Assembly (NCBI RefSeq): GCF_020193575.1
Contig: NZ_JADYVD010000028.1
Span: forward strand, 1 to 64,000
Direction of reading: 5' to 3'
Length of the DNA stretch: 64,000 nucleotides
From: Ensifer sp. IC4062
GTDB lineage: Bacteria; Pseudomonadota; Alphaproteobacteria; Rhizobiales; Rhizobiaceae
Position numbers and translations under genes: made by a program
Shown here: in pieces, positions 1 through 64,000 of the stretch
Layout: each line of letters starts with the position of its first letter
Position numbering within the stretch: the first letter of the stretch is position 1
The notes under the pieces: model-generated
What the model saw: the letters and a program-made list of their open reading frames with translations, nothing else
Told to the model about the DNA's origin: nothing
The model's database searches: none

Positions 1-52
1 GAGCGACAAAACGAAGACGTTCCTCCATCACCGAACACTCTCTCCACGGCAT
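1..52 (-). CDS. IS481-family transposase, 5' end only
   Basis: Only the first 17 codons lie in the window, reading MPWRECSVMEERLRFVA. This matches the N terminus of IS481-type integrase-core transposases, which usually begin MPWK..VM.ERVRFV and continue into a helix-turn-helix. A strong ribosome binding site (GGAGG, eight bases before the ATG) supports the start. The rest of the gene, including the DDE catalytic core, is beyond the left edge, so it cannot be said whether the transposase is intact. Confidence 0.7.
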   Translation of the reverse strand, partial: MPWRECSVMEERLRFVA

Positions 53-174
53 CAACACCTCCGACCAAAGCCGAAAGTGTTACCCATGTGTCCGGTACGA
101 AACGTTACCTATGTCTCGGGTCGCTCATTCACCGGAGACGTAGGTAACATTTGTCACCTAAGGCATGGGTGGCA
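1..174 (-). mobile_element. Left end of an IS481-like insertion sequence (continues past the window edge)
   Basis: The outer end of an insertion sequence points rightwards and finishes near position 174. Read on the minus strand it begins TGCCACCCATGCCTTAGGTG, the TG-starting terminus I associate with IS481-type elements, and leads through about 120 bases to the transposase start at 52. A motif of the form TGTTACCYAYGTSTCSGGT occurs four times: two plus-strand copies (78-97 and 103-122) and two minus-strand copies (about 132-151 and 155-174, the outer one degenerate). The block is therefore itself an imperfect inverted repeat of about 97 bases. No target duplication can be checked because the other end is outside the window. 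Family assignment rests on the transposase start and the terminal motif, both recognised from memory. Confidence 0.7.
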
Positions 175-292
175 ATCTCGTGTCGGGGCGGCATCGCTGA
201 GCGCGCAGCTAGCGGGATGCGGCTCTGCATCTCGAGTTCCACGCAGGATCCCTGTATGAAGGGCTCACTTCGGGGGCTTCGGAGAAACTGGA

Positions 293-403
293 TCACCGCG
301 GCGGAACGATGCCCTGGTAATACTCCCCTTCACCTCCGACATGGACGGTTTGCGAGCATGCCGCCAGAGTGGCGACAGCGAGCAGCAATAGGATCTTGCG
401 CAT
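293..403 (-). CDS. Tiny lipoprotein, 36 aa, GEGEYYxGIVPP tail
   Basis: A 36-residue protein with a lipoprotein signal: MRK, a hydrophobic run, and lipobox LAAC with Cys at residue 18. The mature part is only about 19 residues and ends GGEGEYYQGIVPPR. Lipidation by Lgt and cleavage by signal peptidase II are expected. The start was placed at 403 because GAGG lies just upstream and the signal begins there; the longer open frame to 559 adds unstructured sequence. It shares its C-terminal motif with the gene at 631-768, so the two look like tandem paralogues. I do not recognise the family and assign no function. Confidence 0.6.
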   Translation of the reverse strand: MRKILLLLAVATLAACSQTVHVGGEGEYYQGIVPPR

Positions 404-630
404 GGGCCTCGTACTTTTGCTAACGGATTGAGGATCATTGATATTCCGGCATTGGCGCGGGATCAATTCCCTACCGGTGATCGTAACCCATTCTTTCATA
501 TGCCGGCGAGGTATCAACCCTGCGGCAAACAGAGCGCGTCCATCTAACAGACGCGACAAGCGGGGCAGGAAGCTCGCCTATGGGGCCTCCTGCGCTACTA
601 CTTCCCTGACGGGAATAAGGTGCAGCGTAT

Positions 631-768
631 CTAGAATGGGGTCGGCGGTACGATACCCGGATAGTAGTCCCCTTCCCCACGTTCGTATCGGTCGACCATA
701 GTCGACCTTGAGGTTTGTGAGCACGCGCATAGTGCAGAAAGCGCTACCAACAACACGATCACGCGCAT
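631..768 (-). CDS. Tiny lipoprotein, 45 aa, GEGDYYxGIVPP tail
   Basis: A 45-residue protein with a lipoprotein signal (MRVIVLLVALSALCAC, lipobox LCAC) followed by CSQTSRSTMVDRYERGEGDY and the tail YPGIVPPTPF. The CSQT start of the mature part and the GEG-[DE]-YY-x-GIVPP tail are shared with the gene at 293-403, about 230 bases downstream on the same strand. A purine-rich ribosome binding site (AAGGACGAAGG) precedes the ATG at 768. The shared ends with a variable middle argue that both short frames are real genes. Function unknown. Confidence 0.6.
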   Translation of the reverse strand: MRVIVLLVALSALCACSQTSRSTMVDRYERGEGDYYPGIVPPTPF

Positions 769-937
769 AGACCTTCGTCCTTTCCTGGCTGAGTGACGTC
801 CCCCGATGCTCTTGCATTTGCGCAGGATCTGGCGGCCTTTTCTTCCTTGCGACTGTGATTGTACTATGTTGCTCAACCAACGGTATAGAAATATTTGCGG
901 CCGAATGAGACGGACTGCTGCAGCGGTAGTTGATCGT

Positions 938-1879
938 CTATTTCCCCTCGACTTCCTCCGCCCAGCTCTTCGCGCCGCTCTCGCCGTTGAGGAAAGGCAA
1001 GGCTGTTTCCAAAAGCTTCGGCGAGACGAAGATGTCGTAGTGCGTGAGATCGGGCAGAATCGCCAGCCGGTTCTTCGACATGTTCTCGCGCATCCAGCCG
1101 GCGTCCTTCAGCCCACCACCGAGCTTGTGATAGAAATTGACCACGTGCTCCAGCCGGAACATATCGCTGTCGCCATAGATGAGCATGACTGGCATGGTGA
1201 GCTTGGCCACCGCTGCGGATCCGTCATAGTCGCGTCGCATCAGTTCGCCCATCGCGTCGAGCAATTTTGGGAATTCCGACACGTCCGGCGCGACGGCGGC
1301 GTAGGACTTGTACATCGGCGTTTCCTTCATCATCTCGGCCGCGCCGGCGCCGACCTGGGCCTGCGCCGCGATCATTTCCGGATAGAAGCCATCCTTGGCG
1401 TAAGGAGTCGAGACCAGCACCAGTCGCCGCACGTTCTCGGGCGCCTGCGCTGCCATCTGCAGAGCGACGCCGCCGCCCATCGAATAGCCGAGCACGTCGA
1501 TCTGTTCGTAGCCGAGCTCCTTTACGAGCACGCCCATGTCCGCGCCCATCGCCGCGAGATCGATCGGACGGTCGCCAAGCGGCGTACGGCCATGTCCCTG
1601 GAGATCGACGCCGATCACCTGACGGCTCTCGGCAAGCTTCGCGAGATTCGGGCCGAACATTTCGATAATGCCGAGACCGCCATGGAGCAGCAGCACCGGT
1701 TCGCCCTCGCCATAGACCTGGTAATAGTAGTTGATGCCGTTAACGGTGAGATGCCCGCTCTTCGTCGGCGCTGGCGTTGCCGCCTGTTCCGCTATCGCCT
1801 CCTCGGCGGCGCTTGTCGCGGGCGTGCAAAATGCACCGATCGCCGCGACGATCAGGGTGATCAGGGTTATCTTCGGCAT
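938..1879 (-). CDS. Secreted alpha/beta hydrolase
   Basis: A 313-residue hydrolase with an N-terminal signal peptide (MPKITLITLIVAAIGAF..., probable cleavage near ATSA). The fold is shown by the HGGLG oxyanion-hole loop, the nucleophile elbow GYSMGGG, an acid region around IYGDSDMF and a late catalytic His in LPDLTHYDIF. It is probably periplasmic. GGAGG lies eight bases before the ATG, fixing the start at 1879. Substrate cannot be inferred; esterase, lipase and haloperoxidase-like enzymes share these motifs. It is a single-gene unit with no obvious partner. Confidence 0.85.
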   Translation of the reverse strand: MPKITLITLIVAAIGAFCTPATSAAEEAIAEQAATPAPTKSGHLTVNGINYYYQVYGEGEPVLLLHGGLGIIEMFGPNLAKLAESRQVIGVDLQGHGRTPLGDRPIDLAAMGADMGVLVKELGYEQIDVLGYSMGGGVALQMAAQAPENVRRLVLVSTPYAKDGFYPEMIAAQAQVGAGAAEMMKETPMYKSYAAVAPDVSEFPKLLDAMGELMRRDYDGSAAVAKLTMPVMLIYGDSDMFRLEHVVNFYHKLGGGLKDAGWMRENMSKNRLAILPDLTHYDIFVSPKLLETALPFLNGESGAKSWAEEVEGK

Positions 1880-2117
1880 GTCTCATCCTCCGGTTCATCG
1901 CCGCCAAGGCGACGGCTCATGCCTCAAGGACGGCCTGGTGGATAATCTCCCGACAACGCAGGGAAATTTTCGCAGCGTGCCGTTCCCGCCGCAGCAAACG
2001 TTAAGATTTGCATAAAATCCGCCAGCCCGATTTCACCGCCTCGCAAGCGAAATCTGGCACAGAAGAAGGATTGTTGAAGTTCGAAAAGGCGCGTGGGCGC
2101 CGACGAGGCGGGATATC

Positions 2118-2495
2118 TTGACCCAGGTCGTCTCCATCTCCGCGACAACGGCGGCATATGCGGCGGAAGCCGTCAAGCCGTCCGCCCGCGTGCGTGGTGA
2201 CGGCCCGACCGACGAGGCGATCACGCTGCTTTCGGTGCGCAAGCAGGAACAGGCCGCGCCAGCGCCCATTACGAAGGTCAAGGGCGCTCTACCGCTCGGG
2301 CTGATGCTGATCAGCGCCGATGGCCGTCCGCCGCAAGAGACGCAGGCCGAGGCGCTTCGCCGCTATCTCGAATACATGCAGGATGATGAACGAGGCGAGA
2401 AACAGCAAAGCCAGCAGGAGGAACCTGCCGGCGATGAAAAGGAAGGCGACGACGAGATCGCCGCAATCCTCGATCAGTTTATCCAGGGATCGTGA
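2118..2495 (+). CDS. Hypothetical protein, 125 aa, acidic C terminus
   Basis: A 125-residue protein that I do not recognise. It starts with TTG, preceded by GAGGCGGGAT. Codon third positions are strongly GC-rich like the neighbouring genes, which supports coding. The N-terminal half is rich in Ala, Val and Pro, a segment LPLGLMLISADGRPP follows, and the C-terminal third is acidic and Gln-rich and probably disordered (residues about 85-118), ending in a short hydrophobic helix AAILDQFI. No signal peptide or membrane segment is clear. It lies tail to tail with the copper chaperone gene, nine bases away. The TTG start is the weakest part of the call. Confidence 0.55.
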   Translation: MTQVVSISATTAAYAAEAVKPSARVRGDGPTDEAITLLSVRKQEQAAPAPITKVKGALPLGLMLISADGRPPQETQAEALRRYLEYMQDDERGEKQQSQQEEPAGDEKEGDDEIAAILDQFIQGS

Positions 2496-2504
2496 TGGCC
2501 GATC

Positions 2505-3182
2505 CTAATTGTGCTTGTGGCCCCCGGCGGCGGCGCCGACTGGCAGCACATAATCGACCTTGCCGGCCTTCTCGAAGGTAAGCGTCACGGGCACGGTCTC
2601 GCCCTCGGCAAAGGGCTTCGTCACCTCCATGAACATCAGGTGCAGGCCGCCGCTCTTGAGTTCGACCGTCGCGCCTGCCGGAATGACGATGCCTTCTTCG
2701 AGCTTGCGCATCTTCATGACGTCGTTTTCCATCTTCATTTCGTGCAGCTCTACCCGTCCTGCTGCCGGGCTTTCGACGGCCAGAAGCCGATCGTCGGCGC
2801 TGCCGGTGTTCTTGACGACAAGGCCGCCACCGCCGACCTTCGCGCCGGGCAGCATCGCCTTGACGGCACCGCCGGAGATTTCGAGGTCGCCGGCCTCGAC
2901 CGGAGCGGCGGCCGTCTGGTGACTGTCATGCTCTCCATGTCCGTGGGTGTTGCTTGCAATCGTCGCAGTCGGTGCCGGGCTTTTGAGATCTTGGGCGCTC
3001 TGGGCCACCACCTGGTCCCAGGCCACTTTGCCGTCAGTGCCGCGCGGCAGCACCTGGAGAACGGCCTTGAAGGTCGTTTCGGCGGGCACACTATTCGTTT
3101 CGAAGGTGGCGCGCGCATGCGCGATGTTTGCGGCGGCAAGCGTCAAGCCGGTGGCAAGCAGGATGAATTTGGTCTTGGTCAT
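2505..3182 (-). CDS. PCuAC copper chaperone fused to a shortened YcnI-like domain
   Basis: A 225-residue periplasmic protein with a signal peptide ending ...AHA. The C-terminal half is a PCuAC (DUF461) copper chaperone, with the copper motif visible as H-E-M (VELHEMK) and HLMFM (GGLHLMFME); a His-rich tail and a middle stretch HGHGEHDSH may add metal sites. The part before it matches only the first and last strands of a YcnI/DUF1775 domain: RATFETNSVPAETTFKAVLQ at the start, then AQDLKSPAPTATI, which normally closes that domain. About 100 central residues expected of YcnI are missing. PCuAC proteins deliver Cu(I) for CuA-site assembly in cytochrome oxidase. It lies downstream of a DUF2946 gene, probably as an operon. 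Confidence 0.85.
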   Translation of the reverse strand: MTKTKFILLATGLTLAAANIAHARATFETNSVPAETTFKAVLQVLPRGTDGKVAWDQVVAQSAQDLKSPAPTATIASNTHGHGEHDSHQTAAAPVEAGDLEISGGAVKAMLPGAKVGGGGLVVKNTGSADDRLLAVESPAAGRVELHEMKMENDVMKMRKLEEGIVIPAGATVELKSGGLHLMFMEVTKPFAEGETVPVTLTFEKAGKVDYVLPVGAAAGGHKHN

Positions 3183-3261
3183 GTCGTAATCTCCGAACCA
3201 CGCGGGCCTCGGACCTTTGTGGTCAACACCGCCTTGGCGGCTGAATGAAAAATGGAGTGCG

Positions 3262-3669
3262 TCAGGAGAAGGTTACGACAAATGTTGGCGGACCGCGTGA
3301 CGGCGGGAGCAGCCACAATGGCGTAAACGCCATTTCAGTCTTAATGACCGGTGCCTTGGCAAGCCAGTTGCCGTTTTCGGCGGGCGCGCTTTCTTGGGGC
3401 GGCGACGGCAACAGCACCGATCCGGTCAGGCGGCAGGCTTCACAAACGGGGGCGATCTTGGGGGCTTTGTCCTGTCCGGCACCATGATCGACCCCGTCGG
3501 TACCGAAGCAGATATCCGCGAATTCCCCATCGGGCAGCAGATAGTCGGCGGCCGCCGCTGGGCCCAGCGTTTTGGAGAAAGCTGGCTTATGGGCGAAAGA
3601 CAGGAGAACGAGCGCAAAGCCGGCGAGCACCCGCACCGCAATCCGCCATTTGTCCGCGCGCCTTGCCAT
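3262..3669 (-). CDS. DUF2946-like small exported protein
   Basis: A 135-residue protein with an N-terminal basic then hydrophobic segment (VRVLAGFALVLLSFAH, residues about 12-27), probably a signal peptide or membrane anchor. It is followed by YLLPDGEFADICFG and a C-E-A-C motif (VCEACRLTGSVLLPSPP), typical of DUF2946-type proteins found beside copper genes. The start at 3669 is chosen for the ribosome binding site AAGAGGGG six bases upstream; an open frame reaching 3798 lacks support. It is followed after 79 bases by the YcnI/PCuAC gene, so a role in copper handling is inferred from the paired cysteines and the neighbour. Confidence 0.75.
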   Translation of the reverse strand: MARRADKWRIAVRVLAGFALVLLSFAHKPAFSKTLGPAAAADYLLPDGEFADICFGTDGVDHGAGQDKAPKIAPVCEACRLTGSVLLPSPPQESAPAENGNWLAKAPVIKTEMAFTPLWLLPPSRGPPTFVVTFS

Positions 3670-3829
3670 GGTTCCCCTCTTGGTCAGCCACTTCGTTATC
3701 CCTAGCCGACCAGAATTGCAAAGGCCGAATTGCCGCACGCTCTTAGCGGCGTGATGAAGCCATCGCGACAAAAATATGTTCGGCCGCGACATAGGCACTT
3801 GCCAAGTTCCGGCCTTCGCCGTTATCTGG

Positions 3830-3996
3830 AGACGATCTTGTTGGGAGAAACCGGTTCAATCCGGTGCCGAAGGAGCAACCGCCCCGGAAACTCTCAGGCC
3901 AAAGGACCAGCAAGGTGCCGGTAGGACTCTGGAGAGAAGCGGTCACGCTCGCCGAAGGGATAACAATCTCAGGCAAAGGGACAGAGGGGGCTCAAA
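3830..3996 (+). promoter_or_regulatory. Tandem glycine riboswitch upstream of gcvT
   Basis: Two glycine aptamers lie in series. The first carries GGGAGA near 3843, GCCGAAGGAGCAA at 3866-3878 and CTCTCAGGCCAAAGGACCAG at 3891-3910. The second carries GGAGAGA near 3931, GCCGAAGGGATAA at 3951-3963 and CTCAGGCAAAGGGACAG at 3968-3984. These are the conserved cores of the glycine (gcvT) riboswitch. Its position directly before gcvTHP indicates that glycine binding turns on the cleavage operon. A short GC hairpin (CGGCG-TTTGA-CGCCG, 4002-4016) follows and may be part of the expression platform. Outer boundaries are approximate. Confidence 0.93.
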
Positions 3997-4060
3997 TTTC
4001 TCGGCGTTTGACGCCGGTAGTGTGAGCCGGCGCGGGATGCGCCAGACCTGGAGGCCGGAT

Positions 4061-5200
4061 TTGGAAGATCTTTCCCATTTGAAGCACACGCCGCTGCACG
4101 CGTTGCACCTTTCGCTCGGTGCGCGCATGGTGCCCTTTGCCGGCTACGATATGCCGGTGCAATATCCGGAAGGCGTGCTCAAGGAACACCTGCACACCCG
4201 CGCCGCAGCGGGCCTCTTCGACGTGTCGCACATGGGCCAGATCGTCGTCCGGCCGAAGTCCGGTCGCATAGAGGACGCGGCGCTGGCCCTCGAAAAGCTG
4301 GTGCCCGTCGATATCCTTGGCTTGGCGGAGGGCCGCCAGCGTTATGGCCTGTTCACCAATGACGAAAGCGGCATCCTGGACGATCTGATGATCACCAATC
4401 GCGGCGATCATCTCTTCCTCGTGGTCAATGCCGCCTGCAAGGACGCGGATTTTGAACACTTGAAGAAGGGCCTCGGCGCCACCTGCGATGTCGAGATGCT
4501 GGACGATCGCGCCCTCGTTGCGCTGCAAGGGCCGCGGGCAGAAGCTGTGCTTTGCGAACTCTGGGCGGACGTAGCCTCCATGCGCTTCATGGACGTGGTA
4601 GAGGCCGACCTCCACGACGTTACGTGCATCATTTCCCGCTCCGGCTATACCGGAGAGGACGGTTTCGAGATTTCCATTCCAGTCACATCGGCCGTCGACG
4701 TCGCCCAGCGCCTGCTCGAGCACCCGGACGTCATGCCGATCGGTCTCGGCGCGCGCGATTCCCTTCGCCTCGAGGCGGGTCTTTGTCTTTACGGCAATGA
4801 CATCGACACCGGCACGACGCCGGTCGAGGCCGCGCTCGAATGGGCGATCCAGAAGAGCCGCCGATCGGGCGGCGATCGCGCCGGGGGGTTCCCGGGTGCC
4901 GAGCGCATCCTCTCTGAATTCGCCAACGGTGCCAATCGCCGCCGTGTCGGGTTGAAGCCTGAAGGCCGCGCGCCGGTTCGCGGCGGGGCCAAGGTTTACG
5001 CGGATGCCGAAGGCAAGGTGGTCGTGGGCACTGTCACCTCCGGCGGCTTCGGCCCGAGTGTCGATGGCCCGATTGCCATGGGCTATGTCGACGCCGCCCA
5101 GGCCGGAAACGGCACGAAACTTTACGCAGAGGTGCGGGGCAAATATCTGCCGCTGACCGTCACCGCCCTGCCCTTTGTGAAACAAACCTACAAACGCTGA
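4061..5200 (+). CDS. gcvT: Aminomethyltransferase, glycine cleavage T protein
   Basis: T protein of the glycine cleavage system. It transfers the aminomethyl carbon from lipoylated GcvH to tetrahydrofolate, giving methylene-THF and ammonia. At 379 residues it has family length. It opens [20 protein letters not shown] and contains [11 protein letters not shown], the folate-pocket segment [12 protein letters not shown] and the C-terminal barrel [11 protein letters not shown]. The start is taken as the TTG at 4061 because GGAGG sits six bases before it and the resulting protein begins just before conserved sequence. An ATG at 4037 in frame has no comparable ribosome binding site. First gene of gcvT-H-P, 16 bases before gcvH, under the tandem glycine riboswitch. 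Confidence 0.95.
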
Positions 5201-5216
5201 TCAGGAGAGAGCGCCT

Positions 5217-5579
5217 ATGCTGAAATTTACCGAGGAACACGAGTGGCTGAAGATCGAAGGTGATGTCGCGACCGTCGGCATCACCGAGCATGCAGCCGGG
5301 CAGCTCGGCGATCTCGTCTTCGTGGAACTGCCGGAGGCCGGGGCCTCCTTCGCGAAGGGCGATTCGGCCGCAACCGTCGAATCCGTCAAGGCGGCCTCCG
5401 ACGTCTATTGTCCGCTCGACGGGGAGATCATCGAGGTCAACCAGGCGATCGTCGACGACCCGTCGCTCGTCAACAGCGATCCGCAGGGTGCCGCCTGGTT
5501 CTTCAAGCTGAAGCTCGCCGATCCGAGCGCCGCCAACGCCCTTCTCGACGAAGCGGCTTACAAGGAGCTCGTCGCCTGA
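5217..5579 (+). CDS. gcvH: Glycine cleavage H protein
   Basis: Lipoyl carrier protein, 120 residues, that shuttles the aminomethyl group among GcvP, GcvT and the L protein. The lipoylation site is Lys58 within TVESVKAAS. The typical N terminus [20 protein letters not shown] is present. AGGAG lies upstream of the ATG. Its stop overlaps the gcvP start by one base (TGATG), implying translational coupling. The L protein (lpd) is not in the window and is presumably shared with 2-oxoacid dehydrogenases. Confidence 0.97.
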
Positions 5580-8443
5580 TGAGCATGCCCAAGGATTTTA
5601 CGTTTACCGACTACAAGCCTTACGACTTCGCCAATCGGCGTCACATTGGTCCCTCGCCCGTGGAAATGGAGGAGATGCTGAAGGTCGTCGGCTATCCGAG
5701 CCTCGACGCCCTCATCGACGACACGGTTCCACCCGCGATCCGTCAAAAGACACCGCTCGTCTGGGGTACGCCGATGACCGAGCGCGAGGCGCTCGACAAG
5801 CTGCGCGAAACGGCGAACCGCAACCAGAAACTCGTCTCGCTGATCGGCCAGGGCTATTACGGCACGATCACGCCGCCGGTCATCCAGCGCAACATTCTGG
5901 AAAATCCGGCCTGGTACACGGCCTACACGCCCTATCAGCCCGAAATCAGCCAAGGCCGGCTCGAGGCTCTGCTTAATTACCAGACCATGGTTTGCGACCT
6001 GACCGGCCTCGATGTCGCGAATGCTTCGCTGCTCGACGAGGCGACGGCGGCCGCGGAAGCCATGGCCATGGCCGAGCGTGTCGCGAAATCCAAGGCGAAG
6101 ACCTTCTTCGTCGACGAGAATTGCCATCCCCAGACCATCGCGCTCCTCAAGACGCGCGCCGCGCCGCTCGGCTGGCAGGTGGTCGTCGGCGATCCCTTCA
6201 AGGACCTCGATGCCGCCGATGTCTTCGGCGCGATCTTCCAGTATCCGGGCACCTATGGCCATGTCCGCGATTTCACGGCGTTGATCGCCACGCTGCACGA
6301 GCAGGGCGCGATCGCCTCTGTCGCGGCCGACCCGCTGGCGTTGGCGCTGCTCAAGTCGCCTGGTGAGATGGGCGCCGATATCGCCATTGGCTCGACGCAA
6401 CGCTTCGGCGTGCCGGTTGGCTACGGCGGTCCGCACGCGGCCTACATGGCGGTTAAGGATGCCTACAAGCGCTCGATGCCGGGCCGACTTGTGGGCGTTT
6501 CGGTCGATTCGCGCGGCAACCGGGCCTACCGTCTGTCGCTGCAGACGCGCGAACAGCACATTCGCCGCGAGAAGGCCACGTCCAACATCTGCACGGCGCA
6601 GGTGCTGCTTGCTGTGATGGCGTCGATGTATGCCGTTTTCCATGGCCCGAAGGGCATCAAGGCGATTGCGCAGAGCGTCCACCAGAAGACGGTGCGTCTC
6701 GCCATGGGGCTGGAAAAGCTTGGCTACACGGTTGAGCCGGATGTCTTCTTCGATACGATCACGGTCGAGGTTGGCAAGCTGCAGGGCATCATCCTGAAGA
6801 CGGCGGTGGCCGAGGAAGTGAACCTTCGCAAGATCGGCAACACGAAGATCGGCATCAGCCTCGACGAGCGCTCGCGGCCGGTGACGCTCGAAGCCGTCTG
6901 GCGCGCCTTCGGCGGCGATTTCAAGGTGGAAGAGTTCGAGCCGGGCTATCGCCTGCCGCAGCCGCTGCTGCGCACCAGCGATTACCTGACCCATCCGATC
7001 TTCCACATGAACCGCGCGGAAAGCGAGATGACGCGCTATATCCGCCGCCTCGCGGACCGCGACCTCGCGCTCGACCGGGCGATGATCCCGCTCGGCTCCT
7101 GCACGATGAAGCTCAATGCGACGGCTGAAATGCTGCCGATCAGCTGGCCGGAATTCTCGGAAATCCATCCGTTCGCTCCGGCTGACCAGGCGCTCGGCTA
7201 TCGCCACATGATCGAGGACCTGTCGCAAAAACTTTGCGCGGTCACCGGCTATGACGCGATTTCGATGCAGCCGAATTCGGGTGCGCAGGGTGAATACGCC
7301 GGTCTTCTGACGATTCGCGCCTATCACATCGCCAATGGTAATGGCCATCGCGACGTCTGCCTCATTCCGACCTCGGCGCACGGCACCAACCCGGCCTCAG
7401 CGCAGATGGCCGGCATGAAAGTGGTGGTCGTCAAGGTCAGCGACATCGGCGAAATCGACATGGACGATTTCCGTGCCAAAGCCGAACAATATACCGACAA
7501 TCTCTCCTGCTGCATGATCACGTACCCATCCACGCACGGCGTGTTCGAGGAAAACGTGCGGGAAGTCTGCGAGATCGTCCACAAGCATGGCGGCCAGGTA
7601 TATATGGATGGCGCCAACATGAACGCCATGGTCGGCCTCGCCCGGCCCGGTGACATCGGCTCCGACGTCAGCCACCTGAACCTGCACAAGACTTTCTGCA
7701 TTCCACACGGCGGCGGCGGCCCCGGCATGGGACCGATCGGCGTGAAAGCGCATCTTGCTCCCTTCCTTCCGGGCCATCCGGAAACGGACGCTCATGAGGG
7801 CGCGGTGTCCGCGGCTCCTTTCGGTTCGGCTTCGATCCTGCCGATCTCCTGGAGCTACTGCCTGATGATGGGCGGCGAAGGTCTGACCCAGGCGACCAAG
7901 GTCGCGATCCTCAACGCCAACTATATCGCCGCGCGGCTGAAGGGTGCCTACGACGTGCTCTACAAGTCGGCCAAGGGCCGTGTCGCGCATGAGTGCATCA
8001 TCGACACGCGTCCGCTCGCCGACAGCGCAGGCGTAACCGTCGACGATGTCGCGAAGCGCCTGATCGACTGCGGCTTCCATGCGCCGACCATGAGCTGGCC
8101 GGTTGCCGGCACGTTGATGATCGAGCCGACCGAGTCGGAAACCAAGGCCGAACTCGACCGCTTTTGCGATGCGATGCTGGCTATCCGCGAGGAGGCCCGT
8201 GCCATCGAGGAGGGCCGTATGGACAAGGTCAACAATCCGCTGAAGAACGCACCGCATACGGTCGAAGACCTCGTCGGCGACTGGGACCGGCCCTATTCGC
8301 GTGAGCAGGCCTGCTTCCCGCCGGGCGCCTTCCGGGTCGACAAATACTGGTCGCCGGTCAACCGCGTCGACAACGTCTACGGCGATCGCCATCTCGTCTG
8401 CACCTGTCCGCCAATCGAAAGCTACGCGGAAGCGGCGGAATGA
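5579..8443 (+). CDS. gcvP: Glycine dehydrogenase (decarboxylating), P protein
   Basis: PLP-dependent P protein, 954 residues, that decarboxylates glycine and loads the aminomethyl group onto GcvH. It is the single-chain form with both halves fused: [10 protein letters not shown] at the N terminus, [14 protein letters not shown] in the first half, and the PLP-lysine segment [18 protein letters not shown] in the second. The start at 5579 overlaps the gcvH stop by one base; the longer open frame upstream is the wrong-frame shadow of gcvH. Third gene of the riboswitch-controlled operon and followed by a strong hairpin. Confidence 0.97.
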
Positions 8444-8450
8444 TGTGAGG

Positions 8451-8481
8451 CGGCGGGGCATGCCTCGTGCACGCCCCGCCG
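8451..8481 (+). terminator. Hairpin after gcvP
   Basis: A nine-base perfect stem CGGCGGGGC / GCCCCGCCG begins seven bases after the gcvP stop, and further pairing is possible in the loop. No T run follows, so it may act as a processing or protective hairpin rather than a classical intrinsic terminator. Confidence 0.55.
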
Positions 8482-8630
8482 GAACCTCAAACGACGTGGC
8501 GGTGTTGAGAGCGACAATGCCGGTGGGTCCCAGCCCTCAAACCGACAAGCGGAATATTTTCTGTCGTAAATGTCTCTCGCGAGATTCCAACTTTTTGCGA
8601 GAGATATTGCGATTCGGTTTCGGCGATTTC

Positions 8631-8654
8631 GTGCGAAACTTGGCAGTTTCGCAC
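8631..8654 (-). terminator. Hairpin downstream of the P-loop kinase gene
   Basis: GTGCGAAACT-TGGC-AGTTTCGCAC is a perfect ten-base stem with a four-base loop, located 18 bases past the stop of the minus-strand kinase gene. A second, weaker inverted repeat (TCTCTCGC at 8573-8580, GCGAGAGA at 8597-8604) lies beyond it. The gap to gcvP is otherwise featureless. Confidence 0.5.
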
Positions 8655-8672
8655 AAGGAAAAGCCGCGTCGT

Positions 8673-9209
8673 CTATTGCGTCAGGCGATACGCGCCGCTT
8701 TCCACAGCCTTGCTGATCGCGCCAAGAACGTCCTCCGGAACGTGCGCATCTATCGACAGAGCATGCCGTTCGAACTGGCCCAGCGATGAGAATTGCTTGT
8801 GCAGTTCCGTGATTGGAGCCGGATCGGTCAACGTGTTCCCGCCGCGCTCCTGGCACCGTCGGATCGCGACATCGAGGGGTGGACGGAGAACCACATAGTG
8901 AACGGCCACGGCGATTTTCTTGAACGGAGCGAGGAACCACGGCCCGACAATGCCATCCACGATCACAAAATAGCCGCCGCTAGCATAGCCTTCGGCGGCC
9001 TGCGCCAGCACATCAACAACGATAGTGTTCTGATCATGAGCTTCCGGCAGATAGGGCTGGATCGCTCCATTTTTGATGAAATGCCAGAAGTCATCAGAAT
9101 GGAGATGAACTTTAGATGATCCGGGTTCTCTGGCGAGCGCCTGTGCTGCCGTGGTTTTGCCGGAACCGGGAGGCCCGGTCAGTATGAGTATTTCGCCCGA
9201 GTGATTCAT
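8673..9209 (-). CDS. P-loop AAA/kinase-like protein, 178 aa
   Basis: A small nucleotide-binding protein with Walker A GPPGSGKTT at residues about 13-21, a following LHSDDFWHFI segment and FVIVDGIVGPW, the arrangement of small-molecule or shikimate-type kinases and chloramphenicol phosphotransferase-like proteins. The lid region is RRCQERGG. It probably phosphorylates a small molecule, but the substrate is unknown. No ribosome binding site stands out. It stands alone between gcvP and the SUF operon, on the minus strand. Confidence 0.75.
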   Translation of the reverse strand: MNHSGEILILTGPPGSGKTTAAQALAREPGSSKVHLHSDDFWHFIKNGAIQPYLPEAHDQNTIVVDVLAQAAEGYASGGYFVIVDGIVGPWFLAPFKKIAVAVHYVVLRPPLDVAIRRCQERGGNTLTDPAPITELHKQFSSLGQFERHALSIDAHVPEDVLGAISKAVESGAYRLTQ

Positions 9210-9459
9210 GCGCGGCCATTTAGCATCTGACAGGACAATTGTCTGCCTGGGCCGTAGCCCCTTATCGCAAAACTCGCGATTGAAACGAGGGTTTTCCGCC
9301 TGACTTCAAACAAGAAGACCACCCGCAACACACACGCTGCAAGCGGAATCGGCTCCATCACACAGTCGGATTCCACATTCCGATTAGAGGCCGGTTGCAG
9401 CCGGAGCCCAGCTTTCGATTCGCTGAGTTTACGAAGTAGTTTGCTGCTTTACGAACCGG

Positions 9460-9852
9460 TCAGTTCGCGCGAACGACGGCATCGCCTCCGGCGGCCAGCG
9501 CAGCAAGATCGGCAGGCTTCAGTTCGACGGATTCACCGCAGCCGCAGGCGGATGTCTGGTTGGGGTTGTTGAAGGTGAAGCCGGAGCGCAGCGGCGTCAC
9601 TTCGAAATCCATCTGAGTGCCAAGCAGGTAGAGCACGGCCTCGGGTGCCACCCAGACCTTTGCATCGAGGTGCTCGACCAGATCGTCCTTGCTGTTGGGC
9701 TCGGTCACCAGATCGACGGCATATTCCATACCGGCGCAGCCGCCCTTCTTGATGCTCAAGCGGATGCCCTTGGCATCGCCCCCAGCATTCTCGACGATCG
9801 CCCGCACGCGGCCCGCGGCCGCATCGCTCAAGCTCATCACGGCAAAGCCCAT
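9460..9852 (-). CDS. sufA: A-type Fe-S carrier protein SufA
   Basis: HesB/IscA-family carrier of 130 residues that receives Fe-S clusters from the SufBCD scaffold and passes them to apo-proteins. The three ligand cysteines are present: Cys39 in KKGGCAGMEY and Cys103/Cys105 in SACGCGES. The start at 9852 follows AAGGAG at nine bases; an ATG six codons upstream would overlap that site. It is the last gene of the minus-strand SUF operon, 98 bases after sufT. Confidence 0.93.
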   Translation of the reverse strand: MGFAVMSLSDAAAGRVRAIVENAGGDAKGIRLSIKKGGCAGMEYAVDLVTEPNSKDDLVEHLDAKVWVAPEAVLYLLGTQMDFEVTPLRSGFTFNNPNQTSACGCGESVELKPADLAALAAGGDAVVRAN

Positions 9853-9950
9853 CGGCTCATTCTCCTTCATATCACCGGGGTAAAGGCCCGGCGCTTTCCA
9901 GAATCTAATGTAATGCCCGCGTCTTAACGGATCAATATCACGGCCAAAGC

Positions 9951-10331
9951 TCAGTACCAGCCGAGCGCGACCTGCGCCTCTTCCGACATACGGTCAGGCG
10001 TCCACGGTGGGTCAAAGGTCATCGTCACTTCGACGCCGGAGACACCCTCGACGGCGCCGACGGCGTTCTCGACCCAGCCCGGCATCTCACCCGCAACCGG
10101 GCAACCCGGAGCAGTCAGCGTCATGTCGATCTTCACCATCCGGTCGTCCTCGATATCGATCTTGTAGATGAGGCCGAGTTCGAAGATATCGGCTGGAATT
10201 TCCGGGTCATAGACTGTCTTGAGCGCTGCGATGATGTCGTCGCTGAGGCGCGCCAATTCCTCGGCCGGAATGGCCGAATGAACGATGCCTTCGCGGACAT
10301 CGATCTTTTCTTGCGTTGCATCGAGACTCAT
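9951..10331 (-). CDS. sufT: SufT-type Fe-S assembly protein (DUF59/MIP18 family)
   Basis: A 126-residue DUF59 protein, called SufX or SufT in rhizobial SUF operons, that takes part in Fe-S maturation. Conserved segments are LKTVYDPEIPADIFELGLIY, MTLTAPGCPVA with the conserved Cys, and FDPPWTPDRMSEEAQVALG at the C terminus. It follows sufS1 after about 100 bases that contain a strong hairpin, which may lower expression of sufT and sufA relative to the upstream genes. Confidence 0.92.
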   Translation of the reverse strand: MSLDATQEKIDVREGIVHSAIPAEELARLSDDIIAALKTVYDPEIPADIFELGLIYKIDIEDDRMVKIDMTLTAPGCPVAGEMPGWVENAVGAVEGVSGVEVTMTFDPPWTPDRMSEEAQVALGWY

Positions 10332-10405
10332 GTCCGTCTCCCTGAGCAGGCTCCGCGAAAGTGTGCCACACCTTTACGGCAAGAACCTGCGACAAACCAT
10401 ATTTT

Positions 10406-10431
10406 GAACAGACGCTGCCAAGCGTCTGTTC
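10406..10431 (-). terminator. Strong intra-operon hairpin between sufS1 and sufT
   Basis: GAACAGACGCT-GCCA-AGCGTCTGTTC is a perfect 11-base stem with a four-base loop. On the minus strand it starts at the sufS1 stop codon and is followed by TCAAAAT rather than a long T run. It looks like an attenuator or mRNA-processing hairpin inside the operon. Confidence 0.6.
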
Positions 10432-11671
10432 ACGCGAAAAACTTCCGAGCGTGGTCCAGTGCGTCAGCTAGCGCATCGACCTCGGCTCTGGTGTTGTAAA
10501 GGCCAAAGGACGCACGGCATGTGGAGGTGACGCCGAAGCGTTTCAAGAGTGGCTGCGCGCAATGTGTTCCGGCCCTCACGGCAACGCCGGCGCGGTCGAT
10601 CACCATCGAAACATCGTGCGAGTGAATGCCCGCGATTTCGAAGGAAAAGATGCTGCCCTTGCCGGGAGCATCGCCGAAGACCCTGAGCGCGTTGATCGAC
10701 GACAGCCGCTCGCGAGCATAGGCCGTGAGATCAGCCTCATGGGCGCGGATCGCTTCGCGACCGACCTTCTCCATGTAGTCGAGCGCATAACCCAGACCAA
10801 TTGCCTGCACGATCGGCGGCGTGCCAGCCTCGAAGCGATGCGGCGGATCGTTGTAGGTGACCTCATCCTCGGTCACCACCTCGATCATCTCGCCGCCACC
10901 CATGAAGGGGCGCATTTCCTTCAGGCGATCCATCTTGCCGTAGAGCACGCCGACGCCGGACGGACCGTAAAGCTTATGGCCGGTCATTACGTACCAGTCG
11001 CAGTCGATGTCCTGAACATCCACCGGCATATGCACAGCGCCCTGGCTGCCGTCGACGAGCACCGGAATGCCGCGCTCACGGGCGATGCGGCAGATTTCCT
11101 TCACCGGCACCACGGTGCCGAGCGCGTTCGACATGTGGGTGATGGCAATGAGCTTTGTCCGTTCCGTCAGGCAGTTGACGAAATCCTCGATGTGAAACGC
11201 GCCGTCGTCGTCGACGGGCGCCCAGACGAGCTTTGCACCCTGGCGCTCACGGATGAAATGCCAGGGAACGATGTTGGAGTGGTGCTCCATGATCGAGAGA
11301 ACGATTTCGTCGCCCTCCCCCAGTTTCGGCATGCCGTAGCCGTAGGCGACCGCGTTAATCGCTTCGGTCGAGGACTTCGTGAAGACGATGTTGTCGGCGG
11401 ATGGCGCATTCAGGAAGCGGCGAACCTTCTCTCGGGCCTGCTCGTAGGCTTCCGTCGCGGCATTCGAGAGGAAATGCAGGCCGCGATGGACGTTGGCATA
11501 TTCATTGGCATAGGCATGGGCCACGGCATCGATAACGAGCCGCGGCTTCTGTGCCGATGCGCCGTTGTCGAGATAGACAAGCGGCTTGCCATAGACCGTC
11601 CGCGAAAGGATCGGGAAATCCTTTCTGATCGTTTCGACGTCATAGGCCGGCACCGGCACGATATGTTCCAT
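10430..11671 (-). CDS. sufS: Cysteine desulfurase SufS (SufS1)
   Basis: Group II cysteine desulfurase of 413 residues that supplies persulfide sulfur to the SufBCD scaffold. The PLP lysine is in VMTGHKLYGPSG and the catalytic cysteine in AGTHCAQPLL, with the C-terminal signature STCRASFGLYNT. The N terminus FPILSRTVYGKPLVYLDNGA is typical. SufE is not encoded in this window. It lies 13 bases after sufD, so co-translation is likely. A second, IscS-like desulfurase heads the same operon. Confidence 0.96.
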   Translation of the reverse strand: MEHIVPVPAYDVETIRKDFPILSRTVYGKPLVYLDNGASAQKPRLVIDAVAHAYANEYANVHRGLHFLSNAATEAYEQAREKVRRFLNAPSADNIVFTKSSTEAINAVAYGYGMPKLGEGDEIVLSIMEHHSNIVPWHFIRERQGAKLVWAPVDDDGAFHIEDFVNCLTERTKLIAITHMSNALGTVVPVKEICRIARERGIPVLVDGSQGAVHMPVDVQDIDCDWYVMTGHKLYGPSGVGVLYGKMDRLKEMRPFMGGGEMIEVVTEDEVTYNDPPHRFEAGTPPIVQAIGLGYALDYMEKVGREAIRAHEADLTAYARERLSSINALRVFGDAPGKGSIFSFEIAGIHSHDVSMVIDRAGVAVRAGTHCAQPLLKRFGVTSTCRASFGLYNTRAEVDALADALDHARKFFA

Positions 11672-11684
11672 GTCTTTCGTCCAA

Positions 11685-12962
11685 TCAGGCGTGTTTTTCG
11701 AGCCAGGCCGAGATTATGCCTTCCAGCGCCTCGACCAGTTCCTCGTCATCTTCAAGCTCTTCGACGATCTCGGCGACGAAGGCGTTGACGAGCATCCCGC
11801 GTGCCTTCTTTTCCGGAATGCCGCGTGCGAGCATGTAGAAGAGCTGCGTATGGTCAATGTCGGCGACCGTAGCGCCGTGACCGCACTGCACGTCGTCTGC
11901 AAAGATTTCGAGCTCGGGCTTTGCCGAAAGATCGGCATCGTCGGACAAGAGTAGCGTATTGCACGCCATCTTCGCGTCGGTCTTCTGCGCATCCTTGGCG
12001 ACCAGGATCTTGCCCTGGAAAACGCCCTTCGCCCGGTCAAAAACGACGTTGCGGATGATCTCGCTCGAGGTGGTGTGCGGCACGTCATGGCTGAGCGTGA
12101 AGGTCACGTCCGTGTGGCTGTCGCCGCCGAGTAGATTGATCCCACGCAGCGTCAGATCGGCGCCCTCGCCGCTTGCCTTACCGTGGATTTCCTGGCGCAC
12201 CAGCTTGCCGCCGGCATTGATGACGAAGAGGTGCAGCTTCGCGTCCTTGCCGAGGTTGAAGCGGATCTGGCCGAGATGTGTATCGGCCGCGCCCTGCTGC
12301 TGGACGATGATCCAGATCACGTCGGCACCCTCGGCGAGCGTGACGTCGCTCACCGATGAAACAAAGCTCGGCTCCGCGTGCGTCGATAGATGCCGTTCGA
12401 TGACGGTTGCCTTGGAGCCGGCGCCGAAGGACACGGGAAAGCGCGTGTGCGCCTGACCGTGGCTCTGGACAACCTGAATCTCAAGCGGTGCTTCCAGCTG
12501 GGCTCCTTCCGCAATCTCGATTTCGAGACCGCCGCGAACGAGCCCACCATTGATCCGGCCGATTGCGTCATCGGAGCCGAGCACGGCCAGACCGGCCACA
12601 GCCGAACCATCAATCAGGCTCTCCGTGTAGGAGCGTGCCGTCACCCCATTGGGAAGGCTCTTGAGGTCGGCCTGGCCGCTGCGAACCGGAAGAACGGACG
12701 AACCCGGAACGACGGCATCGACCCTGTCGGCGAAGGCAGACGGATCGGCGGCAGGTACTGCGCGCAGCAAGGTACGCAGATCCGTATAGTGCCAGGACTC
12801 GACGCGGCGCGTCGGCAATCCGGCGGTCCGCAGCTCGTGAACGAGCGTGTCGCGGAGCGACAGTACCGCCCCGTCGCCAGGCAGATCACCGATCTCCGCG
12901 GTATAGGCATCGACCAACGCCGTTTCGGCGGCCGTCATCTTGATGGCCTGTTGCATATTCAT
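11685..12962 (-). CDS. sufD: Fe-S scaffold component SufD
   Basis: SufD partner of SufB in the SufBC2D scaffold, 425 residues. The family is shown by the SufBD core: RQEIHGKASGEGADLTLRGI, TSSEIIRNVVFDRAKGVFQG and the C-terminal VQCGHGATVADIDHTQLFYM with the conserved Cys and His. The protein sits 22 bases downstream of sufC and 13 upstream of sufS1. The N-terminal third is variable as usual. Confidence 0.95.
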   Translation of the reverse strand: MNMQQAIKMTAAETALVDAYTAEIGDLPGDGAVLSLRDTLVHELRTAGLPTRRVESWHYTDLRTLLRAVPAADPSAFADRVDAVVPGSSVLPVRSGQADLKSLPNGVTARSYTESLIDGSAVAGLAVLGSDDAIGRINGGLVRGGLEIEIAEGAQLEAPLEIQVVQSHGQAHTRFPVSFGAGSKATVIERHLSTHAEPSFVSSVSDVTLAEGADVIWIIVQQQGAADTHLGQIRFNLGKDAKLHLFVINAGGKLVRQEIHGKASGEGADLTLRGINLLGGDSHTDVTFTLSHDVPHTTSSEIIRNVVFDRAKGVFQGKILVAKDAQKTDAKMACNTLLLSDDADLSAKPELEIFADDVQCGHGATVADIDHTQLFYMLARGIPEKKARGMLVNAFVAEIVEELEDDEELVEALEGIISAWLEKHA

Positions 12963-12984
12963 TCGAACACTCCTTCAACAGGCC

Positions 12985-13740
12985 TCAGGCTGCTGCCTCG
13001 ATGAGATCCGCATAGCCCTTGGCTTCGAGTTCATGCGCCAGCGTCTTGTCGCCCGACTTGATGACCTGGCCCTTGTAGAGGACGTGAACGGTATCCGGAA
13101 CGATATAGTCGAGCAGGCGCTGGTAGTGCGTGATCACGACAACGGCGCGGTCCGGCGAACGCAGCGCATTCACGCCGTCGGCGACGACCTTGAGCGCGTC
13201 GATGTCGAGACCGGAGTCGGTTTCGTCAAGCACGCAGAGTTTCGGCTCCAGCAGCGCCATCTGCAGGATTTCGGCGCGCTTCTTCTCACCGCCAGAGAAA
13301 CCGACGTTGAGCGGACGGCGCAGCATTTCCGGCGCGATCTTGAGCTCGGCGGCGGCTTCCTTGACGCGGCGCATGAATTCCGGCGTCGTCAGTTCGTCTT
13401 CGCCGCGATACTTGCGCTGTTCATTCATCGCCACCTTCAGGAACTGCATGGTGGCGACGCCGGGAATCTCGACCGGATACTGGAAGGCGAGGAAGATGCC
13501 CTTGGCGGCACGCTCGGAAGCGTCGAGCTCCAGGATGCTTTCGCCATTATAAAGGATATCGCCCTCGGTCACTTCATAGTCTTCGCGGCCGGAAAGGACA
13601 TAGGACAGCGTCGACTTGCCGGAGCCGTTCGGTCCCATGATGGCGGCGACTTCGCCCGCCTTCACGGTGAGGTTCAGGCCGCGGATGATCTCGGTGCCGT
13701 CCTCGGCGATGCGTGCATGCAGGTTCTTGATTTCAAGCAT
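12985..13740 (-). CDS. sufC: Fe-S assembly ATPase SufC
   Basis: ABC-type ATPase of 251 residues that drives cluster assembly in SufBC2D. Walker A is GPNGSGKST (residues 36-44), the signature is NVGFSGGEKKRAEI, Walker B is LCVLDETDSGLD and the switch His is in VVVITHYQR. The start at 13740 gives the usual MLEIKNLHA N terminus with GAGGA upstream; 14 extra codons in the longer frame are unlikely. Confidence 0.96.
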   Translation of the reverse strand: MLEIKNLHARIAEDGTEIIRGLNLTVKAGEVAAIMGPNGSGKSTLSYVLSGREDYEVTEGDILYNGESILELDASERAAKGIFLAFQYPVEIPGVATMQFLKVAMNEQRKYRGEDELTTPEFMRRVKEAAAELKIAPEMLRRPLNVGFSGGEKKRAEILQMALLEPKLCVLDETDSGLDIDALKVVADGVNALRSPDRAVVVITHYQRLLDYIVPDTVHVLYKGQVIKSGDKTLAHELEAKGYADLIEAAA

Positions 13741-13818
13741 TATCAATCGTCCTCTTGGGAAGCGAATAGTCTTTGCGCGCAACTCCCGCGCGCGCTTTTC
13801 GATAATCTGGTCGAGGCG

Positions 13819-15288
<1,470 letters not shown>

Positions 15289-15440
15289 GTCGTTCTCCAA
15301 TCTTGCCGGATCCAAGGTCCGGCAGCTTGTCAACACGATGCGGATTTTGCGCACCGCTTATGTAATGGCTAAAAGGCGCTTTTCACCCCATTTGCCAAGC
15401 GGAAATTTGCTTTTCCGCAAATTCATTCAATCGTTTTGCC

Positions 15441-16607
15441 TCAAGCGGCCTTTCCGGTTGAGCGACGGCGGGCCGCCACTTTCGCGAAGACGGTCGCGCA
15501 ACGCTCGATTTCGGCCTCCGTCGTTGCCTCGCCGATCGATATACGCAACGCACCCTGGCGAGGATCGTAACCCATCGCAGTTAGCACATGGCTCTGCCCG
15601 ACCTTGCCGGACGAGCAGGCCGATCCCGCTGAGAGCGCCACGCCTTCGAGATCGAAGGCAATCTGGCCGGTTTCAGCTTTCATGCCCGGAAGCGTGAAAA
15701 AAGTCGTGTTGCCGATGCGCGAAACATCGCGTCCATGGATCACCACATCCGGCGCCGCCGACTGCATTTCGGCCTCGAGCCGGTCGCGCAACGCGGCAAT
15801 GGCGGCCATACGTCCGTCTATATTGCCGGCAACCACACGGGCCGCTGCTCCGAAGCCGGCAAGCGCGGGCGCATTTTCCGTACCCGAACGGTGACCTTTC
15901 TCCTGTCCGCCGCCGTGGATCAGCGCTGAAGGCATCATGACTTCGCCACGCGCGACGAGCGCGCCCGCACCTTTCGGCCCGCCGATCTTGTGCGAAGAGA
16001 CAATGATGAAATCCGCACCTAGCGCTTCGATCGACAAAGGCATACGCCCGGCCGCCTGTACAGCATCGACGATCAGGAGGCCGCCATGGGCGCGCACGAT
16101 GGCCGCGACCTCGGCGATGGGCTGGACGATGCCTGTCTCGTTATTGGCAAGCATCACGGCGACCATTGGCAATCCGGCCTGGCGATCATGGGCAGCAAGG
16201 AATGCCTCCAGCGCCGCACAATCGACCACACCGGCGCTCCTCACCGGCACCTCGCAAACCTGTTCGCGCGCGAAACGCCCGCCCTCGCGGATTGCCGGAT
16301 GCTCAATCGCGGACGCGTAGAGCTTGGCGATCCTGAGCGGCGTGCGCCCCATGCGGAAATCCGGGGTCAGCACCATATTGGCGGCCTCGGTCGCGCCGCT
16401 TGTGAAGGTGACCGAGGCGGCTTGTGCGCCGCAAAGCGCAGCGACATCACGTCGAGCGCCTTCGACAAGCGCGCGCACCGCCCTGCCCTCGCCGTGAACC
16501 GACGACGGATTGCCGACCTGATCGAGCGCCGACAGAAAGGCCTCGCGCGCTTCTGCCAGAAGCGGCGCCGTGGCGTTCCAGTCCATATAAATGCGCGATC
16601 CCGACAT
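15441..16607 (-). CDS. IscS/NifS-like cysteine desulfurase (SufS2)
   Basis: Group I-like cysteine desulfurase of 388 residues that makes persulfide sulfur for Fe-S assembly. The N terminus IYMDWNATAPLL, SGATEAANMVL, PLP-lysine segment VSSHKIGGPKGAGAL and active-site loop SAGSACSSGKVGQSHVL are visible. It is first in the order sufS2-B-C-D-S1-T-A, which is how this operon is described in Agrobacterium and other rhizobia. The 152-base gap to sufB contains no obvious hairpin. The upstream region carries an Irr-type box. Confidence 0.93.
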   Translation of the reverse strand: MSGSRIYMDWNATAPLLAEAREAFLSALDQVGNPSSVHGEGRAVRALVEGARRDVAALCGAQAASVTFTSGATEAANMVLTPDFRMGRTPLRIAKLYASAIEHPAIREGGRFAREQVCEVPVRSAGVVDCAALEAFLAAHDRQAGLPMVAVMLANNETGIVQPIAEVAAIVRAHGGLLIVDAVQAAGRMPLSIEALGADFIIVSSHKIGGPKGAGALVARGEVMMPSALIHGGGQEKGHRSGTENAPALAGFGAAARVVAGNIDGRMAAIAALRDRLEAEMQSAAPDVVIHGRDVSRIGNTTFFTLPGMKAETGQIAFDLEGVALSAGSACSSGKVGQSHVLTAMGYDPRQGALRISIGEATTEAEIERCATVFAKVAARRRSTGKAA

Positions 16608-16727
16608 CGTTTCCTTCGCTAGGACAAACGGCTTGGCCGTTACAATCGGTGCCGTTGCATTTTCCTTGAATTTTCCGCGTCGCTTGTCTTATGAGACGAA
16701 GCACAAGGCGGAATGCCCGCACCGAAG

Positions 16728-16744
16728 TTTTGAACGGTTCTAAA
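16728..16744. promoter_or_regulatory. Candidate Irr box (iron control element, ICE)
   Basis: TTTTGAACGGTTCTAAA matches the rhizobial ICE consensus TTTAGAA-N3-TTCTAAA at 13 of 14 fixed positions and is an inverted repeat. It lies 121 bases before the SUF operon and 87 bases before the divergent hydrolase gene, so it could serve either. Irr and RirA are known to control suf operons in rhizobia. A weaker TGA-N9-TCA element at 16762-16776 fits the skeleton of a RirA (IRO) box but is not AT-rich and may be chance. Confidence 0.65.
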
Positions 16745-16830
16745 CTAGGTTCTAGAAAAGCTGACTGCTTTCGTCAAGACAGATCGGCGCTGAAACCGCA
16801 ATTTGGGCCAGAAACATTCCCGGAGAGCCA

Positions 16831-17508
16831 ATGCCCGAGATTATCTTCAACGGACCAGCCGGTCGACTGGAAGGTCGTTACCAGCCTTCGAAGCAGAAGA
16901 GCGCCCCGATCGCCATCATCCTGCACCCGCATCCTCAGTTCGGTGGCACGATGAACAACCAGATCGTCTACCAGCTTTTCTACATGTTTCAGAAGCGCGG
17001 TTTCACGACGCTCCGGTTCAATTTCCGCGGCATCGGGCGCAGCCAGGGTGAGTTCGACCATGGCGCCGGCGAGCTTTCGGACGCCGCCTCTGCGCTCGAC
17101 TGGGTGCAGAGCCTTCATCCTGATTCGAAGAGCTGCTGGGTTGCGGGTTACTCCTTCGGCGCCTGGATCGGCATGCAACTCTTGATGCGTCGCCCGGAAA
17201 TCGAAGGCTTTATGGCGGTCGCGCCGCAGCCGAACATCTATGACTTTTCGTTCCTCGCCCCTTGCCCCTCGTCCGGCCTGATCATCAACGGCGATGCCGA
17301 CAAGGTGGCGCCTGAGAAGGATGTCAACGGTCTCGTTGATAAGCTCAAGGCGCAGAAGGGCATTCTCATCACGCACAGAACGGTGCCCGGTGCGAACCAT
17401 TTCTTCAACGGCCAGATCGAGACTCTGATGGCCGAGTGCGAGGACTATCTCGATCGCCGCCTCAACGGTGAACTGACGCCGGAGCCGGCCGCCAAGCGCA
17501 TCCGCTGA
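16831..17508 (+). CDS. Alpha/beta hydrolase, COG2945-like
   Basis: A 225-residue cytosolic hydrolase of the family with HPHPQFGGTMNN near the N terminus, FNFRGIGRSQGEFD, the nucleophile elbow AGYSFGAW, an acidic GDADKV and the catalytic His in PGANHFF. No signal peptide is present. These proteins are widely conserved in alphaproteobacteria without a settled substrate. GGAG precedes the ATG. It is transcribed divergently from the SUF operon and shares its control region, which could place it under iron control. Confidence 0.85.
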   Translation: MPEIIFNGPAGRLEGRYQPSKQKSAPIAIILHPHPQFGGTMNNQIVYQLFYMFQKRGFTTLRFNFRGIGRSQGEFDHGAGELSDAASALDWVQSLHPDSKSCWVAGYSFGAWIGMQLLMRRPEIEGFMAVAPQPNIYDFSFLAPCPSSGLIINGDADKVAPEKDVNGLVDKLKAQKGILITHRTVPGANHFFNGQIETLMAECEDYLDRRLNGELTPEPAAKRIR

Positions 17509-17576
17509 CATGTCGGCTGTAGCCAGTCCGTCCTCGCGTGCAGTTCAGCAGGTGAGGACACACTGAGACGTGGCGT

Positions 17577-18776
17577 CTAGCTCCGTCCTGCCCAATGTGG
17601 GACTGCCGGTTTGACGACGTGTTCCGGCGTTTCGGCGCATTCCACCCTGTTGCGTCCGGCCGCCTTGGCGGCATAAAGCGCCTTGTCCGCTCGCTGCATG
17701 GCTAGTTCGAGCGGCTCGTTTGTGGCGACCGCTGCGACCCCGAAGCTGGCGGTAACCGTCGCCTTCTCAGGCAGGCCGTCAATCTGCATTGAGGCCATCG
17801 CCGCGCGGATGCCGTGGGCGAGGTCACGCGCCTCCGATAAATGCATCAGGGGAAGAAATACCGCGAATTCCTCGCCTCCGAGGCGCCCGGCCACGGCCCG
17901 GCGCGGCATCAGATCGCGAAGGAGGGAGGAAAACCGCCGGATCACCTCGTCCCCGGCATGATGACCATAATTGTCGTTAACCCGTTTGAAATGGTCGAGG
18001 TCGGTAAGGATCAACGCGCCAGGATTGCCTCCGCCGCGTCTTTCCAGCAGCGGAGCAAGTCTCTCCACGAAGCCCCGGCGATTGTAGAGACCAGAGAGGG
18101 CGTCGATTTCAGAGCTCGCCCGCGCGTCATCGATGATGTCCTTGACCATGACGCCGAGCATCGCCAAGCCGGTTCCGACGATCAGCATGGCGCCAAGAGC
18201 CTGCGAAATCAGGGCGAACGGGCTGGAAACATAGTCAACTGCCGTTCTTCCGGAGCCTGCGGCCACCGCGGCGTAAATCTTCGCGAGATAGTAGACCGCG
18301 CTCAGCACCAGAAGACAGAGTAGAGTCCGGTCGGCGTAATTTTGCCGCCGCGACCGGACGATCGTCGAGGCGCACCACGCCTGAATCACAAAGAACGGCA
18401 TCTGGTAAAAGAAGGCGTGCTGCAACGTGCCTCGCGGAAGGTCGTAGATCAAGAGATCGACGATGACCGAAGCGACGAAGAAAGCGGCAAGCAGCGCCGG
18501 CTGCACCGGCACCTGATAAAGCAGCCCAAGCCCGACGCGAAGCAGGCTGAAGCCGCCGAGGACGCTGGCGAAAGCGGCTATCGCGAACAGGCGGGGAAAA
18601 CCGCTGAAAGGCAGAACGGCTTCAAACACCGCCGACAGGGAGGCGACAACGAAACAGGCAGCGATCCAGATTGCTGGCCGGCCCGAGCGACTCTTTGCCG
18701 CGATGAGAAGAAATGCGACCGCAAAGATCTGGGCGATGATGAAATTCACGGCCAGAAGGGAAATCGCACCACCCAT
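17577..18776 (-). CDS. Membrane-bound diguanylate cyclase (GGDEF)
   Basis: About 399 residues. The first roughly 190 residues contain six or more hydrophobic segments, forming an integral-membrane sensor of unknown ligand. The C-terminal GGDEF domain starts near DALSGLYNRRGF and has the active-site motif AGRLGGEEFAVF, expected to make cyclic di-GMP from two GTP. The residues just before it lack an RxxD inhibitory site. The start at 18776 (MGGAISLLAVNFIIAQIF, GGAAG upstream) places the first membrane helix at the N terminus; an upstream start at 18830 is possible. Confidence 0.88.
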   Translation of the reverse strand: MGGAISLLAVNFIIAQIFAVAFLLIAAKSRSGRPAIWIAACFVVASLSAVFEAVLPFSGFPRLFAIAAFASVLGGFSLLRVGLGLLYQVPVQPALLAAFFVASVIVDLLIYDLPRGTLQHAFFYQMPFFVIQAWCASTIVRSRRQNYADRTLLCLLVLSAVYYLAKIYAAVAAGSGRTAVDYVSSPFALISQALGAMLIVGTGLAMLGVMVKDIIDDARASSEIDALSGLYNRRGFVERLAPLLERRGGGNPGALILTDLDHFKRVNDNYGHHAGDEVIRRFSSLLRDLMPRRAVAGRLGGEEFAVFLPLMHLSEARDLAHGIRAAMASMQIDGLPEKATVTASFGVAAVATNEPLELAMQRADKALYAAKAAGRNRVECAETPEHVVKPAVPHWAGRS

Positions 18777-18898
18777 TCGACAGCTTCCGAAGAGTTCCGA
18801 CTGCGAATCACGGATCCGCGTAATTCTCACACACCGAAAGCTACCCTACCGGCGGAGTGCAAAGAAACAATTAGAGCAAAACAGGGAAAAGTGTGCTG

Positions 18899-20074
18899 TT
18901 AAGGCCGTTCGACGTGCTTTGCCGCTTGGCCAGCCTTGGATTCCACAGACTTCGATGCAAATCGACCACCACTCACAGGTCTATCGACGCCGGTCGTTTC
19001 GGGATAGGTCAGCGGCAGACCGCGCAGTGATCTCACCGCCAGATAGGCCCATGCTTCGGCCTCCATCGAATCGCCGTTCAGGTCAAGCGCTTCAGCGGCA
19101 AGCACGCGGCTGTGCGCCGCGCCGGCGAGCTTCGTCAGATCCTTCATGATGATCGGGTTGAGGCGGCCGCCGCCACAGACGACGTAGGTCGCCGGGGCCT
19201 CCGGAAGATGCGCCGCCGATTTGAGAATGGCCGCGGAGGTAATGTAGGCGAGCGTGCGAGCACCGTCCTCCAGGCTCGCGTCGGCGCCCGAGGGTGGCGC
19301 AAAGTCGTTTCGGTCGAGCGAGCGACGCTTCTCCGCGGTAAAGAACGGATGAGAAAGATAGCGATCGGCGAGTTCCGTCACGACAGTGCCTTCGCTCGCG
19401 ATCATGCCGCCCTGATCGTAGGGGACACCAGCATGGGCCTCCACCCACTGGTCGATCAGCGTATTGCCGGGACCGCTGTCATAGGCGACGATTCGCCGGT
19501 CGGCACCAACGAAAGTGAGGTTGGAGATACCGCCGATATTAACGAAGACAACCGGCGCGGCGATCTCCCGCTTTTCCGACAAGCCGTTCGCCAGCGCGGC
19601 GTGGTAAGCCGAAATGAGCGGCGCTCCCTGGCCGCCATGGACCATGTCGTTGGCCCGCATATCATAGACGACGTCGATTTGTGTTTCGCGCGCCAGCAGG
19701 TCTCCATCACCGATCTGCACCGTCAACGCCTCGTCTGGGCGGTGCAGGACTGTTTGCCCATGGAAGCCTATTACATCAATATTCGTCGGCAACAGATTGT
19801 TTTCATGCAGGAATGCTTCAACTGCCTCCGCATGGCGCAACGTCAAGTCTCGCTCCAGTTCGGCGAGGGTCCCCGGCCTTTCCGTCCGCACGGCGATCGA
19901 TTTGGCGTCTTCCAATCCCTGTTTCAGGCGCCCCCGAAAACGCGCGTCGTAGGCGTACCCGGCCGAAGGACCTCTCTGCACGACGTTCTCACCGTCGGTC
20001 CGGAGCAGCGCGACGTCGATGCCGTCCATGCTCGTGCCGCTCATCAGGCCGATTGCCGTCAAGAGTCTTCCCAT
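18899..20074 (-). CDS. anmK: Anhydro-N-acetylmuramic acid kinase
   Basis: AnmK, 391 residues, converts anhydroMurNAc from peptidoglycan recycling into MurNAc-6-phosphate. The family start [17 protein letters not shown], the segment [27 protein letters not shown] and the sugar-kinase ATP site [11 protein letters not shown] are clear. GAGG precedes the ATG at 20074; the frame upstream to 20197 has no support. It is divergent from tyrS, the common neighbour in related genomes. Confidence 0.95.
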
Positions 20075-20245
20075 TGATTTCCTCGGCGCCGGTTGCCTCG
20101 ATCGATGCGACAGAAACCAGGCATTCTTCCTCGTCCCGCCAACGGCGTTCATAACAAAATACCCGCCAACCAAAAACGTGCACTTTCGACAAAACAATGA
20201 TAAACGCCGGCCGCAGACGTCCTACCAAGCCGAAAGAAGCAGCTT

Positions 20246-21496
20246 ATGTCCGAGTTCAAGTCCGATTTCCTCCATACGCTCAGCGAGCGCGGTTTCATTC
20301 ATCAGACTTCCGATGATGTCGGGCTCGACCAACTGTTCCGTACGGAAACCGTGACTGCGTATATCGGCTTCGATCCCACCGCGCCGAGCCTTCATGCCGG
20401 TGGTCTCATTCAGATCATGATGCTTCACTGGCTGCAGGCGACCGGGCACCGGCCGATCTCGCTGATGGGCGGCGGCACCGGCATGGTCGGCGATCCGTCC
20501 TTCAAGGACGAAGCGCGGCAACTGATGACGCCGGAGACGATCGCGGCCAACATTGCCAGCATCAAGACTGTGTTTTCCAACTACCTGAAATACGGCGAAG
20601 GCCCGACGGACGCATTGATGATCAACAATGCGGACTGGCTGCTTGGCATCAATTACCTCGAATTCCTGCGCGATGTCGGCCGCCACTTCTCGGTCAATCG
20701 CATGCTCTCGTTCGACAGCGTCAAGATGCGGCTCGATCGCGAACAGTCCCTGTCGTTTCTCGAATTCAACTACATGATCCTGCAGGCCTATGACTTCGTG
20801 GAGCTTCACAAGCGGACGGGATGCCGGCTGCAGATGGGCGGCTCGGACCAATGGGGCAACATTGTTAACGGCATCGATCTCGGTCACCGCATGGGGACGC
20901 CGCAGCTCTACGCGCTCACATCGCCGCTCCTGACAACCGCATCCGGCGCCAAGATGGGTAAGTCTGTCAGCGGCGCCATATGGCTCAACCCCGATATGCT
21001 CGGCGCTTACGACTTCTGGCAGTACTGGCGCAATACCGAGGATGCGGACGTCGTGCGCTTCCTGAAGCTTTACACGACCTTACCCATGAAGGAGATCGAT
21101 CGTCTCGCGAAGCTCGGCGGATCCGAGATCAACGAGGTCAAGAAGATTCTCGCGACGGAAATCACCGCCATGCTGCATGGGCGCCCGGCCGCCGAGCAGG
21201 CAGCCGAAACGGCGCGCAAGACCTTCGAAGAAGGTGCCCTTGCCGAGAACCTGCCGTCGATCGAAGTCCCCGCCTCCGAACTCGAAGCCGGCGTCGGGTT
21301 GCTGACGCTCATCGTGCGCGCCGGCCTCGCGGCTTCGAACGGCGAAGCGCGGCGTCACGTCCACGGCGGTGCTGTGAGAATCAACGACGAAGCGATCAGC
21401 GACGAACGTCGGGTCGTGGCCTATGGCGACATCGCCGGCGGCGTCATCAAGCTGTCGCTCGGCAAGAAAAAGCACATCCTGGTGCGGCCCGCCTAA
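20246..21496 (+). CDS. tyrS: Tyrosyl-tRNA synthetase
   Basis: Class I aminoacyl-tRNA synthetase of 416 residues that charges tRNA-Tyr. The HIGH-like signature is PSLHAGG, the KMSKS-like loop is KMGKS, and the tyrosine pocket region is [20 protein letters not shown] with [11 protein letters not shown]. The C-terminal S4 RNA-binding domain ([20 protein letters not shown]) is present. It faces anmK divergently and ends in a long perfect palindrome shared with the convergent gene. Confidence 0.97.
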
Positions 21497-21522
21497 GCCG
21501 TATCGCGGCGATACGAAGAACT

Positions 21523-21558
21523 GAGCGGGGTGGGAAACGCGCGTTTCCCACCCCGCTC
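21523..21558. terminator. Bidirectional terminator between tyrS and the AsmA-like gene
   Basis: A 36-base perfect palindrome with arms GAGCGGGGTGGGAAACGC (21523-21540) and its reverse complement (21541-21558) starts 26 bases after the tyrS stop. As RNA it folds into a very stable hairpin on either strand. No long T run is present; the two genes converge here. Confidence 0.7.
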
Positions 21559-21632
21559 GCATTTGCATTTGCCGTGGATGACTGCGCCCGATCGGGATTG
21601 CGGCACGAGCGCCGAGGGCCGGTCGCAGTGCC

Positions 21633-24600
21633 TCACTGAAACTCGAAGATGTTGCGGAACACGCCGGGCGCGATGATCGACAACGGGTTAATCGTAAGCT
21701 GCGGTTGCGTGAATTGGCCGGTGAGCTTGAAGGTGATGCCGAGCAAACCGCGATCGCGGCCATTGCCGAGCAGAACCCCGATCAGAGGCAGTTCGCCGAA
21801 CAGCCGGTTCAGCCCATAGGCCGGCATGAAGGTACCCGTCATGTCCATCCGGTCCCGCGTGTCGCGGACGGTACCCTGGAATGTCGCCCCGACATCGACG
21901 CCGCGCAGGATGCCGCTTTCGACGCGGATCGTGCCCTGGTCCAGCAAGAGTTGTGCGAAGCCGCGATCGAACTGCGCGGTGCTCACGTCAATATCACGCC
22001 GAACCGCCTGGTTAAGGCTGCGGCCATCCTGTCCAGCCGGCGTTGAGACCATGGATTGCAGCCGCTGTTCGCCGACGAGCGAGAATTTCCGCACGTCGAC
22101 AGCACCGCGCCAGGAACGCGCACCACGGTCCCGCAACCTCAGATTCATCAGGCCGCCCCGCATGTTGCGATAGATATCGGCAAAGCGCGCCAGCGAACCC
22201 GCATCGCCGGTGGTCAGTTCCAGTATGTTGTCTGCGCCGGATTTGGCCATCTTGGCCACAACGGCTTGCCCGCTCCCGGTCACGGCTGAGAGGTCGATGT
22301 CGTCGATCTGCTGCCCGCGGGCCGAATAGACGAAACGCACGCTGGACAAGACTTCGCCGTTGAATCCCGTGACTCGGTCAAGCCGGGCGTTGACCGTGAT
22401 ATTGCCACTATCATCCGAACCGGATCCGGCTTTTGCTCGCGCTAGCGCCGGTCTGATGTCCGCGGCCCCACCGGTCAAACCGACGGAATAACCACCCTTG
22501 CTGCGATTGATCGTGACGGCGAAATCGTCTCCGTTGGCAAGGCGCACACCGTTCAGCTCGGCCGATGCGAGGCCCGCGTCATCGACACGCAGGCGACCTG
22601 CAGCCCCGAACCCGTCGCCGGCGATATCGAAATCGCCGATCTCCGTCACGCCCTCGGTTGCCTTGATGGTAAATTGAGCTTTTGCGGGGATGCCTGCCCC
22701 CTTGCTCCAGCCGATCCAGGGTAGCGACAGCGAAGCCTTGCCGAGATCCGCCTTGACGGATTGGCTGCCGTCTTCCGCCATCGAAACGTCAACGCCGACC
22801 GGCCCGCTGACGATGCCGGACAATGCCGGAGCGATCTTCCGCCGGGCGGCGTCGTCGAGCGTCCCGGAGATTTCGCGTGTTCGCTTCACGTTTGCCTTGC
22901 TGTCCACCGGCTCGGTCAGTGCGATCCGCATCTTGGAACCATCGATCAGCGCATCGGCGTCAAGCACCGCCTGGGCGTTGTCGATCCGCATTGTGCCCCC
23001 CAGGTTGGCGATGGAACGACCGGAGATGGGCTTGTTGATCGTCACGTCCTGAAGCTGCATCTCCGCTTGCCAGAGCGGCGACGGCGGCTTCTGATCCGAA
23101 ATCAGGCCGAACCGCGCGCCCACCAGGGCTGTCATCGGCCCGGTGAAATCCTCCGGCACGAATGGCGTCTTCTGAAGGGCGCGGATCGGCTTATAGGCGA
23201 CAAGCTCGGCGATCGCGTCGGCTTGCCCGCCGACTTCGATCTTCATTTCCGCCATCAGCGGCTTCGCGTAGACGTCGGGAATAATGAAGTCGCCGCCGTT
23301 CAACGCGACCGAGCGGCCGGAGGGGAAATAGGCGGCCCCCTGTTCGACGTCGACGACCATGCGCTCGCCGCTGAGCTTGAAACGCCCCGACGTGTCGCGA
23401 AGTGGTGGGATCTCCCCGGCGATGTTGATGCGGGTGTCGTCGATGGCGAAGCTGATGTTGAGCTCATCCTCGTTGAGCTTCAGGTCGCCCTGGTTGTTGG
23501 CGATTCGTCCCTCGGCTATCGAAACCTCGATCCGCGCGTCGGTTACCGTGCCGCCGAAGAGATTGCCGATCGCCCACCGCCTCGCTCCCCTGGCGACCCA
23601 CCAAGGCCACAATTGCTTGACGGCAGTCGATTGCATCTGCTCGCTGAGCGCGACGAAGCTGATCTGCGGGGACGTCTTGCCGAAGGCGACCGAAAGCGAA
23701 CCTGCCATGGAGCCTAGCGGGCTCGATATCGCCAGTTGGTCGAAAATAAGCCGGTGGCTGCCGGCCTCGAACCGTCCGCTCGCCTTGGCGTCGAAGGCAA
23801 GCGGCTTCTCCTGCATGTCTTCCGGGTCCGTGCTTGCGTCCTTCAAGAGGAGGTCGACGGCGAAGCCTTTTTGGCTGGTCTCTGCAACCTTGTCGAGGTC
23901 GATGAGGGCGCCCGTAAAGGGAAAGCTCGAGCGCCCGATCTTTACGATGGACGGCAATATTTCGACGGAGGCGCGGTCAAAATCATAGGAGACGTTGAGT
24001 TCGGACGGATTGAGAGCGGAAACAAGTCCACCGGCGTGGAACGAACCTCGAGATGTCCTGACGCCGACTTCCAGCGCCGGCTTGTGGCCGTCAGCCGCGC
24101 GGGTGGCTTTCAGCCTGACGTCCGCCGCCGCCTCAACGCCGAAGGCTTGCTCGCTTCCCGATTTGCCGTGATAGAGAAAGGGGGCAAGCGGCAAGGCGCT
24201 GACGGTCCCCTCGAAGCCGCCGATGCGGCCGTTCTCACCGAGAGCCTTGGCGGTCAATTGCGCTTCGATCCCGTCGATCGAGACGATTCCATCGACGCGC
24301 ATGGAGCTGTTGGGGTCGTGGGTGAACTCCAGCGTCTTCACTTCGACGGGAACGACTCGACCCCGTGACCCCGTGACCGACAGGCTGAAATCCGAGAGCA
24401 GCACCGTTTGTGTCGCCCTGCCAGCAGTCAGTCGCGACATTCGGTCCGCCTGGGCAAACAACTTCTCGAGCGCATCGCCGACATCGGCGATTCGGATCGT
24501 GGTGAGGTCGATCGGTTCGCCGCGTGGCAGCAGTCCCGTATCGAGTTCGCCTTCTTCTGCCTCGAGTCGCGACACGGCTATGCGTCCGGTCATCAGGGCG

Positions 24601-25019
24601 AAGGGATCGAGTGCTATCGAAATTGCGCCGAGTTTGGCCAGGTGGCGGCCCGAGCCGCTTTCCTTGAGTGTCACCCCGCGCGCCTTCAGCGCCAGGGCCC
24701 CGCCGCTCGTCATGCGGATCACGGTGCTCTCGACGTCGGCATTGTAGTTTTCGCCAAGGGCAGCGTTCAGCGCCGTGCGTGCCCGCGTGTTGAGCGGCCC
24801 GTCGACCAGGCCGGTTTCGATGGTCGCGACTAGGCACGCCACGGCGACGAATGCCAGCAGCGAGCAGCACAGTATGATCTTGCCGAGAAAGCGCAGGGCG
24901 CCGCCCGGCCGAGGCGCATGCACGATGACCGGGTCATGGGCTTGCGCAGAAGGCAGCTCGTGCAGTGCGATGATGTCTTCCTTGCGAAAGCAAACTCTTT
25001 CGCCGCGGATATCGCTCAT
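21633..25019 (-). CDS. AsmA/YhdP-like large envelope protein (DUF3971)
   Basis: A 1128-residue protein with a short cytoplasmic N terminus, one membrane helix (residues about 46-67) and a long periplasmic region. The repeated beta-rich pattern, DUF3971-type middle and AsmA-like C terminus (MDMTGTFMPAYGLNRLFGEL, GITFKLTGQFTQPQLTINPL) match the YhdP/TamB/AsmA group, which form long hydrophobic grooves proposed to carry phospholipids to the outer membrane. The gene stands alone on the minus strand, convergent with tyrS. Family assignment is firm; the transport role is inferred from better-studied members. Confidence 0.85.
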   Translation of the reverse strand: MSDIRGERVCFRKEDIIALHELPSAQAHDPVIVHAPRPGGALRFLGKIILCCSLLAFVAVACLVATIETGLVDGPLNTRARTALNAALGENYNADVESTVIRMTSGGALALKARGVTLKESGSGRHLAKLGAISIALDPFALMTGRIAVSRLEAEEGELDTGLLPRGEPIDLTTIRIADVGDALEKLFAQADRMSRLTAGRATQTVLLSDFSLSVTGSRGRVVPVEVKTLEFTHDPNSSMRVDGIVSIDGIEAQLTAKALGENGRIGGFEGTVSALPLAPFLYHGKSGSEQAFGVEAAADVRLKATRAADGHKPALEVGVRTSRGSFHAGGLVSALNPSELNVSYDFDRASVEILPSIVKIGRSSFPFTGALIDLDKVAETSQKGFAVDLLLKDASTDPEDMQEKPLAFDAKASGRFEAGSHRLIFDQLAISSPLGSMAGSLSVAFGKTSPQISFVALSEQMQSTAVKQLWPWWVARGARRWAIGNLFGGTVTDARIEVSIAEGRIANNQGDLKLNEDELNISFAIDDTRINIAGEIPPLRDTSGRFKLSGERMVVDVEQGAAYFPSGRSVALNGGDFIIPDVYAKPLMAEMKIEVGGQADAIAELVAYKPIRALQKTPFVPEDFTGPMTALVGARFGLISDQKPPSPLWQAEMQLQDVTINKPISGRSIANLGGTMRIDNAQAVLDADALIDGSKMRIALTEPVDSKANVKRTREISGTLDDAARRKIAPALSGIVSGPVGVDVSMAEDGSQSVKADLGKASLSLPWIGWSKGAGIPAKAQFTIKATEGVTEIGDFDIAGDGFGAAGRLRVDDAGLASAELNGVRLANGDDFAVTINRSKGGYSVGLTGGAADIRPALARAKAGSGSDDSGNITVNARLDRVTGFNGEVLSSVRFVYSARGQQIDDIDLSAVTGSGQAVVAKMAKSGADNILELTTGDAGSLARFADIYRNMRGGLMNLRLRDRGARSWRGAVDVRKFSLVGEQRLQSMVSTPAGQDGRSLNQAVRRDIDVSTAQFDRGFAQLLLDQGTIRVESGILRGVDVGATFQGTVRDTRDRMDMTGTFMPAYGLNRLFGELPLIGVLLGNGRDRGLLGITFKLTGQFTQPQLTINPLSIIAPGVFRNIFEFQ

Positions 25020-25338
25020 CGGTGCGGGCGCCCTCCACCTAAGTGCGGCATTGCATATTTCCCTATAAGGCCAGTCGCCGCGCGCGAGGGCCGGACCTTT
25101 TCTTTACTCATGTAGATCACAATTTTTCGAGCCACGTCACCACGCGTGCCCACCGATGCTGTGGAAAGGCTCGCTATCGCCCCGGTTTTGCACGGCGAAA
25201 CGTCGAACAGACTCTCAGCCCCAGGGCCGTCCGCAACCTGTCAGATTAAGCACAAATCCGCTGGACGGCCGTCGTCGATTTTCGATATGCCCTTAGCTGC
25301 CGAATGTCTGCAAAACTTGGCGTAAGAAAGGTTAAATC
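25020..25338. other. Divergent intergenic region before bcp
   Basis: About 320 bases without a gene between the AsmA-like gene and bcp. I see no repeat, tRNA or riboswitch. It should hold the promoters of both divergent genes; the bcp ribosome binding site AAAGG is at its right end. Confidence 0.5.
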
Positions 25339-25806
25339 ATGGCACGATTGGGACCAGGTGATGTCGCCCCGGATTTTGAGCTTCCTCGCGACGGCGGCGG
25401 TTCGATCTCGCTCTCTGCTCTTCGCGGCAAGCCGGTGGTGCTCTTTTTCTACCCAAAGGACGATACCAAGGCCTGCACCGAGGAAGCGATATCCTTCTCC
25501 GGCCTTGCTGCCGAATTCGAAGCCGCCGGCGTTGCTCTGATCGGTCTCTCGCCCAATTCGGTCAAGCAGCACGACCGCTTCGCCAAGAAGCACAATCTAA
25601 CCGTCGCTCTGGCGGCGGACGATGAAAAGAACGTCGTCAATGCATATGGTGTCTGGGTCGAGAAGAGCCTGTACGGGCGCAAATACATGGGCGTCGAACG
25701 CACGACATTCCTGATAAACGCTGACGGGACCATCAACCGGGTTTGGGAAAAGGTCAGGGTTGCAGGCCATGCAAGCGAGGTTCTGGCGGCCGCAAAGACG
25801 CTTTGA
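25339..25806 (+). CDS. bcp: Thioredoxin-dependent peroxiredoxin, Bcp/PrxQ type
   Basis: A 155-residue peroxiredoxin that reduces hydrogen peroxide and organic hydroperoxides. The peroxidatic site is T43-x-x-C46 in PKDDTKACTEEAISFS. Most Bcp proteins have a second, resolving Cys five residues later (GCTKEAC); here that position is Ile, and no other Cys is seen, so it is a one-Cys form. C-terminal VERTTFLINADGTI is typical. It is followed after 17 bases by a DUF455 ferritin-like gene. Confidence 0.93.
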   Translation: MARLGPGDVAPDFELPRDGGGSISLSALRGKPVVLFFYPKDDTKACTEEAISFSGLAAEFEAAGVALIGLSPNSVKQHDRFAKKHNLTVALAADDEKNVVNAYGVWVEKSLYGRKYMGVERTTFLINADGTINRVWEKVRVAGHASEVLAAAKTL

Positions 25807-25823
25807 AACCGAAAGGGCCAGGG

Positions 25824-26651
25824 ATGAGCGACCTTCCGCAGTTCCACAGTTTGCGAGGCGCTGCCGTCGAAGCGATTCGCTCACCGGACCTCCATCAAAA
25901 GACCGCGCTAGCGCAAGAGGCGGCGCGGCGGTGGCAGGGGAGAAAGCTGTCGTTGCGCTCCCCGCTGGATCGTCCGGTTCCAGAGCGGCCGGGACGTCCG
26001 GCGAAGCCCGTGCTCACACCACCGACCCAGGTCAAGCGACGCTCGTTGGGTTCATTGAGGGGGCGCATTGCCCTCCTCCATGCGATCGCCCATATCGAAT
26101 TGAACGCCGTCGACCTAGCGCTGGATATCGTCGCCCGTTTTGCCTCGGAACCGGTGCCCAATTCTTTCTTCGACGGATGGATGCAGGTCGCTTTTGAGGA
26201 GGCGAAACACTTTCAGATAGTCCGGCAAAGGCTGAACGACCTCGGCGCGGACTATGGCGATCTGCCCGCGCATGACGGGCTGTGGCAGGCCGCGCACGAC
26301 ACACGGAACGACTTGACCGCGCGCCTTGCAGTCGTGCCCCTTATACTCGAAGCCCGCGGTCTCGACGTCACGCCGGCCCTACAGGCGAAAATGCGCGAAA
26401 CCGGCGATCACGAGAGTGCCGCCGTTCTAGATGTGATCTACGAGGACGAAAAAGGCCACGTTGCCGTCGGCGCAAAATGGTTCCGGTTCCTTTGCGCCCG
26501 GCAAAAGAAAGATCCGGCCGCAACCTTTCAGGCTCTCGTGCGAGCGAATTTTCGCGGACCGCTGAAGGCTCCGTTCAATGATATTGCCCGTGCCGAAGCC
26601 GGCTTGACGCCGTCCTTCTACCGCTCGATGACGGCGTCCACCAACATCTGA
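25824..26651 (+). CDS. DUF455 ferritin-like protein
   Basis: A 275-residue DUF455 protein. The predicted four-helix ferritin-like core carries metal-ligand patterns: AHIELNAVDLALD, FEEAKHFQIV and VIYEDEKGHVAVG, with paired Glu and His as in di-iron carboxylate proteins. The biochemical role of DUF455 is not settled. The start at 25824 follows AAAGGG; the longer frame overlaps bcp. Placement 17 bases after bcp suggests co-expression and a possible link to oxidative stress (inference). Confidence 0.85.
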   Translation: MSDLPQFHSLRGAAVEAIRSPDLHQKTALAQEAARRWQGRKLSLRSPLDRPVPERPGRPAKPVLTPPTQVKRRSLGSLRGRIALLHAIAHIELNAVDLALDIVARFASEPVPNSFFDGWMQVAFEEAKHFQIVRQRLNDLGADYGDLPAHDGLWQAAHDTRNDLTARLAVVPLILEARGLDVTPALQAKMRETGDHESAAVLDVIYEDEKGHVAVGAKWFRFLCARQKKDPAATFQALVRANFRGPLKAPFNDIARAEAGLTPSFYRSMTASTNI

Positions 26652-26744
26652 TGTCGATCCTCGCTCAACGGTTTGTTAACCCTAACAGAGTGTAATTGCT
26701 CCCGGGCAACGCGAGTTAGTTCGCATCCGGCTGGGAGTGATGTG

Positions 26745-28070
26745 GTGTCTGTTCGTTCGGCAAACGGCGCCTTTCGTAAGCGCAGGCAAAGCCACGTGCT
26801 TATCCTGGCGAGCGGCGACAAGGTGAGGCACATGACCGTTCGCCCGTGGATGGCGGCGCTTTTGACGTCCGTCGTCGGGGTCTTCAGCATCGGCTACCTG
26901 GCGGCCACGACCTATCTGGTCCTGCGAGATGACCTAATCGGCGGCACGATCGCACGCCAGGCTCGTATGCAGCATGAGTACGAAGACCGAATCACCGCCC
27001 TTAGGGCGCAAGTAGACCGGGTGACGAGCCGGCAATTGCTGGACCAGCAAGTCGTCGAGGAGAAGGTCGAGAAACTCCTGCAGCAGCAGTCGGCACTATG
27101 GTCGCGCAGCGACAAGCTTGGTGCCTTTGCGGCAAGTGCCGATACTTCCGAAGACCTCGGTGAGGACGCATCTCCTGCGGTTGACCCCCTCGCTTTCGAA
27201 AAGCCTGCGGCTGCTGATGGCGGGGTGAAGGCAATTGAAGAAATCATGGGCTTGAACGGGGAGGCCGGCGCAAGGCCGACGCGCCTCGGCGCCCTCGCCT
27301 ACGCACCTGCCCGGCCCGAAAGTGGCGAAAGGGAAACCCTCTCGGATCGAGCGGACCGAATCTTTTCGAAGGTCACGGTTTCGCTTAAGGATGTCGAACG
27401 CAATCAGATGGCGCGCATCGAGCATCTGACGAGCAGCGCGACCCGGGCAGCCGAAGCGATCAGGACGATTGTCGAAAGGACGGGCGTAACGCTATCGGCA
27501 GGCACTACGGAGGCTTCTGCAAGCGGGCCGGGTGGGAACGCAATCGGCGGGCCGTTCGTCGAACCGCAGGATGAGGACCCGTTCGGAAAATCGCTTGCTG
27601 CACTCGATAGTGCGCTCCTGGAGTTGGAGGAAACCCGCGACGCCGCCCGCAAGCTGCCGCTCCAAAGTCCTGCGCCCACCAGCGACGTCACCAGCAATTT
27701 CGGCAATCGACTGGATCCGTTTCTTGGGAGACTGGCGCTCCACGCGGGTATCGATTTTCGGGCACCTATCGGAACACGCATACGCTCTGCTGCCGCTGGG
27801 ACCGTCACAACGGCCGGGCCGACAGGCGGATATGGCAACATGGTCGAGATTGATCATGGCAACGGCGTCATAACCCGTTATGCCCACCTGTCGGTCATCC
27901 TCGTCAGTGTCGGCGACCATGTGCGGGCTGACGACGTCATCGCCAAGTCCGGAAGCACGGGACGCTCGACGGGACCGCACCTGCACTACGAAGTTCGCAT
28001 CGACGGCCGCGCCGTCGATCCAGTGCTTTTTCTTCGTGCCGGCAGGAAGCTCGCAGGCTTGATGAACTGA
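26745..28070 (+). CDS. Membrane-anchored M23 (LytM) peptidase
   Basis: About 441 residues: basic N terminus, one membrane helix (residues about 36-58), a coiled-coil stretch (QHEYEDRITALRAQVDRVTS onward), a linker, and a C-terminal M23 domain. Zinc-site motifs are HAGIDF (H...D) and the late HLHYEV (HxH), so all ligands of an active endopeptidase appear present. It should cleave peptidoglycan cross-links or activate amidases in the periplasm. The start is a GTG at 26745 (a GTG also precedes it at 26742) with GGGAG upstream; the N-terminal extension from 26673 is unlikely. Confidence 0.88.
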   Translation: MSVRSANGAFRKRRQSHVLILASGDKVRHMTVRPWMAALLTSVVGVFSIGYLAATTYLVLRDDLIGGTIARQARMQHEYEDRITALRAQVDRVTSRQLLDQQVVEEKVEKLLQQQSALWSRSDKLGAFAASADTSEDLGEDASPAVDPLAFEKPAAADGGVKAIEEIMGLNGEAGARPTRLGALAYAPARPESGERETLSDRADRIFSKVTVSLKDVERNQMARIEHLTSSATRAAEAIRTIVERTGVTLSAGTTEASASGPGGNAIGGPFVEPQDEDPFGKSLAALDSALLELEETRDAARKLPLQSPAPTSDVTSNFGNRLDPFLGRLALHAGIDFRAPIGTRIRSAAAGTVTTAGPTGGYGNMVEIDHGNGVITRYAHLSVILVSVGDHVRADDVIAKSGSTGRSTGPHLHYEVRIDGRAVDPVLFLRAGRKLAGLMN

Positions 28071-28192
28071 CGTTTACGGGCGCCAGCATTGTCTCCTTCC
28101 GCTTGACAAGAAATGGAAAGATTCGCACCCGTTTACCTTTCACAGCTTCAACGTGCTGGATTTCTTGACTTTCGGCGCCTTTCGGCTTAAGA

Positions 28193-28212
28193 GCGCCGCC
28201 ACGTGGTGGCGC
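28193..28212 (+). terminator. Palindromic hairpin before the DEAD-box helicase gene
   Basis: GCGCCGCCACGTGGTGGCGC is an almost perfect 20-base palindrome followed by ATTTTCC. It could end the M23 peptidase transcript or attenuate the helicase transcript, whose 5' leader is about 200 bases. Confidence 0.5.
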
Positions 28213-28267
28213 ATTTTCCATCGATCGATCAGAGTTCTATTGAACCGGAACGGAAACAGTTTCCCCT

Positions 28268-29776
28268 TTGACCAATTTTGCTGACCTTGGCCTGAGCCAA
28301 AAAGTTCTCTCCGCCGTTACCGATGCGGGCTACGCAACTCCTACACCGATCCAGGCCGGGGCCATCCCTCCGGCGCTGCAGCGCCGCGATATCCTGGGTA
28401 TCGCACAGACCGGAACCGGCAAGACGGCGTCCTTCGTTCTGCCGATGCTGACGTTGCTGGAAAAGGGTCGTGCCCGCGCCCGCATGCCGCGCACGCTGAT
28501 CCTCGAGCCGACGCGCGAGCTTGCCGCTCAGGTCGCTGAGAACTTTGACAAGTACGGCAAGAACCACAAGCTCAACATCGCGCTTTTGATCGGCGGTGTT
28601 TCCTTTGAGGAACAGGACCGCAAACTCGAGCGCGGAGCCGATGTGCTGATCTGCACGCCCGGCCGCCTGCTCGACCATTTCGAGCGGGGCAAGCTGCTGA
28701 TGACGGGCGTCGAGATCTTGGTTATCGACGAAGCCGACCGTATGCTGGACATGGGCTTCATCCCGGACATCGAACGCATTGCAAAGCTCATTCCCTTCAC
28801 GCGGCAGACGCTGTTCTTCTCGGCGACGATGCCGCCGGAAATCCAGAAGCTTGCCGACCGGTTCCTGCAGAACCCGGAGCGTGTGGAAGTGGCGCGTCCC
28901 TCCTCTACGGCGAACACTGTGACGCAGCGGTTCGTTGCCTCGCACGCCAAGGACTATGAAAAACGTGCCGTCCTGCGTGATCTGATCCGTTCCCAGGACG
29001 AACTGAAGAACGCAATCATCTTCTGCAACCGCAAGAAGGATGTTGCCGATCTCTTCCGTTCGCTCGACCGCCACGGCTTCTCCGTCGGTGCATTGCATGG
29101 CGACATGGATCAGCGCTCGCGCATGACCATGCTCGCCAATTTCAAGGACGGCAATATCAAGCTGCTCGTCGCCTCGGATGTCGCCGCGCGCGGGCTGGAT
29201 ATTCCTGATGTCAGCCATGTCTTCAATTTCGACGTCCCGATTCACGCGGAGGATTATGTTCACCGCATTGGCCGCACCGGCCGCGCAGGCCGTTCCGGCG
29301 CCTCGTTCACGCTCGTCACGAAACGCGACACGAAATTCTCCGATGCCATCGAGAAGCTGATCGGCCAGAAGGTCGAATGGCTGAACGGCGATCTTTCCGA
29401 GCTTCCGGAACCGATGGAGAGCCACGATACCGGGCGTAAGGATCGTGGCCGCGATCGCCACAAGGACCGCAAAAAAGATGTGGAACGCTCCGGCAGGGGC
29501 CGCTCCGACCATAGATCTGATACCGCCTATGCCGATAGTTCGGCTGAACTCGAACCAGTCGCGGAAAGGGCGGAAGCGGTGAAACCGGAACGCAATGCAG
29601 ACAACGGGCGCGGAAATGCCGGCCGCAACGATCGGCCAGGCCGAGCGCAGAATGCCGCCAATGACGACAATCGCGACCGCCGCAACCGGCATCGTCGCGA
29701 CCATGACGACGGTCCGACGCCGGTCGGTTTTGGCGATGAGATTCCGGCCTTCATGCTGATCGCCGGCAAGGCCTGA
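28268..29776 (+). CDS. DEAD-box RNA helicase (RhlE-like)
   Basis: A 502-residue ATP-dependent RNA helicase. Motifs in order: Q motif (ATPTPIQAGAI), I AQTGTGKT, Ia PTRELA, Ib TPGRLLDH, II DEAD, III SAT, IV IIFCNRK, V ASDVAARGLDIP, VI HRIGRTGRAG. The tail after residue about 380 is long, basic and repetitive in Arg, Asp and Lys (DRGRDRHKDRKKD), typical of RNA-contacting tails. It starts at TTG, with GGAACGGAA upstream. A cold-shock or ribosome-assembly role is usual for the family. A Nudix gene follows after 12 bases. Confidence 0.93.
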   Translation: MTNFADLGLSQKVLSAVTDAGYATPTPIQAGAIPPALQRRDILGIAQTGTGKTASFVLPMLTLLEKGRARARMPRTLILEPTRELAAQVAENFDKYGKNHKLNIALLIGGVSFEEQDRKLERGADVLICTPGRLLDHFERGKLLMTGVEILVIDEADRMLDMGFIPDIERIAKLIPFTRQTLFFSATMPPEIQKLADRFLQNPERVEVARPSSTANTVTQRFVASHAKDYEKRAVLRDLIRSQDELKNAIIFCNRKKDVADLFRSLDRHGFSVGALHGDMDQRSRMTMLANFKDGNIKLLVASDVAARGLDIPDVSHVFNFDVPIHAEDYVHRIGRTGRAGRSGASFTLVTKRDTKFSDAIEKLIGQKVEWLNGDLSELPEPMESHDTGRKDRGRDRHKDRKKDVERSGRGRSDHRSDTAYADSSAELEPVAERAEAVKPERNADNGRGNAGRNDRPGRAQNAANDDNRDRRNRHRRDHDDGPTPVGFGDEIPAFMLIAGKA

Positions 29777-29788
29777 TTTCCGACCCCG

Positions 29789-30196
29789 ATGGCTCTTCCC
29801 GGTGTCGATTTCCCCGGTGTTGGTTGCGGCCTCGCGATCATGCGCGACGGCAAGATCCTGCTTTGCCGCCGCCTCAAGGCGCCAGAGGCAGGTCACTGGA
29901 ACATCGTCGGGGGCAAGGTCGACCATATGGAGCGCGCCGAGAATGCGGCGCGCCGGGAGGCGGAAGAGGAAAGCGGCCTTTCCATTCATTCGACCCGCTT
30001 TCTTTGTATCAGCGAGCAGGTGATCGAAGCCGACCAGCAGCACTGGATCTCGCTCATCTACGTTACGGAAGATTTTTCAGGCGAGCCGCATCTCACCGAG
30101 CCGGACAAGCTCTCCGAGATCGGCTGGTTCGACCTCTCCGCCCTGCCCCAGCCGCTGTCACGGTTCGCCGCCGATGCCGTTCGGGCGCTCGCCTAA
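29789..30196 (+). CDS. Nudix hydrolase
   Basis: A 135-residue Nudix protein with the complete box G-x5-E-x7-REUxEExGU at residues 42-64 (ending RREAEEESGL). Such enzymes hydrolyse nucleoside diphosphates linked to another moiety; the substrate is not predictable here. It is 12 bases after the DEAD-box helicase, so the two are likely co-transcribed, and an RNA- or nucleotide-cleaning role is possible but unproven. Confidence 0.9.
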   Translation: MALPGVDFPGVGCGLAIMRDGKILLCRRLKAPEAGHWNIVGGKVDHMERAENAARREAEEESGLSIHSTRFLCISEQVIEADQQHWISLIYVTEDFSGEPHLTEPDKLSEIGWFDLSALPQPLSRFAADAVRALA

Positions 30197-30229
30197 GCTG
30201 GTGGCCCCGTCAGTTCGGGCCGCACCACT

Positions 30230-30547
30230 CTATTTTCTTGTCTTGAGCGCCGCCGCGTAGGCAATCCTCACCCAGCGGGCCATCTCGTCCGGATCGTCGA
30301 GGGCTGGATCAGGAATGCTCCAATAGGGCATCTTCACCGGCTTGCCTTTGCCGTCGTAGGTCCATTGCCGGCTGCCTGCCCGCTCGAATTCCGGTGCCGA
30401 TTCGGCGTCGCCCTTAAGAAGGATTTCGCCGTCGATCTCGAGCGCGAAGATCACGCCTTCGAAATAGATGCCCTTGCCACCGAACATGCGGCGGATCGTC
30501 ACCGATCCCAGGGTTTCGAACATCTCCTCGATTGCCGCGTTGTCCAT
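30230..30547 (-). CDS. TfoX/Sxy N-terminal domain protein
   Basis: A 105-residue single-domain protein matching the TfoX N-terminal domain: IRRMFGGKGIYFEGVIFAL and KPVKMPYWSIPDPALDD. In Haemophilus TfoX activates competence, but short rhizobial versions have no known role. GGAG precedes the ATG. It starts three bases after the stop of the MobA-like fusion gene and is therefore the last gene of the molybdo-enzyme maturation operon, perhaps by read-through only. Confidence 0.85.
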   Translation of the reverse strand: MDNAAIEEMFETLGSVTIRRMFGGKGIYFEGVIFALEIDGEILLKGDAESAPEFERAGSRQWTYDGKGKPVKMPYWSIPDPALDDPDEMARWVRIAYAAALKTRK

Positions 30548-30550
30548 TCT

Positions 30551-32167
30551 TCACTCCTTCAGTACGCCGCCTGCGGCGATGATCGCTTCCGGGGTGTCGA
30601 GGTCGAGCCGCGCCGCTTCGCCGAGTTCGACGTCGATGACCGGGAGTCCGCACCGCTCGACAATATGTCGTGCGCCGACATCGCCGACGAGCTGCCTGAC
30701 CGCGGCGAATGTCTCTTTCGGCAGAATGACTGGATTGCCGCGCTGGCCTTCCGAGACTGCGCGCACGACCGCTTGGCGGCCCTCGTTGTCGAAGACTTCG
30801 ATCATCTTGCGCAGATGATTGGCGGTAATGCCGGGCATGTCCGCCAGCATCACCAATACGCCACCCGCCTCCGTTCCGAGTGCGGTCGCGCCAGCCACCA
30901 GCGAAGAGGCCATGCCGGCCGCGTAGTCAGGATTCGAGACAAACTCCACAGGCAGGCCGGCCAGCGCAGAGCGGATATCCGCTTCGCGGTGTCCGGTTAC
31001 CACGACCACCTTCCCAGCATCGGCGGCGAGTGCCGTTTCGACTGTGCGCCGCACCAACGGAACGCCGTCGAACTCGGCCAGGAGCTTGTGAGAGCCGCTC
31101 GCACCCATCCTGGTTGCCCGGCCCGCAGCCAGAACGACGATCCGTGCCGGACCTCGCGGTGGACTGACGGTTTGCTCCCGCGGTTGCGGCCGCGTCGGAA
31201 TCTCTTTTAGCAGGCCGCCGACACCGAGGCCGGTTATATCCTCGGAATTCGGCCATTCGCCGGCCAGCAGGCGTTCGAGTATCCAGTCGAAGCCGTTCTC
31301 CCGGGGGCTGCGTGCACAACCCGGCGCCCCCACGACAGGAAGTTCGGCAATTCGACCCAGCACCAGAAGATTGCCCGGGTCGACCGGCATTCCGACATGT
31401 TCGACGACTCCTCCGACGCGCCGGATTGCCGCCGGGATCACGTCGTCCGGATCGGCGACTGCCGAAGCGCCGAAGATGATGATCAGGTCATGGGCCGTCT
31501 TGAGATCGGCGATGGCGGCGGCTACGGCGTCTTCTGAATGCGCCACGCGGCGTTCCGTGACGAGATGGCTTCCGGAACGCAAGAGCCGGGCAGCGAGAAC
31601 CGTATGTGTCTTGTCCATGACTTGTTGCTTGAGCGATGGCAATTCGGTTGCGATCAGTGCCGCGCGATGCGGCACGAAGGGCTTTACCTCAAAGGCTGCC
31701 TCTGCCCGCAACATATTCTCCGCCTGCTCGACGAACCGTTCCGATACCGCCAGCGGAATGATCTTAATCGTCGCTACCATGTCGCCGGTTGCGACTGCCG
31801 TGTGATCGGCGAGGCAGGCGAGCGTGATCGCCGGATCGATCCGGTTCACCCGGTCGACGGCAGCGCGGTTTGCCACGAAAAGACCTGAGACGGTGGCATG
31901 GACGTTCACCCGGCCGGTCGCTGCTTGTGAAAAGCGCAAGTGGTCTGGCGCGATCGCCGCGGCGATGCGTGCCGCCGCCTCGTTTTCAAGCAGGTCATCC
32001 GCATCGAGCCGCGCGACGATGACCTCCTCCACACCCGCTTCGGCAAGCGTCGTGATGTCCGTTCGGCTCAGCCTGTGACCTTTCGACAATCGCTGCGCTC
32101 CGGTTTTCATTGCATGCCCAAGAACAGCGCCCTCGGCTTCAGCGAGCGTTACGGGACCGAACTTCAT
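30551..32167 (-). CDS. Molybdopterin-binding domain / MobA-like nucleotidyltransferase fusion
   Basis: About 538 residues in two parts. The N-terminal ~340 residues resemble a MoeA/CinA-type molybdopterin-binding protein (GAVLGHAMKTG, DLIIIFGASAVADPDDVIPA, LVLGRIAELPVVGAPGCARS). The C-terminal ~200 residues form a MobA/MocA-like nucleotidyltransferase (IVVLAAGRATRMGASGSHKLL, LVMLADMPGIT, QRGNPVILP). This suggests attachment of CMP to molybdopterin for enzymes of the xanthine/CO dehydrogenase family. The start at 32167 overlaps the upstream XdhC gene by four bases (ATGA). It sits in an operon of maturation genes. Confidence 0.88.
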   Translation of the reverse strand: MKFGPVTLAEAEGAVLGHAMKTGAQRLSKGHRLSRTDITTLAEAGVEEVIVARLDADDLLENEAAARIAAAIAPDHLRFSQAATGRVNVHATVSGLFVANRAAVDRVNRIDPAITLACLADHTAVATGDMVATIKIIPLAVSERFVEQAENMLRAEAAFEVKPFVPHRAALIATELPSLKQQVMDKTHTVLAARLLRSGSHLVTERRVAHSEDAVAAAIADLKTAHDLIIIFGASAVADPDDVIPAAIRRVGGVVEHVGMPVDPGNLLVLGRIAELPVVGAPGCARSPRENGFDWILERLLAGEWPNSEDITGLGVGGLLKEIPTRPQPREQTVSPPRGPARIVVLAAGRATRMGASGSHKLLAEFDGVPLVRRTVETALAADAGKVVVVTGHREADIRSALAGLPVEFVSNPDYAAGMASSLVAGATALGTEAGGVLVMLADMPGITANHLRKMIEVFDNEGRQAVVRAVSEGQRGNPVILPKETFAAVRQLVGDVGARHIVERCGLPVIDVELGEAARLDLDTPEAIIAAGGVLKE

Positions 32168-32871
32168 CTTGCACCTCCCACCCGGCCCGTCGGGTCGCGG
32201 CGGCGCAAGGCTTCGATGATTTCGGCCAGGATGGCGACGGCGATTTCTGCGGGGCTCGCCGCGCCGATGTCGAGGCCGATCGGGGCTTTGATCCGGCCAA
32301 TTGCCTCCGTTGGCACGCCTGCTTGTCCCAATCTTTCGAGACGTGCAGCATGAGTTTTGCGGCTGCCGAGTGCGCCCACATAGAAGCAACCCGCCTCCAG
32401 GGCCATCCGGATCGGATAATCGTCGATCTTCGGATCATGCGTGAGCGCGGCGAGTGCCGTGTAGCGGTCAAGTGGCCTTGAGGGCAGAATGTCTTCCGGC
32501 CATTCAGTCAGGAGCTCGACAGCGCCGAACCGCTCTGCTGTCGCGAACGCCGTGCGTGGATCTATGATCGTCATATCGAATCCGGCAACCGCCGCTAACT
32601 CGGCAAGCGCTTGGGAGATGTGAACGGCACCGATCGCAACGATGCGCGGTGGCGGCAGATGGACATTGACGAAAAGCGATCGTCCTTCCACCGCCACAAC
32701 GCCGGCGCGTCCTGAACGCAGCGCTTCGACGATCAGACTATCCCATTTCGGTGGAAAGCTCGCGCCTTCCAGAAAGACCTGACTGACGCCGTCGGAAAGG
32801 TCGGTAACGACCACCGCTGCCCGTCGCGCGGCACGCGCTGCGTTGATTGCCTGAAGGGTCGAGCGTTCCAT
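32164..32871 (-). CDS. XdhC-family protein (CoxI-like), 235 aa
   Basis: XdhC-family maturation protein with the C-terminal Rossmann-like domain (PRIVAIGAVHISQALAELAA, GSRKTHAARLERL, IGLDIGAASPAEIAVAILAE). XdhC proteins bind molybdenum cofactor and load the sulfurated form into xanthine dehydrogenase-type enzymes. The stop overlaps the MobA-like gene by four bases and the start is two bases after the shorter XdhC gene, so coupling is tight. Confidence 0.88.
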   Translation of the reverse strand: MERSTLQAINAARAARRAAVVVTDLSDGVSQVFLEGASFPPKWDSLIVEALRSGRAGVVAVEGRSLFVNVHLPPPRIVAIGAVHISQALAELAAVAGFDMTIIDPRTAFATAERFGAVELLTEWPEDILPSRPLDRYTALAALTHDPKIDDYPIRMALEAGCFYVGALGSRKTHAARLERLGQAGVPTEAIGRIKAPIGLDIGAASPAEIAVAILAEIIEALRRRDPTGRVGGAR

Positions 32872-32873
32872 CG

Positions 32874-33233
32874 TTAGCCATCAATTCTTTCGACATAGAC
32901 CCGAATGCGGCCGCCGCAGGAAAGGCCGACGCGCCATGCAGTCTCGTCGGCGACACCGAATTCGAGGATCTTGGGGATTCCGAATTCAATGATCTCCATT
33001 GCCTCCGCGATGACGGCGCCTTCGACGCATCCGCCGGAGACGGATCCCTGGAAGTTTCCTTCGTCATCGATCACCAGGTGGCTGCCGATCGGTCGCGGTG
33101 CCGACCCCCAAGTCTCGATGACTGTAGCAAGTGCTACTTTGCGTCCGTCACTGCACCAGGCTTCGGCGACCTCCAGCGGGTCGAGGATGTTGGGCTCTTT
33201 CGACATGTTGGTTACCAGTTGTTCGTTTCTCAT
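32874..33233 (-). CDS. XdhC N-terminal-domain protein (CoxF-like), 119 aa
   Basis: A short protein that contains only the XdhC_CoxI N-terminal domain: ALATVIETWGSAPRPIGSHL, GSVSGGCVEGAV with the conserved Cys, and VGLSCGGRIRVYVE. It complements the longer XdhC partner downstream, as in cox clusters where both forms occur. The start at 33233 overlaps the VWA gene stop by four bases (ATGA). A second Met at residue 10 is possible. Confidence 0.87.
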   Translation of the reverse strand: MRNEQLVTNMSKEPNILDPLEVAEAWCSDGRKVALATVIETWGSAPRPIGSHLVIDDEGNFQGSVSGGCVEGAVIAEAMEIIEFGIPKILEFGVADETAWRVGLSCGGRIRVYVERIDG

Positions 33234-34486
33234 GCCGCTCTCGTGGGCAAGAAGCGCCGTGGATCGGCGTCTTGCGCACCCTGACCGGACAGCGATTTCA
33301 CCAGCTCGGCCACAGATTCAAGATTGTGCACCGCCCGGAATTCGTCAACATGCGGCAGCATGGCCCTGACGCCCCGGGCGCGCGCCTCAAATCCGTCGAA
33401 GCGCAGCAACGGGTTGAGCCAGATCAGGCGCCGGCAGGAGCGATGCAGGCGATCGATCTCGACTTCGAGTTCCGCTGTATCATCGCGCTCGAGGCCATCG
33501 GTGATCAGGAGGACGATGGCACCCTGCCCGAGCACCCGGCGCGACCAGCGCCGGTTGAATTCGCGAAGCGTTTCGCCGATGCGGGTGCCGCCGGACCAGT
33601 CCTTGACCGCCGCCACGCATTCGTCGAGCGCTTCGTCGGGATCGCGATTGCGCATCTGGCGAGTGACATTCGTCAGCCGCGTCCCGAAAAGAAACGTGTG
33701 AACGCGTTGTCGCTGTTCCGTCAGCGCATGCAGGAAATGCAGGAAAATCCGCGTGTACTGGCTCATCGATCCGGAAATATCGGCAAGCACGACGAGCGGC
33801 GGATGAACAAGGCGCGGCTCGCGAAAGCGCGGCAGGATCAATTCGCCGCCAAAGCGCAACGCATCGCGCATTGTGGCGCGCGGATCGATCCGTGCCGGCC
33901 GATGGGCGGCGCGAAAGCGTCGGCTCCGCACCCGATCCAGCGGCAATATCAGCGATGACAAGGCCCTCCTCGCCTCAGCGATCTCCGCTGTGCTCATTTG
34001 CGCGAAATCGGCCTTGCGGAAAAGCTCGCGACCCGAAACCGTGTAGCGAGCGTCGACCTCAATTTCCGGTTCGTCGCGCGGTGAACGGGCATCGTCCCTT
34101 CCTGCGAGAAGTGACTCGCGGAGGCGCTCCTGGCCGGCGCGCCTCGTTCGATCTTCAACCTGCCGCTCCGGCGCAGTCGGTGACAGGAGCGCGATCATCT
34201 TCTGGACGAGGTCGCGTGAGCGCCAGAAAAGGTTGAACGCTTCGTCGAATACAGTCTGATCCTCATGGCGCTTGACGAAGGTGCATTGAAGGGCCGCGTA
34301 GAATTCGTTGCGGGAACCGATCCCTATCAAAGTAACGGCATCAATGGCGTCGGCAATGGCCGCCGGACCAATTCTCATGCCCGCCCTTCGAAGCGCACGG
34401 GCAAAGAAGACGATGTTGTCAGCAAGTTTGCCCTCGCCAAGCGCGATCGGAGAAGCTGCCGTGCGATCAACCTGCTCGTCCACCAT
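33230..34486 (-). CDS. VWA-domain protein, CoxE-like
   Basis: A 418-residue protein of the CoxE family with a von Willebrand A domain. The metal-ion (MIDAS) motif is DISGSMS in LVVLADISGSMSQYTRIF, with SGGTRIGETL and LLITDGLERDD as the later motif positions. In carbon monoxide dehydrogenase maturation, CoxE works with the MoxR ATPase CoxD to build the Cu-S-Mo site. Here it follows the MoxR gene by five bases, the same order as coxD-coxE. Confidence 0.9.
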   Translation of the reverse strand: MVDEQVDRTAASPIALGEGKLADNIVFFARALRRAGMRIGPAAIADAIDAVTLIGIGSRNEFYAALQCTFVKRHEDQTVFDEAFNLFWRSRDLVQKMIALLSPTAPERQVEDRTRRAGQERLRESLLAGRDDARSPRDEPEIEVDARYTVSGRELFRKADFAQMSTAEIAEARRALSSLILPLDRVRSRRFRAAHRPARIDPRATMRDALRFGGELILPRFREPRLVHPPLVVLADISGSMSQYTRIFLHFLHALTEQRQRVHTFLFGTRLTNVTRQMRNRDPDEALDECVAAVKDWSGGTRIGETLREFNRRWSRRVLGQGAIVLLITDGLERDDTAELEVEIDRLHRSCRRLIWLNPLLRFDGFEARARGVRAMLPHVDEFRAVHNLESVAELVKSLSGQGAQDADPRRFLPTRAA

Positions 34487-34491
34487 GGCGG

Positions 34492-35421
34492 TCAGCCCTG
34501 CGCCTGCAGTTCGGCCTTGACCTCCGCAAGCAGCTTGCGCCCCTCCGCACCCTCGATCCGCGCGATATCATCCTGGTATTTGAGCAATGTGCCGAGCGTG
34601 TCGGCGATCGTTTCCGGATCGAGCGCCAACCGGTCGAGTTCGGTGAGCGCTGTCGCCCAATCGATCGTCTCCGCCACGCCGGGGTTCTTGAAAAGATCGA
34701 TCGCCCGCAGTCTTTGGACATAGGCGACGAGTTCCCGTGATAGGTTGGCGTTGCAGCCGGGCACCTTGCGCCGGATGATCTCCAGTTCCTGCGCCGCCCT
34801 CGGATAGTCGACCCAGTGGTAAAGGCAGCGCCGCTTCAGGGCGTCGTGAATTTCCCGGGTGCGGTTGGTCGTGATCACGACGATCGGCGGCTCGTCCGCC
34901 CTGATCGTCCCGAGTTCGGGGATGGTGACTTGAAAATCGGAAAGGACTTCCAGAAGGAAAGCCTCAAAAGCTTCGTCGGTACGGTCTAGTTCGTCGATCA
35001 AGAATACTGGAGCCCGGCCCGTGCCGGCGGATATCGCCTGAAGCACCGGGCGGCGGATAAGAAAACGTTCGGAGAAGATGTCGCCTTCGATCCTTTGGCG
35101 GTCGACCATGCCGGCCGCTTCCGAAAGGCGTATCTCCAGCATCTGCGCCGGGTAGTTCCATTCATAGACGGCCGAGGAGACGTCGAGCCCTTCGTAGCAT
35201 TGCAGTCGGATCAGGGGACGATCGAGCGAACGCGCAAGGACCTTGGCTATCTCGGTCTTGCCGACGCCCGCCTCGCCTTCCAGAAATAGCGGGCGCTTCA
35301 TTTTCAGGGCCAGGAAAAGCACCGTCGCAAGCTGAGTTCCGGCGAGATAGTCCTGTGCCTCCAGCATGGCCAGAGTCTCGTCGATGGATTGCGGCAGCCT
35401 TCCCGTCTCGTGCTTCGCCAT
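34492..35421 (-). CDS. MoxR-family AAA ATPase, CoxD-like
   Basis: A 309-residue AAA+ ATPase of the MoxR/CoxD group. Walker A is GEAGVGKT (residues 49-56), Walker B is VFLIDELDR, sensor 1 is VVITTNRTREI and the arginine-rich C-terminal helical lid follows. MoxR proteins act as chaperones together with VWA partners, here the adjacent CoxE-like protein. GGAGG precedes the ATG. The flavin reductase gene lies 24 bases upstream. Confidence 0.92.
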   Translation of the reverse strand: MAKHETGRLPQSIDETLAMLEAQDYLAGTQLATVLFLALKMKRPLFLEGEAGVGKTEIAKVLARSLDRPLIRLQCYEGLDVSSAVYEWNYPAQMLEIRLSEAAGMVDRQRIEGDIFSERFLIRRPVLQAISAGTGRAPVFLIDELDRTDEAFEAFLLEVLSDFQVTIPELGTIRADEPPIVVITTNRTREIHDALKRRCLYHWVDYPRAAQELEIIRRKVPGCNANLSRELVAYVQRLRAIDLFKNPGVAETIDWATALTELDRLALDPETIADTLGTLLKYQDDIARIEGAEGRKLLAEVKAELQAQG

Positions 35422-35445
35422 GTTTCCTCCGTGGCCGAAGAAAAC

Positions 35446-35973
35446 TTATAGCGTGTGGTATCCCCGGTCCACATAAATGAGCGGCGGCTGCTTCTCCCCG
35501 AGGCGCAGATCGACGACTTCGCCGAAGAGGATGAGATGGGTCGCCATGATCTTGACCTCGATGAGGCGGCAGTCGAAAGCGACGACAGCGTCGGTGAGGA
35601 TGGGCGCGCCGGTGGCAAGCTGCGTCCATTGGCCGAGCGCGAAGCGCCGGTCCATGTCGAGCTGATCGCGACCGGAGAAGGCATGGGCGAGCGCCTTGTG
35701 CGTCTCGCCAAGCACATTTAGTGCAAAAGCACCGGAGCGAGCGAAGATATCGTTGCGAGGATTTGCGGCATTGAGGCAGGCAAGGATCGTCGGAGGATCA
35801 TCAGATACGGAGCAGGACGCCGTGATCGTGACGCCGCGCCGCGCGCGCCCATCGGCCGTGGTGATGAGCTGCACATGAGCAGACATGCGGCTCATCGCGT
35901 CGCGGTAACTTATCGGGTCCAGTCGGGTCTTCTCCAACACATCTCTCTCCGGATCGATGTCTTGCACATACAT
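35446..35973 (-). CDS. Flavin reductase-domain protein
   Basis: A 175-residue FMN-binding protein of the HpaC-like flavin reductase family: MSRMSAHVQLITTADGRARR, GVTITASCSVSDDPPTILAC and FALNVLGE form the flavin site. Such proteins reduce FMN or FAD with NAD(P)H for a partner oxygenase. It heads the minus-strand maturation operon, 24 bases before the MoxR gene; whether it serves the same enzyme is unknown. No partner monooxygenase is in the window. Confidence 0.87.
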   Translation of the reverse strand: MYVQDIDPERDVLEKTRLDPISYRDAMSRMSAHVQLITTADGRARRGVTITASCSVSDDPPTILACLNAANPRNDIFARSGAFALNVLGETHKALAHAFSGRDQLDMDRRFALGQWTQLATGAPILTDAVVAFDCRLIEVKIMATHLILFGEVVDLRLGEKQPPLIYVDRGYHTL

Positions 35974-36132
35974 AGACTCTCACGGAAAATATGAAACCCG
36001 GCCGCGCGAGATTCTTGCGAAGCAGCGGCATAGTCATGGCGTGATCGGAATGACGAGCTCCTGCGGTGCGATCTTTTCCTTTGACGGAGAGAGACACATC
36101 CTTAAAAGATGGCGTCGTTGCGGGAAAAATAC

Positions 36133-37221
36133 ATGTTTAGATTGATTGTTAAGAGCATCGTTGTCGCCGGATTGATATCGGCCTCCCCTGCCCTTGCTGC
36201 AGGGTTGAAAGTTGCCGTCGTGGCTCCCACCGAAGGGCCTTTCGCCATGCTTGGAAAGCAGATGGTGGACGGCGCCTCCTTTCAGGTGGACGAGCGTGGA
36301 AGTCAGGTTATCCCGATCGCCGAAAGCTGCGATCCCGCTGGCGGCGAGGCGCTGACGAAGGCGCTGCTGGCGAGCGGCGCGGAGGCAGCAATCGGCTTTC
36401 TCTGCACGGAGAGCCTCGAAGCTGCCCTGCCCGCCCTGGCCGAGGCTCGCATTCCTGCAATCACGCTCAGCGTCCGCTCCGACATTCTGATGGAGGACGC
36501 GCTCAAGAAGAATTGGCCGTTTTTCCGGCTGGCACCGAGTGGAAAAGCCGAAGCCGCGGCGATCACCGACGTCATCGTCGCGAACTGGAAGGGCAAACCG
36601 CTCGCGCTCATCGACGACGGCACGATCCATAGCAGGGAGCTTGTCGAAAGCGTTCGTAACGCACTTGCCGAGATAGGCGTGACGCCTGTGTTTACCGATA
36701 CATACCGCCCGGCGCAGGAACAGCAGGTCAGCCTGGTCCGGCGACTGGCGAAGAGCGGCGCTACCCACATCTTTACCGGAGGCGACCGCTACGATACCGC
36801 CGTGATTGCGCGGGATGCGAAGGCTGAAAAGGTTCCGGTAACCCTGCTTGGTGGCGACGTACTGAACGCCGCCGACCTTGATGTGCCGCTTGAAAACGGA
36901 GTGCTTGCCGTGACGGTTCCGGAGACGTCTCGGTCGAGCGAAGCCGCAGCCGTCGCAAAGGCGATGCGCGCAAGCGGGATCGAACCGGAGGGTTATGTCC
37001 TGCCGGCCTTCGCCGCCATATCGCTGCTCGAACAGGCAAAGGACCAGGCATCCAAGGACGGAAGCGCGCTTCCCGAAGCCCTGCTGAAAGTGCCCTTTGC
37101 AACGGTTCTTGGGCCAATAAAATTCAACGACAGCCACGAGAGGACCGACACGCCCTACCGGTTAATGAAATGGCAGGACGGTCGCTTCGTCGCGGCCACG
37201 GGCGCGGGCGGTGCGGATTGA
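36133..37221 (+). CDS. Periplasmic binding protein, LivJ-like
   Basis: About 362 residues with a signal peptide (MFRLIVKSIVVAGLISASPALA). The type I periplasmic-binding fold is seen from LKVAVVAPTEGPFAMLGKQM onward through IGFLCTESLEAALPAL and THIFTGGDRYDTAVIARDAK. Such proteins bind amino acids or similar solutes for ABC importers or sensors, but no permease or ATPase gene is adjacent. The start at 36133 was chosen over 36109 because the signal peptide begins there. The stop overlaps the P1 peptidase start by one base. Confidence 0.85.
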   Translation: MFRLIVKSIVVAGLISASPALAAGLKVAVVAPTEGPFAMLGKQMVDGASFQVDERGSQVIPIAESCDPAGGEALTKALLASGAEAAIGFLCTESLEAALPALAEARIPAITLSVRSDILMEDALKKNWPFFRLAPSGKAEAAAITDVIVANWKGKPLALIDDGTIHSRELVESVRNALAEIGVTPVFTDTYRPAQEQQVSLVRRLAKSGATHIFTGGDRYDTAVIARDAKAEKVPVTLLGGDVLNAADLDVPLENGVLAVTVPETSRSSEAAAVAKAMRASGIEPEGYVLPAFAAISLLEQAKDQASKDGSALPEALLKVPFATVLGPIKFNDSHERTDTPYRLMKWQDGRFVAATGAGGAD

Positions 37222-38219
37222 TGCACAAGGGGCCGAAGAATCTGATTACCGATGTCGCGGGCCTTTTGGTCGGCAACGCCGAAGACCACCGGCTGAAGTC
37301 CGGTGTCTCGGTCGTGCTTTGCGAACAGCCTGCGACGGCAGCGGTTCAGGTTCTCGGCGGTGCGCCTGGCACGCGGGAGACGGATCTGCTCGCACCGGAA
37401 AATACCGTCCAAACGGTGGACGCTGTCGTACTCTCCGGCGGTTCGGCCTTCGGTCTAGACGCCGCCTCCGGGGTGCAGGCCGCGCTTCGGGAGATGGGAC
37501 GCGGTTTCGAGGTCGGCCCCCACCGAATTCCGATCGTCCCGGCGGCAATTCTCTTCGATCTCGTCAATGGCGGCGATAAGGATTGGGGACGCTTCTCGCC
37601 CTACCGCGAGCTCGGTTATAATGCCGTGCGCGCGGCCGATGCTACATTCCTGACCGGAAGCTCCGGTGCCGGTACGGGCGCACTGACCGCTACCTTCAAA
37701 GGCGGCCTCGGCTCGGCGTCGACGGTGCTCGCCAATGGCATCACGGTCGGGGCGCTCGTGGCCGTCAATGCGCTCGGTTCCGCAACGATCGGCAGCACCC
37801 GCCATTTCTGGGCCGCCCCCTTCGAGCTTGACGACGAGTTCGGTGGTCTCGGCTACCCGGCCCCGATGCCGCAGGATGCGGCGCTGCCGCGCCTCAAGTT
37901 CCGCGAGCGACAATCGGCCGCCGCGAATACGACGATCGCCGTTATCGCGACCGATGCGGTGCTCATCAAGGCTGAGGCGAAGCGGCTGGCCATCGCCGCG
38001 CACGACGGCTTTTCTCGCGCGTTATGGCCATCGCATACGCCGCTCGACGGCGACCTTGTCTTCGCGCTGGCGACCGGCGCGAGCGGCAAGGCGCTTCTGC
38101 TTGAAGACTTCATCGATCTTGGCGCTGCCGCGGCCTCGGCGATGGCTCGCGCGATAGCACGCGGCGTTCACGATGCCGTTGCGGCCGACAACGATACGAA
38201 GCCGTCCTGGTCGCAATAG
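37221..38219 (+). CDS. P1-family peptidase (DmpA-like aminopeptidase)
   Basis: A 332-residue member of peptidase family S58/P1: the N-terminal segment ITDVAGLLVGNAED, GAPGTRETDLLAP, VVLSGGSAFGLDAASGV, GSSGAGTGA and the potential autoprocessing/nucleophile site AANTTIAVIATDA with its conserved Thr. DmpA cleaves N-terminal D- or L-residues from peptides; other members are of unknown specificity. It is translationally coupled to the binding protein (TGATG overlap), so the pair may capture and process a peptide-like solute (inference). Confidence 0.88.
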   Translation: MHKGPKNLITDVAGLLVGNAEDHRLKSGVSVVLCEQPATAAVQVLGGAPGTRETDLLAPENTVQTVDAVVLSGGSAFGLDAASGVQAALREMGRGFEVGPHRIPIVPAAILFDLVNGGDKDWGRFSPYRELGYNAVRAADATFLTGSSGAGTGALTATFKGGLGSASTVLANGITVGALVAVNALGSATIGSTRHFWAAPFELDDEFGGLGYPAPMPQDAALPRLKFRERQSAAANTTIAVIATDAVLIKAEAKRLAIAAHDGFSRALWPSHTPLDGDLVFALATGASGKALLLEDFIDLGAAAASAMARAIARGVHDAVAADNDTKPSWSQ

Positions 38220-38293
38220 CCCGGTATGAGGCAAAGTGTGCGGGGTTTTCCGATCGCATCCTCCGCCTCAACTTATTGGAACCGATGACGTTT

Positions 38294-38324
38294 ATGACGT
38301 TAGGTCGGTTCGGCCTAAAGTCAT
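38294..38324 (+). other. Hairpin in the rpe leader
   Basis: ATGACGTTAGG and CCTAAAGTCAT form an 11-base stem with one mismatch around a nine-base loop, about 90 bases before rpe. The left arm is the second copy of a short direct repeat, ATGACGTT (38285-38292 and 38294-38301). It could be an operator or an mRNA leader structure. Confidence 0.4.
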
Positions 38325-38412
38325 CGCGATCCAGGCGCTCGGCCATGGCTTGTCTCCGATGTTGTTTGCGCGTCGGCGGAATGCTATGGCGCGGGAAACA
38401 TTGGAGCCTGTC

Positions 38413-39090
38413 ATGACTCATCCCATCCGCATTGCCCCGTCGATCCTGGCGTCCAACTTCTCGAAGCTTGGCCAGGAGGTTCGCGATGTCGTCGAAGCCG
38501 GCGCTGACTGGATCCATCTCGACGTCATGGATGGCCATTTCGTGCCGAACATCACCTTCGGCCCGGACGTCATCAAGTCGCTGCGTCCGCATACGAGCGC
38601 AACATTCGACTGCCATCTGATGATTTCGCCCGCCGATCCCTATCTCGAAGCTTTCGCCAAGGCCGGCTGCGATATCCTGACGGTGCACGCCGAGGCGGGT
38701 CCGCATTTGCACCGGTCGCTGCAGACCGTGAGGTCGCTTGGCAAGAAGGCCGGCGTGTCGCTCAATCCCGCAACTCCGGAAAGCGCTATCGAATATGTGC
38801 TGGACACGATCGATCTGATCCTGGTCATGACGGTCAATCCAGGCTTCGGCGGACAGAAGTTCATCCACGCCACCGAAGAGAAGATCCGGCGGATCAAGAC
38901 CATGGTGGGCGACCGGCCGATCGAGATCGAGGTCGATGGCGGCGTCACGCCGGAGACAGCCGCGCTGCCCGTCAAGGCCGGTGCCAACGTGCTGGTTGCG
39001 GGCTCGGCCGTCTTCAAGGGCGATTCTGTCGAGACCTATCGCACGGCAATCGACGCGATCCGCAAATCCGCGGAGAAGGCGCGCGGATGA
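38413..39090 (+). CDS. rpe: Ribulose-phosphate 3-epimerase
   Basis: A 225-residue TIM-barrel enzyme interconverting ribulose-5-phosphate and xylulose-5-phosphate in the pentose phosphate pathway and Calvin cycle. Conserved segments are [48 protein letters not shown] and [15 protein letters not shown] lies six bases before the ATG at 38413; the open frame continues upstream without support. The downstream DUF2259 gene overlaps by four bases, so they form an operon. Confidence 0.96.
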
Positions 39091-39830
39091 GCATACGGGC
39101 GGTCGTGACCACATTGCTCCTGGCAGCGGCGACGATTGCGGCCGCTGAGGTGCGTGCTGGAGACTTTGCCGCGTTGCAGCCGATCGGCTTTTCGTCCGAT
39201 GGCAACGTCTTCGCCTTCGAGGAATATGGCGTCCAGGACGGTTCCGGCTTTCCCTATTCGACGATTTATGTCCTCGATACGCGTAAAGACGCCTTCCTGC
39301 CTGGCGCCCCTGTCCGCGTCGTCATCGAGAAGGACGGTGGCGCATTGCACGAAGCGCGCCGCGAGGCGCAACGCCGTGCCGCACCGCTGATCGATGCTTA
39401 CCGCTTGGCGGACATGCCCGGGATACTGGCCGCATATAATCCCGTGACTGAAAGAAACAGCGCAGACCACACGCTGAGCTATGATGCCTTTCCGGCCAAT
39501 GAGCCGTTCCGCAGGAGCTACGCGCTGAAGCTCGAGGAGAAGAGTTTCGAGCCTCAGGGCGTGTGCAGCAGCTTCTTGAAGCAGGTCAAGGGTTTCCGGC
39601 TGGTGATGACGGAGAAGGCCGGGAAACCAGCAGCGGACCTGTTGCAGGAGGACACGCGCATCCCCGAAAGCCGTCGCTGTCCGACGGCTTATCGCATTGG
39701 TGGCGTCGTAACCCGTATCAACAATGACGGATCCGAAGTCCATGTGATCATGATCCTGGTCAAATCGCTCGGTTTCGAGGGCTCGACAGATGGCCGCTGG
39801 ATTGCCCTGCCGGTACGGCTTCCCAAATGA
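39087..39830 (+). CDS. Exported DUF2259 protein
   Basis: A 247-residue secreted protein with a signal peptide ([24 protein letters not shown]). The mature part begins [20 protein letters not shown] and matches DUF2259, a family of predicted periplasmic proteins common in rhizobia. The beta-propeller-like phrase [11 protein letters not shown] is visible. Function is unknown. The start overlaps rpe by four bases and the stop overlaps the next gene by four bases, so all three are co-translated. Confidence 0.85.
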
Positions 39831-40387
39831 CAAGTGATGAGCATGCCGCCAAATCGCCAGTGCTTTTTTCCGCTGTCGGGCCGGCGAAACGATCGCGGTT
39901 GGTGCGCTCGCTCCCCAAGCGGCGGGAAACGCTCATCGGTGCCCCAGCCTGGGCCTTGGCAATGGCCATATCCGCCTGGCTGGCGCTTTGGCTGCGCGGA
40001 AACGAAGCGGACTTCCACCTCAGGGACATCTTGCTGCTCTACGCGATTGGCGGCCTGCTGTCTTGGCCGCTTTCGCTGTTCGCGGCGCGTTATGCAGCGC
40101 ATGGACGAGCGGTAGAGACTCGCTTCGCGGCGTTTCTCCTGTGCCTGATCGCAGGCACCGCAGGTACGACGGCATGCCTCTTCGCCTTTGACTACCGGAT
40201 ATTCTATGCGCAGTGGCATGCGGCTGCGGGCACGCGCACATGGCTCTTCCAGTTCCTGTTCACGTCGCTCGCCGCGCTCTACCAGTTTCTGGTCCTCGGC
40301 GTCCGGCTCTACCTACCGCTCGGACTGGCCGCCCTTGTCGTCGCGAGCCTTTGGTTTGCGCGATCGGACATGCGCCAACGGCGTTGA
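39827..40387 (+). CDS. Membrane protein of unknown function, four membrane segments
   Basis: A 186-residue hypothetical protein with a polar N terminus of about 40 residues and four predicted membrane helices (about residues 41-56, 67-87, 102-120 and 144-178, the last possibly two). No family is recognised. The start overlaps the DUF2259 gene by four bases (ATGA), making it the third gene of the rpe operon. Ends in a basic RSDMRQRR tail. Confidence 0.7.
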   Translation: MTSDEHAAKSPVLFSAVGPAKRSRLVRSLPKRRETLIGAPAWALAMAISAWLALWLRGNEADFHLRDILLLYAIGGLLSWPLSLFAARYAAHGRAVETRFAAFLLCLIAGTAGTTACLFAFDYRIFYAQWHAAAGTRTWLFQFLFTSLAALYQFLVLGVRLYLPLGLAALVVASLWFARSDMRQRR

Positions 40388-40449
40388 GCTTGGTCGCCAT
40401 CTTTGATAGAGGCACAGCCATCCTTGACAGACGACGAAAGCTTAAGCCC

Positions 40450-41751
40450 ATGATCCCCCGTTATTCCCGGCCGGAAATGGTGGCCATCTGGTCGCCGGAA
40501 ACGAAATTCCGTATCTGGTTCGAGATCGAGGCGCATGCCTGCGATGCCCTCGCCGAAATCGGCGTCATCCCCAAGGAAGCGGCGAAGACAATTTGGGAAA
40601 AGGGCGGCGCGGCAAAGTTCGACGTTGCCCGGATCGACGAGATCGAGGCCGTCACCAAGCACGACGTCATCGCTTTTCTCACCCACCTTGCGGAGTTCGT
40701 CGGGCCTGACAGCCGTTTCGTCCATCAGGGCATGACCTCGTCGGACGTGCTCGACACCTGCTTCAACGTGCAACTCGTGCGCGCGACGGACCTCCTGCTC
40801 GCCGACCTCGATAAGCTGCTTGAAGCGCTGAAGCGCCGTGCTTTCGAACACAAGGACACGGTCACCATCGGCCGTTCGCACGGCATCCACGCCGAGCCCA
40901 CCACATTCGGCATCAAGCTGGCGCTTGCCTATGCGGAATTCGATCGCTGTAAGCAGCGCCTCCTGGCCGCACGCGAAGAGGTTGCGACCGGCGCCATTTC
41001 CGGCGCTGTCGGCACCTTTGCCAATATCGATCCACGGGTCGAGGAGCACGTCGCAAAGGCTCTCGGCCTGAAGCCGGAACCGGTCTCGACGCAGGTCATC
41101 CCGCGTGACCGCCACGCCATGTATTTCGCGACGCTCGGCGTCATCGCCTCTTCGATCGAGCGTCTTGCGACGGAAATCCGCCATCTGCAGCGCACCGAGG
41201 TGCTGGAAGCCGAGGAATATTTCTCCCCCGGCCAGAAGGGCTCCTCGGCCATGCCGCACAAGCGCAATCCGGTCCTGACGGAAAACCTGACCGGCCTTGC
41301 CCGCATGGTCCGCGCCTTCGTCGTACCAGCCATGGAAAACGTCGCGCTCTGGCATGAACGCGATATTTCGCACTCCTCGGTCGAACGCATGATCGGACCG
41401 GACGCGACGGTGACCCTCGATTTCGCACTGGCGCGGCTGACCGGCGTCATCGACAAGTTGCTCGTCTATCCCGAGAACATGATGAAGAACCTGAACAAGT
41501 TCCGCGGACTTGTTCACTCCCAGCGCGTGCTGCTCGCGCTCACGCAGGCCGGCGTTTCACGCGAGGATGCCTACCGGCTCGTTCAGCGCAATGCCATGAA
41601 GGTATGGGAGCAGGGCAAGGATTTCCTTGAGGAATTGCTGGCCGACATCGAAGTTCGGGCGGCGCTTTCGGAAGAGGAAATCCGCGAGAAATTCGATCTC
41701 GGTTACCACACCAAGCATGTCGACACGATCTTCAAGCGTGTCTTTGGCTGA
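40450..41751 (+). CDS. purB: Adenylosuccinate lyase
   Basis: A 433-residue fumarase-superfamily enzyme acting twice in purine synthesis, releasing fumarate from SAICAR and from adenylosuccinate. Signatures: MIPRYSRPEMVAIWSPETKF at the start, HQGMTSSDVLDT, GRSHGIHAEPTTFGIK and the catalytic loop GSSAMPHKRNP. The start at 40450 is set by the family N terminus; the upstream part of the frame overlaps the preceding gene. A RIME-like repeat follows the stop. Confidence 0.97.
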   Translation: MIPRYSRPEMVAIWSPETKFRIWFEIEAHACDALAEIGVIPKEAAKTIWEKGGAAKFDVARIDEIEAVTKHDVIAFLTHLAEFVGPDSRFVHQGMTSSDVLDTCFNVQLVRATDLLLADLDKLLEALKRRAFEHKDTVTIGRSHGIHAEPTTFGIKLALAYAEFDRCKQRLLAAREEVATGAISGAVGTFANIDPRVEEHVAKALGLKPEPVSTQVIPRDRHAMYFATLGVIASSIERLATEIRHLQRTEVLEAEEYFSPGQKGSSAMPHKRNPVLTENLTGLARMVRAFVVPAMENVALWHERDISHSSVERMIGPDATVTLDFALARLTGVIDKLLVYPENMMKNLNKFRGLVHSQRVLLALTQAGVSREDAYRLVQRNAMKVWEQGKDFLEELLADIEVRAALSEEEIREKFDLGYHTKHVDTIFKRVFG

Positions 41752-41770
41752 CAACAACAAGACAGGCTGC

Positions 41771-41873
41771 TGCATGATTCCTTAAATCGGAATCGATTTA
41801 GGGACAAAATCATGCAGAAGCTCAAAGTTCTACAGCGATCTTTGCGCGTCTGATTAGACGCTCGGCGCTGTAG
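41771..41873 (+). repeat. RIME-like intergenic repeat, full copy A
   Basis: A 103-base element of two palindromes: TGCATGATT (41771-41779) with AATCATGCA (41808-41816), then CTACAGCG (41830-41837) with CGCTGTAG (41866-41873) enclosing GCGTCTGATTAGACGC. It closely matches the copy at 48300-48401. The two-palindrome design and spacing resemble the Rhizobium-specific intergenic mosaic element. Located 20 bases after purB, where it may also stop transcription. Confidence 0.75.
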
Positions 41874-42020
41874 TCTCGGCGCGGGACATGGTGATGTTGT
41901 GCATGAATACAAACGCTCGCATTCGGTGCATTTTGTTCGAGTGCGGGCGAGCTTATTAGCAAGTTGTTCAGAAGTAATGTGAGAACTTCCATATCTGTCT
42001 AATCAGGTTTCGGGGAAGCC

Positions 42021-42329
42021 ATGACTTACAGGGACAGTGTTCAGCGCGCATCGCCGCGCACGCAGACGAAAATAACCGGTAAGGTTACCTGCAAATTCGG
42101 GTCGAGCAACGGGGTTGTCAGGGACCTTTCCGACGAGGGTATCTGCTTCCAGCTGCTTTTCGACATCGGTGCCCAGACCGGACAGGAAGTGACGATCCAG
42201 AGCGAAGAGCTCGGCTATCTGACGGGGATTGTGCGCTGGTATCGCGGCGACAAGATCGGCATCAAGCTGAAGCTCTCGTCGAACACCGCGGCGCAGATCT
42301 CATCCTATTATAAATACTTCCGCCCATAA
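42021..42329 (+). CDS. PilZ-domain protein
   Basis: A 102-residue single PilZ domain, a cyclic di-GMP receptor. The N-terminal arginine motif is approximated by QRASPRTQTK and the second motif is DLSDEGICF ([DN]xSxxG), followed by VRWYRGDKIGIKL. GGGGAAG precedes the ATG. Target unknown; such proteins often act on motility, polysaccharide or gene expression. Two GGDEF proteins elsewhere in the window could supply the signal. Confidence 0.85.
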   Translation: MTYRDSVQRASPRTQTKITGKVTCKFGSSNGVVRDLSDEGICFQLLFDIGAQTGQEVTIQSEELGYLTGIVRWYRGDKIGIKLKLSSNTAAQISSYYKYFRP

Positions 42330-42375
42330 CCGCGCCGTCATCGGGCGGCGAACCGATGAACTCGCGCAAAAACAA

Positions 42376-42402
42376 TCGCGGCGATCTTCGAGATCGCCGC
42401 GA
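42376..42402 (-). terminator. Terminator of the DUF2189 gene
   Basis: TCGCGGCGATCT-TCG-AGATCGCCGCGA is a perfect 12-base stem. On the minus strand it is followed by TTGTTTTTG, a fair T run, and it lies 21 bases beyond the DUF2189 stop. It probably also stops the convergent PilZ transcript. Confidence 0.75.
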
Positions 42403-42423
42403 CGCCGTTGAAGGACCTGCCGT

Positions 42424-43239
42424 TCAGCTTTGGCGGCTGGTCGACTCCGGTTCCACCATCTTCCGATAGAGATGCCATGTGGCGTGGCCGAAAATCGGCA
42501 TGATGACGGCCAAGCCGACGAAGACCGGTATGGAGCCAATCACCAGTCCCGCTGCGATGATGAGGCCCCAGCAGGCGACCGGCACCGGATTGGTGAGTGT
42601 CGCGCGGATCGAGGTCTCGACGGCCGCGACGGCGCCGACATCGCGGTCAAGCAGCAACGGGAAAGTAACCACGCTGATCGAGAGCACGATGACGGCGAAG
42701 ACAAAGCCGACCGCGTTGCCGATAACGATGAGATTCCAACCCTCTGGCGTGCCGATAATGCCGTTCCAAAAGGCCGAAATCGAATTCGGCGGAACCGTTC
42801 CGAAAATTCTGACGTAAAGCGCCTGTGCAACCAGAAGCCAAGCAATGAATATAACGAACAGCATGGCGGCGACTGCCAAAATCGAGGGCAACGCCGGCGA
42901 GCGGTGCAATCGCAAGGCGTGCGGCCATGATGCATCCATGCCCAACTCACGGCGCCGGCTGATCTCGTAGAGGCCGATTGCCGCGACAGGACCGATGAGG
43001 GCGAAGCCGGACGCAAGCGGATAGAGCAACGGTAGCATGTTTGCGCCCGCACTCCAGGTTATCAGTACTGCACCGGCGATAGGGTATATCAAGCACAAGA
43101 AAACATAATGCGACGGCTTCTCGCGAAAATCATCCAAGCCGAGACGCAACGCATCGAACACATCCGCAATGCCAATCTTTCGTATACCGATATGCGAGAC
43201 TCTCGCATTCGCCCCCGACAGGACATGGAAAGTTGTCAT
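42424..43239 (-). CDS. DUF2189 integral membrane protein
   Basis: A 271-residue membrane protein with about six hydrophobic segments from residue 45 on, matching DUF2189: VFDALRLGLDDFREKPSHY, LYEISRRRELG and VVTFPLLLDRDVGAVAAV. Function is unknown; some relatives are annotated next to cytochrome oxidase genes. It is monocistronic between convergent PilZ and the divergent hydrolase gene. Confidence 0.82.
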   Translation of the reverse strand: MTTFHVLSGANARVSHIGIRKIGIADVFDALRLGLDDFREKPSHYVFLCLIYPIAGAVLITWSAGANMLPLLYPLASGFALIGPVAAIGLYEISRRRELGMDASWPHALRLHRSPALPSILAVAAMLFVIFIAWLLVAQALYVRIFGTVPPNSISAFWNGIIGTPEGWNLIVIGNAVGFVFAVIVLSISVVTFPLLLDRDVGAVAAVETSIRATLTNPVPVACWGLIIAAGLVIGSIPVFVGLAVIMPIFGHATWHLYRKMVEPESTSRQS

Positions 43240-43399
43240 GGCTCACACTCCTCAACGAACCAGAGCGGCCACGGACCCGCGACAGCGGTAAAACTAGCCG
43301 CTGTCAAACCGCGACCGGCGCCTTCGATTATACAGAAAATGCGGCCTCTGTCGCCTGTGCCTTGACTTCGGCGCTTTTCATCTCCAAATCGCCGCAATC

Positions 43400-43954
43400 A
43401 TGAAGGTTTCAGAAGCTGACATCCTGATCGTGCCGGGCTACACCAATTCCGGCCCGGCGCATTGGCAAAGCCGCTGGGAGCGAAAGCTCTCGACGGCGCG
43501 CCGCGTCGAGCAAGCTGAGTGGGCGAAGCCTGTGCGCGAGGACTGGGTGGCGCGGATGATCGAGGCAGTCAATGCCGCGCAAAAGCCGGTCGTCATCGTC
43601 GCACATTCGCTGGGGGTCGCCACGGCGATCCATGCCCTGCCCCATTGCGCGAAGAAGATCGCAGGCGCCTTCCTAGTCGCGCCCCCGGACGTTGCCAATC
43701 CCAAGATCCGACCGAAGCATCTGATGACCTTCGGCCCCTACCCACGCGATCCTCTATCCTTTCCGTCGCTGATGGTAGCAAGCCGCAACGATCCTTTCGG
43801 ATCCTATGAGCACGCCGGAGACATCGCCAACGCCTGGGGCTCGTTGTTGATCGATGCCGGCGAATCCGGTCACATCAATGCCGAATCCGGCCACGGCCCG
43901 TGGCCCGAGGGCACGATGGTTTTTGCCCAGTTCCTCAGCCGCCTACGGTCATAA
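43400..43954 (+). CDS. RBBP9/YdeN-type serine hydrolase
   Basis: A 184-residue alpha/beta hydrolase of the RBBP9/YdeN family: ILIVPGYTNSGPAHWQSRWE, nucleophile elbow VAHSLGVATA, acid region ASRNDPFGS and catalytic His in AGESGHINAESGHGPWPEG. Bacterial members have unknown substrates. No signal peptide, so it is cytoplasmic. Its ribosome binding site is weak. Confidence 0.85.
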   Translation: MKVSEADILIVPGYTNSGPAHWQSRWERKLSTARRVEQAEWAKPVREDWVARMIEAVNAAQKPVVIVAHSLGVATAIHALPHCAKKIAGAFLVAPPDVANPKIRPKHLMTFGPYPRDPLSFPSLMVASRNDPFGSYEHAGDIANAWGSLLIDAGESGHINAESGHGPWPEGTMVFAQFLSRLRS

Positions 43955-44042
43955 AGGTTAGCGGCGGAACCGCACGCCGTTAATCGGAATTTCACTGCTA
44001 GGAGATCATCTTAGGCTGCGAATTCTCAGGATCCGGGGATAG

Positions 44043-46505
44043 ATGACCGAGCCGCGGGAACCAATCGACAGCGGCGATGAGCCGACAAGACAAGACAGCT
44101 TAGGGCCGGGTACAATGGATCAAATCCCGGCGGGCATCATGCTTTTCGATGCGCACGATGTCATATGCGCCGCCAATGCGTTAGCGCTCCGGATGCTTGG
44201 GCGGACCGCCGACGAACTCATCGGCGCACCGATCGCCGCATTCGTGCACGGCGAAGATCTTCCGGCACTCGTGCCTGTCCACAAAACGCAGCGATCGGCG
44301 GAGCCGGCGGTCGTGCGTTTTCTCGGCGCATCCGCCACGCGTTCGATGCTCGTTCTGGTGGCGCCTCTTCTTGTTGCGCAAGGAGCCGCGGCGACGAGGA
44401 TACTGGCGATGCTTCCGGCCGATAGTCTGGTTTCGCAAATCGCTAGCCTGCGCAAGGACGAGACACGCTGGAAATATGCCCTTGAAAGCGCGTTGGAAGG
44501 TGTCTGGGACCACGACTACGAAACCGGCAATCTGTTCTATTCCTCGACCTGGCGACGTCTGCGGGGATTGCCGGATGACGCGGAGGTTGATGGCACGCTG
44601 GAGAAATGGATCGAAAACGTCCATCCGGATGACCGAGCACACGTTCTCGCGTGCATCGAACGCCAAGATTCGGGCGAGGCTCAGTTCAACACATTCGAGT
44701 ATCGTGAGCGCCATGCCGACGGTCGCTGGATCTGGATCGAGAGCCGGGGCGCATCGGTTGCTTATGGCCCTGACGGCAAGCCGTGCCGCATCATCGGCAC
44801 CGATACCGACATTACGGCGCGCAAGGAAGCAGAGGCCCGGCTCGAGGAAATTTCGCGCCGCCTGCAACTGGCGCTCGATGTTTCCAGGATCGGCGTCTTC
44901 GAGCATAACCTCGATACCGGCGTTTCGCACTGGGACGAAGCCATGTTCAGGATGTACGGCCTGGACCCCGCCGGCCAAGCGCCTTCGTCCGCGGGTTGGG
45001 AGAGCGTCTTGCACCCCGAGGACAAGGAGGCAGCGATCAGACGCGTCGACGACGCGATCGCTAACGGCACACCTTTCACCAACGCGTTCCGCATCATAAG
45101 GCCCGATGGCGTCGTCCGTCACATCCGCTCCAACGCTGCGTTCCATACCGACCTCGATGGTGCAATGAGGCTCGTCGGCGCCAATTGGGACGTGACCGAG
45201 GATATCGCCCTGCAGGAGGAATTGAGGCGGGCAAAATCCTTTGCCGAGGCGCGAAACTGTGAGCTCGAGGCGGCGCGTGTCAGCATCGAATACAACGCAC
45301 TGCACGATCATCTAACGGATCTGCCGAACCGCCGTTATCTTGATCGGGTCCTGACGGAAGCGCGTGTCGTCAACGCCATACTTCATATCGATCTGGATCG
45401 CTTCAAGCAGATCAACGACACCCTCGGTCATCAGGCCGGTGACGCAATGCTCGTGCATGCTGCGACTGTGCTGAGGTCACATGCCGAGCGGGATGATTTC
45501 ATCGCGCGCATCGGTGGCGACGAATTCGTCATCGTATGTCGCAACGGCCGGGATTCGACGCAACTAGCACAGCTTGCCGGGCGCATCATTCAGGCCTTCC
45601 GCCGTCCCGTCCCCTATGCCGGCCAACTGTGCCGTCTTGGCGCAAGCATTGGCGTTTCCCGGGATGGAGGCAGGCTCACCGATCCCAAGCAGCTCCTGAT
45701 GGACGCCGACATCGCGCTCTATCGCGCCAAGAGCCTTGGCCGCGACCGCTTTGAACTCTTTTCCGACGAGATGCAGAACCAGATCCTGACTGCGAAGCGG
45801 ATCGGTGACGAGCTGCGCGAAGCCCTCGAAAAAAAGCAGTTCGTTCCCTTCTACCAACCCCAGTTCGATGCCCGCACTCTGGAGATCACAGGCGTCGAGA
45901 CCCTGGTGCGCTGGAACCACCCGGAACGCGGGGTCCTAGCGCCCGTGCAATTCCTCAAGATTGCCGAGGATATCAATCTACTCGCAGCAATAGACCGCAT
46001 GGTGGTGGAAATGGCCTATGCCGACTTCCGCGCCTGGCAGCGGCAGGGGCTCACCATCCCCAAGCTCTCGGTCAATATTTCCTCGCGCCGCCTGCGCGAT
46101 CCTCAACTCGTCTCCGACCTGCGAGAAATGAGGATCCCGCCCGGCGTCATGTCGTTCGAGCTGCTCGAATCGATCTTTCTCGACGAGTTCGAGGATGAAG
46201 TGGCGGAAACGATCGCAGCCCTGAACGAGCTCGGTATAGATATCGAGATCGATGACTTTGGCACCGGCCACGCATCGATCATCGGCCTCCTCAAACTCAA
46301 CCCGGCGCGCCTGAAGATCGATCGCGCTCTCGTGGGTCCGGTCACGGAAAACAGCAAACAGCAAAAGCTGGTGCGCGCCATTATCGACATCGGCCACTCG
46401 TTGAACATCAAAGTTGTCGCCGAAGGCGTCGAAACCTGGGCCCACGCCGCACTGCTCGCCGACCTCGGCTGCGACGTCCTGCAAGGCTATGCACTGGCCA
46501 AATGA
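44043..46505 (+). CDS. PAS-PAS-PAS-GGDEF-EAL signalling protein, probably 3'-truncated by frameshift
   Basis: An 820-residue soluble cyclic di-GMP enzyme. Three PAS domains fill residues about 20-400, then GGDEF (ARIGGDEFVIV) and EAL. The GGDEF motif is intact; an RxxD inhibitory site is not present (ERDD at that place). The EAL signature reads ETL (GVETLVRW) with other catalytic motifs kept: NISSRRL, ELLESIF, DDFGTGHAS and KIDRAL. The protein stops right after QGYALAK, where relatives continue with a KPM-type tail. That tail is encoded in the next frame (46502-46585), pointing to a four-base deletion. No transmembrane segment is seen. Confidence 0.9.
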   Translation: MTEPREPIDSGDEPTRQDSLGPGTMDQIPAGIMLFDAHDVICAANALALRMLGRTADELIGAPIAAFVHGEDLPALVPVHKTQRSAEPAVVRFLGASATRSMLVLVAPLLVAQGAAATRILAMLPADSLVSQIASLRKDETRWKYALESALEGVWDHDYETGNLFYSSTWRRLRGLPDDAEVDGTLEKWIENVHPDDRAHVLACIERQDSGEAQFNTFEYRERHADGRWIWIESRGASVAYGPDGKPCRIIGTDTDITARKEAEARLEEISRRLQLALDVSRIGVFEHNLDTGVSHWDEAMFRMYGLDPAGQAPSSAGWESVLHPEDKEAAIRRVDDAIANGTPFTNAFRIIRPDGVVRHIRSNAAFHTDLDGAMRLVGANWDVTEDIALQEELRRAKSFAEARNCELEAARVSIEYNALHDHLTDLPNRRYLDRVLTEARVVNAILHIDLDRFKQINDTLGHQAGDAMLVHAATVLRSHAERDDFIARIGGDEFVIVCRNGRDSTQLAQLAGRIIQAFRRPVPYAGQLCRLGASIGVSRDGGRLTDPKQLLMDADIALYRAKSLGRDRFELFSDEMQNQILTAKRIGDELREALEKKQFVPFYQPQFDARTLEITGVETLVRWNHPERGVLAPVQFLKIAEDINLLAAIDRMVVEMAYADFRAWQRQGLTIPKLSVNISSRRLRDPQLVSDLREMRIPPGVMSFELLESIFLDEFEDEVAETIAALNELGIDIEIDDFGTGHASIIGLLKLNPARLKIDRALVGPVTENSKQQKLVRAIIDIGHSLNIKVVAEGVETWAHAALLADLGCDVLQGYALAK

Positions 46506-46585
46506 GCCGGCAGGATTTCGACAAATTTGTCCAAGGCGGTTTCAACGTGCCGCGCACCGTTTTGGAAGCGCGCCGGAGGCGGTGA
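46502..46585 (+). other. Out-of-frame C-terminal tail of the EAL protein
   Basis: The frame starting with ATG at 46502 reads MSRQDFDKFVQGGFNVPRTV and ends RRRR at 46585. It starts at the EAL gene's stop (ATGA). Inserting four bases (such as CCGA) after AAA would join the frames to give ...GYALAKPMSRQDFDKF, the usual end of an EAL domain. It is therefore more likely a broken tail than a separate gene. Confidence 0.55.
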
Positions 46586-46679
46586 CGGAGCGGACTGCGG
46601 TGAGACGCTTTTGCTCGGGAAAAAAATGCCGCCCGGCCTTCTGCCGCGCGGCACCATTGCTCTTTCGCTTTTTGCGAGA

Positions 46680-46994
46680 TCAGTTGTTCTGAAGCTGCTC
46701 TATCGCTTGGGCGAGAAATTCCATCATCCGCAAGCGGATTTCGTCTTCCGATTGTGCGATACCGGCGGCGTCGAAGTCGGCCTTGATTTTGCGTACCACG
46801 TCCTCATGGCCGCTTTCCTCGAGATCTGCGGTGACGATTTCCCTTGCATAAGCTTCCGGATCGGCCTTGTTCAAGAGACCTGCGGCCCAAAGACCGAGCA
46901 GCTTGTTACGGCGTGCTTCCGCCTTGAACCTCAGCTCTGCGTCCATCGCAAACTTTGCCTCGAAGCCCTTTTCGCGATCCTGCATCGTCGTCAT
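46680..46994 (-). CDS. F1-ATPase inhibitor zeta-subunit-like protein (DUF1476)
   Basis: A 104-residue, mostly helical protein of the DUF1476 family, which includes the zeta subunit that inhibits F1-ATPase hydrolysis in Paracoccus. Recognisable segments are MQDREKGFEAKFAMDAELRF, RNKLLGLWAA and MMEFLAQAIEQLQ. The zeta inhibitory region lies at the N terminus. GGGAG precedes the ATG. It is monocistronic and divergent from purC; inhibition by the rhizobial protein is inferred from the family and may be weaker. Confidence 0.88.
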   Translation of the reverse strand: MTTMQDREKGFEAKFAMDAELRFKAEARRNKLLGLWAAGLLNKADPEAYAREIVTADLEESGHEDVVRKIKADFDAAGIAQSEDEIRLRMMEFLAQAIEQLQNN

Positions 46995-47227
46995 AAGCTA
47001 ATCTCCCTCAGAATTCCTTGCCGGAAACAGTTATCGCCATAAACCAAAACACTGCTCAAAGTGCAATGCGAAGTTTTCGTCTTTGGTGACTTTCATGATA
47101 CCCTAATCTAAATCGGGGGATGCGAAGATACGCCGATTGTGAAATCCGTTCTTTTCAGATATGGACCCGCTGAGAAAATTCCAATTGCGCGACCCAAGAG
47201 CGCCACCAACCACAGAGATAAAAATCC

Positions 47228-47992
47228 ATGAATCGTCGCCGCCGTATCTACGAGGGCAAGGCCAAGATCCTTTACGAGGGTCCGGAGCCGGGCACGCTGA
47301 TCCAGTTCTTCAAGGATGACGCGACCGCTTTCAACAAGAAGAAGCACGATGTCATCGACGGTAAGGGTGTGCTGAACAACCGGATTTCCGAGTACATCTT
47401 CACCCACCTGAACAAGATCGGCATCCCGACGCATTTCATCCGTCGCCTGAACATGCGCGAGCAGTTGATCAAGGAAGTGGAAATCATTCCGCTCGAGATC
47501 GTCGTGCGCAACGTCGCCGCCGGTTCGCTCGCAAAGCGCCTCGGCATCGAAGAAGGCACCGTACTGCCGCGCTCGATCATCGAATTCTACTACAAGGCCG
47601 ACGCACTCGACGATCCGATGGTGTCCGAAGAGCACATTACTGCCTTCGGCTGGGCAAGCCCGCAGGAACTCGATGACATCATGGCGCTTGCCATCCGCAT
47701 CAACGATTTCCTGTCCGGCCTCTTTCTGGGCGTCGGGATCCAGCTCGTCGATTTCAAGATCGAATGCGGACGCCTGTTTGAAGGCGATATGATGCGCATC
47801 GTGCTTGCCGACGAGATTTCTCCGGATAGCTGCCGCCTGTGGGACATCGAAACCAAGGAAAAGATGGACAAGGACCGGTTCCGCCGCGACATGGGCGGTC
47901 TCGTCGAAGCCTATCAGGAGGTGGCGCGCCGCCTCGGTATCATCAACGAGAACGAGCCGCCGCGCGGCTCCGGGCCGGTGTTGGTCAAGTAA
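47228..47992 (+). CDS. purC: Phosphoribosylaminoimidazole-succinocarboxamide (SAICAR) synthase
   Basis: A 254-residue PurC that joins CAIR and aspartate using ATP. Segments typical of the family: [66 protein letters not shown] and [13 protein letters not shown]. Its stop is 17 bases before purS, so purC-purS form an operon. The next gene, purQ, is separated by a RIME-like repeat. Confidence 0.97.
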
Positions 47993-48009
47993 TTTCAGGG
48001 ATAAGCAAA

Positions 48010-48252
48010 GTGATCAAAGCACGCGTAACCGTGACGCTCAAGAACGGCGTTCTCGACCCTCAGGGCAAGGCAATCGAGGGTGCGCTTGGTGCGCTCGGGT
48101 TTGACGGCATCGGCCAGGTTCGTCAGGGCAAGGTCTTCGATCTGCAGATCGAAACGGCAGACAAGACCAAGGCGGAAGCCGACCTCAAGGCCATGTGCGA
48201 GAAGCTGCTGGCCAACACTGTCATTGAAAACTACACCATCTCCCTCGCCTGA
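48010..48252 (+). CDS. purS: FGAM synthase subunit PurS
   Basis: An 80-residue PurS that bridges PurQ and small-type PurL in the FGAM synthase complex. It begins at GTG ([20 protein letters not shown]) with AGGGA upstream and ends [11 protein letters not shown]. Presence of purS fits the shorter PurL at 52790. The stop codon lies inside an eight-base hairpin. Confidence 0.95.
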
Positions 48253-48261
48253 CGCGAGGGA
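48241..48261 (+). terminator. Hairpin across the purS stop codon
   Basis: TCCCTCGC-CTGAC-GCGAGGGA is a perfect eight-base stem whose loop holds the stop codon. No T run follows, so it may partly attenuate read-through to purQ. Confidence 0.45.
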
Positions 48262-48299
48262 ACGGCTTTCGCTGGTGACCTGCTGGTCGCCCGCGCTAC

Positions 48300-48401
48300 T
48301 GCATGTCTCCTTAATCGACCTCGATTCAAGGACAAAGACATGCAGCAATTCAAAGTGCTACAGCGACCTTAGCGCGTTCGATAAGACGCGCGGCGCTGTA
48401 G
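48300..48401 (+). repeat. RIME-like intergenic repeat, full copy B
   Basis: Two palindromes: TGCATGTCT (48300-48308) with AGACATGCA (48336-48344), and CTACAGCG (48358-48365) with CGCTGTAG (48394-48401). Same orientation and spacing as copy A at 41771. It separates purS from purQ. Confidence 0.75.
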
Positions 48402-48469
48402 GCCCACTGCGCATTGAAACTGCCTCGAACTGTTTAAGTGCCGAGGCCAAGGCAAGGTATGAACGTCCC

Positions 48470-49141
48470 ATGAAGTCTGCCGTCGTCCAGCTCCCCGGTC
48501 TCAACCGCGATCGTGACATGATTGCGGCGTTGACCAAGATATCCGGCCACAAGCCTGTGACCGTTTGGCAGACGGAAACGGAAATTCCAGACGTCGACCT
48601 GATCGTCATACCGGGCGGCTTTTCCTATGGCGACTACCTGCGCTGCGGTGCGATCGCCGCGCGGATGCCGGTGATGCAGGCGATCAAGGTCAAGGCCGAC
48701 CAGGGCGTAAAGGTCCTCGGTGTCTGCAACGGCTTCCAAATCCTGCTTGAAGCAGGCCTCCTGCCCGGCGCGCTGATGCGCAATGCTTCGCTGAAGTTCG
48801 TCTGCCGCGAGGTGAAACTGGAAATCGTCAACGCGGACACGGATTTCACGCGCGCCTATTCGAACGGCCAGGTGATCCGCAGCCCCGTCGCACACCATGA
48901 CGGCAATTATTTCGCCGATGCGGAGACGCTAAAGGCGATCGAGGGCAACGGTCAGGTCGTGTTCCGTTACGCCGAAGGCACCAACCCGAACGGATCGATC
49001 AACGACATTGCGGGCGTGATGAATGCCAAAGGCAATGTGCTTGGGATGATGCCGCATCCGGAAAACCTGATCGAGGCGGCACATGGCGGTTCGGACGGGC
49101 GCGGGATTTTCGCTTCCGCCCTCAACGTAATCGCTGCTTAA
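48470..49141 (+). CDS. purQ: FGAM synthase glutaminase subunit PurQ
   Basis: A 223-residue class I glutamine amidotransferase that supplies ammonia to PurL. Nucleophile Cys86 lies in [14 protein letters not shown], and the His-Glu pair is in [15 protein letters not shown]. Typical N terminus [16 protein letters not shown]. The start at 48470 gives family length; the ribosome binding site (AAGGT) is rather distant, and upstream in-frame sequence is a shadow of the repeat. Confidence 0.96.
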
Positions 49142-49196
49142 CCATCGCGCTGATAGAAGACGGCCTCGCGCCATCCACCGACGATCGAGACCGCCG

Positions 49197-49604
49197 ATGC
49201 CCTCATTCTCCTCCGTACGCCTCCCGGTGCTTGCCTGCGCCCTTGCCGGGCTGGCGCTTGTTGCTGGCTGCCAGTCGAATCGTCCGGCCACTCCGCCTGC
49301 GAGTTCCGCCGCATTACCGACGATGGAGCGCGTCGCACTTGGCGCCAATGGTTGTTGGTTCAAATCGGGTGACCCGGCCTTCAAGCCTTATCGCCTCGCG
49401 CCGGAGCTCAACTCCTTCTCGGGCCGTCCGCGCATCCTGATCGTGCCACGCAAGTCACCGGAGGCGCGTCCGCTCGCCGTTGTCCAGGCCGAAGGGCATC
49501 CCGCCCGTCTGCAGGCTTTTGGTCCGCTGCTCAGCGAGCCGGTCGGCACGCGCATAACGACGGACGTCCGCCGCTGGGCGGCAGGAGGCAAGGGATGCAG
49601 TTGA
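49197..49604 (+). CDS. Small lipoprotein of unknown function
   Basis: A 135-residue protein with a lipoprotein signal: hydrophobic run then lipobox LVAGC, Cys at residue 25. The mature part has VALGANGCWFKSGDPAFKPY, RPRILIVPRKS and ends in GGKGCS, with two further Cys that may pair. It is 55 bases after purQ and may be co-transcribed. Family not recognised beyond being a rhizobial conserved type. Confidence 0.75.
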   Translation: MPSFSSVRLPVLACALAGLALVAGCQSNRPATPPASSAALPTMERVALGANGCWFKSGDPAFKPYRLAPELNSFSGRPRILIVPRKSPEARPLAVVQAEGHPARLQAFGPLLSEPVGTRITTDVRRWAAGGKGCS

Positions 49605-49629
49605 TCTCGGGTCGCCGGGATCCTGCCGC

Positions 49630-49941
49630 TCACGAAGCTGACGGCTGCGGGCTGTCGTAACCCTTGACGATTGCCAGATCCATCACCGACTTACCCTGCC
49701 TGAGCGCCATGGCTTTCGCGTATTCGGGGGAACGATAGCATTCCAGCGCCGCGCTGTAGGTGGGGAACTCGATCACGACAATGCGCGAGCGCAGCTTTCC
49801 TTCAGGCACCTCGCATTGGCCGCCGCGGGCAAGAAAACGCGCGCCGTACTTTCGAAAGACGTCAGCGTTCGCGGCTTTGTAAGCCTTGTACCCCTCTGGA
49901 TCGGTAACGTCGACGGAGGCCACCCAGTATCCTTTCGCCAT
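49630..49941 (-). CDS. DUF1330 protein
   Basis: A 103-residue DUF1330 protein of the dimeric alpha-beta barrel fold: AKGYWVASVDVTDPEGYKAY, ARFLARGGQCEVPEG, VVIEFPTYSAALECYRSPEY. No known role. The start at 49941 gives the family N terminus; fifteen extra residues in the longer frame look non-native. It converges with the lipoprotein gene 25 bases away. Confidence 0.87.
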   Translation of the reverse strand: MAKGYWVASVDVTDPEGYKAYKAANADVFRKYGARFLARGGQCEVPEGKLRSRIVVIEFPTYSAALECYRSPEYAKAMALRQGKSVMDLAIVKGYDSPQPSAS

Positions 49942-49983
49942 CGCTCTTCTCCCATTCCCCTCTCGAGTATCGATTGAACGCGG

Positions 49984-50031
49984 CATACAGCGCCGCGCGT
50001 CCTATGTGACGCGCAAAGAACGCTGTAGCAC
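49984..50031 (-). repeat. RIME-like half element, copy D
   Basis: Only the second palindrome is present: TACAGCGCCGCGCGTC at the left, ACGCTGTAG at the right (ending about 50028), enclosing an inner CGCGCGTC/GACGCGC stem. The first palindrome of the full element is missing. Orientation is opposite to copies A and B. Confidence 0.65.
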
Positions 50032-50112
50032 TTCGGACTAGAAACGATATCATCCCGGCGGCCCTGACAACACATGCCGGCCGCCGAGAGAGATCCGCGT
50101 GTGGCCACAATT

Positions 50113-50379
50113 TCAAAGCCGCGAGCGCCAGAAAGGAACGGCCGCCTCTCGCCGCGCTTCCTCCTCGGTCACGCCGATATCTTCGAGCAGGTGCTCGCTC
50201 AGTTCTTCAAGCGCCCGGCGACTGCGCCTCTTCGCGGCCAGTGCGCAATAGTAATGCCAAAGCCGTGAGAACACATTCCGTGCTAGTCCTTGATGCTCGT
50301 AGGTGAAGCGCGCCTTGCGAGCGGGCGCTGCCTGCGGCCGCAAGGATTGAATTGCAATGAATGTCTTCATTGTATACAT
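50113..50379 (-). CDS. DUF1127 protein, 88 aa
   Basis: An 88-residue basic protein with a C-terminal DUF1127 motif: RALEELSEHLLEDIGVTEEEARREA. Small DUF1127 proteins have been tied to RNA turnover and phosphate or carbon metabolism in alphaproteobacteria. Two starts are possible, Met1 at 50379 and Met4 at 50370; neither has a good ribosome binding site. It is divergent from a MocR-type regulator with 84 bases between, suggesting control by it. Confidence 0.8.
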   Translation of the reverse strand: MYTMKTFIAIQSLRPQAAPARKARFTYEHQGLARNVFSRLWHYYCALAAKRRSRRALEELSEHLLEDIGVTEEEARREAAVPFWRSRL

Positions 50380-50420
50380 CGCGTGACTGCCATTGTCTCT
50401 GTTTCGCCTGTTGCTTCAGA

Positions 50421-50460
50421 GATAATTGACACAGATTGCCGTGCAATATAGACAATTGTC
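50421..50460 (+). promoter_or_regulatory. Promoter and candidate MocR operator
   Basis: TTGACA (50426-50431) and TATAGA (50447-50452) make a -35/-10 pair with a 15-base spacer. The palindrome GACAATTGTC (50451-50460) overlaps the -10 and ends three bases before the regulator ATG. A near-copy, GATAATTGAC (50421-50430), overlaps the -35, with centres 30 bases apart (about three helical turns). This suits autoregulation by a dimeric MocR protein. Confidence 0.55.
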
Positions 50461-50463
50461 ACT

Positions 50464-51882
50464 ATGACAACTTGGCTGCCCGACATTCAGCAGGGCCAAG
50501 GCCCTCTCTACGCCCGCATCGCCGATCAAATCGAACAGGCGATCGGTAGCGGAGTCCTGCCGGTGGGAGCGAAGCTTCCGCCGCAGCGAAATCTTGCCTT
50601 CGATATAGGCGTGACGATCGGCACGATCGGCCGAGCCTACAACATCGTCCGCGAACGAGGACTTGTCAGCGGCGAAGTCGGCCGTGGCACCTATGTCCTC
50701 GATCGCCCGGAAAGTCGGCCGCCCGAACAAGCCGATCCTCTGACGACCTCACTGGCTGGAACGCGGCCAATCAACGCGCCGGCAGGCAAGTTGCGTTTCG
50801 ACAGCACGGCTGCGCCCGACGTCGGTCAGGGTGACATTCTGGCGAAATTGCTGGGTGACATAAGCCGCGAGCACCATGCGGACATTGCGAGCTATGCCCG
50901 CAATTTCCCGGATGACTGGTTCGAGGCGGGCTGCCAGTGGCTCGCGCGCGGCAATTTTCGACCGGCCCGCGAAACCATCGTGCCGACGCTTGGCGCCCAT
51001 GCCGCCGTCATTGCCGTGCTTTCCGCCGTCACCTCCCCCGGTGATCGGATCGCGTTCGAGACATTGACCTATTCGCAAATCAGCCGCAGTGCCGGCCTGA
51101 TCGGCCGTCGAACCGCCTTGGTGGAAAGCGACGAATTCGGCCTCGATCCGGACGATTTCGAACGTGTTTGCGCTCAGCAGCATCCGAAACTCGCCTTCCT
51201 CATGCCGAGCGCCCAGAACCCGACCGTTGCCGTCATGCCATTGGACAGGCGCCGGGCCGTCGCCGAGATCGCGCGGAAATACGGCGTCTGGCTGGTCGAG
51301 GATGAAGTTTATGGTTCGATGACGGGCGATCAGGTGCCGTTGCTGGCGGAGTTGGCGCCGGAGCGGACCTTCCTTGTTGGCGGCTTGTCGAAGTCCGTCG
51401 CCGCCGGCGTGCGCGGCGGCTGGGTCGCCTGCCCGCCGAACTTCAGCCAGCGGATTCGCATCGCGCACAAGATGGTGAGCGGCGGTCTTCCCTTTATTCT
51501 CGCCGAGCTTTGCGCGCGCTTGGTTCTTTCAGGCGCCGCATCCGCCTTGCGCAACCGCGCCGTCGAGGAAATCACCGCCCGCGAAACGATGGCGCGCGAA
51601 ATCTTTTCCGGACTCGATTTTAATTCCCACCCGAAGGTGCCCTTCCTCTGGCTGAAACTGCCGGATCCCTGGCTTTCGGGAACCTTTAAGCAAGCGGCGT
51701 TGCAGGAAGGCGTGCTCGTCGACGACGAGGACGAGTTCAAGGCGGGGCGCGGGGAACGCGCCTTCCATCGCATCCGCGTCGGCTTTTCTTCGCCGCCCGA
51801 GCGGTCCGAAGTGCAAAGAGGATTTCATATCCTGCGTCGGCTGCTCGACAGCGGTCGCACCGGCTACGACAGCTTCGGCTGA
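50464..51882 (+). CDS. MocR-type transcription regulator (GntR HTH plus aminotransferase-like domain)
   Basis: A 472-residue MocR/PdxR-family regulator. The N-terminal GntR winged helix contains GPLYARIADQIEQAIGSGVL and LPPQRNLAFDIGVTIGTIGR. The C-terminal domain is an aminotransferase fold with a PLP-lysine candidate in GGLSKSVAAGVRGGW. Its ligand may be PLP or an amino-compound. No Shine-Dalgarno is seen before the ATG, and the predicted -10 puts the transcript start within a few bases of it, so a leaderless message is plausible. Divergent from the DUF1127 gene. Confidence 0.9.
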   Translation: MTTWLPDIQQGQGPLYARIADQIEQAIGSGVLPVGAKLPPQRNLAFDIGVTIGTIGRAYNIVRERGLVSGEVGRGTYVLDRPESRPPEQADPLTTSLAGTRPINAPAGKLRFDSTAAPDVGQGDILAKLLGDISREHHADIASYARNFPDDWFEAGCQWLARGNFRPARETIVPTLGAHAAVIAVLSAVTSPGDRIAFETLTYSQISRSAGLIGRRTALVESDEFGLDPDDFERVCAQQHPKLAFLMPSAQNPTVAVMPLDRRRAVAEIARKYGVWLVEDEVYGSMTGDQVPLLAELAPERTFLVGGLSKSVAAGVRGGWVACPPNFSQRIRIAHKMVSGGLPFILAELCARLVLSGAASALRNRAVEEITARETMAREIFSGLDFNSHPKVPFLWLKLPDPWLSGTFKQAALQEGVLVDDEDEFKAGRGERAFHRIRVGFSSPPERSEVQRGFHILRRLLDSGRTGYDSFG

Positions 51883-51967
51883 AATCATTTTTGGAGATGC
51901 CTTTCGCGCAAGCCACGGCAAACTATTGCTGTGCTGCGTAAAATTGATTCGCTTGAATGATTTTCGC

Positions 51968-52560
51968 ATGACGCATCCACGCTCGTTCGTGGGTCAGGGC
52001 AACTTTTCCCATAGCGCTGTCGCCCTGCTCGTTTCGACTGGACTGGCGGCGAGCGCACCTCATGCGAAGGCGGCAGAAGCATTTTTGATGAGATGCGCTT
52101 CGCCGCCACCACATCGATCGGGGATGGAGACAATCACGAGAGCGGCGTCTTCCCGACTTTCACGATTTTCTTCGATCCTCTCGGGGCCGACAGCGCCACC
52201 GGTATTGCGGAAAAGATCCTGCGGCCGCGCATTCATGCGGGTGCGTCAATCGCAACGTCTTCCAGCGGCGTGGACGAGGTCTATGGCGGCCTTAGTTGGG
52301 ACGCCGACCTCACTGAACAGATTTTCATTGAACTTGGCGTCGGTGCCACCGTTCACGACGGTGACTTGAACGATGACGGCACCAGTGGGCCGAAGCTCGG
52401 CTGCCGCCTTCTCTTTCGCGAATACGCGGCCGCCGGTTACCGCTTCAACGACAATTGGAATCTCTCGGCTACGGTTGAACATGCCTCGAATGCCAATCTT
52501 TGCAACGGCCCGAACGATGGCCTGACGCATGCGGGCCTGATGCTCGGCTATAAGTTTTGA
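51968..52560 (+). pseudogene. Acyloxyacyl hydrolase/PagL-like lipid A deacylase, frameshifted
   Basis: The N-terminal part (MTHPRSFVGQGNFSH..., a signal peptide ending near PHAKA) and the body of an outer-membrane barrel lie in different frames. The second frame begins upstream of 52093 as SIFDEMRFAATTSIGDGDNH and continues to TVEHASNANLCNGPND and the terminal AGLMLGYKF, with the H-x-S of PagL-like enzymes in EHASNANL. Joining the frames needs a one-base change near 52065-52080. The catalytic His and Ser appear kept, so the loss is probably recent or a sequencing error. Confidence 0.7.
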
Positions 52561-52665
52561 TAGCACGACTTGCCCGCGTCCGGACCCTCCGACGCCCTGT
52601 TGATCGACCTTATTTTTCTGTCGCGCCGCGCCGCAGCATAGGCTAAAGAAGCCGCAAAGCGCCCT

Positions 52666-52716
52666 CTGCAGCGCCGCGGGTCCCAACAGACGCGCAAAGG
52701 TAGCTGTAGCACTTTG
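52666..52716 (-). repeat. RIME-like half element, copy C
   Basis: CTGCAGCG (52666-52673) and AGCTGTAG (52702-52709) enclose GCCGCGGG...CAGACGCG, followed by CACTTTGA. This is the second palindrome of the full element read on the opposite strand; the first palindrome is absent. It lies about 75 bases before purL. Confidence 0.65.
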
Positions 52717-52789
52717 AGTCTGTTGCGGTTCGCACGCGCCGTGTCCCTTTGTATGGGTTGCGCGCCGCCCGAAGGATTGACGGTCGACG

Positions 52790-55021
52790 ATGACGATTTC
52801 CAACACCCGCCCCATCACCCCGGACCTTATCGCCTCGCATGGCCTGAAGCCCGACGAATATGAGCGCATCCTGAGCCTGATCGGGCGTGAGCCGACATTT
52901 ACCGAGCTCGGTATTTTCTCGGCGATGTGGAATGAGCACTGCTCCTACAAGTCGTCGAAGAAGTGGCTGCGAACACTTCCGACCAAGGGGCCGCGCGTCA
53001 TTCAGGGACCGGGCGAAAACGCCGGCGTTGTCGATATCGACGATGGCGATTGCGTGGTCTTCAAGATGGAGAGCCACAACCATCCGTCCTATATCGAGCC
53101 CTACCAGGGGGCTGCGACCGGCGTTGGCGGCATCCTGCGCGACGTCTTCACGATGGGTGCCCGTCCGATCGCCGCGATGAACGCGCTGCGCTTCGGCTCG
53201 CCGGACCACCCCAAGACCCGCCATCTGGTGTCCGGCGTCGTGGCTGGTGTCGGCGGCTACGGCAACTCCTTCGGCGTTCCAACCGTGGGCGGCGAAGTTG
53301 AGTTCGACGTGCGTTACAATGGCAACATTCTCGTCAACGCGTTTGCCGCCGGCCTCGCGAAGAGCGATGCGATCTTCTATTCGAAGGCGGAAGGCGTCGG
53401 CCTCCCGGTTGTCTATCTCGGCGCCAAGACGGGCCGCGATGGCGTCGGTGGCGCGACCATGGCCTCGGCCGAATTCGATGAGTCGATCGAGGAGAAGCGC
53501 CCGACCGTGCAGGTTGGCGATCCCTTCACCGAAAAATGCCTGCTCGAGGCCTGCCTCGAACTGATGCAGACGGGCGCGGTGATCGCGATCCAGGACATGG
53601 GGGCGGCAGGTCTTACCTGCTCTGCGGTCGAGATGGGCGCCAAGGGTGATCTCGGCATCGAGCTCGATCTCGACAAGGTTCCGGTGCGTGAAGAGCGCAT
53701 GACTGCTTACGAGATGATGCTTTCCGAAAGCCAGGAGCGCATGCTGATGGTGCTGCGCCCGGAAAAGGAAGAGCAAGCCAAGGCGATCTTCGTCAAGTGG
53801 GGTCTCGATTTCGCGATCGTCGGCAAGACCACGGACGATCTGCGCTTCCGCATCCTGCACCAGGGCGACGAAGTGGCAAACCTTCCGATCAAGGAACTCG
53901 GCGACCAGGCGCCGGAATATGACCGTCCGTGGACGCAGGCGACGACCCCCTCGCCGCTTGCCACCAACGACATCCCGCAGGCAGACGTCGCCGAAGCTCT
54001 TCTTAAGCTTGTCGGTTCCGCCAACAATTCGTCGCGCCGCTGGGTGTACGAGCAATACGACACGCTGATCCAGGGCAATTCGCTGCAATTGCCGGGCGGC
54101 GACGCTGGCGTCGTTCGCGTCGAAGGCCATGAAACGAAGGCGCTGGCCTTCTCATCCGACGTGACGCCGCGCTATGTCGAGGCGGATCCCTTTGAGGGCG
54201 GAAAGCAGGCGGTTGCCGAATGCTGGCGCAACCTCACGGCAACCGGTGCGCTGCCGCTCGCCGCGACCGACAACCTGAACTTCGGCAATCCCGAGCGCCC
54301 AGAGATCATGAGTCAGTTCGTCCACGCCATCAAAGGCATCGGCGAGGCCTGCCGCGCGCTCGATTTCCCGATCGTTTCGGGCAACGTGTCGCTCTATAAC
54401 GAGACCAATGGCCAGGCGATCCTTCCGACCCCGACGATCGGCGGCGTCGGTCTAATCAAGGACTGGTCGAAGATGGCGCGCATCGGCTTTGCCGCAGCGG
54501 GCGAGACGGTCCTGCTAGCCGGCGCGCCGGAAAGCTGGGGCAGCCATATCGCCCAGTCGGTCTACATGCGCGACATCCACGGCCGCGCCGACGGTCCGGC
54601 ACCGCATGTCGATCTCGCACATGAGCGCAAGGTCGGCGATTTCGTTCGCGGTCTGATCGAAGCTGGCTTGGCGTCTGCGGTGCATGATTGCTCCTCCGGC
54701 GGCCTCGCCCTCGCGGTGGCCGAAATGGCGATGGCGTCCGCCATCGGGGCGACGATCGATGCCCCGGCAGGGCATGATCCCATTCCGGTTTTCTACGGCG
54801 AAGACCAGGGACGCTACGTCGTGACCGTTGCTGCCGGCAAGCTTGATGCAGTGCTGGAGCGCGCGAAGGCTGCGGGCGTTTCGCTCCCGGTCATCGGGAA
54901 AACCGGCGGCGACGCCGTCAAGCTCGGCGAAGCGCGAGCGGTTGCAATCAACGACTTGCGCGCTGCGCACGAATCCTGGTTTCCGGAATACATGGGCGGC
55001 GATCTCGCGCCGGACAATTAA
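52790..55021 (+). CDS. purL: FGAM synthase PurL (small type)
   Basis: A 743-residue ATP-dependent FGAM synthase subunit that works with PurS and PurQ. Markers: [57 protein letters not shown] and [20 protein letters not shown]. Its length matches the small PurL form. It is separated from purCSQ by about 3.6 kb that includes a regulator and the broken deacylase gene. Two palindromic repeats follow the stop codon. Confidence 0.97.
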
Positions 55022-55125
55022 TGCATGTCGCGCAAGAGTGCGTCGTAGTTTCGCGATAACGACATGCATGAAGACAATGCATTTCGCGCAAAAGTGTGAA
55101 GCGGTTTTGCGATAACGACATGCAT
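55021..55125 (+). repeat. Two tandem 49-base palindromic repeats after purL
   Basis: Unit 1 runs from ATGCATGTCG (55021-55030) to CGACATGCAT (55060-55069). Unit 2 runs from ATGCATTTCG (55077-55086) to CGACATGCAT (55116-55125). Internal sequences are related (CGCAAGAGTG / CGCAAAAGTG then TTTCGCGATAA / TTTTGCGATAA). The ends match those of the element at 60941-60988. The first unit begins at the last base of purL. Confidence 0.75.
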
Positions 55126-55304
55126 GAAGACGATGATCGAAAGCCTGTGCGTGAATTCTTTTCGCGCGACAGGGCTTAGACGCGGAGACTTCGGGCGCAG
55201 CCCGATTCAGCATTTGCTTTCAGCACCTGAATCGTGGTTCCCTGAAGACATGAAAGGTGTCGGCAGCGCTGCCGGCACAGAATAAAAAAGGGAGTTGGCG
55301 TACC

Positions 55305-55538
55305 ATGCCCATGACACCAGGCGATATCGAAGACATGATCAAGGCCGGGATCCCCGGTGCAAAGGTCACGATCCGCGATTTGGCCGGTGACGGCGACCAC
55401 TATGCCGCCGAAGTCGTGGCCGAGGCGTTTCGCGGCAAGACCCGCGTGCAGCAGCACCAGATGGTCTATAACGCATTGAAGGGCAATATGGGTGGCGTGC
55501 TTCACGCACTCGCCCTCCAGACCAGCGCGCCGGAGTGA
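55305..55538 (+). CDS. BolA-family protein
   Basis: A 77-residue short BolA-type protein (MPMTPGDIEDMIKAGIPGAK..., HHYAAEVV-like segment DHYAAEVVAEAFRGKTRVQQ, HQMVYNALKG). BolA proteins pair with monothiol glutaredoxins to bind a [2Fe-2S] cluster, using conserved His residues. The partner grxD lies two genes away. The start at 55305 follows GGGAG; the longer frame upstream is not supported. Confidence 0.9.
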   Translation: MPMTPGDIEDMIKAGIPGAKVTIRDLAGDGDHYAAEVVAEAFRGKTRVQQHQMVYNALKGNMGGVLHALALQTSAPE

Positions 55539-55544
55539 GCCTGA

Positions 55545-55787
55545 ATGGCGGATCTGATCAAGGAACTCGTCAGCGGTGTCGTTGACAGCGCGCTGAAGGA
55601 GATCCTGAAGAAGACCGGCGCGAGGCGCACCGCGACGAAGCGGACAAAGCGCCGGACCAGGAAAGCCGCGTCGGGCGGTCTCCTCGCGGAGATCATCGAA
55701 GCCGCGCTGCGCAAACCGGCGAAGAAACAGGTAAGCCGTCGCCGTACGGCGGCCGCGAGGAACAAGCTGCGCCGCCGCTCCTCGTAA
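55545..55787 (+). CDS. Basic 80-residue protein between BolA and glutaredoxin genes
   Basis: An 80-residue protein with 25 Lys/Arg residues that I do not recognise. It shows two amphipathic helices (LIKELVSGVVDSALKEILKK and GLLAEIIEAALRKP), each followed by a basic tract, the last being RRRTAAARNKLRRRSS. This internal two-fold pattern suggests DNA, RNA or membrane-surface binding. It starts six bases after the BolA stop, so co-translation is likely, and it precedes grxD by about 135 bases. Confidence 0.7.
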   Translation: MADLIKELVSGVVDSALKEILKKTGARRTATKRTKRRTRKAASGGLLAEIIEAALRKPAKKQVSRRRTAAARNKLRRRSS

Positions 55788-55921
55788 CGAGTGGTGTCCA
55801 AGCCACATTTTGAGGACCATCAATATTTGTTGCGATTGGGTGGTGAAAATCACGCGCACGCATGCTATCTAAGCCCCAATCGACATCCGGTCCTTGAAGC
55901 CGGCGCAGGAAGGAAGACAAA

Positions 55922-56257
55922 ATGAGCGGAATTCACGATTTCATCGATAACGAAGTCAAGACGAACGACGTCGTTCTCTTTATGAAGGGCACGCCGCAGT
56001 TTCCGCAGTGTGGCTTCTCCGGTCAGGTTGTCCAGATCCTCGATTACATCGGCGTCGACTACAAGGGCATCAATGTGCTCGCGGATGCAGATCTTCGCCA
56101 GGGCATCAAGGACTATTCCAATTGGCCGACCATTCCGCAGCTCTATGTGAAGGGCGAATTCGTCGGCGGCTGTGACATCGTACGGGAGATGTTCCAGGCC
56201 GGCGAATTGCAGTCGCATCTTCAGGGGCAAGGTATTTCTGTGAAGGGTGCCGCCTGA
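55922..56257 (+). CDS. grxD: Monothiol glutaredoxin Grx4/GrxD
   Basis: A 111-residue CGFS-type glutaredoxin (Cys30 in [14 protein letters not shown]) with the glutathione-binding segment [20 protein letters not shown]. It binds a bridging [2Fe-2S] cluster with glutathione, transfers clusters and forms a heterodimer with BolA. The neighbouring BolA gene and the SUF operon in the same window fit this role. GGAAGG precedes the ATG, and a clear terminator follows. Confidence 0.96.
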
Positions 56258-56286
56258 CCGGGGAAGACACCTTTCCAGATATCGGG

Positions 56287-56309
56287 AAAGGCGGGCGACC
56301 GCCTTTTTT
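56287..56309 (+). terminator. Rho-independent terminator of grxD
   Basis: AAAGGCGG-GCGA-CCGCCTTT with a run of six T residues forms a textbook intrinsic terminator 30 bases after the grxD stop. Confidence 0.9.
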
Positions 56310-56702
56310 GATTCTGGAGCTATATTTCGACTGTCTAATTTCTAATGTGCTTCTTCAGCGCACGGGCAATTTCCGGCTGCAGGGAGGCCACATCGATAGC
56401 CTGATATAAGCTGCCCGCGAGGGGCACCTTTTGTTTAAGGATATAAGAAGCGGATACCGCATCGTCCGGACCTCCGCTCGCCGCTCGTTCTGACGAGCGA
56501 GCGCGTCCTACCTTCACACCCGACGTGACGACCGGTGTTCGCCGGTCGTCAGTCCGTTCGGCACCACCGACCGCATCGTGTGGACCAGACACGGTCCGCG
56601 CCGGATGCGGAAACTAAACGCGTTGCAGCCATCTCCCGGTCGGAGAGCAGATAGTTTTCAAGACCGATTGCCATACCCACGGCCATCAGCAGGACAAGTG
56701 AC
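56310..56702. other. Intergenic region with two hairpins before the MFS pair
   Basis: About 390 bases without a supported gene. Two strong inverted repeats are present: CGCTCGT-TCTG-ACGAGCG (56482-56499) and GACGACCGG-TGTTCG-CCGGTCGTC (56527-56550). Two minus-strand frames (56335-56592 and 56549-56704) have unusual composition and no recognisable domain. The hairpins may act in the leader of the efflux gene or may be the trace of a small lost element. Confidence 0.5.
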
Positions 56703-57941
56703 ATGACGAGGCCCATTGATCAGACCGCCACCCTTTCGGGACTGACGAAGTTCCAGTTCATCGCGCTGATGGCAATGCTGATGTCAATCAACGCGGTCTC
56801 GATCGACATCATGCTGCCGGGCCTGCAGGAGATTGGCGCGAGCCTCGGGGTTGCCGACGAGAACGACCGGCAGTTTGTCATCACTGCCTACCTCATCGGC
56901 ATGGGCTTCGCGCAACTGTTCTTTGGGCCACTTTCCGACCGGTTCGGGCGAAAGGGGCCGCTGTTGGGCGGGCTAGCCTTGTACGGCCTCTGCGCGCTTG
57001 CGATCGTGTTCGTGCCGACCTTCGCGGCGCTCCTGTTCTTTCGGTTCGTTCAGGGCGTGGGCGCGGCCGCAACCCGCGTCATCACCGTTTCCGTCGTGCG
57101 TGACGTGTATGGCGGCCGCCAGATGGCGGAGATCATGTCGCTGGTCATGATGGTGTTCATGATCGTTCCGGTCATCGCGCCGAGCATCGGTCAGTTGATA
57201 ATGCTCTTTTCGGAATGGCACATGATCTTCGTCGTGATCGCGCTGTTCGCAGTGGCCATCGCGGCGCCCGTGGCCCTTCGGCTTCAGGAGACGTTGGCGC
57301 CGGCCAATCGGCGCGCCTTCACGGCTTCATCGATACTCGACGGATTCCGCATCGTGCTGACGAACCGGTTGGCGCTTTTTTACACGCTGGCGACATCCGC
57401 CCTCCTCGGCGGCCTTTTCGGCTTCGTGAATTCGGCTCAACAAATCCTCGTGGGCGTATACGGGCTCGGAATCTGGTTCCCGGGGGTGTTCGCAGCCTTC
57501 GCTGGGATGATGGCGGTCGCATCCTTCACCAATTCGCGCCTTGTCCGGCGCTTTGGGATGCGGGCACTGTCGCACGCAGCCCTTCTCGGTTTCACTCTGG
57601 CAAGCTTCGTCTGGGTGTCCCTGTCGCTGATCGGGCCGCTGCCGCTGGCGTTCTTCATCATTCTGCATGCCGCAACGATGTTCCAGTTCGGTCTGATCGC
57701 AGCGAATTTCAACGCCATGGCGATGGAGCCTCTCGGCCACGTGGCCGGAACGGCCTCCTCTGTACTGGGCTTTACGCAGACGATCGGCGGCGGGATCATC
57801 GGTGCACTCATCGGGCAGGCCTTCGACGGGACGGTGATGCCGCTCGCCGCCGGTTTTTTCACTGTCGCCATTTTCGCCCTCGCCTTCGTGCTGATCGCCG
57901 AGGATGGCCGGCTTTTCAGACCGCACAACCCGGCGGGTTAG
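56703..57941 (+). CDS. MFS efflux transporter, Bcr/CflA type
   Basis: A 412-residue major facilitator with 12 predicted membrane helices. DHA1-type motifs: MLPGLQEIGASLGVADEN at helix 1, GPLSDRFGRKGPLL (motif A) and FVQGVGAAATRVITVSVVRD (Bcr/CflA signature). It should export a small drug or metabolite using the proton gradient. It forms a head-to-tail pair with the next gene, 88 bases on, of similar sequence. Confidence 0.9.
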   Translation: MTRPIDQTATLSGLTKFQFIALMAMLMSINAVSIDIMLPGLQEIGASLGVADENDRQFVITAYLIGMGFAQLFFGPLSDRFGRKGPLLGGLALYGLCALAIVFVPTFAALLFFRFVQGVGAAATRVITVSVVRDVYGGRQMAEIMSLVMMVFMIVPVIAPSIGQLIMLFSEWHMIFVVIALFAVAIAAPVALRLQETLAPANRRAFTASSILDGFRIVLTNRLALFYTLATSALLGGLFGFVNSAQQILVGVYGLGIWFPGVFAAFAGMMAVASFTNSRLVRRFGMRALSHAALLGFTLASFVWVSLSLIGPLPLAFFIILHAATMFQFGLIAANFNAMAMEPLGHVAGTASSVLGFTQTIGGGIIGALIGQAFDGTVMPLAAGFFTVAIFALAFVLIAEDGRLFRPHNPAG

Positions 57942-58029
57942 CCGGCGGCAAGGAGGTGTCACTCGCTTCGCCGCCGCGGGCCCGCCGGTCCGATATCTCC
58001 TCCCAAGCTGTTATTACGGATATACGACA

Positions 58030-59337
58030 ATGTCTTCCGTCTCAGAACGATCTTCCATTCGCCAACAAGTCGAGCATGGTGACGGCGTTTCGGGCGCCGC
58101 ACGCATCCGTATGGGTGTCGCCGAGTTCATCGTGACAATCGCGCTCTTGACTGCCAGCGTAGCGCTTGCGATCGACAGCATGCTGCCCGCCCTTCAGAGC
58201 ATCGGTCAGTCGTTCGACGTCGCAACTGCCAACGACGCGCAGCTTGTCATCGGCGTCTTCCTGCTCGGATTCGGCCTCTCGCAGATCTTCTTCGGCAGCC
58301 TTTCCGACGCCTTCGGCCGGCGCATCGTATTGCTCGGCGGCCTTGCCTTCTTCACACTCACCTCGTTTACTGCCTCGCAGGCCTCGAGCTTCGAAGCGCT
58401 GCTTGTGATGCGCTTCGTCCAAGGGATCGGTGCAGCCGCCATCCGCATCACGACGATGGCAATCGTACGCGACTGTTTCGGTGGCCGCGAGATGGCGCGA
58501 GTCATGTCTTACGTGATGATCGTCTTCATGATCATTCCGATCGTCGCTCCTTCTCTCGGCCAACTTGTGATCGTCTCTGCGAGCTGGCATTGGATTTTTA
58601 TCCTGATTGGCGGCATTGGTGCCGTCCTGTTTGCCTGGGCGCTCGCCCGGATGAAGGAGTCCCTGCTGCCAGCCGAGCGCCTACCGCTTTCGGTCGGCGC
58701 CGTCCTCTCTGGCTTCCGCACGGTACTTACGAACCGTATAACCTGCGGCTATATGATCGGGCTTACCCTCTTCTCGGCAGTGATCTGTGCTTACATCGTC
58801 AGTGTTCAGCAGGTCTTCGGGGAGGTCTATGGTCTTGGCGATTGGCTGCCGATCGCCTTTGCAGGGACTGCGGGCGGCATTGCAGTTGCCAATTTCGCCA
58901 ACGGCTTCTTCGTCCGCAGCTTCGGTATGCGCCGCATCTCACACGCGGCGATGGTCCTCTTCACATTGCTGGCGTCGATCGGTTTCGTGCTGTCGCTCGC
59001 CGGCACGCCGGCCTTCACGATCAGCTATCTGCTGTTTTCGATATTGCTGATGTTCTTCGCTGTCATTGCCACGAACTTCACCGCCATCAGCCTTGAGCCG
59101 ATGGGACACCTTGCGGGGACGGCAACTGCGATCACCGGCTTCGTGTCGACGACGGGCGGGACACTGCTCGGCGCCGCTGTCGGCCAGCTCTTCAATGGTA
59201 CGCTGCAGCCACTATTCGGTGGCTTCGCGCTGTTCGGTCTGCTTACCATTCTCGCCACGCTCTGGGCAGAGAACGGCAAGCTCTTCACGCATCCCGGCGA
59301 CAAGGACATGGCGCACGAGCACGGCGGCCACATCTAG
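58030..59337 (+). CDS. MFS efflux transporter, Bcr/CflA type (second copy)
   Basis: A 435-residue paralogue of the preceding transporter. Motifs: MLPALQSIGQSFDVATANDA, GSLSDAFGRRIVLL (motif A) and FVQGIGAAAIRITTMAIVRD. The extra length is a polar N-terminal tail before helix 1 and a C-terminal HPGDKDMAHEHGGHI that may bind metal. The start at 58030 was chosen because the longer frame is the shadow of the end of the first transporter. Probably a tandem duplication with divergence of specificity. Confidence 0.9.
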   Translation: MSSVSERSSIRQQVEHGDGVSGAARIRMGVAEFIVTIALLTASVALAIDSMLPALQSIGQSFDVATANDAQLVIGVFLLGFGLSQIFFGSLSDAFGRRIVLLGGLAFFTLTSFTASQASSFEALLVMRFVQGIGAAAIRITTMAIVRDCFGGREMARVMSYVMIVFMIIPIVAPSLGQLVIVSASWHWIFILIGGIGAVLFAWALARMKESLLPAERLPLSVGAVLSGFRTVLTNRITCGYMIGLTLFSAVICAYIVSVQQVFGEVYGLGDWLPIAFAGTAGGIAVANFANGFFVRSFGMRRISHAAMVLFTLLASIGFVLSLAGTPAFTISYLLFSILLMFFAVIATNFTAISLEPMGHLAGTATAITGFVSTTGGTLLGAAVGQLFNGTLQPLFGGFALFGLLTILATLWAENGKLFTHPGDKDMAHEHGGHI

Positions 59338-59347
59338 TGGTTTTCGG

Positions 59348-59377
59348 CGGCCGCGCACCAAGGGGCGCGGCCGTTTT
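59348..59377 (+). terminator. Terminator after the MFS pair
   Basis: CGGCCGCGC-ACCAAGGG-GCGCGGCCG is a perfect nine-base stem followed by TTTTG, ten bases beyond the second transporter stop. Confidence 0.8.
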
Positions 59378-59393
59378 GTACATCGGGACGGTC

Positions 59394-59843
59394 TCAGTTC
59401 ACATCCAGCGGCGGCCCGGTGAACCGCAGATTGTGCCGGCCTGCGGCCTCCACGATCGCCGGCATATCGTCGGGAACGGAGAACTGGCCCGCCGTCATTT
59501 CCGCGAAGAACTCCTCGAAGCCCCCGGGTGTCAGGACCACCAGATGGCGGCAGGGAATATCCCCGACCACCTGGAAGGTATGCGCCGATCCACGGGGAAT
59601 AAACACCGTCTCTCCCGGTCCTCGCATGAACTCTTCGCCCTCCAGCCAGAATTTGCACCGGCCTGTGAGAATCACGAAGATCTCGTCTTCGGCCTCGTGG
59701 ATGTGTCGCGGAGGCCCGCTTCCGATGGGAGAAAGGCTGTCGACGATCGACATTTTGCCGTCGGTCGCCTTGGTGGACAGAATTGTCTTGTATTTGATGC
59801 CATTCCAATCGATGGCATCGGCGTGAAAGGTGTCGTTATACAT
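59394..59843 (-). CDS. Cupin-domain protein
   Basis: A 149-residue single-cupin protein. The first metal motif is RHIHEAEDEIFVILTGRCKF (HxH with a following E), and the second motif ends in AHTFQV. It may be a small-molecule dioxygenase, isomerase or binding protein; a substrate cannot be named. The ATG at 59843 has GGAG upstream; a TTG five codons earlier is less likely. It is divergent from a LysR regulator, probably its controller. Confidence 0.85.
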   Translation of the reverse strand: MYNDTFHADAIDWNGIKYKTILSTKATDGKMSIVDSLSPIGSGPPRHIHEAEDEIFVILTGRCKFWLEGEEFMRGPGETVFIPRGSAHTFQVVGDIPCRHLVVLTPGGFEEFFAEMTAGQFSVPDDMPAIVEAAGRHNLRFTGPPLDVN

Positions 59844-59896
59844 GCTTAGCTCCGTCAAAGCGTTCTGATTGACGCGAGCTTATGCGGTGGGGCAAT

Positions 59897-59911
59897 ATCG
59901 GTCCAACCGAT
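59897..59911. promoter_or_regulatory. Candidate LysR operator
   Basis: ATCGGT-CCA-ACCGAT is a 15-base palindrome in the gap between the cupin and LysR genes, 19 bases before the regulator start. Position and symmetry fit a LysR binding site. Confidence 0.5.
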
Positions 59912-59930
59912 TGTACAGATATAAGTTATC

Positions 59931-60890
59931 GTGAAAGTCAATTTCGCAACGTTCGACCTCAACCTGATGCGCGTACTCGACGCCATTCTGCGCGAGGGTT
60001 CGACTGTCCAGGCGGGTAGGCGGTTGAACATGTCCCAGTCAGCAGTATCGGGCGCGCTGGCCAGGCTGCGGCACGCGCTGAAAGACGAGCTGTTCGTCCG
60101 CCATGGCAACCGCCTAGTTCCGACTGATTATGCAAGGTCCATTGAATTGCCCCTTAGAGAGGAGTTGGACCGACTCGCAGTCCTTTTTGCGCCACCGAGC
60201 ACGTTCGATCCCACAACGGCGGAGGGAACGTTTCGGATCACAGCAAGCGATTTCTTCGCCGAGATGCTGATGCCGGCGCTCGCGGATCTTCTGCGCAAGC
60301 AGGCGCCCAATATCAGGGCGCAACTCGTGGATCTCGTTCCGAACAGCTATATCGACAGTCTCGAGAAGTACCATGCCGATTTGGCGTTGATCCCCAACCA
60401 GCCATTTCCAGACTGGGCCAGCAGTCAGCCACTCTTTTATTCGACCTTCGTCGTGGTCACGCGGCGCAGCCATCCCCAACTGACAGCGGCGGGGTTAAGA
60501 CCAGGCGAAACCGTTCCGATGGAGCTGTTCTGCGAGATTGGACACGTGCTTTTCTCGCCCGAGGGAAATTTCTCGGCCATGGGCGACGCCGCCCTGGCCA
60601 GGATGGGCCGCCGCCGAAAGGTCATGATGACCTTGCCGGTGTTCTCGGGCGTTTGCCGCGCAGTTGCGGAAAGCGACCTGATCGCGTTGGTGCCGCGTCA
60701 GCTTGCCGAACGGGTCGCTCCGCAGATCGGCCTGGAGATCTACTATCCGCCGATGCCGATTGATGCCCCCTTGATCATCGCGGTCTGGCACCGACGTTCG
60801 ACGTCCAACCCGCTCCACAGATGGATGAGGGAAAGGATCATCGGGTTGATGCGCCCCCTTAACGAAGGCGAGCGGACTGCCATCGCCTAA
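59931..60890 (+). CDS. LysR-family transcription regulator
   Basis: A 319-residue LysR regulator: N-terminal helix-turn-helix (FDLNLMRVLDAILREGSTVQ, then MSQSAVSGALARLRHALKDE, LFVRHGNRLVPT) and a periplasmic-binding-like effector domain. This resembles the NodD/SyrM side of the LysR family in its opening. The start is a GTG at 59931. It is divergent from the cupin gene and probably controls it, itself, or the nearby MFS exporters. Confidence 0.9.
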   Translation: MKVNFATFDLNLMRVLDAILREGSTVQAGRRLNMSQSAVSGALARLRHALKDELFVRHGNRLVPTDYARSIELPLREELDRLAVLFAPPSTFDPTTAEGTFRITASDFFAEMLMPALADLLRKQAPNIRAQLVDLVPNSYIDSLEKYHADLALIPNQPFPDWASSQPLFYSTFVVVTRRSHPQLTAAGLRPGETVPMELFCEIGHVLFSPEGNFSAMGDAALARMGRRRKVMMTLPVFSGVCRAVAESDLIALVPRQLAERVAPQIGLEIYYPPMPIDAPLIIAVWHRRSTSNPLHRWMRERIIGLMRPLNEGERTAIA

Positions 60891-60988
60891 AGCGCGTCGC
60901 GTTCAGTCGGACTTACGACGCGCTGTAGATCCTGTTCTGATGCATGTCGTTTGTCCCAAAACCGCTGCACACTTTTGGCCGACATGCA
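60891..60988 (+). repeat. Intergenic palindromic element, copy E
   Basis: Two palindromes: AGCGCGTCG (60891-60899) with CGACGCGCT (60916-60924) followed by GTAG, and TGCATGTCG (60941-60949) with CGACATGCA (60980-60988). The second matches the ends of the tandem repeats after purL, the first is a variant of the RIME second palindrome in reversed order. It starts at the LysR stop codon. Confidence 0.7.
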
Positions 60989-61000
60989 TTAGATGTTTTG

Positions 61001-61825
61001 TCAGACGATGAAAACCTCTCGGCGCAACGCGTCCCAGCTCTCCTTGTCGGTCGCGAGAAGCAGGCCGCCGTTCGTATGGGCGGGCAGATAGCGCGAGCCA
61101 TCGAAGCGCGCTGCATAGGCACCCGCCTCTTCGGCGATCAACGTACCAGCCAGGTGGTCCCACGGCATCAGCTTCTGGTACATGAGGAAATGCAGGTGGC
61201 CACCGGCAAAGATGCGATACTCGTGGGCCGCGCAACGGTAACTGGTCGCGATCCTGACCTTGGCCAAATTACCCATGACGATCCGCCGGTCATCTTCCTT
61301 GTAGAAGGCCGTTGAAGCACCGCCGACCATCGCCTCGAGCGGCACGCCCGCAGTCACCGCCAATTTCTCCTGCGATCCATCGGGCCGGCAGAGCCAGGCG
61401 CCCGCCCCTCTCTCCGCAATGACCCAGTCGTTGCCGAGCGGATCATAGATGATGCCGGCGACTGTCTCGCCCTTGGCGACCACGCTTGCCATCACGCCGA
61501 AGAGCGGCAGGCCAGCAGCGAAATTGAACGTTCCGTCGATCGGGTCGACGACGATGGCGAGATCGGCATCGGCAAGCTTGTCGAGAAGCACGGGTTCGGC
61601 GGCGACGGATTCCTCGCCGATGAAGACAGCGCCGGGCGCGATCGCGTCGATCCTGGCCTTGATCAGCCTTTCCGCCGCTTCGTCCCCCTCCGTGACGAGA
61701 TCAATCGCCTCCGACTTCATGCGCACATCGCCTGAGCCAAGATTGCGGAAGCGCGGCAGGATTTCCTTGACCGCCGCCTCCTGCAAAAGGTTGGCAAGCG
61801 CGGCGATGTCGACGGATTGGCTCAT
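61001..61825 (-). CDS. Inositol monophosphatase family protein
   Basis: A 274-residue Mg-dependent phosphatase. Metal-site motifs are GEES (residues 70-73), DPIDGTFNF (94-102) and the late PWDHLAG. Substrates of this family include inositol-1-phosphate, 3'-phosphoadenosine-5'-phosphate and histidinol phosphate, so the true one is open. The start overlaps ttcA by four bases (ATGA), giving a two-gene operon. Confidence 0.9.
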
Positions 61826-62706
61826 TCTTTGGGCTCCGGGGAAAGGGATTGGAAATCGAAAAGCTTCGGGTCGAGCAGGTGTGACGGGTTCACGTGGCCA
61901 AGCGCGCGCAGCATCGTATCCTTGCGGCCGGGCATGCGCCGCTCTATGTCCGCAAGCATCGCCTTCATCGCATTGCGCTCGAGACCGTCCTGCGAACCGC
62001 AGAGATCGCAGGGGATGATCGGAAATTCCATCGCCGCGGCGAACTTCGCGAGGTCGTCTTCCGCCGCATAGGCAAGCGGTCTCAGCACCATGAGATCGCC
62101 CTCGTCGTTGAGAAGCTTGGCCGGCATCGATGCGAGACGCCCGCCATGAAAGAGGTTCATGAAGAAGGTTTCGAGAATGTCTTCGCGATGATGACCGAGG
62201 ACCAGGGCATCACACCCCTCCTCCCGCGCGATGCGATAGAGATTGCCGCGCCTCAGCCGCGAACAGAGCGAGCAATAGGTCGCGCCGGTCGGCACCTTTT
62301 CCTTCACGACGGAATAGGTGTCGCGGTAGTCGATACGGTGCTTGACGCCGATCGAAGTCAGGTATTCCGGCAAAATGTGCTTGGGGAAGTTCGGCTGGCC
62401 CTGATCGAGATTGCAGGCGATAAGTTCGACCGGCAGCAGCCCGCGCCATTTGAGGTCCATGAGCAACGCGAGCAGGCTGTAGCTGTCCTTGCCGCCTGAG
62501 AGACCGACCAGCCAGCGCTTCGCGCCCTTCAGCATGTCGAAGTCGTCGAGCGCCTGACGCGTCTGCCGCAGCAGGCGCTTGCGAAGCTTGTTGAAGGAAA
62601 CAGACGATGGCATCCGGGCAAAAAGCGGATGGGCGTCGGCGTCGAGGCGTTCCTCACCGACGATGCTGTTCGTCCCGTCGTGCTCTGACGATCGTGCGAG
62701 TTCCAT
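61822..62706 (-). CDS. ttcA: tRNA 2-thiocytidine(32) synthetase TtcA
   Basis: A 294-residue enzyme that thiolates C32 of certain tRNAs using a [4Fe-4S] cluster and ATP. PP-loop SGGKDS is at residues 70-75; the paired Cys motifs are in [12 protein letters not shown] and [11 protein letters not shown]-terminal [20 protein letters not shown] completes the family pattern. The N-terminal ~30 residues are variable and a shorter start is possible. Coupled to the phosphatase gene. Confidence 0.93.
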
Positions 62707-62815
62707 GGCGACAGTCTCGGATTAGGCGGGCGGCATCAGCTGCGCCCAGGTGCATTAACAGCACTTGCCCTGTCCGGCGCCGGAGATCAAGGGGAAACGA
62801 TGCGGAACGGTATTA

Positions 62816-63763
62816 TCAAGGGCCGAAGACGGACCACCCCGTGCGCGCGGCAAGCATTTCGAGCGCCAGTGAACCGAGCAGCGAATTGCCGTTGTCGTTG
62901 AGGCCCGGCGACCAGACGGCGACGGAAGCCTTGCCCGGTGCGACCGCCATAATCCCGCCGCCGACGCCGCTCTTGCCCGGCAGTCCGACGCGATAGGCGA
63001 AATCGCCGGAGCCGTCATAGTGCCCGCAGGTCAGCATCAGCGCATTGATGCGGCGCGCACGCTGACGCGAGACGACGGAATGCCCCGTCAACGGGTTGGC
63101 GCCGCCGGCTGCCAGGAACAGGCCGGCCTTGGCGAGCTGGACGCAGGTCATTGCAAGCGCGCAGTGATGAAAATAGACGCCTAGGACGTGTTCGGCCGGA
63201 TGATCGAGCCGGCCATAGGAACGCATGAAATTGGCAAGGGCGACATTGCGGAAGCCGGTTGCCGTCTCCGAGCGCGCTACCTCGTGGTCAATCACGATCG
63301 TGTCGTCGTCGGCGAGATAGCGGACGAACTGCACGATTTCGCCGATCAGCTCCTTCGGCGTGTGGCCTGCAAGGATGAGGTCGCTGATGGTGATCGCGCC
63401 GGCGTTGATGAAGGGGTTGCGCGGTTTGCCGCCTTCGTGCTCGAGCTGCACGATCGAATTGAAGGCCGAGCCGGACGGCTCACGCCCGACCCGGTGCCAA
63501 ATGTTCTCGCCATGCTTGCCGAGCGCCAGCGTCAGGGTGAAAACCTTGGAAACGCTCTGGATCGAAAACGGCACCTCGGCATCGCCGACCCGATATATCT
63601 GACCGCCCGTCGTGACGATTGCCATGCCGAAACGGCGGGAGTCGACGCGCGCGAGTTGCGGGATGTAGTCTGCCACCTTGCCTTCGCCAAGCCGTGGCGT
63701 CAGTTCGCGGTAAATGTCATCGATGATCGCCTGCAGATCTTGCGGCGCTTGCTGCTCCGGCAT
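62816..63763 (-). CDS. glsA: Glutaminase A
   Basis: A 315-residue serine-dependent glutaminase of beta-lactamase-like fold that converts glutamine to glutamate and ammonia. The catalytic S70-x-x-K73 is in [10 protein letters not shown]; family segments [11 protein letters not shown] and [14 protein letters not shown] are present. The start at 63763 follows GAGGGA; the frame extends upstream without support. It begins just 40 bases from the rpsD terminator. Confidence 0.94.
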
Positions 63764-63803
63764 GCGGCATCCCTCGACACGGATTGATCGGCACATCGTA
63801 CAA

Positions 63804-63831
63804 AAAAACCGCCCGTCTCCGGGCGGTTTTT
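63804..63831 (-). terminator. Terminator of rpsD
   Basis: AAAAACCGCCCG-GAGA(on minus)-CGGGCGGTTTTT is a 12-base perfect stem with T runs on both sides, 30 bases past the rpsD stop. It would work in both directions. Confidence 0.9.
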
Positions 63832-63861
63832 CGAAAGCTCACAAGGCCAGAGCCTCGGATT

Positions 63862-64000
63862 AACGCGAATAGAATTCGACGACCAGGTGCGGTTCCATGA
63901 CGACCGGATACGGAACGTCGGAGAGAACCGGAACGCGGACGTAGGTCGCAACCATTTTGTTGTGGTCGGCTTCGATGTAGTCCGGAACGTCGCGCTCAGC
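63862..64000 (-). CDS. rpsD: Ribosomal protein S4, 3' end only
   Basis: The last 45 codons of rpsD are read on the minus strand, ending with [20 protein letters not shown] and FYSR. This is the C terminus of 30S protein S4. The rest of the gene lies beyond the right edge. S4 is a primary rRNA binder in small-subunit assembly. Confidence 0.93.

Follow-up and report, generated by a model that had tools for sequence, protein, structure and literature searches.

A putative form II cox maturation operon in Ensifer sp. IC4062 that probably serves a CoxSLM enzyme encoded elsewhere in the genome

The data presented here make it likely that a seven-gene cluster of Ensifer sp. IC4062 corresponds to the 3′ half of a form II cox operon, now separated from the rest; the cluster would have CoxSLM as its main client and would act by the mechanism set out below. 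The proposal draws on domains, operon-like spacing, conservation, linkage and co-occurrence by sequence, from which we infer all of the biochemistry. The window, which is the whole stretch of DNA that was analyzed, comprises 64,000 nt of contig NZ_JADYVD010000028.1; its genome is labeled G000 and its contig C96.

Results

The seven genes form one tight operon on the minus strand, from 35973 to 30230, in which the genes overlap or are separated by a few to ~25 bases, and the Pfam matches of all seven exceed the curated cut-offs. The features are as follows.

35446..35973 (−): flavin reductase, 175 aa, first gene of the operon (PF01613, 119.7 bits)
34492..35421 (−): MoxR-type AAA+ ATPase, CoxD-like, 309 aa (PF07728, 41 bits)
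33230..34486 (−): CoxE-type VWA protein, 418 aa, with MIDAS-like DISGS (PF05762, 269.9 bits)
32874..33233 (−): XdhC N-terminal domain as its own gene, 119 aa, with VGLSCGG motif (PF02625, XdhC_CoxI, 87.2 bits)
32164..32871 (−): XdhC C-terminal Rossmann domain as its own gene, 235 aa (PF13478, XdhC_C, 132.5 bits)
30551..32164 (−): MoeA-like/MocA-like fusion, 537 aa with the ATG start (MoCF_biosynth, 33.8 bits; NTP_transf_3, 132.3 bits)
30230..30547 (−): TfoX N-domain protein, 105 aa, last gene of the operon (PF04993, TfoX_N, 103.9 bits)
35974..36108: intergenic region between the operon and the divergent Peripla_BP_6 gene, probable promoter region
36109-37221 (+): Peripla_BP_6 gene, divergent from the operon

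The first-pass annotation had described a tight operon with MoxR, CoxE and XdhC genes, which is borne out by matches that are all above the Pfam cut-offs, while its names CoxF/CoxI and MobA are not. It had also correctly placed the flavin reductase first and the TfoX protein last, but its limit at 30551 falls short, because the TfoX gene extends to 30230. The CoxE match is far above the Pfam gathering score of 26.4 bits, and a phmmer search of CoxE against the PDB gave no match. In 90 of the listed MoxR loci, the Walker A sequence GEAGVGKT is accompanied by LIDELD.

The short and long XdhC ORFs were found to contain different halves of XdhC, PF02625 alone and PF13478 alone, so that the chaperone domain pair is present with one domain per adjacent gene. 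Since each ORF carries a different half, the two are better read from their domains as one XdhC split over two genes than as two paralogues, and the earlier assignment of the short ORF as CoxF and the long one as CoxI needs correcting. The halves were separate ORFs in all 99 loci in which both were found, among 120 loci examined. The C-terminal half matched PDB 2we7/2we8 (E 6.7e-33), and the halves, scored apart, gave 32.6 and 56.5 bits with the xanthine dehydrogenase XdhC model TIGR02964, below its cut-off of 161.6 bits.

The enzyme previously called MobA-like consists of a MoeA-like domain (residues ~1-317) and a MocA-like nucleotidyltransferase (residues ~337-533). Its best NCBIfam model was MocA (TIGR03310), with 130.6 bits, which is under the cut-off of 186.45, while the MobA model TIGR02665 gave only 37.6 bits; judged by these scores, the enzyme is closer to MocA than to MobA, and the older label also leaves out the MoeA-like N-terminal part. 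The ORF list gives this gene in a longer version as well, which begins at a TTG further upstream. The structure models of the fusion had mean pLDDT values of 90.1 and 89.8. The model of the MocA-like domain had the fold of MocA-related structures (3d5n, Z 24.1, rmsd 1.7, 171 aligned; 2wee, Z 23.9, rmsd 2.2, 188 aligned), but GlmU and IspD scored almost equally, and hence the fold alone cannot name the substrate of this domain. Model residues 1-303 compared with gephyrin E and Cnx1E gave Z 13-14 with rmsd near 18; for residues 165-303 the comparison covered 133 residues with rmsd 2.6-2.8, and MoaB/MogA scored nearly equally. The best Foldseek match of the N-terminal part was the MoeA structure 1uz5, with an E value of 5.8e-8 and a TM-score of only 0.31.

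The conservation of the cluster was compared across 80 CoxE loci fetched from 79 genomes of the family (not G000, G043, G089 or G110), several of which end at contig ends. The order MoxR-CoxE-XdhC(N)-XdhC(C) was kept in 78 of these 80 loci, and therefore the gene arrangement is not due to chance. The flavin reductase was present in 67 of the 80, and TfoX lay directly behind the fusion gene in 15. Among 180 loci examined, the flavin reductase and MoxR were on the same strand in 132, with a spacing of −60 to 200 bp in 129 of these. Region 35974..36108 contains conserved blocks across seven aligned relatives. A scan for sigma-70 promoters found none, versus a mean of 1.4 in shuffles, and terminator-like elements in the same scan numbered two, versus a mean of 5.8. 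By-eye comparison of the promoter region with the region upstream of coxS revealed no common motif, and the idea that one promoter motif controls both was dropped.

The observation that no large hydroxylase subunit lies beside the cluster was confirmed, as PF02738 has 13 matches genome-wide and none on C96; a hydroxylase adjoining the cluster was thus rejected. The genome encodes 11 large subunits, and an XdhC_C gene adjoins only the one at xdh on C109. A third XdhC_C gene (C107:74931) shares its contig with two Ior-type enzymes, the nearer of which is >12 kb away. The first-pass annotation had suggested a search for large subunits without their own maturation genes, and CoxSLM at G000:C137:5744-9478 fits this description: the genes are in the order coxS-L-M, none of the 17.5 kb read on C137 contains accessory genes beside them, and they are unlinked to the cluster on C96. 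A lone coxG is located on C87. Cox or xdh operons with their own maturation genes do not account for all such enzymes, since just xdh has an adjoining XdhC_C gene. The gene calls around CoxSLM and the other large subunits came from a simple script.

The CoxL subunit contains the form II sequence AYRGAGR, which aligns to AYRCSFR of 1n5w, so that the Cu-binding cysteine of form I is replaced. This sequence was found in 35 of 38 coxL loci, and the remaining three had no AYRxxxR match. The score of CoxL with the form I model TIGR02416 was 639.5 bits, below the cut-off of 991.15. Its best NCBIfam model, the archaeal glyceraldehyde dehydrogenase subunit alpha, gave 660.8 bits against a cut-off of 790, and for this reason no substrate is claimed for CoxSLM.

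The co-occurrence of these genes was surveyed in 121 genomes of the family, about one per genus (109 genera), with ortholog sets compiled by hand. The CoxE set (identity at least 44%) comprised 83 genomes, including fragments in G043, G089 and G110 and leaving out a 29-residue CoxE end in G095; the CoxL set (at least 73% identity) comprised 85 genomes among the matches listed. The CoxL, Ior and Pao searches scored the best 8-9 candidates per genome, so that absences of Ior and Pao may be false; in the window's own genome the Ior search recovered five of six Ior-type genes. Among the matches listed, both CoxE and CoxL were present in 82 genomes, CoxE alone in 1, CoxL alone in 3 and neither in 35 (phi 0.92). 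The corresponding counts were 65, 18, 7 and 31 for CoxE and Ior (phi 0.57), and 41, 42, 12 and 26 for CoxE and Pao (phi 0.17). Hence, in the family CoxE tracks form II CoxL better than it tracks Ior- or Pao-type enzymes. In two of the three CoxL-only genomes, parts of the cluster are present, truncated where contigs end (L165, L167, L168). CoxSLM and the XdhC/MocA half are present in G114, in which MoxR-CoxE was not found; in G065, which has the cluster, even the best CoxL among the matches listed is more distant (E 4.6e-184).

The cluster was unlinked to coxSLM in 78 of the 80 fetched family loci as well as in the own genome, and therefore the partnership within the family rests on co-occurrence. 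In the two linked loci, L156 and L158, MoxR-CoxE is beside coxSLM and the XdhC/MocA half is absent from the stretch. The wider survey of the class covered 289 genomes, with the own genome excluded from the counts (n=288) and a CoxL threshold of at least 54%. Outside the family CoxE was found in 101 genomes and CoxL in 100, of which 84 had both, 17 only CoxE and 16 only CoxL, while 171 had neither. In 46 of the 84, CoxE and CoxL were <15 kb apart, always on the same strand; the other 38 showed no linkage within 15 kb on a single contig, and some of these assemblies are fragmented. All 20 linked loci that were fetched showed the order coxS-coxL-coxM-MoxR-CoxE-XdhC(N)-XdhC(C)-MoeA/MocA. The flavin reductase was present in only one of the 20 (L184), not adjacent and with opposite-strand ORFs in between, and the idea that it belonged to the linked operon from early on was rejected. 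In a further set of 80 named loci, with flanks of up to 8 kb, seven were counted as linked; among these, L268 has coxSLM on the opposite strand, and L272 and L276 show only coxM in the stretch.

The linked loci and the joint occurrence of CoxE and form II CoxL uphold the earlier view that the cluster resembles a maturation set for a CODH-type molybdenum hydroxylase, and suggest a CODH-like client whose subunits are now elsewhere in the genome. The main client is very probably the form II CoxSLM at C137; the expectation of an enzyme encoded elsewhere thus agrees with the data, and that enzyme need not be new.

Discussion

It could be that the whole cluster, including MoxR-CoxE, serves all MCD hydroxylases (Ior-, Pao- and Cox-type) equally, which we consider unlikely. 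The genome has one fusion-protein match (E<=1e-12) and one strong CoxE match, that of the cluster, against nine non-xdh large subunits; a further full CoxE gene was not found in it, and a MoxR-VWA pair on C92 was rejected as a second copy, with a CoxE match of 33.8 versus 271.6 bits. The phi of 0.57 for CoxE and Ior is also consistent with general service, while that for Pao argues against it. Furthermore, Ior or Pao enzymes occur in 15 family genomes that lack both CoxE and form II CoxL, and on this account these enzymes seem to be independent of MoxR-CoxE; 14 of the 15 genomes have a fusion-protein match. On a Shinella plasmid, to which this search was confined, the XdhC halves and MoeA/MocA adjoin a three-subunit xanthine-dehydrogenase-family hydroxylase without MoxR-CoxE beside them. 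A fusion-protein match at E<=1e-12, by which MocA-like presence was defined, was found in 100 of the 101 genomes having any of the Cox-, Ior- and Pao-type enzymes; in G119, which is without these enzymes, the MoeA-like part alone matched. Since the presence of the MocA-like part follows that of each of the three enzyme types, the XdhC/MocA half of the cluster probably serves further hydroxylases too.

An insertion of a second metal, copper or other, into form II CoxL by MoxR-CoxE-XdhC, as proposed for form I copper, appears still less likely. The coxE and coxF mutants of Oligotropha carboxidovorans are reported to make CODH without Cu (PMC4240915), and CoxDEF has been termed a Cu-chelatase (PMC3471820), but the Cu-binding cysteine is replaced in form II AYRGAGR (35 of 38 loci). 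In addition, the XdhC N-half carries VGL(S/A)CGG, and MxxxxxxM, the spacing of the suspected Cu site MCPSHGTM of CoxF, occurs in only 1 of 99. Because form II is without this cysteine, the sequences indicate that CoxE and XdhC must do more than insert copper. Least probable of all is a hydroxylase of an unrecognized type as the client, with the co-occurrence with CoxL arising from common ancestry and genome size. The family genomes are related, so that their counts are not independent, and linkage is lost in the family; on the other hand, the survey took about one genome per genus, many listed genomes without both genes are 3-7 Mb in size and 15 have Ior or Pao, MoxR-CoxE adjoins coxSLM in L156 and L158, and the full operon order recurs in all 20 linked loci fetched outside the family.

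In the proposed service to CoxSLM, the MoeA-like/MocA-like fusion would use CTP to add CMP to molybdopterin or Mo-molybdopterin, giving the cytosine dinucleotide cofactor (MCD). The two-piece XdhC would bind MCD, serve as the site of equatorial sulfur addition and pass the cofactor to the apoenzyme, while MoxR (CoxD) and CoxE would form an ATP-driven chaperone that opens apo-CoxL of CoxSLM for insertion or sulfuration. Cofactor from the first two steps would probably reach the cell's Ior- and Pao-type hydroxylases as well, and the flavin reductase may supply electrons for the reduction that has been proposed as a step in CODH sulfuration.

The cluster shares features with several known systems. 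The form II operon coxSLM-coxDEGI of Cupriavidus metallidurans likewise has MoxR/CoxD and CoxE genes, there behind coxSLM, and a CoxL with AYRGAGR (PMC2864759); in Ensifer, in contrast, the structural genes (C137) and coxG (C87) are away from the cluster, which is headed by a flavin reductase and whose core ends with the fusion. The coxDEF genes of O. carboxidovorans, mutations in coxD, coxE or coxF of which lead to unfinished CODH, also encode a MoxR AAA+ protein, a VWA protein with MIDAS and XdhC domains (PMC4240915, PMC3471820), but CoxF is there one 280-aa XdhC protein, and the form I copper sits on the cysteine absent from form II. The best match of the NTP_transf_3 domain to TIGR03310 and the XdhC domains recall the MCD synthase MocA and the PaoD/XdhC chaperones of Escherichia coli (PMC2997495), although in Ensifer the MocA-like domain forms one protein with a MoeA-like domain and falls short of the TIGR03310 cut-off. 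Sinorhizobium meliloti Ak57 has all seven genes in identical order (LZK74_25710 to LZK74_25680), with a DEAD-box helicase gene behind and a substrate-binding protein gene in front; no gene-order difference was seen, and the genes are annotated there by domain (MoxR family ATPase, VWA, XdhC family, NTP transferase). No description of a form II maturation cluster that is orphaned or split, or of a MoeA-MocA fusion, was found in titles and abstract openings of open-licence papers, and the presumed S. meliloti locus tags of the cluster genes yielded no paper in the open-licence literature.

We tentatively propose, as a possibility with somewhat less than even chances, that MoxR-CoxE and XdhC are a general copper-free finisher of the Cox-type Mo site, to which the copper role in form I was a later addition. 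In the stand-alone operon of this family, the fusion would insert Mo and add CMP in one channeled step, with the flavin reductase as reductant, as the sole MCD factory of the cell.

Form II CODH-type enzymes are widespread. Their CO activity has been doubted (PMC7248562, PMC13203968), while CO oxidizers having form II only have been cited or reported (PMC5747140, PMC2864759, PMC12582533). The pairing of the cluster with an enzyme without the Cu-binding cysteine limits the possible roles of CoxE and XdhC/CoxF in copper CO dehydrogenase. The substrate of form II, and even its activity with CO, is disputed; knowledge of the separate maturation genes makes these enzymes cleanly accessible to genetics in S. 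meliloti.

Organization and conservation of the cluster

The cluster lies on contig C96 of a 7.12-Mb genome (G000) and forms one operon:

35973-30230, minus strand: flavin reductase, MoxR-type AAA+ ATPase, CoxE-type VWA protein, XdhC N-terminal domain [XdhC(N)], XdhC C-terminal Rossmann domain [XdhC(C)], MoCF-plus-NTP-transferase fusion (MoeA/MocA), TfoX-domain protein

Its genes are closely packed in relatives as well as in the window.

Median gaps between neighboring genes at 180 loci (only pairs -60 to 200 bp apart were taken)
Flavin reductase/MoxR: 26 bp, 129 pairs
MoxR/CoxE: 4 bp, 175 pairs
CoxE/XdhC(N): 7 bp, 168 pairs
XdhC(N)/XdhC(C): 2 bp, 168 pairs
XdhC(C)/fusion gene: -4 bp, 168 pairs
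Fusion gene/TfoX: 3 bp, 35 pairs

The closest of the 80 named loci fetched was that of Ensifer sp. MPMI2T (CoxE 95% identity, adjoining genes 92-99%), and all seven genes are present in Sinorhizobium meliloti Ak57, where they are annotated by domain names only. Elsewhere in the window, a glycine riboswitch aptamer was detected (3832-3919, plus strand, 67.1 bits).

The first-pass annotation had treated the short and the long XdhC ORFs as two proteins, CoxF and CoxI, which are better described as two halves of one XdhC; in every one of the 99 loci in which the two halves were detected, among them the linked cox operons, they formed distinct ORFs. The name MobA-like was also replaced, as the closest curated model of the fusion protein is MocA, with a score under that model's cut-off, and a MobA above its own cut-off is located on contig C105. 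The fusion protein had one match at E≤1e-12 in G000. Its structure model (mean pLDDT 90.1) showed a MocA-like fold in the C-terminal part, while the N-terminal part modelled alone (mean pLDDT 89.8) displayed piecewise likeness to MoeA, gephyrin E and Cnx1E. In the MoeA-like domain (31175-32164, minus strand) the G(M)PVDPGNL and GAPGCARS..NGFD stretches were invariant across 35 aligned relatives.

Molybdenum hydroxylases of the genome

A PF02738 profile search of G000 returned 13 matches, corresponding to 11 large subunits, which were identified from their gene neighborhoods; the Ior- and Pao-type labels were assigned by layout and similarity, except for one PaoC that passed its model:

C109 and C102: xanthine dehydrogenases, with and without their own xdhC, respectively
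C137:5744-9478: CoxS-CoxL-CoxM set, directly upstream of hemA
C33 and C120: Pao-type sets; C120 passes the PaoC model
C107 (twice), C55, C127, C164 and C85: six Ior-type enzymes

CoxE had one strong match (next best, 33.8 bits), a single stand-alone CoxG was located at C87:249268, and XdhC_C exceeded its cut-off three times, in the cluster, at C109 and at C107:74931. The last ORF (C107:74931-75239, neighborhood L038; open frame 322 aa) directly precedes transposase-like genes, on the contig carrying two Ior-type enzymes. The hemA gene downstream of coxSLM encodes 5-aminolevulinate synthase (TIGR01821, 705.7 bits; L033 9652-10899). It also lay within the retrieved stretch at six (L169-L174) of the 14 further family coxSLM loci obtained via coxL (L169-L182).

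Association of the cluster with form II coxSLM

The family survey comprised 121 genomes, about one per genus; as the nearest named locus indicates, the family is probably Rhizobiaceae in the wide sense. CoxE and form II CoxL occurred together in 82, CoxE alone in one (G065), CoxL alone in three and neither in 35 (phi 0.92; p-values for this set are a guide only, because the genomes are related). In two CoxL-only genomes, G077 and G095, pieces of the cluster are interrupted by contig ends, and scoring both as CoxE-positive raised phi to 0.96. The exception is G114, with CoxSLM and the XdhC/MocA half, where MoxR-CoxE was not found; it offers a natural test of MoxR-CoxE dispensability. Its CoxSLM is accompanied by coxG and a distant XdhC match, with the XdhC/MocA half elsewhere (L163, L164).

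Across the family, the phi values of CoxE were 0.57 against Ior-type and 0.17 against Pao-type enzymes. Fifteen genomes lacking CoxE and CoxL carry Ior or Pao enzymes; the fusion protein had a match in 14 of these, and overall in 100 of the 101 genomes with any of the Cox, Ior and Pao types and in three others.

Among 288 alphaproteobacterial genomes outside the family, CoxE (E≤1e-60) was found in 101 and CoxL (≥54% identity) in 100, with both in 84, CoxE alone in 17 and CoxL alone in 16 (Fisher p 1.6e-38, phi 0.75). Of these 84 genomes, 46 carry the two genes less than 15 kb apart, in each case on the same strand. All 20 of these linked loci that were fetched had the genes, all pointing the same way, in the order coxS-coxL-coxM-MoxR-CoxE-XdhC(N)-XdhC(C)-MoeA/MocA; in 12 of them coxG is close to coxS. 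The order behind coxSLM is that of the window's core gene set. Linkage was also present in seven of the 80 named loci, including Pseudolabrys and Xanthobacteraceae bins. At 78 of 80 family clusters, queries with Cox, Pao, Ior and Xdh subunits had no match within the fetched stretch; at the other two (L156, L158) coxSLM adjoins MoxR-CoxE, and the XdhC/MocA half is absent from the stretch. MoxR-CoxE also occurred without an XdhC or MoeA/MocA match in the stretches fetched from Labrenzia alba (L271) and Pseudovibrio japonicus (L281).

Discussion

The cluster consists of two modules. As judged from gene distribution, MoxR-CoxE appears to associate with form II CoxSLM, and XdhC(N)-XdhC(C)-MoeA/MocA more broadly with hydroxylases of the cytosine dinucleotide cofactor (MCD) type. 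On a Shinella plasmid the XdhC/MocA half lies beside a three-subunit xanthine-dehydrogenase-family enzyme, with no MoxR-CoxE in the 15.6-kb stretch. The cluster and coxSLM were probably once a single form II cox operon, the genes of which are now at three or more places in G000 (C137, C96, C87). We infer splitting rather than joining because the linked order is widespread, an argument from distribution and not from a tree. An operon that combines form II coxSLM and accessory genes was already known (PMC2864759). Form II coxSLM has also been described in Aminobacter and Foliimonas, with separate accessory genes for it unmentioned in the available parts of these texts (PMC8235418, PMC7645674, PMC12582533), and in the open-licence literature we found no description of the detached cluster.

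In relatives, XdhC was shown to bind the molybdenum cofactor, serve as the site of its sulfur addition and insert it, while MCD is produced by MocA (PMC2997495). In O. carboxidovorans, a coxD mutant yielded a [MoO3] enzyme with neither sulfur nor copper, and coxE and coxF mutants an enzyme without copper, and a copper-insertion path was put forward by the authors (PMC4240915; PMC3471820). Form II CoxL lacks the copper-binding cysteine, because AYRGAGR replaces AYRCSFR, as noted earlier (PMC7248562), and CoxE nevertheless tracks it closely. The simpler of two options is that CoxE and XdhC may have a general role in maturation of the molybdenum site, although the O. carboxidovorans mutants, which are direct evidence of a copper role in form I, count against a purely general one. 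Less simply, form II may bind a second metal by another route. The O. carboxidovorans model includes an unexplained step from Mo(VI) to Mo(V), for which the flavin reductase might, as a guess from its gene position, provide the reducing power. The value of the detached cluster lies in the access that it gives to the disputed substrate of form II enzymes and in the constraint that it sets on the copper model.
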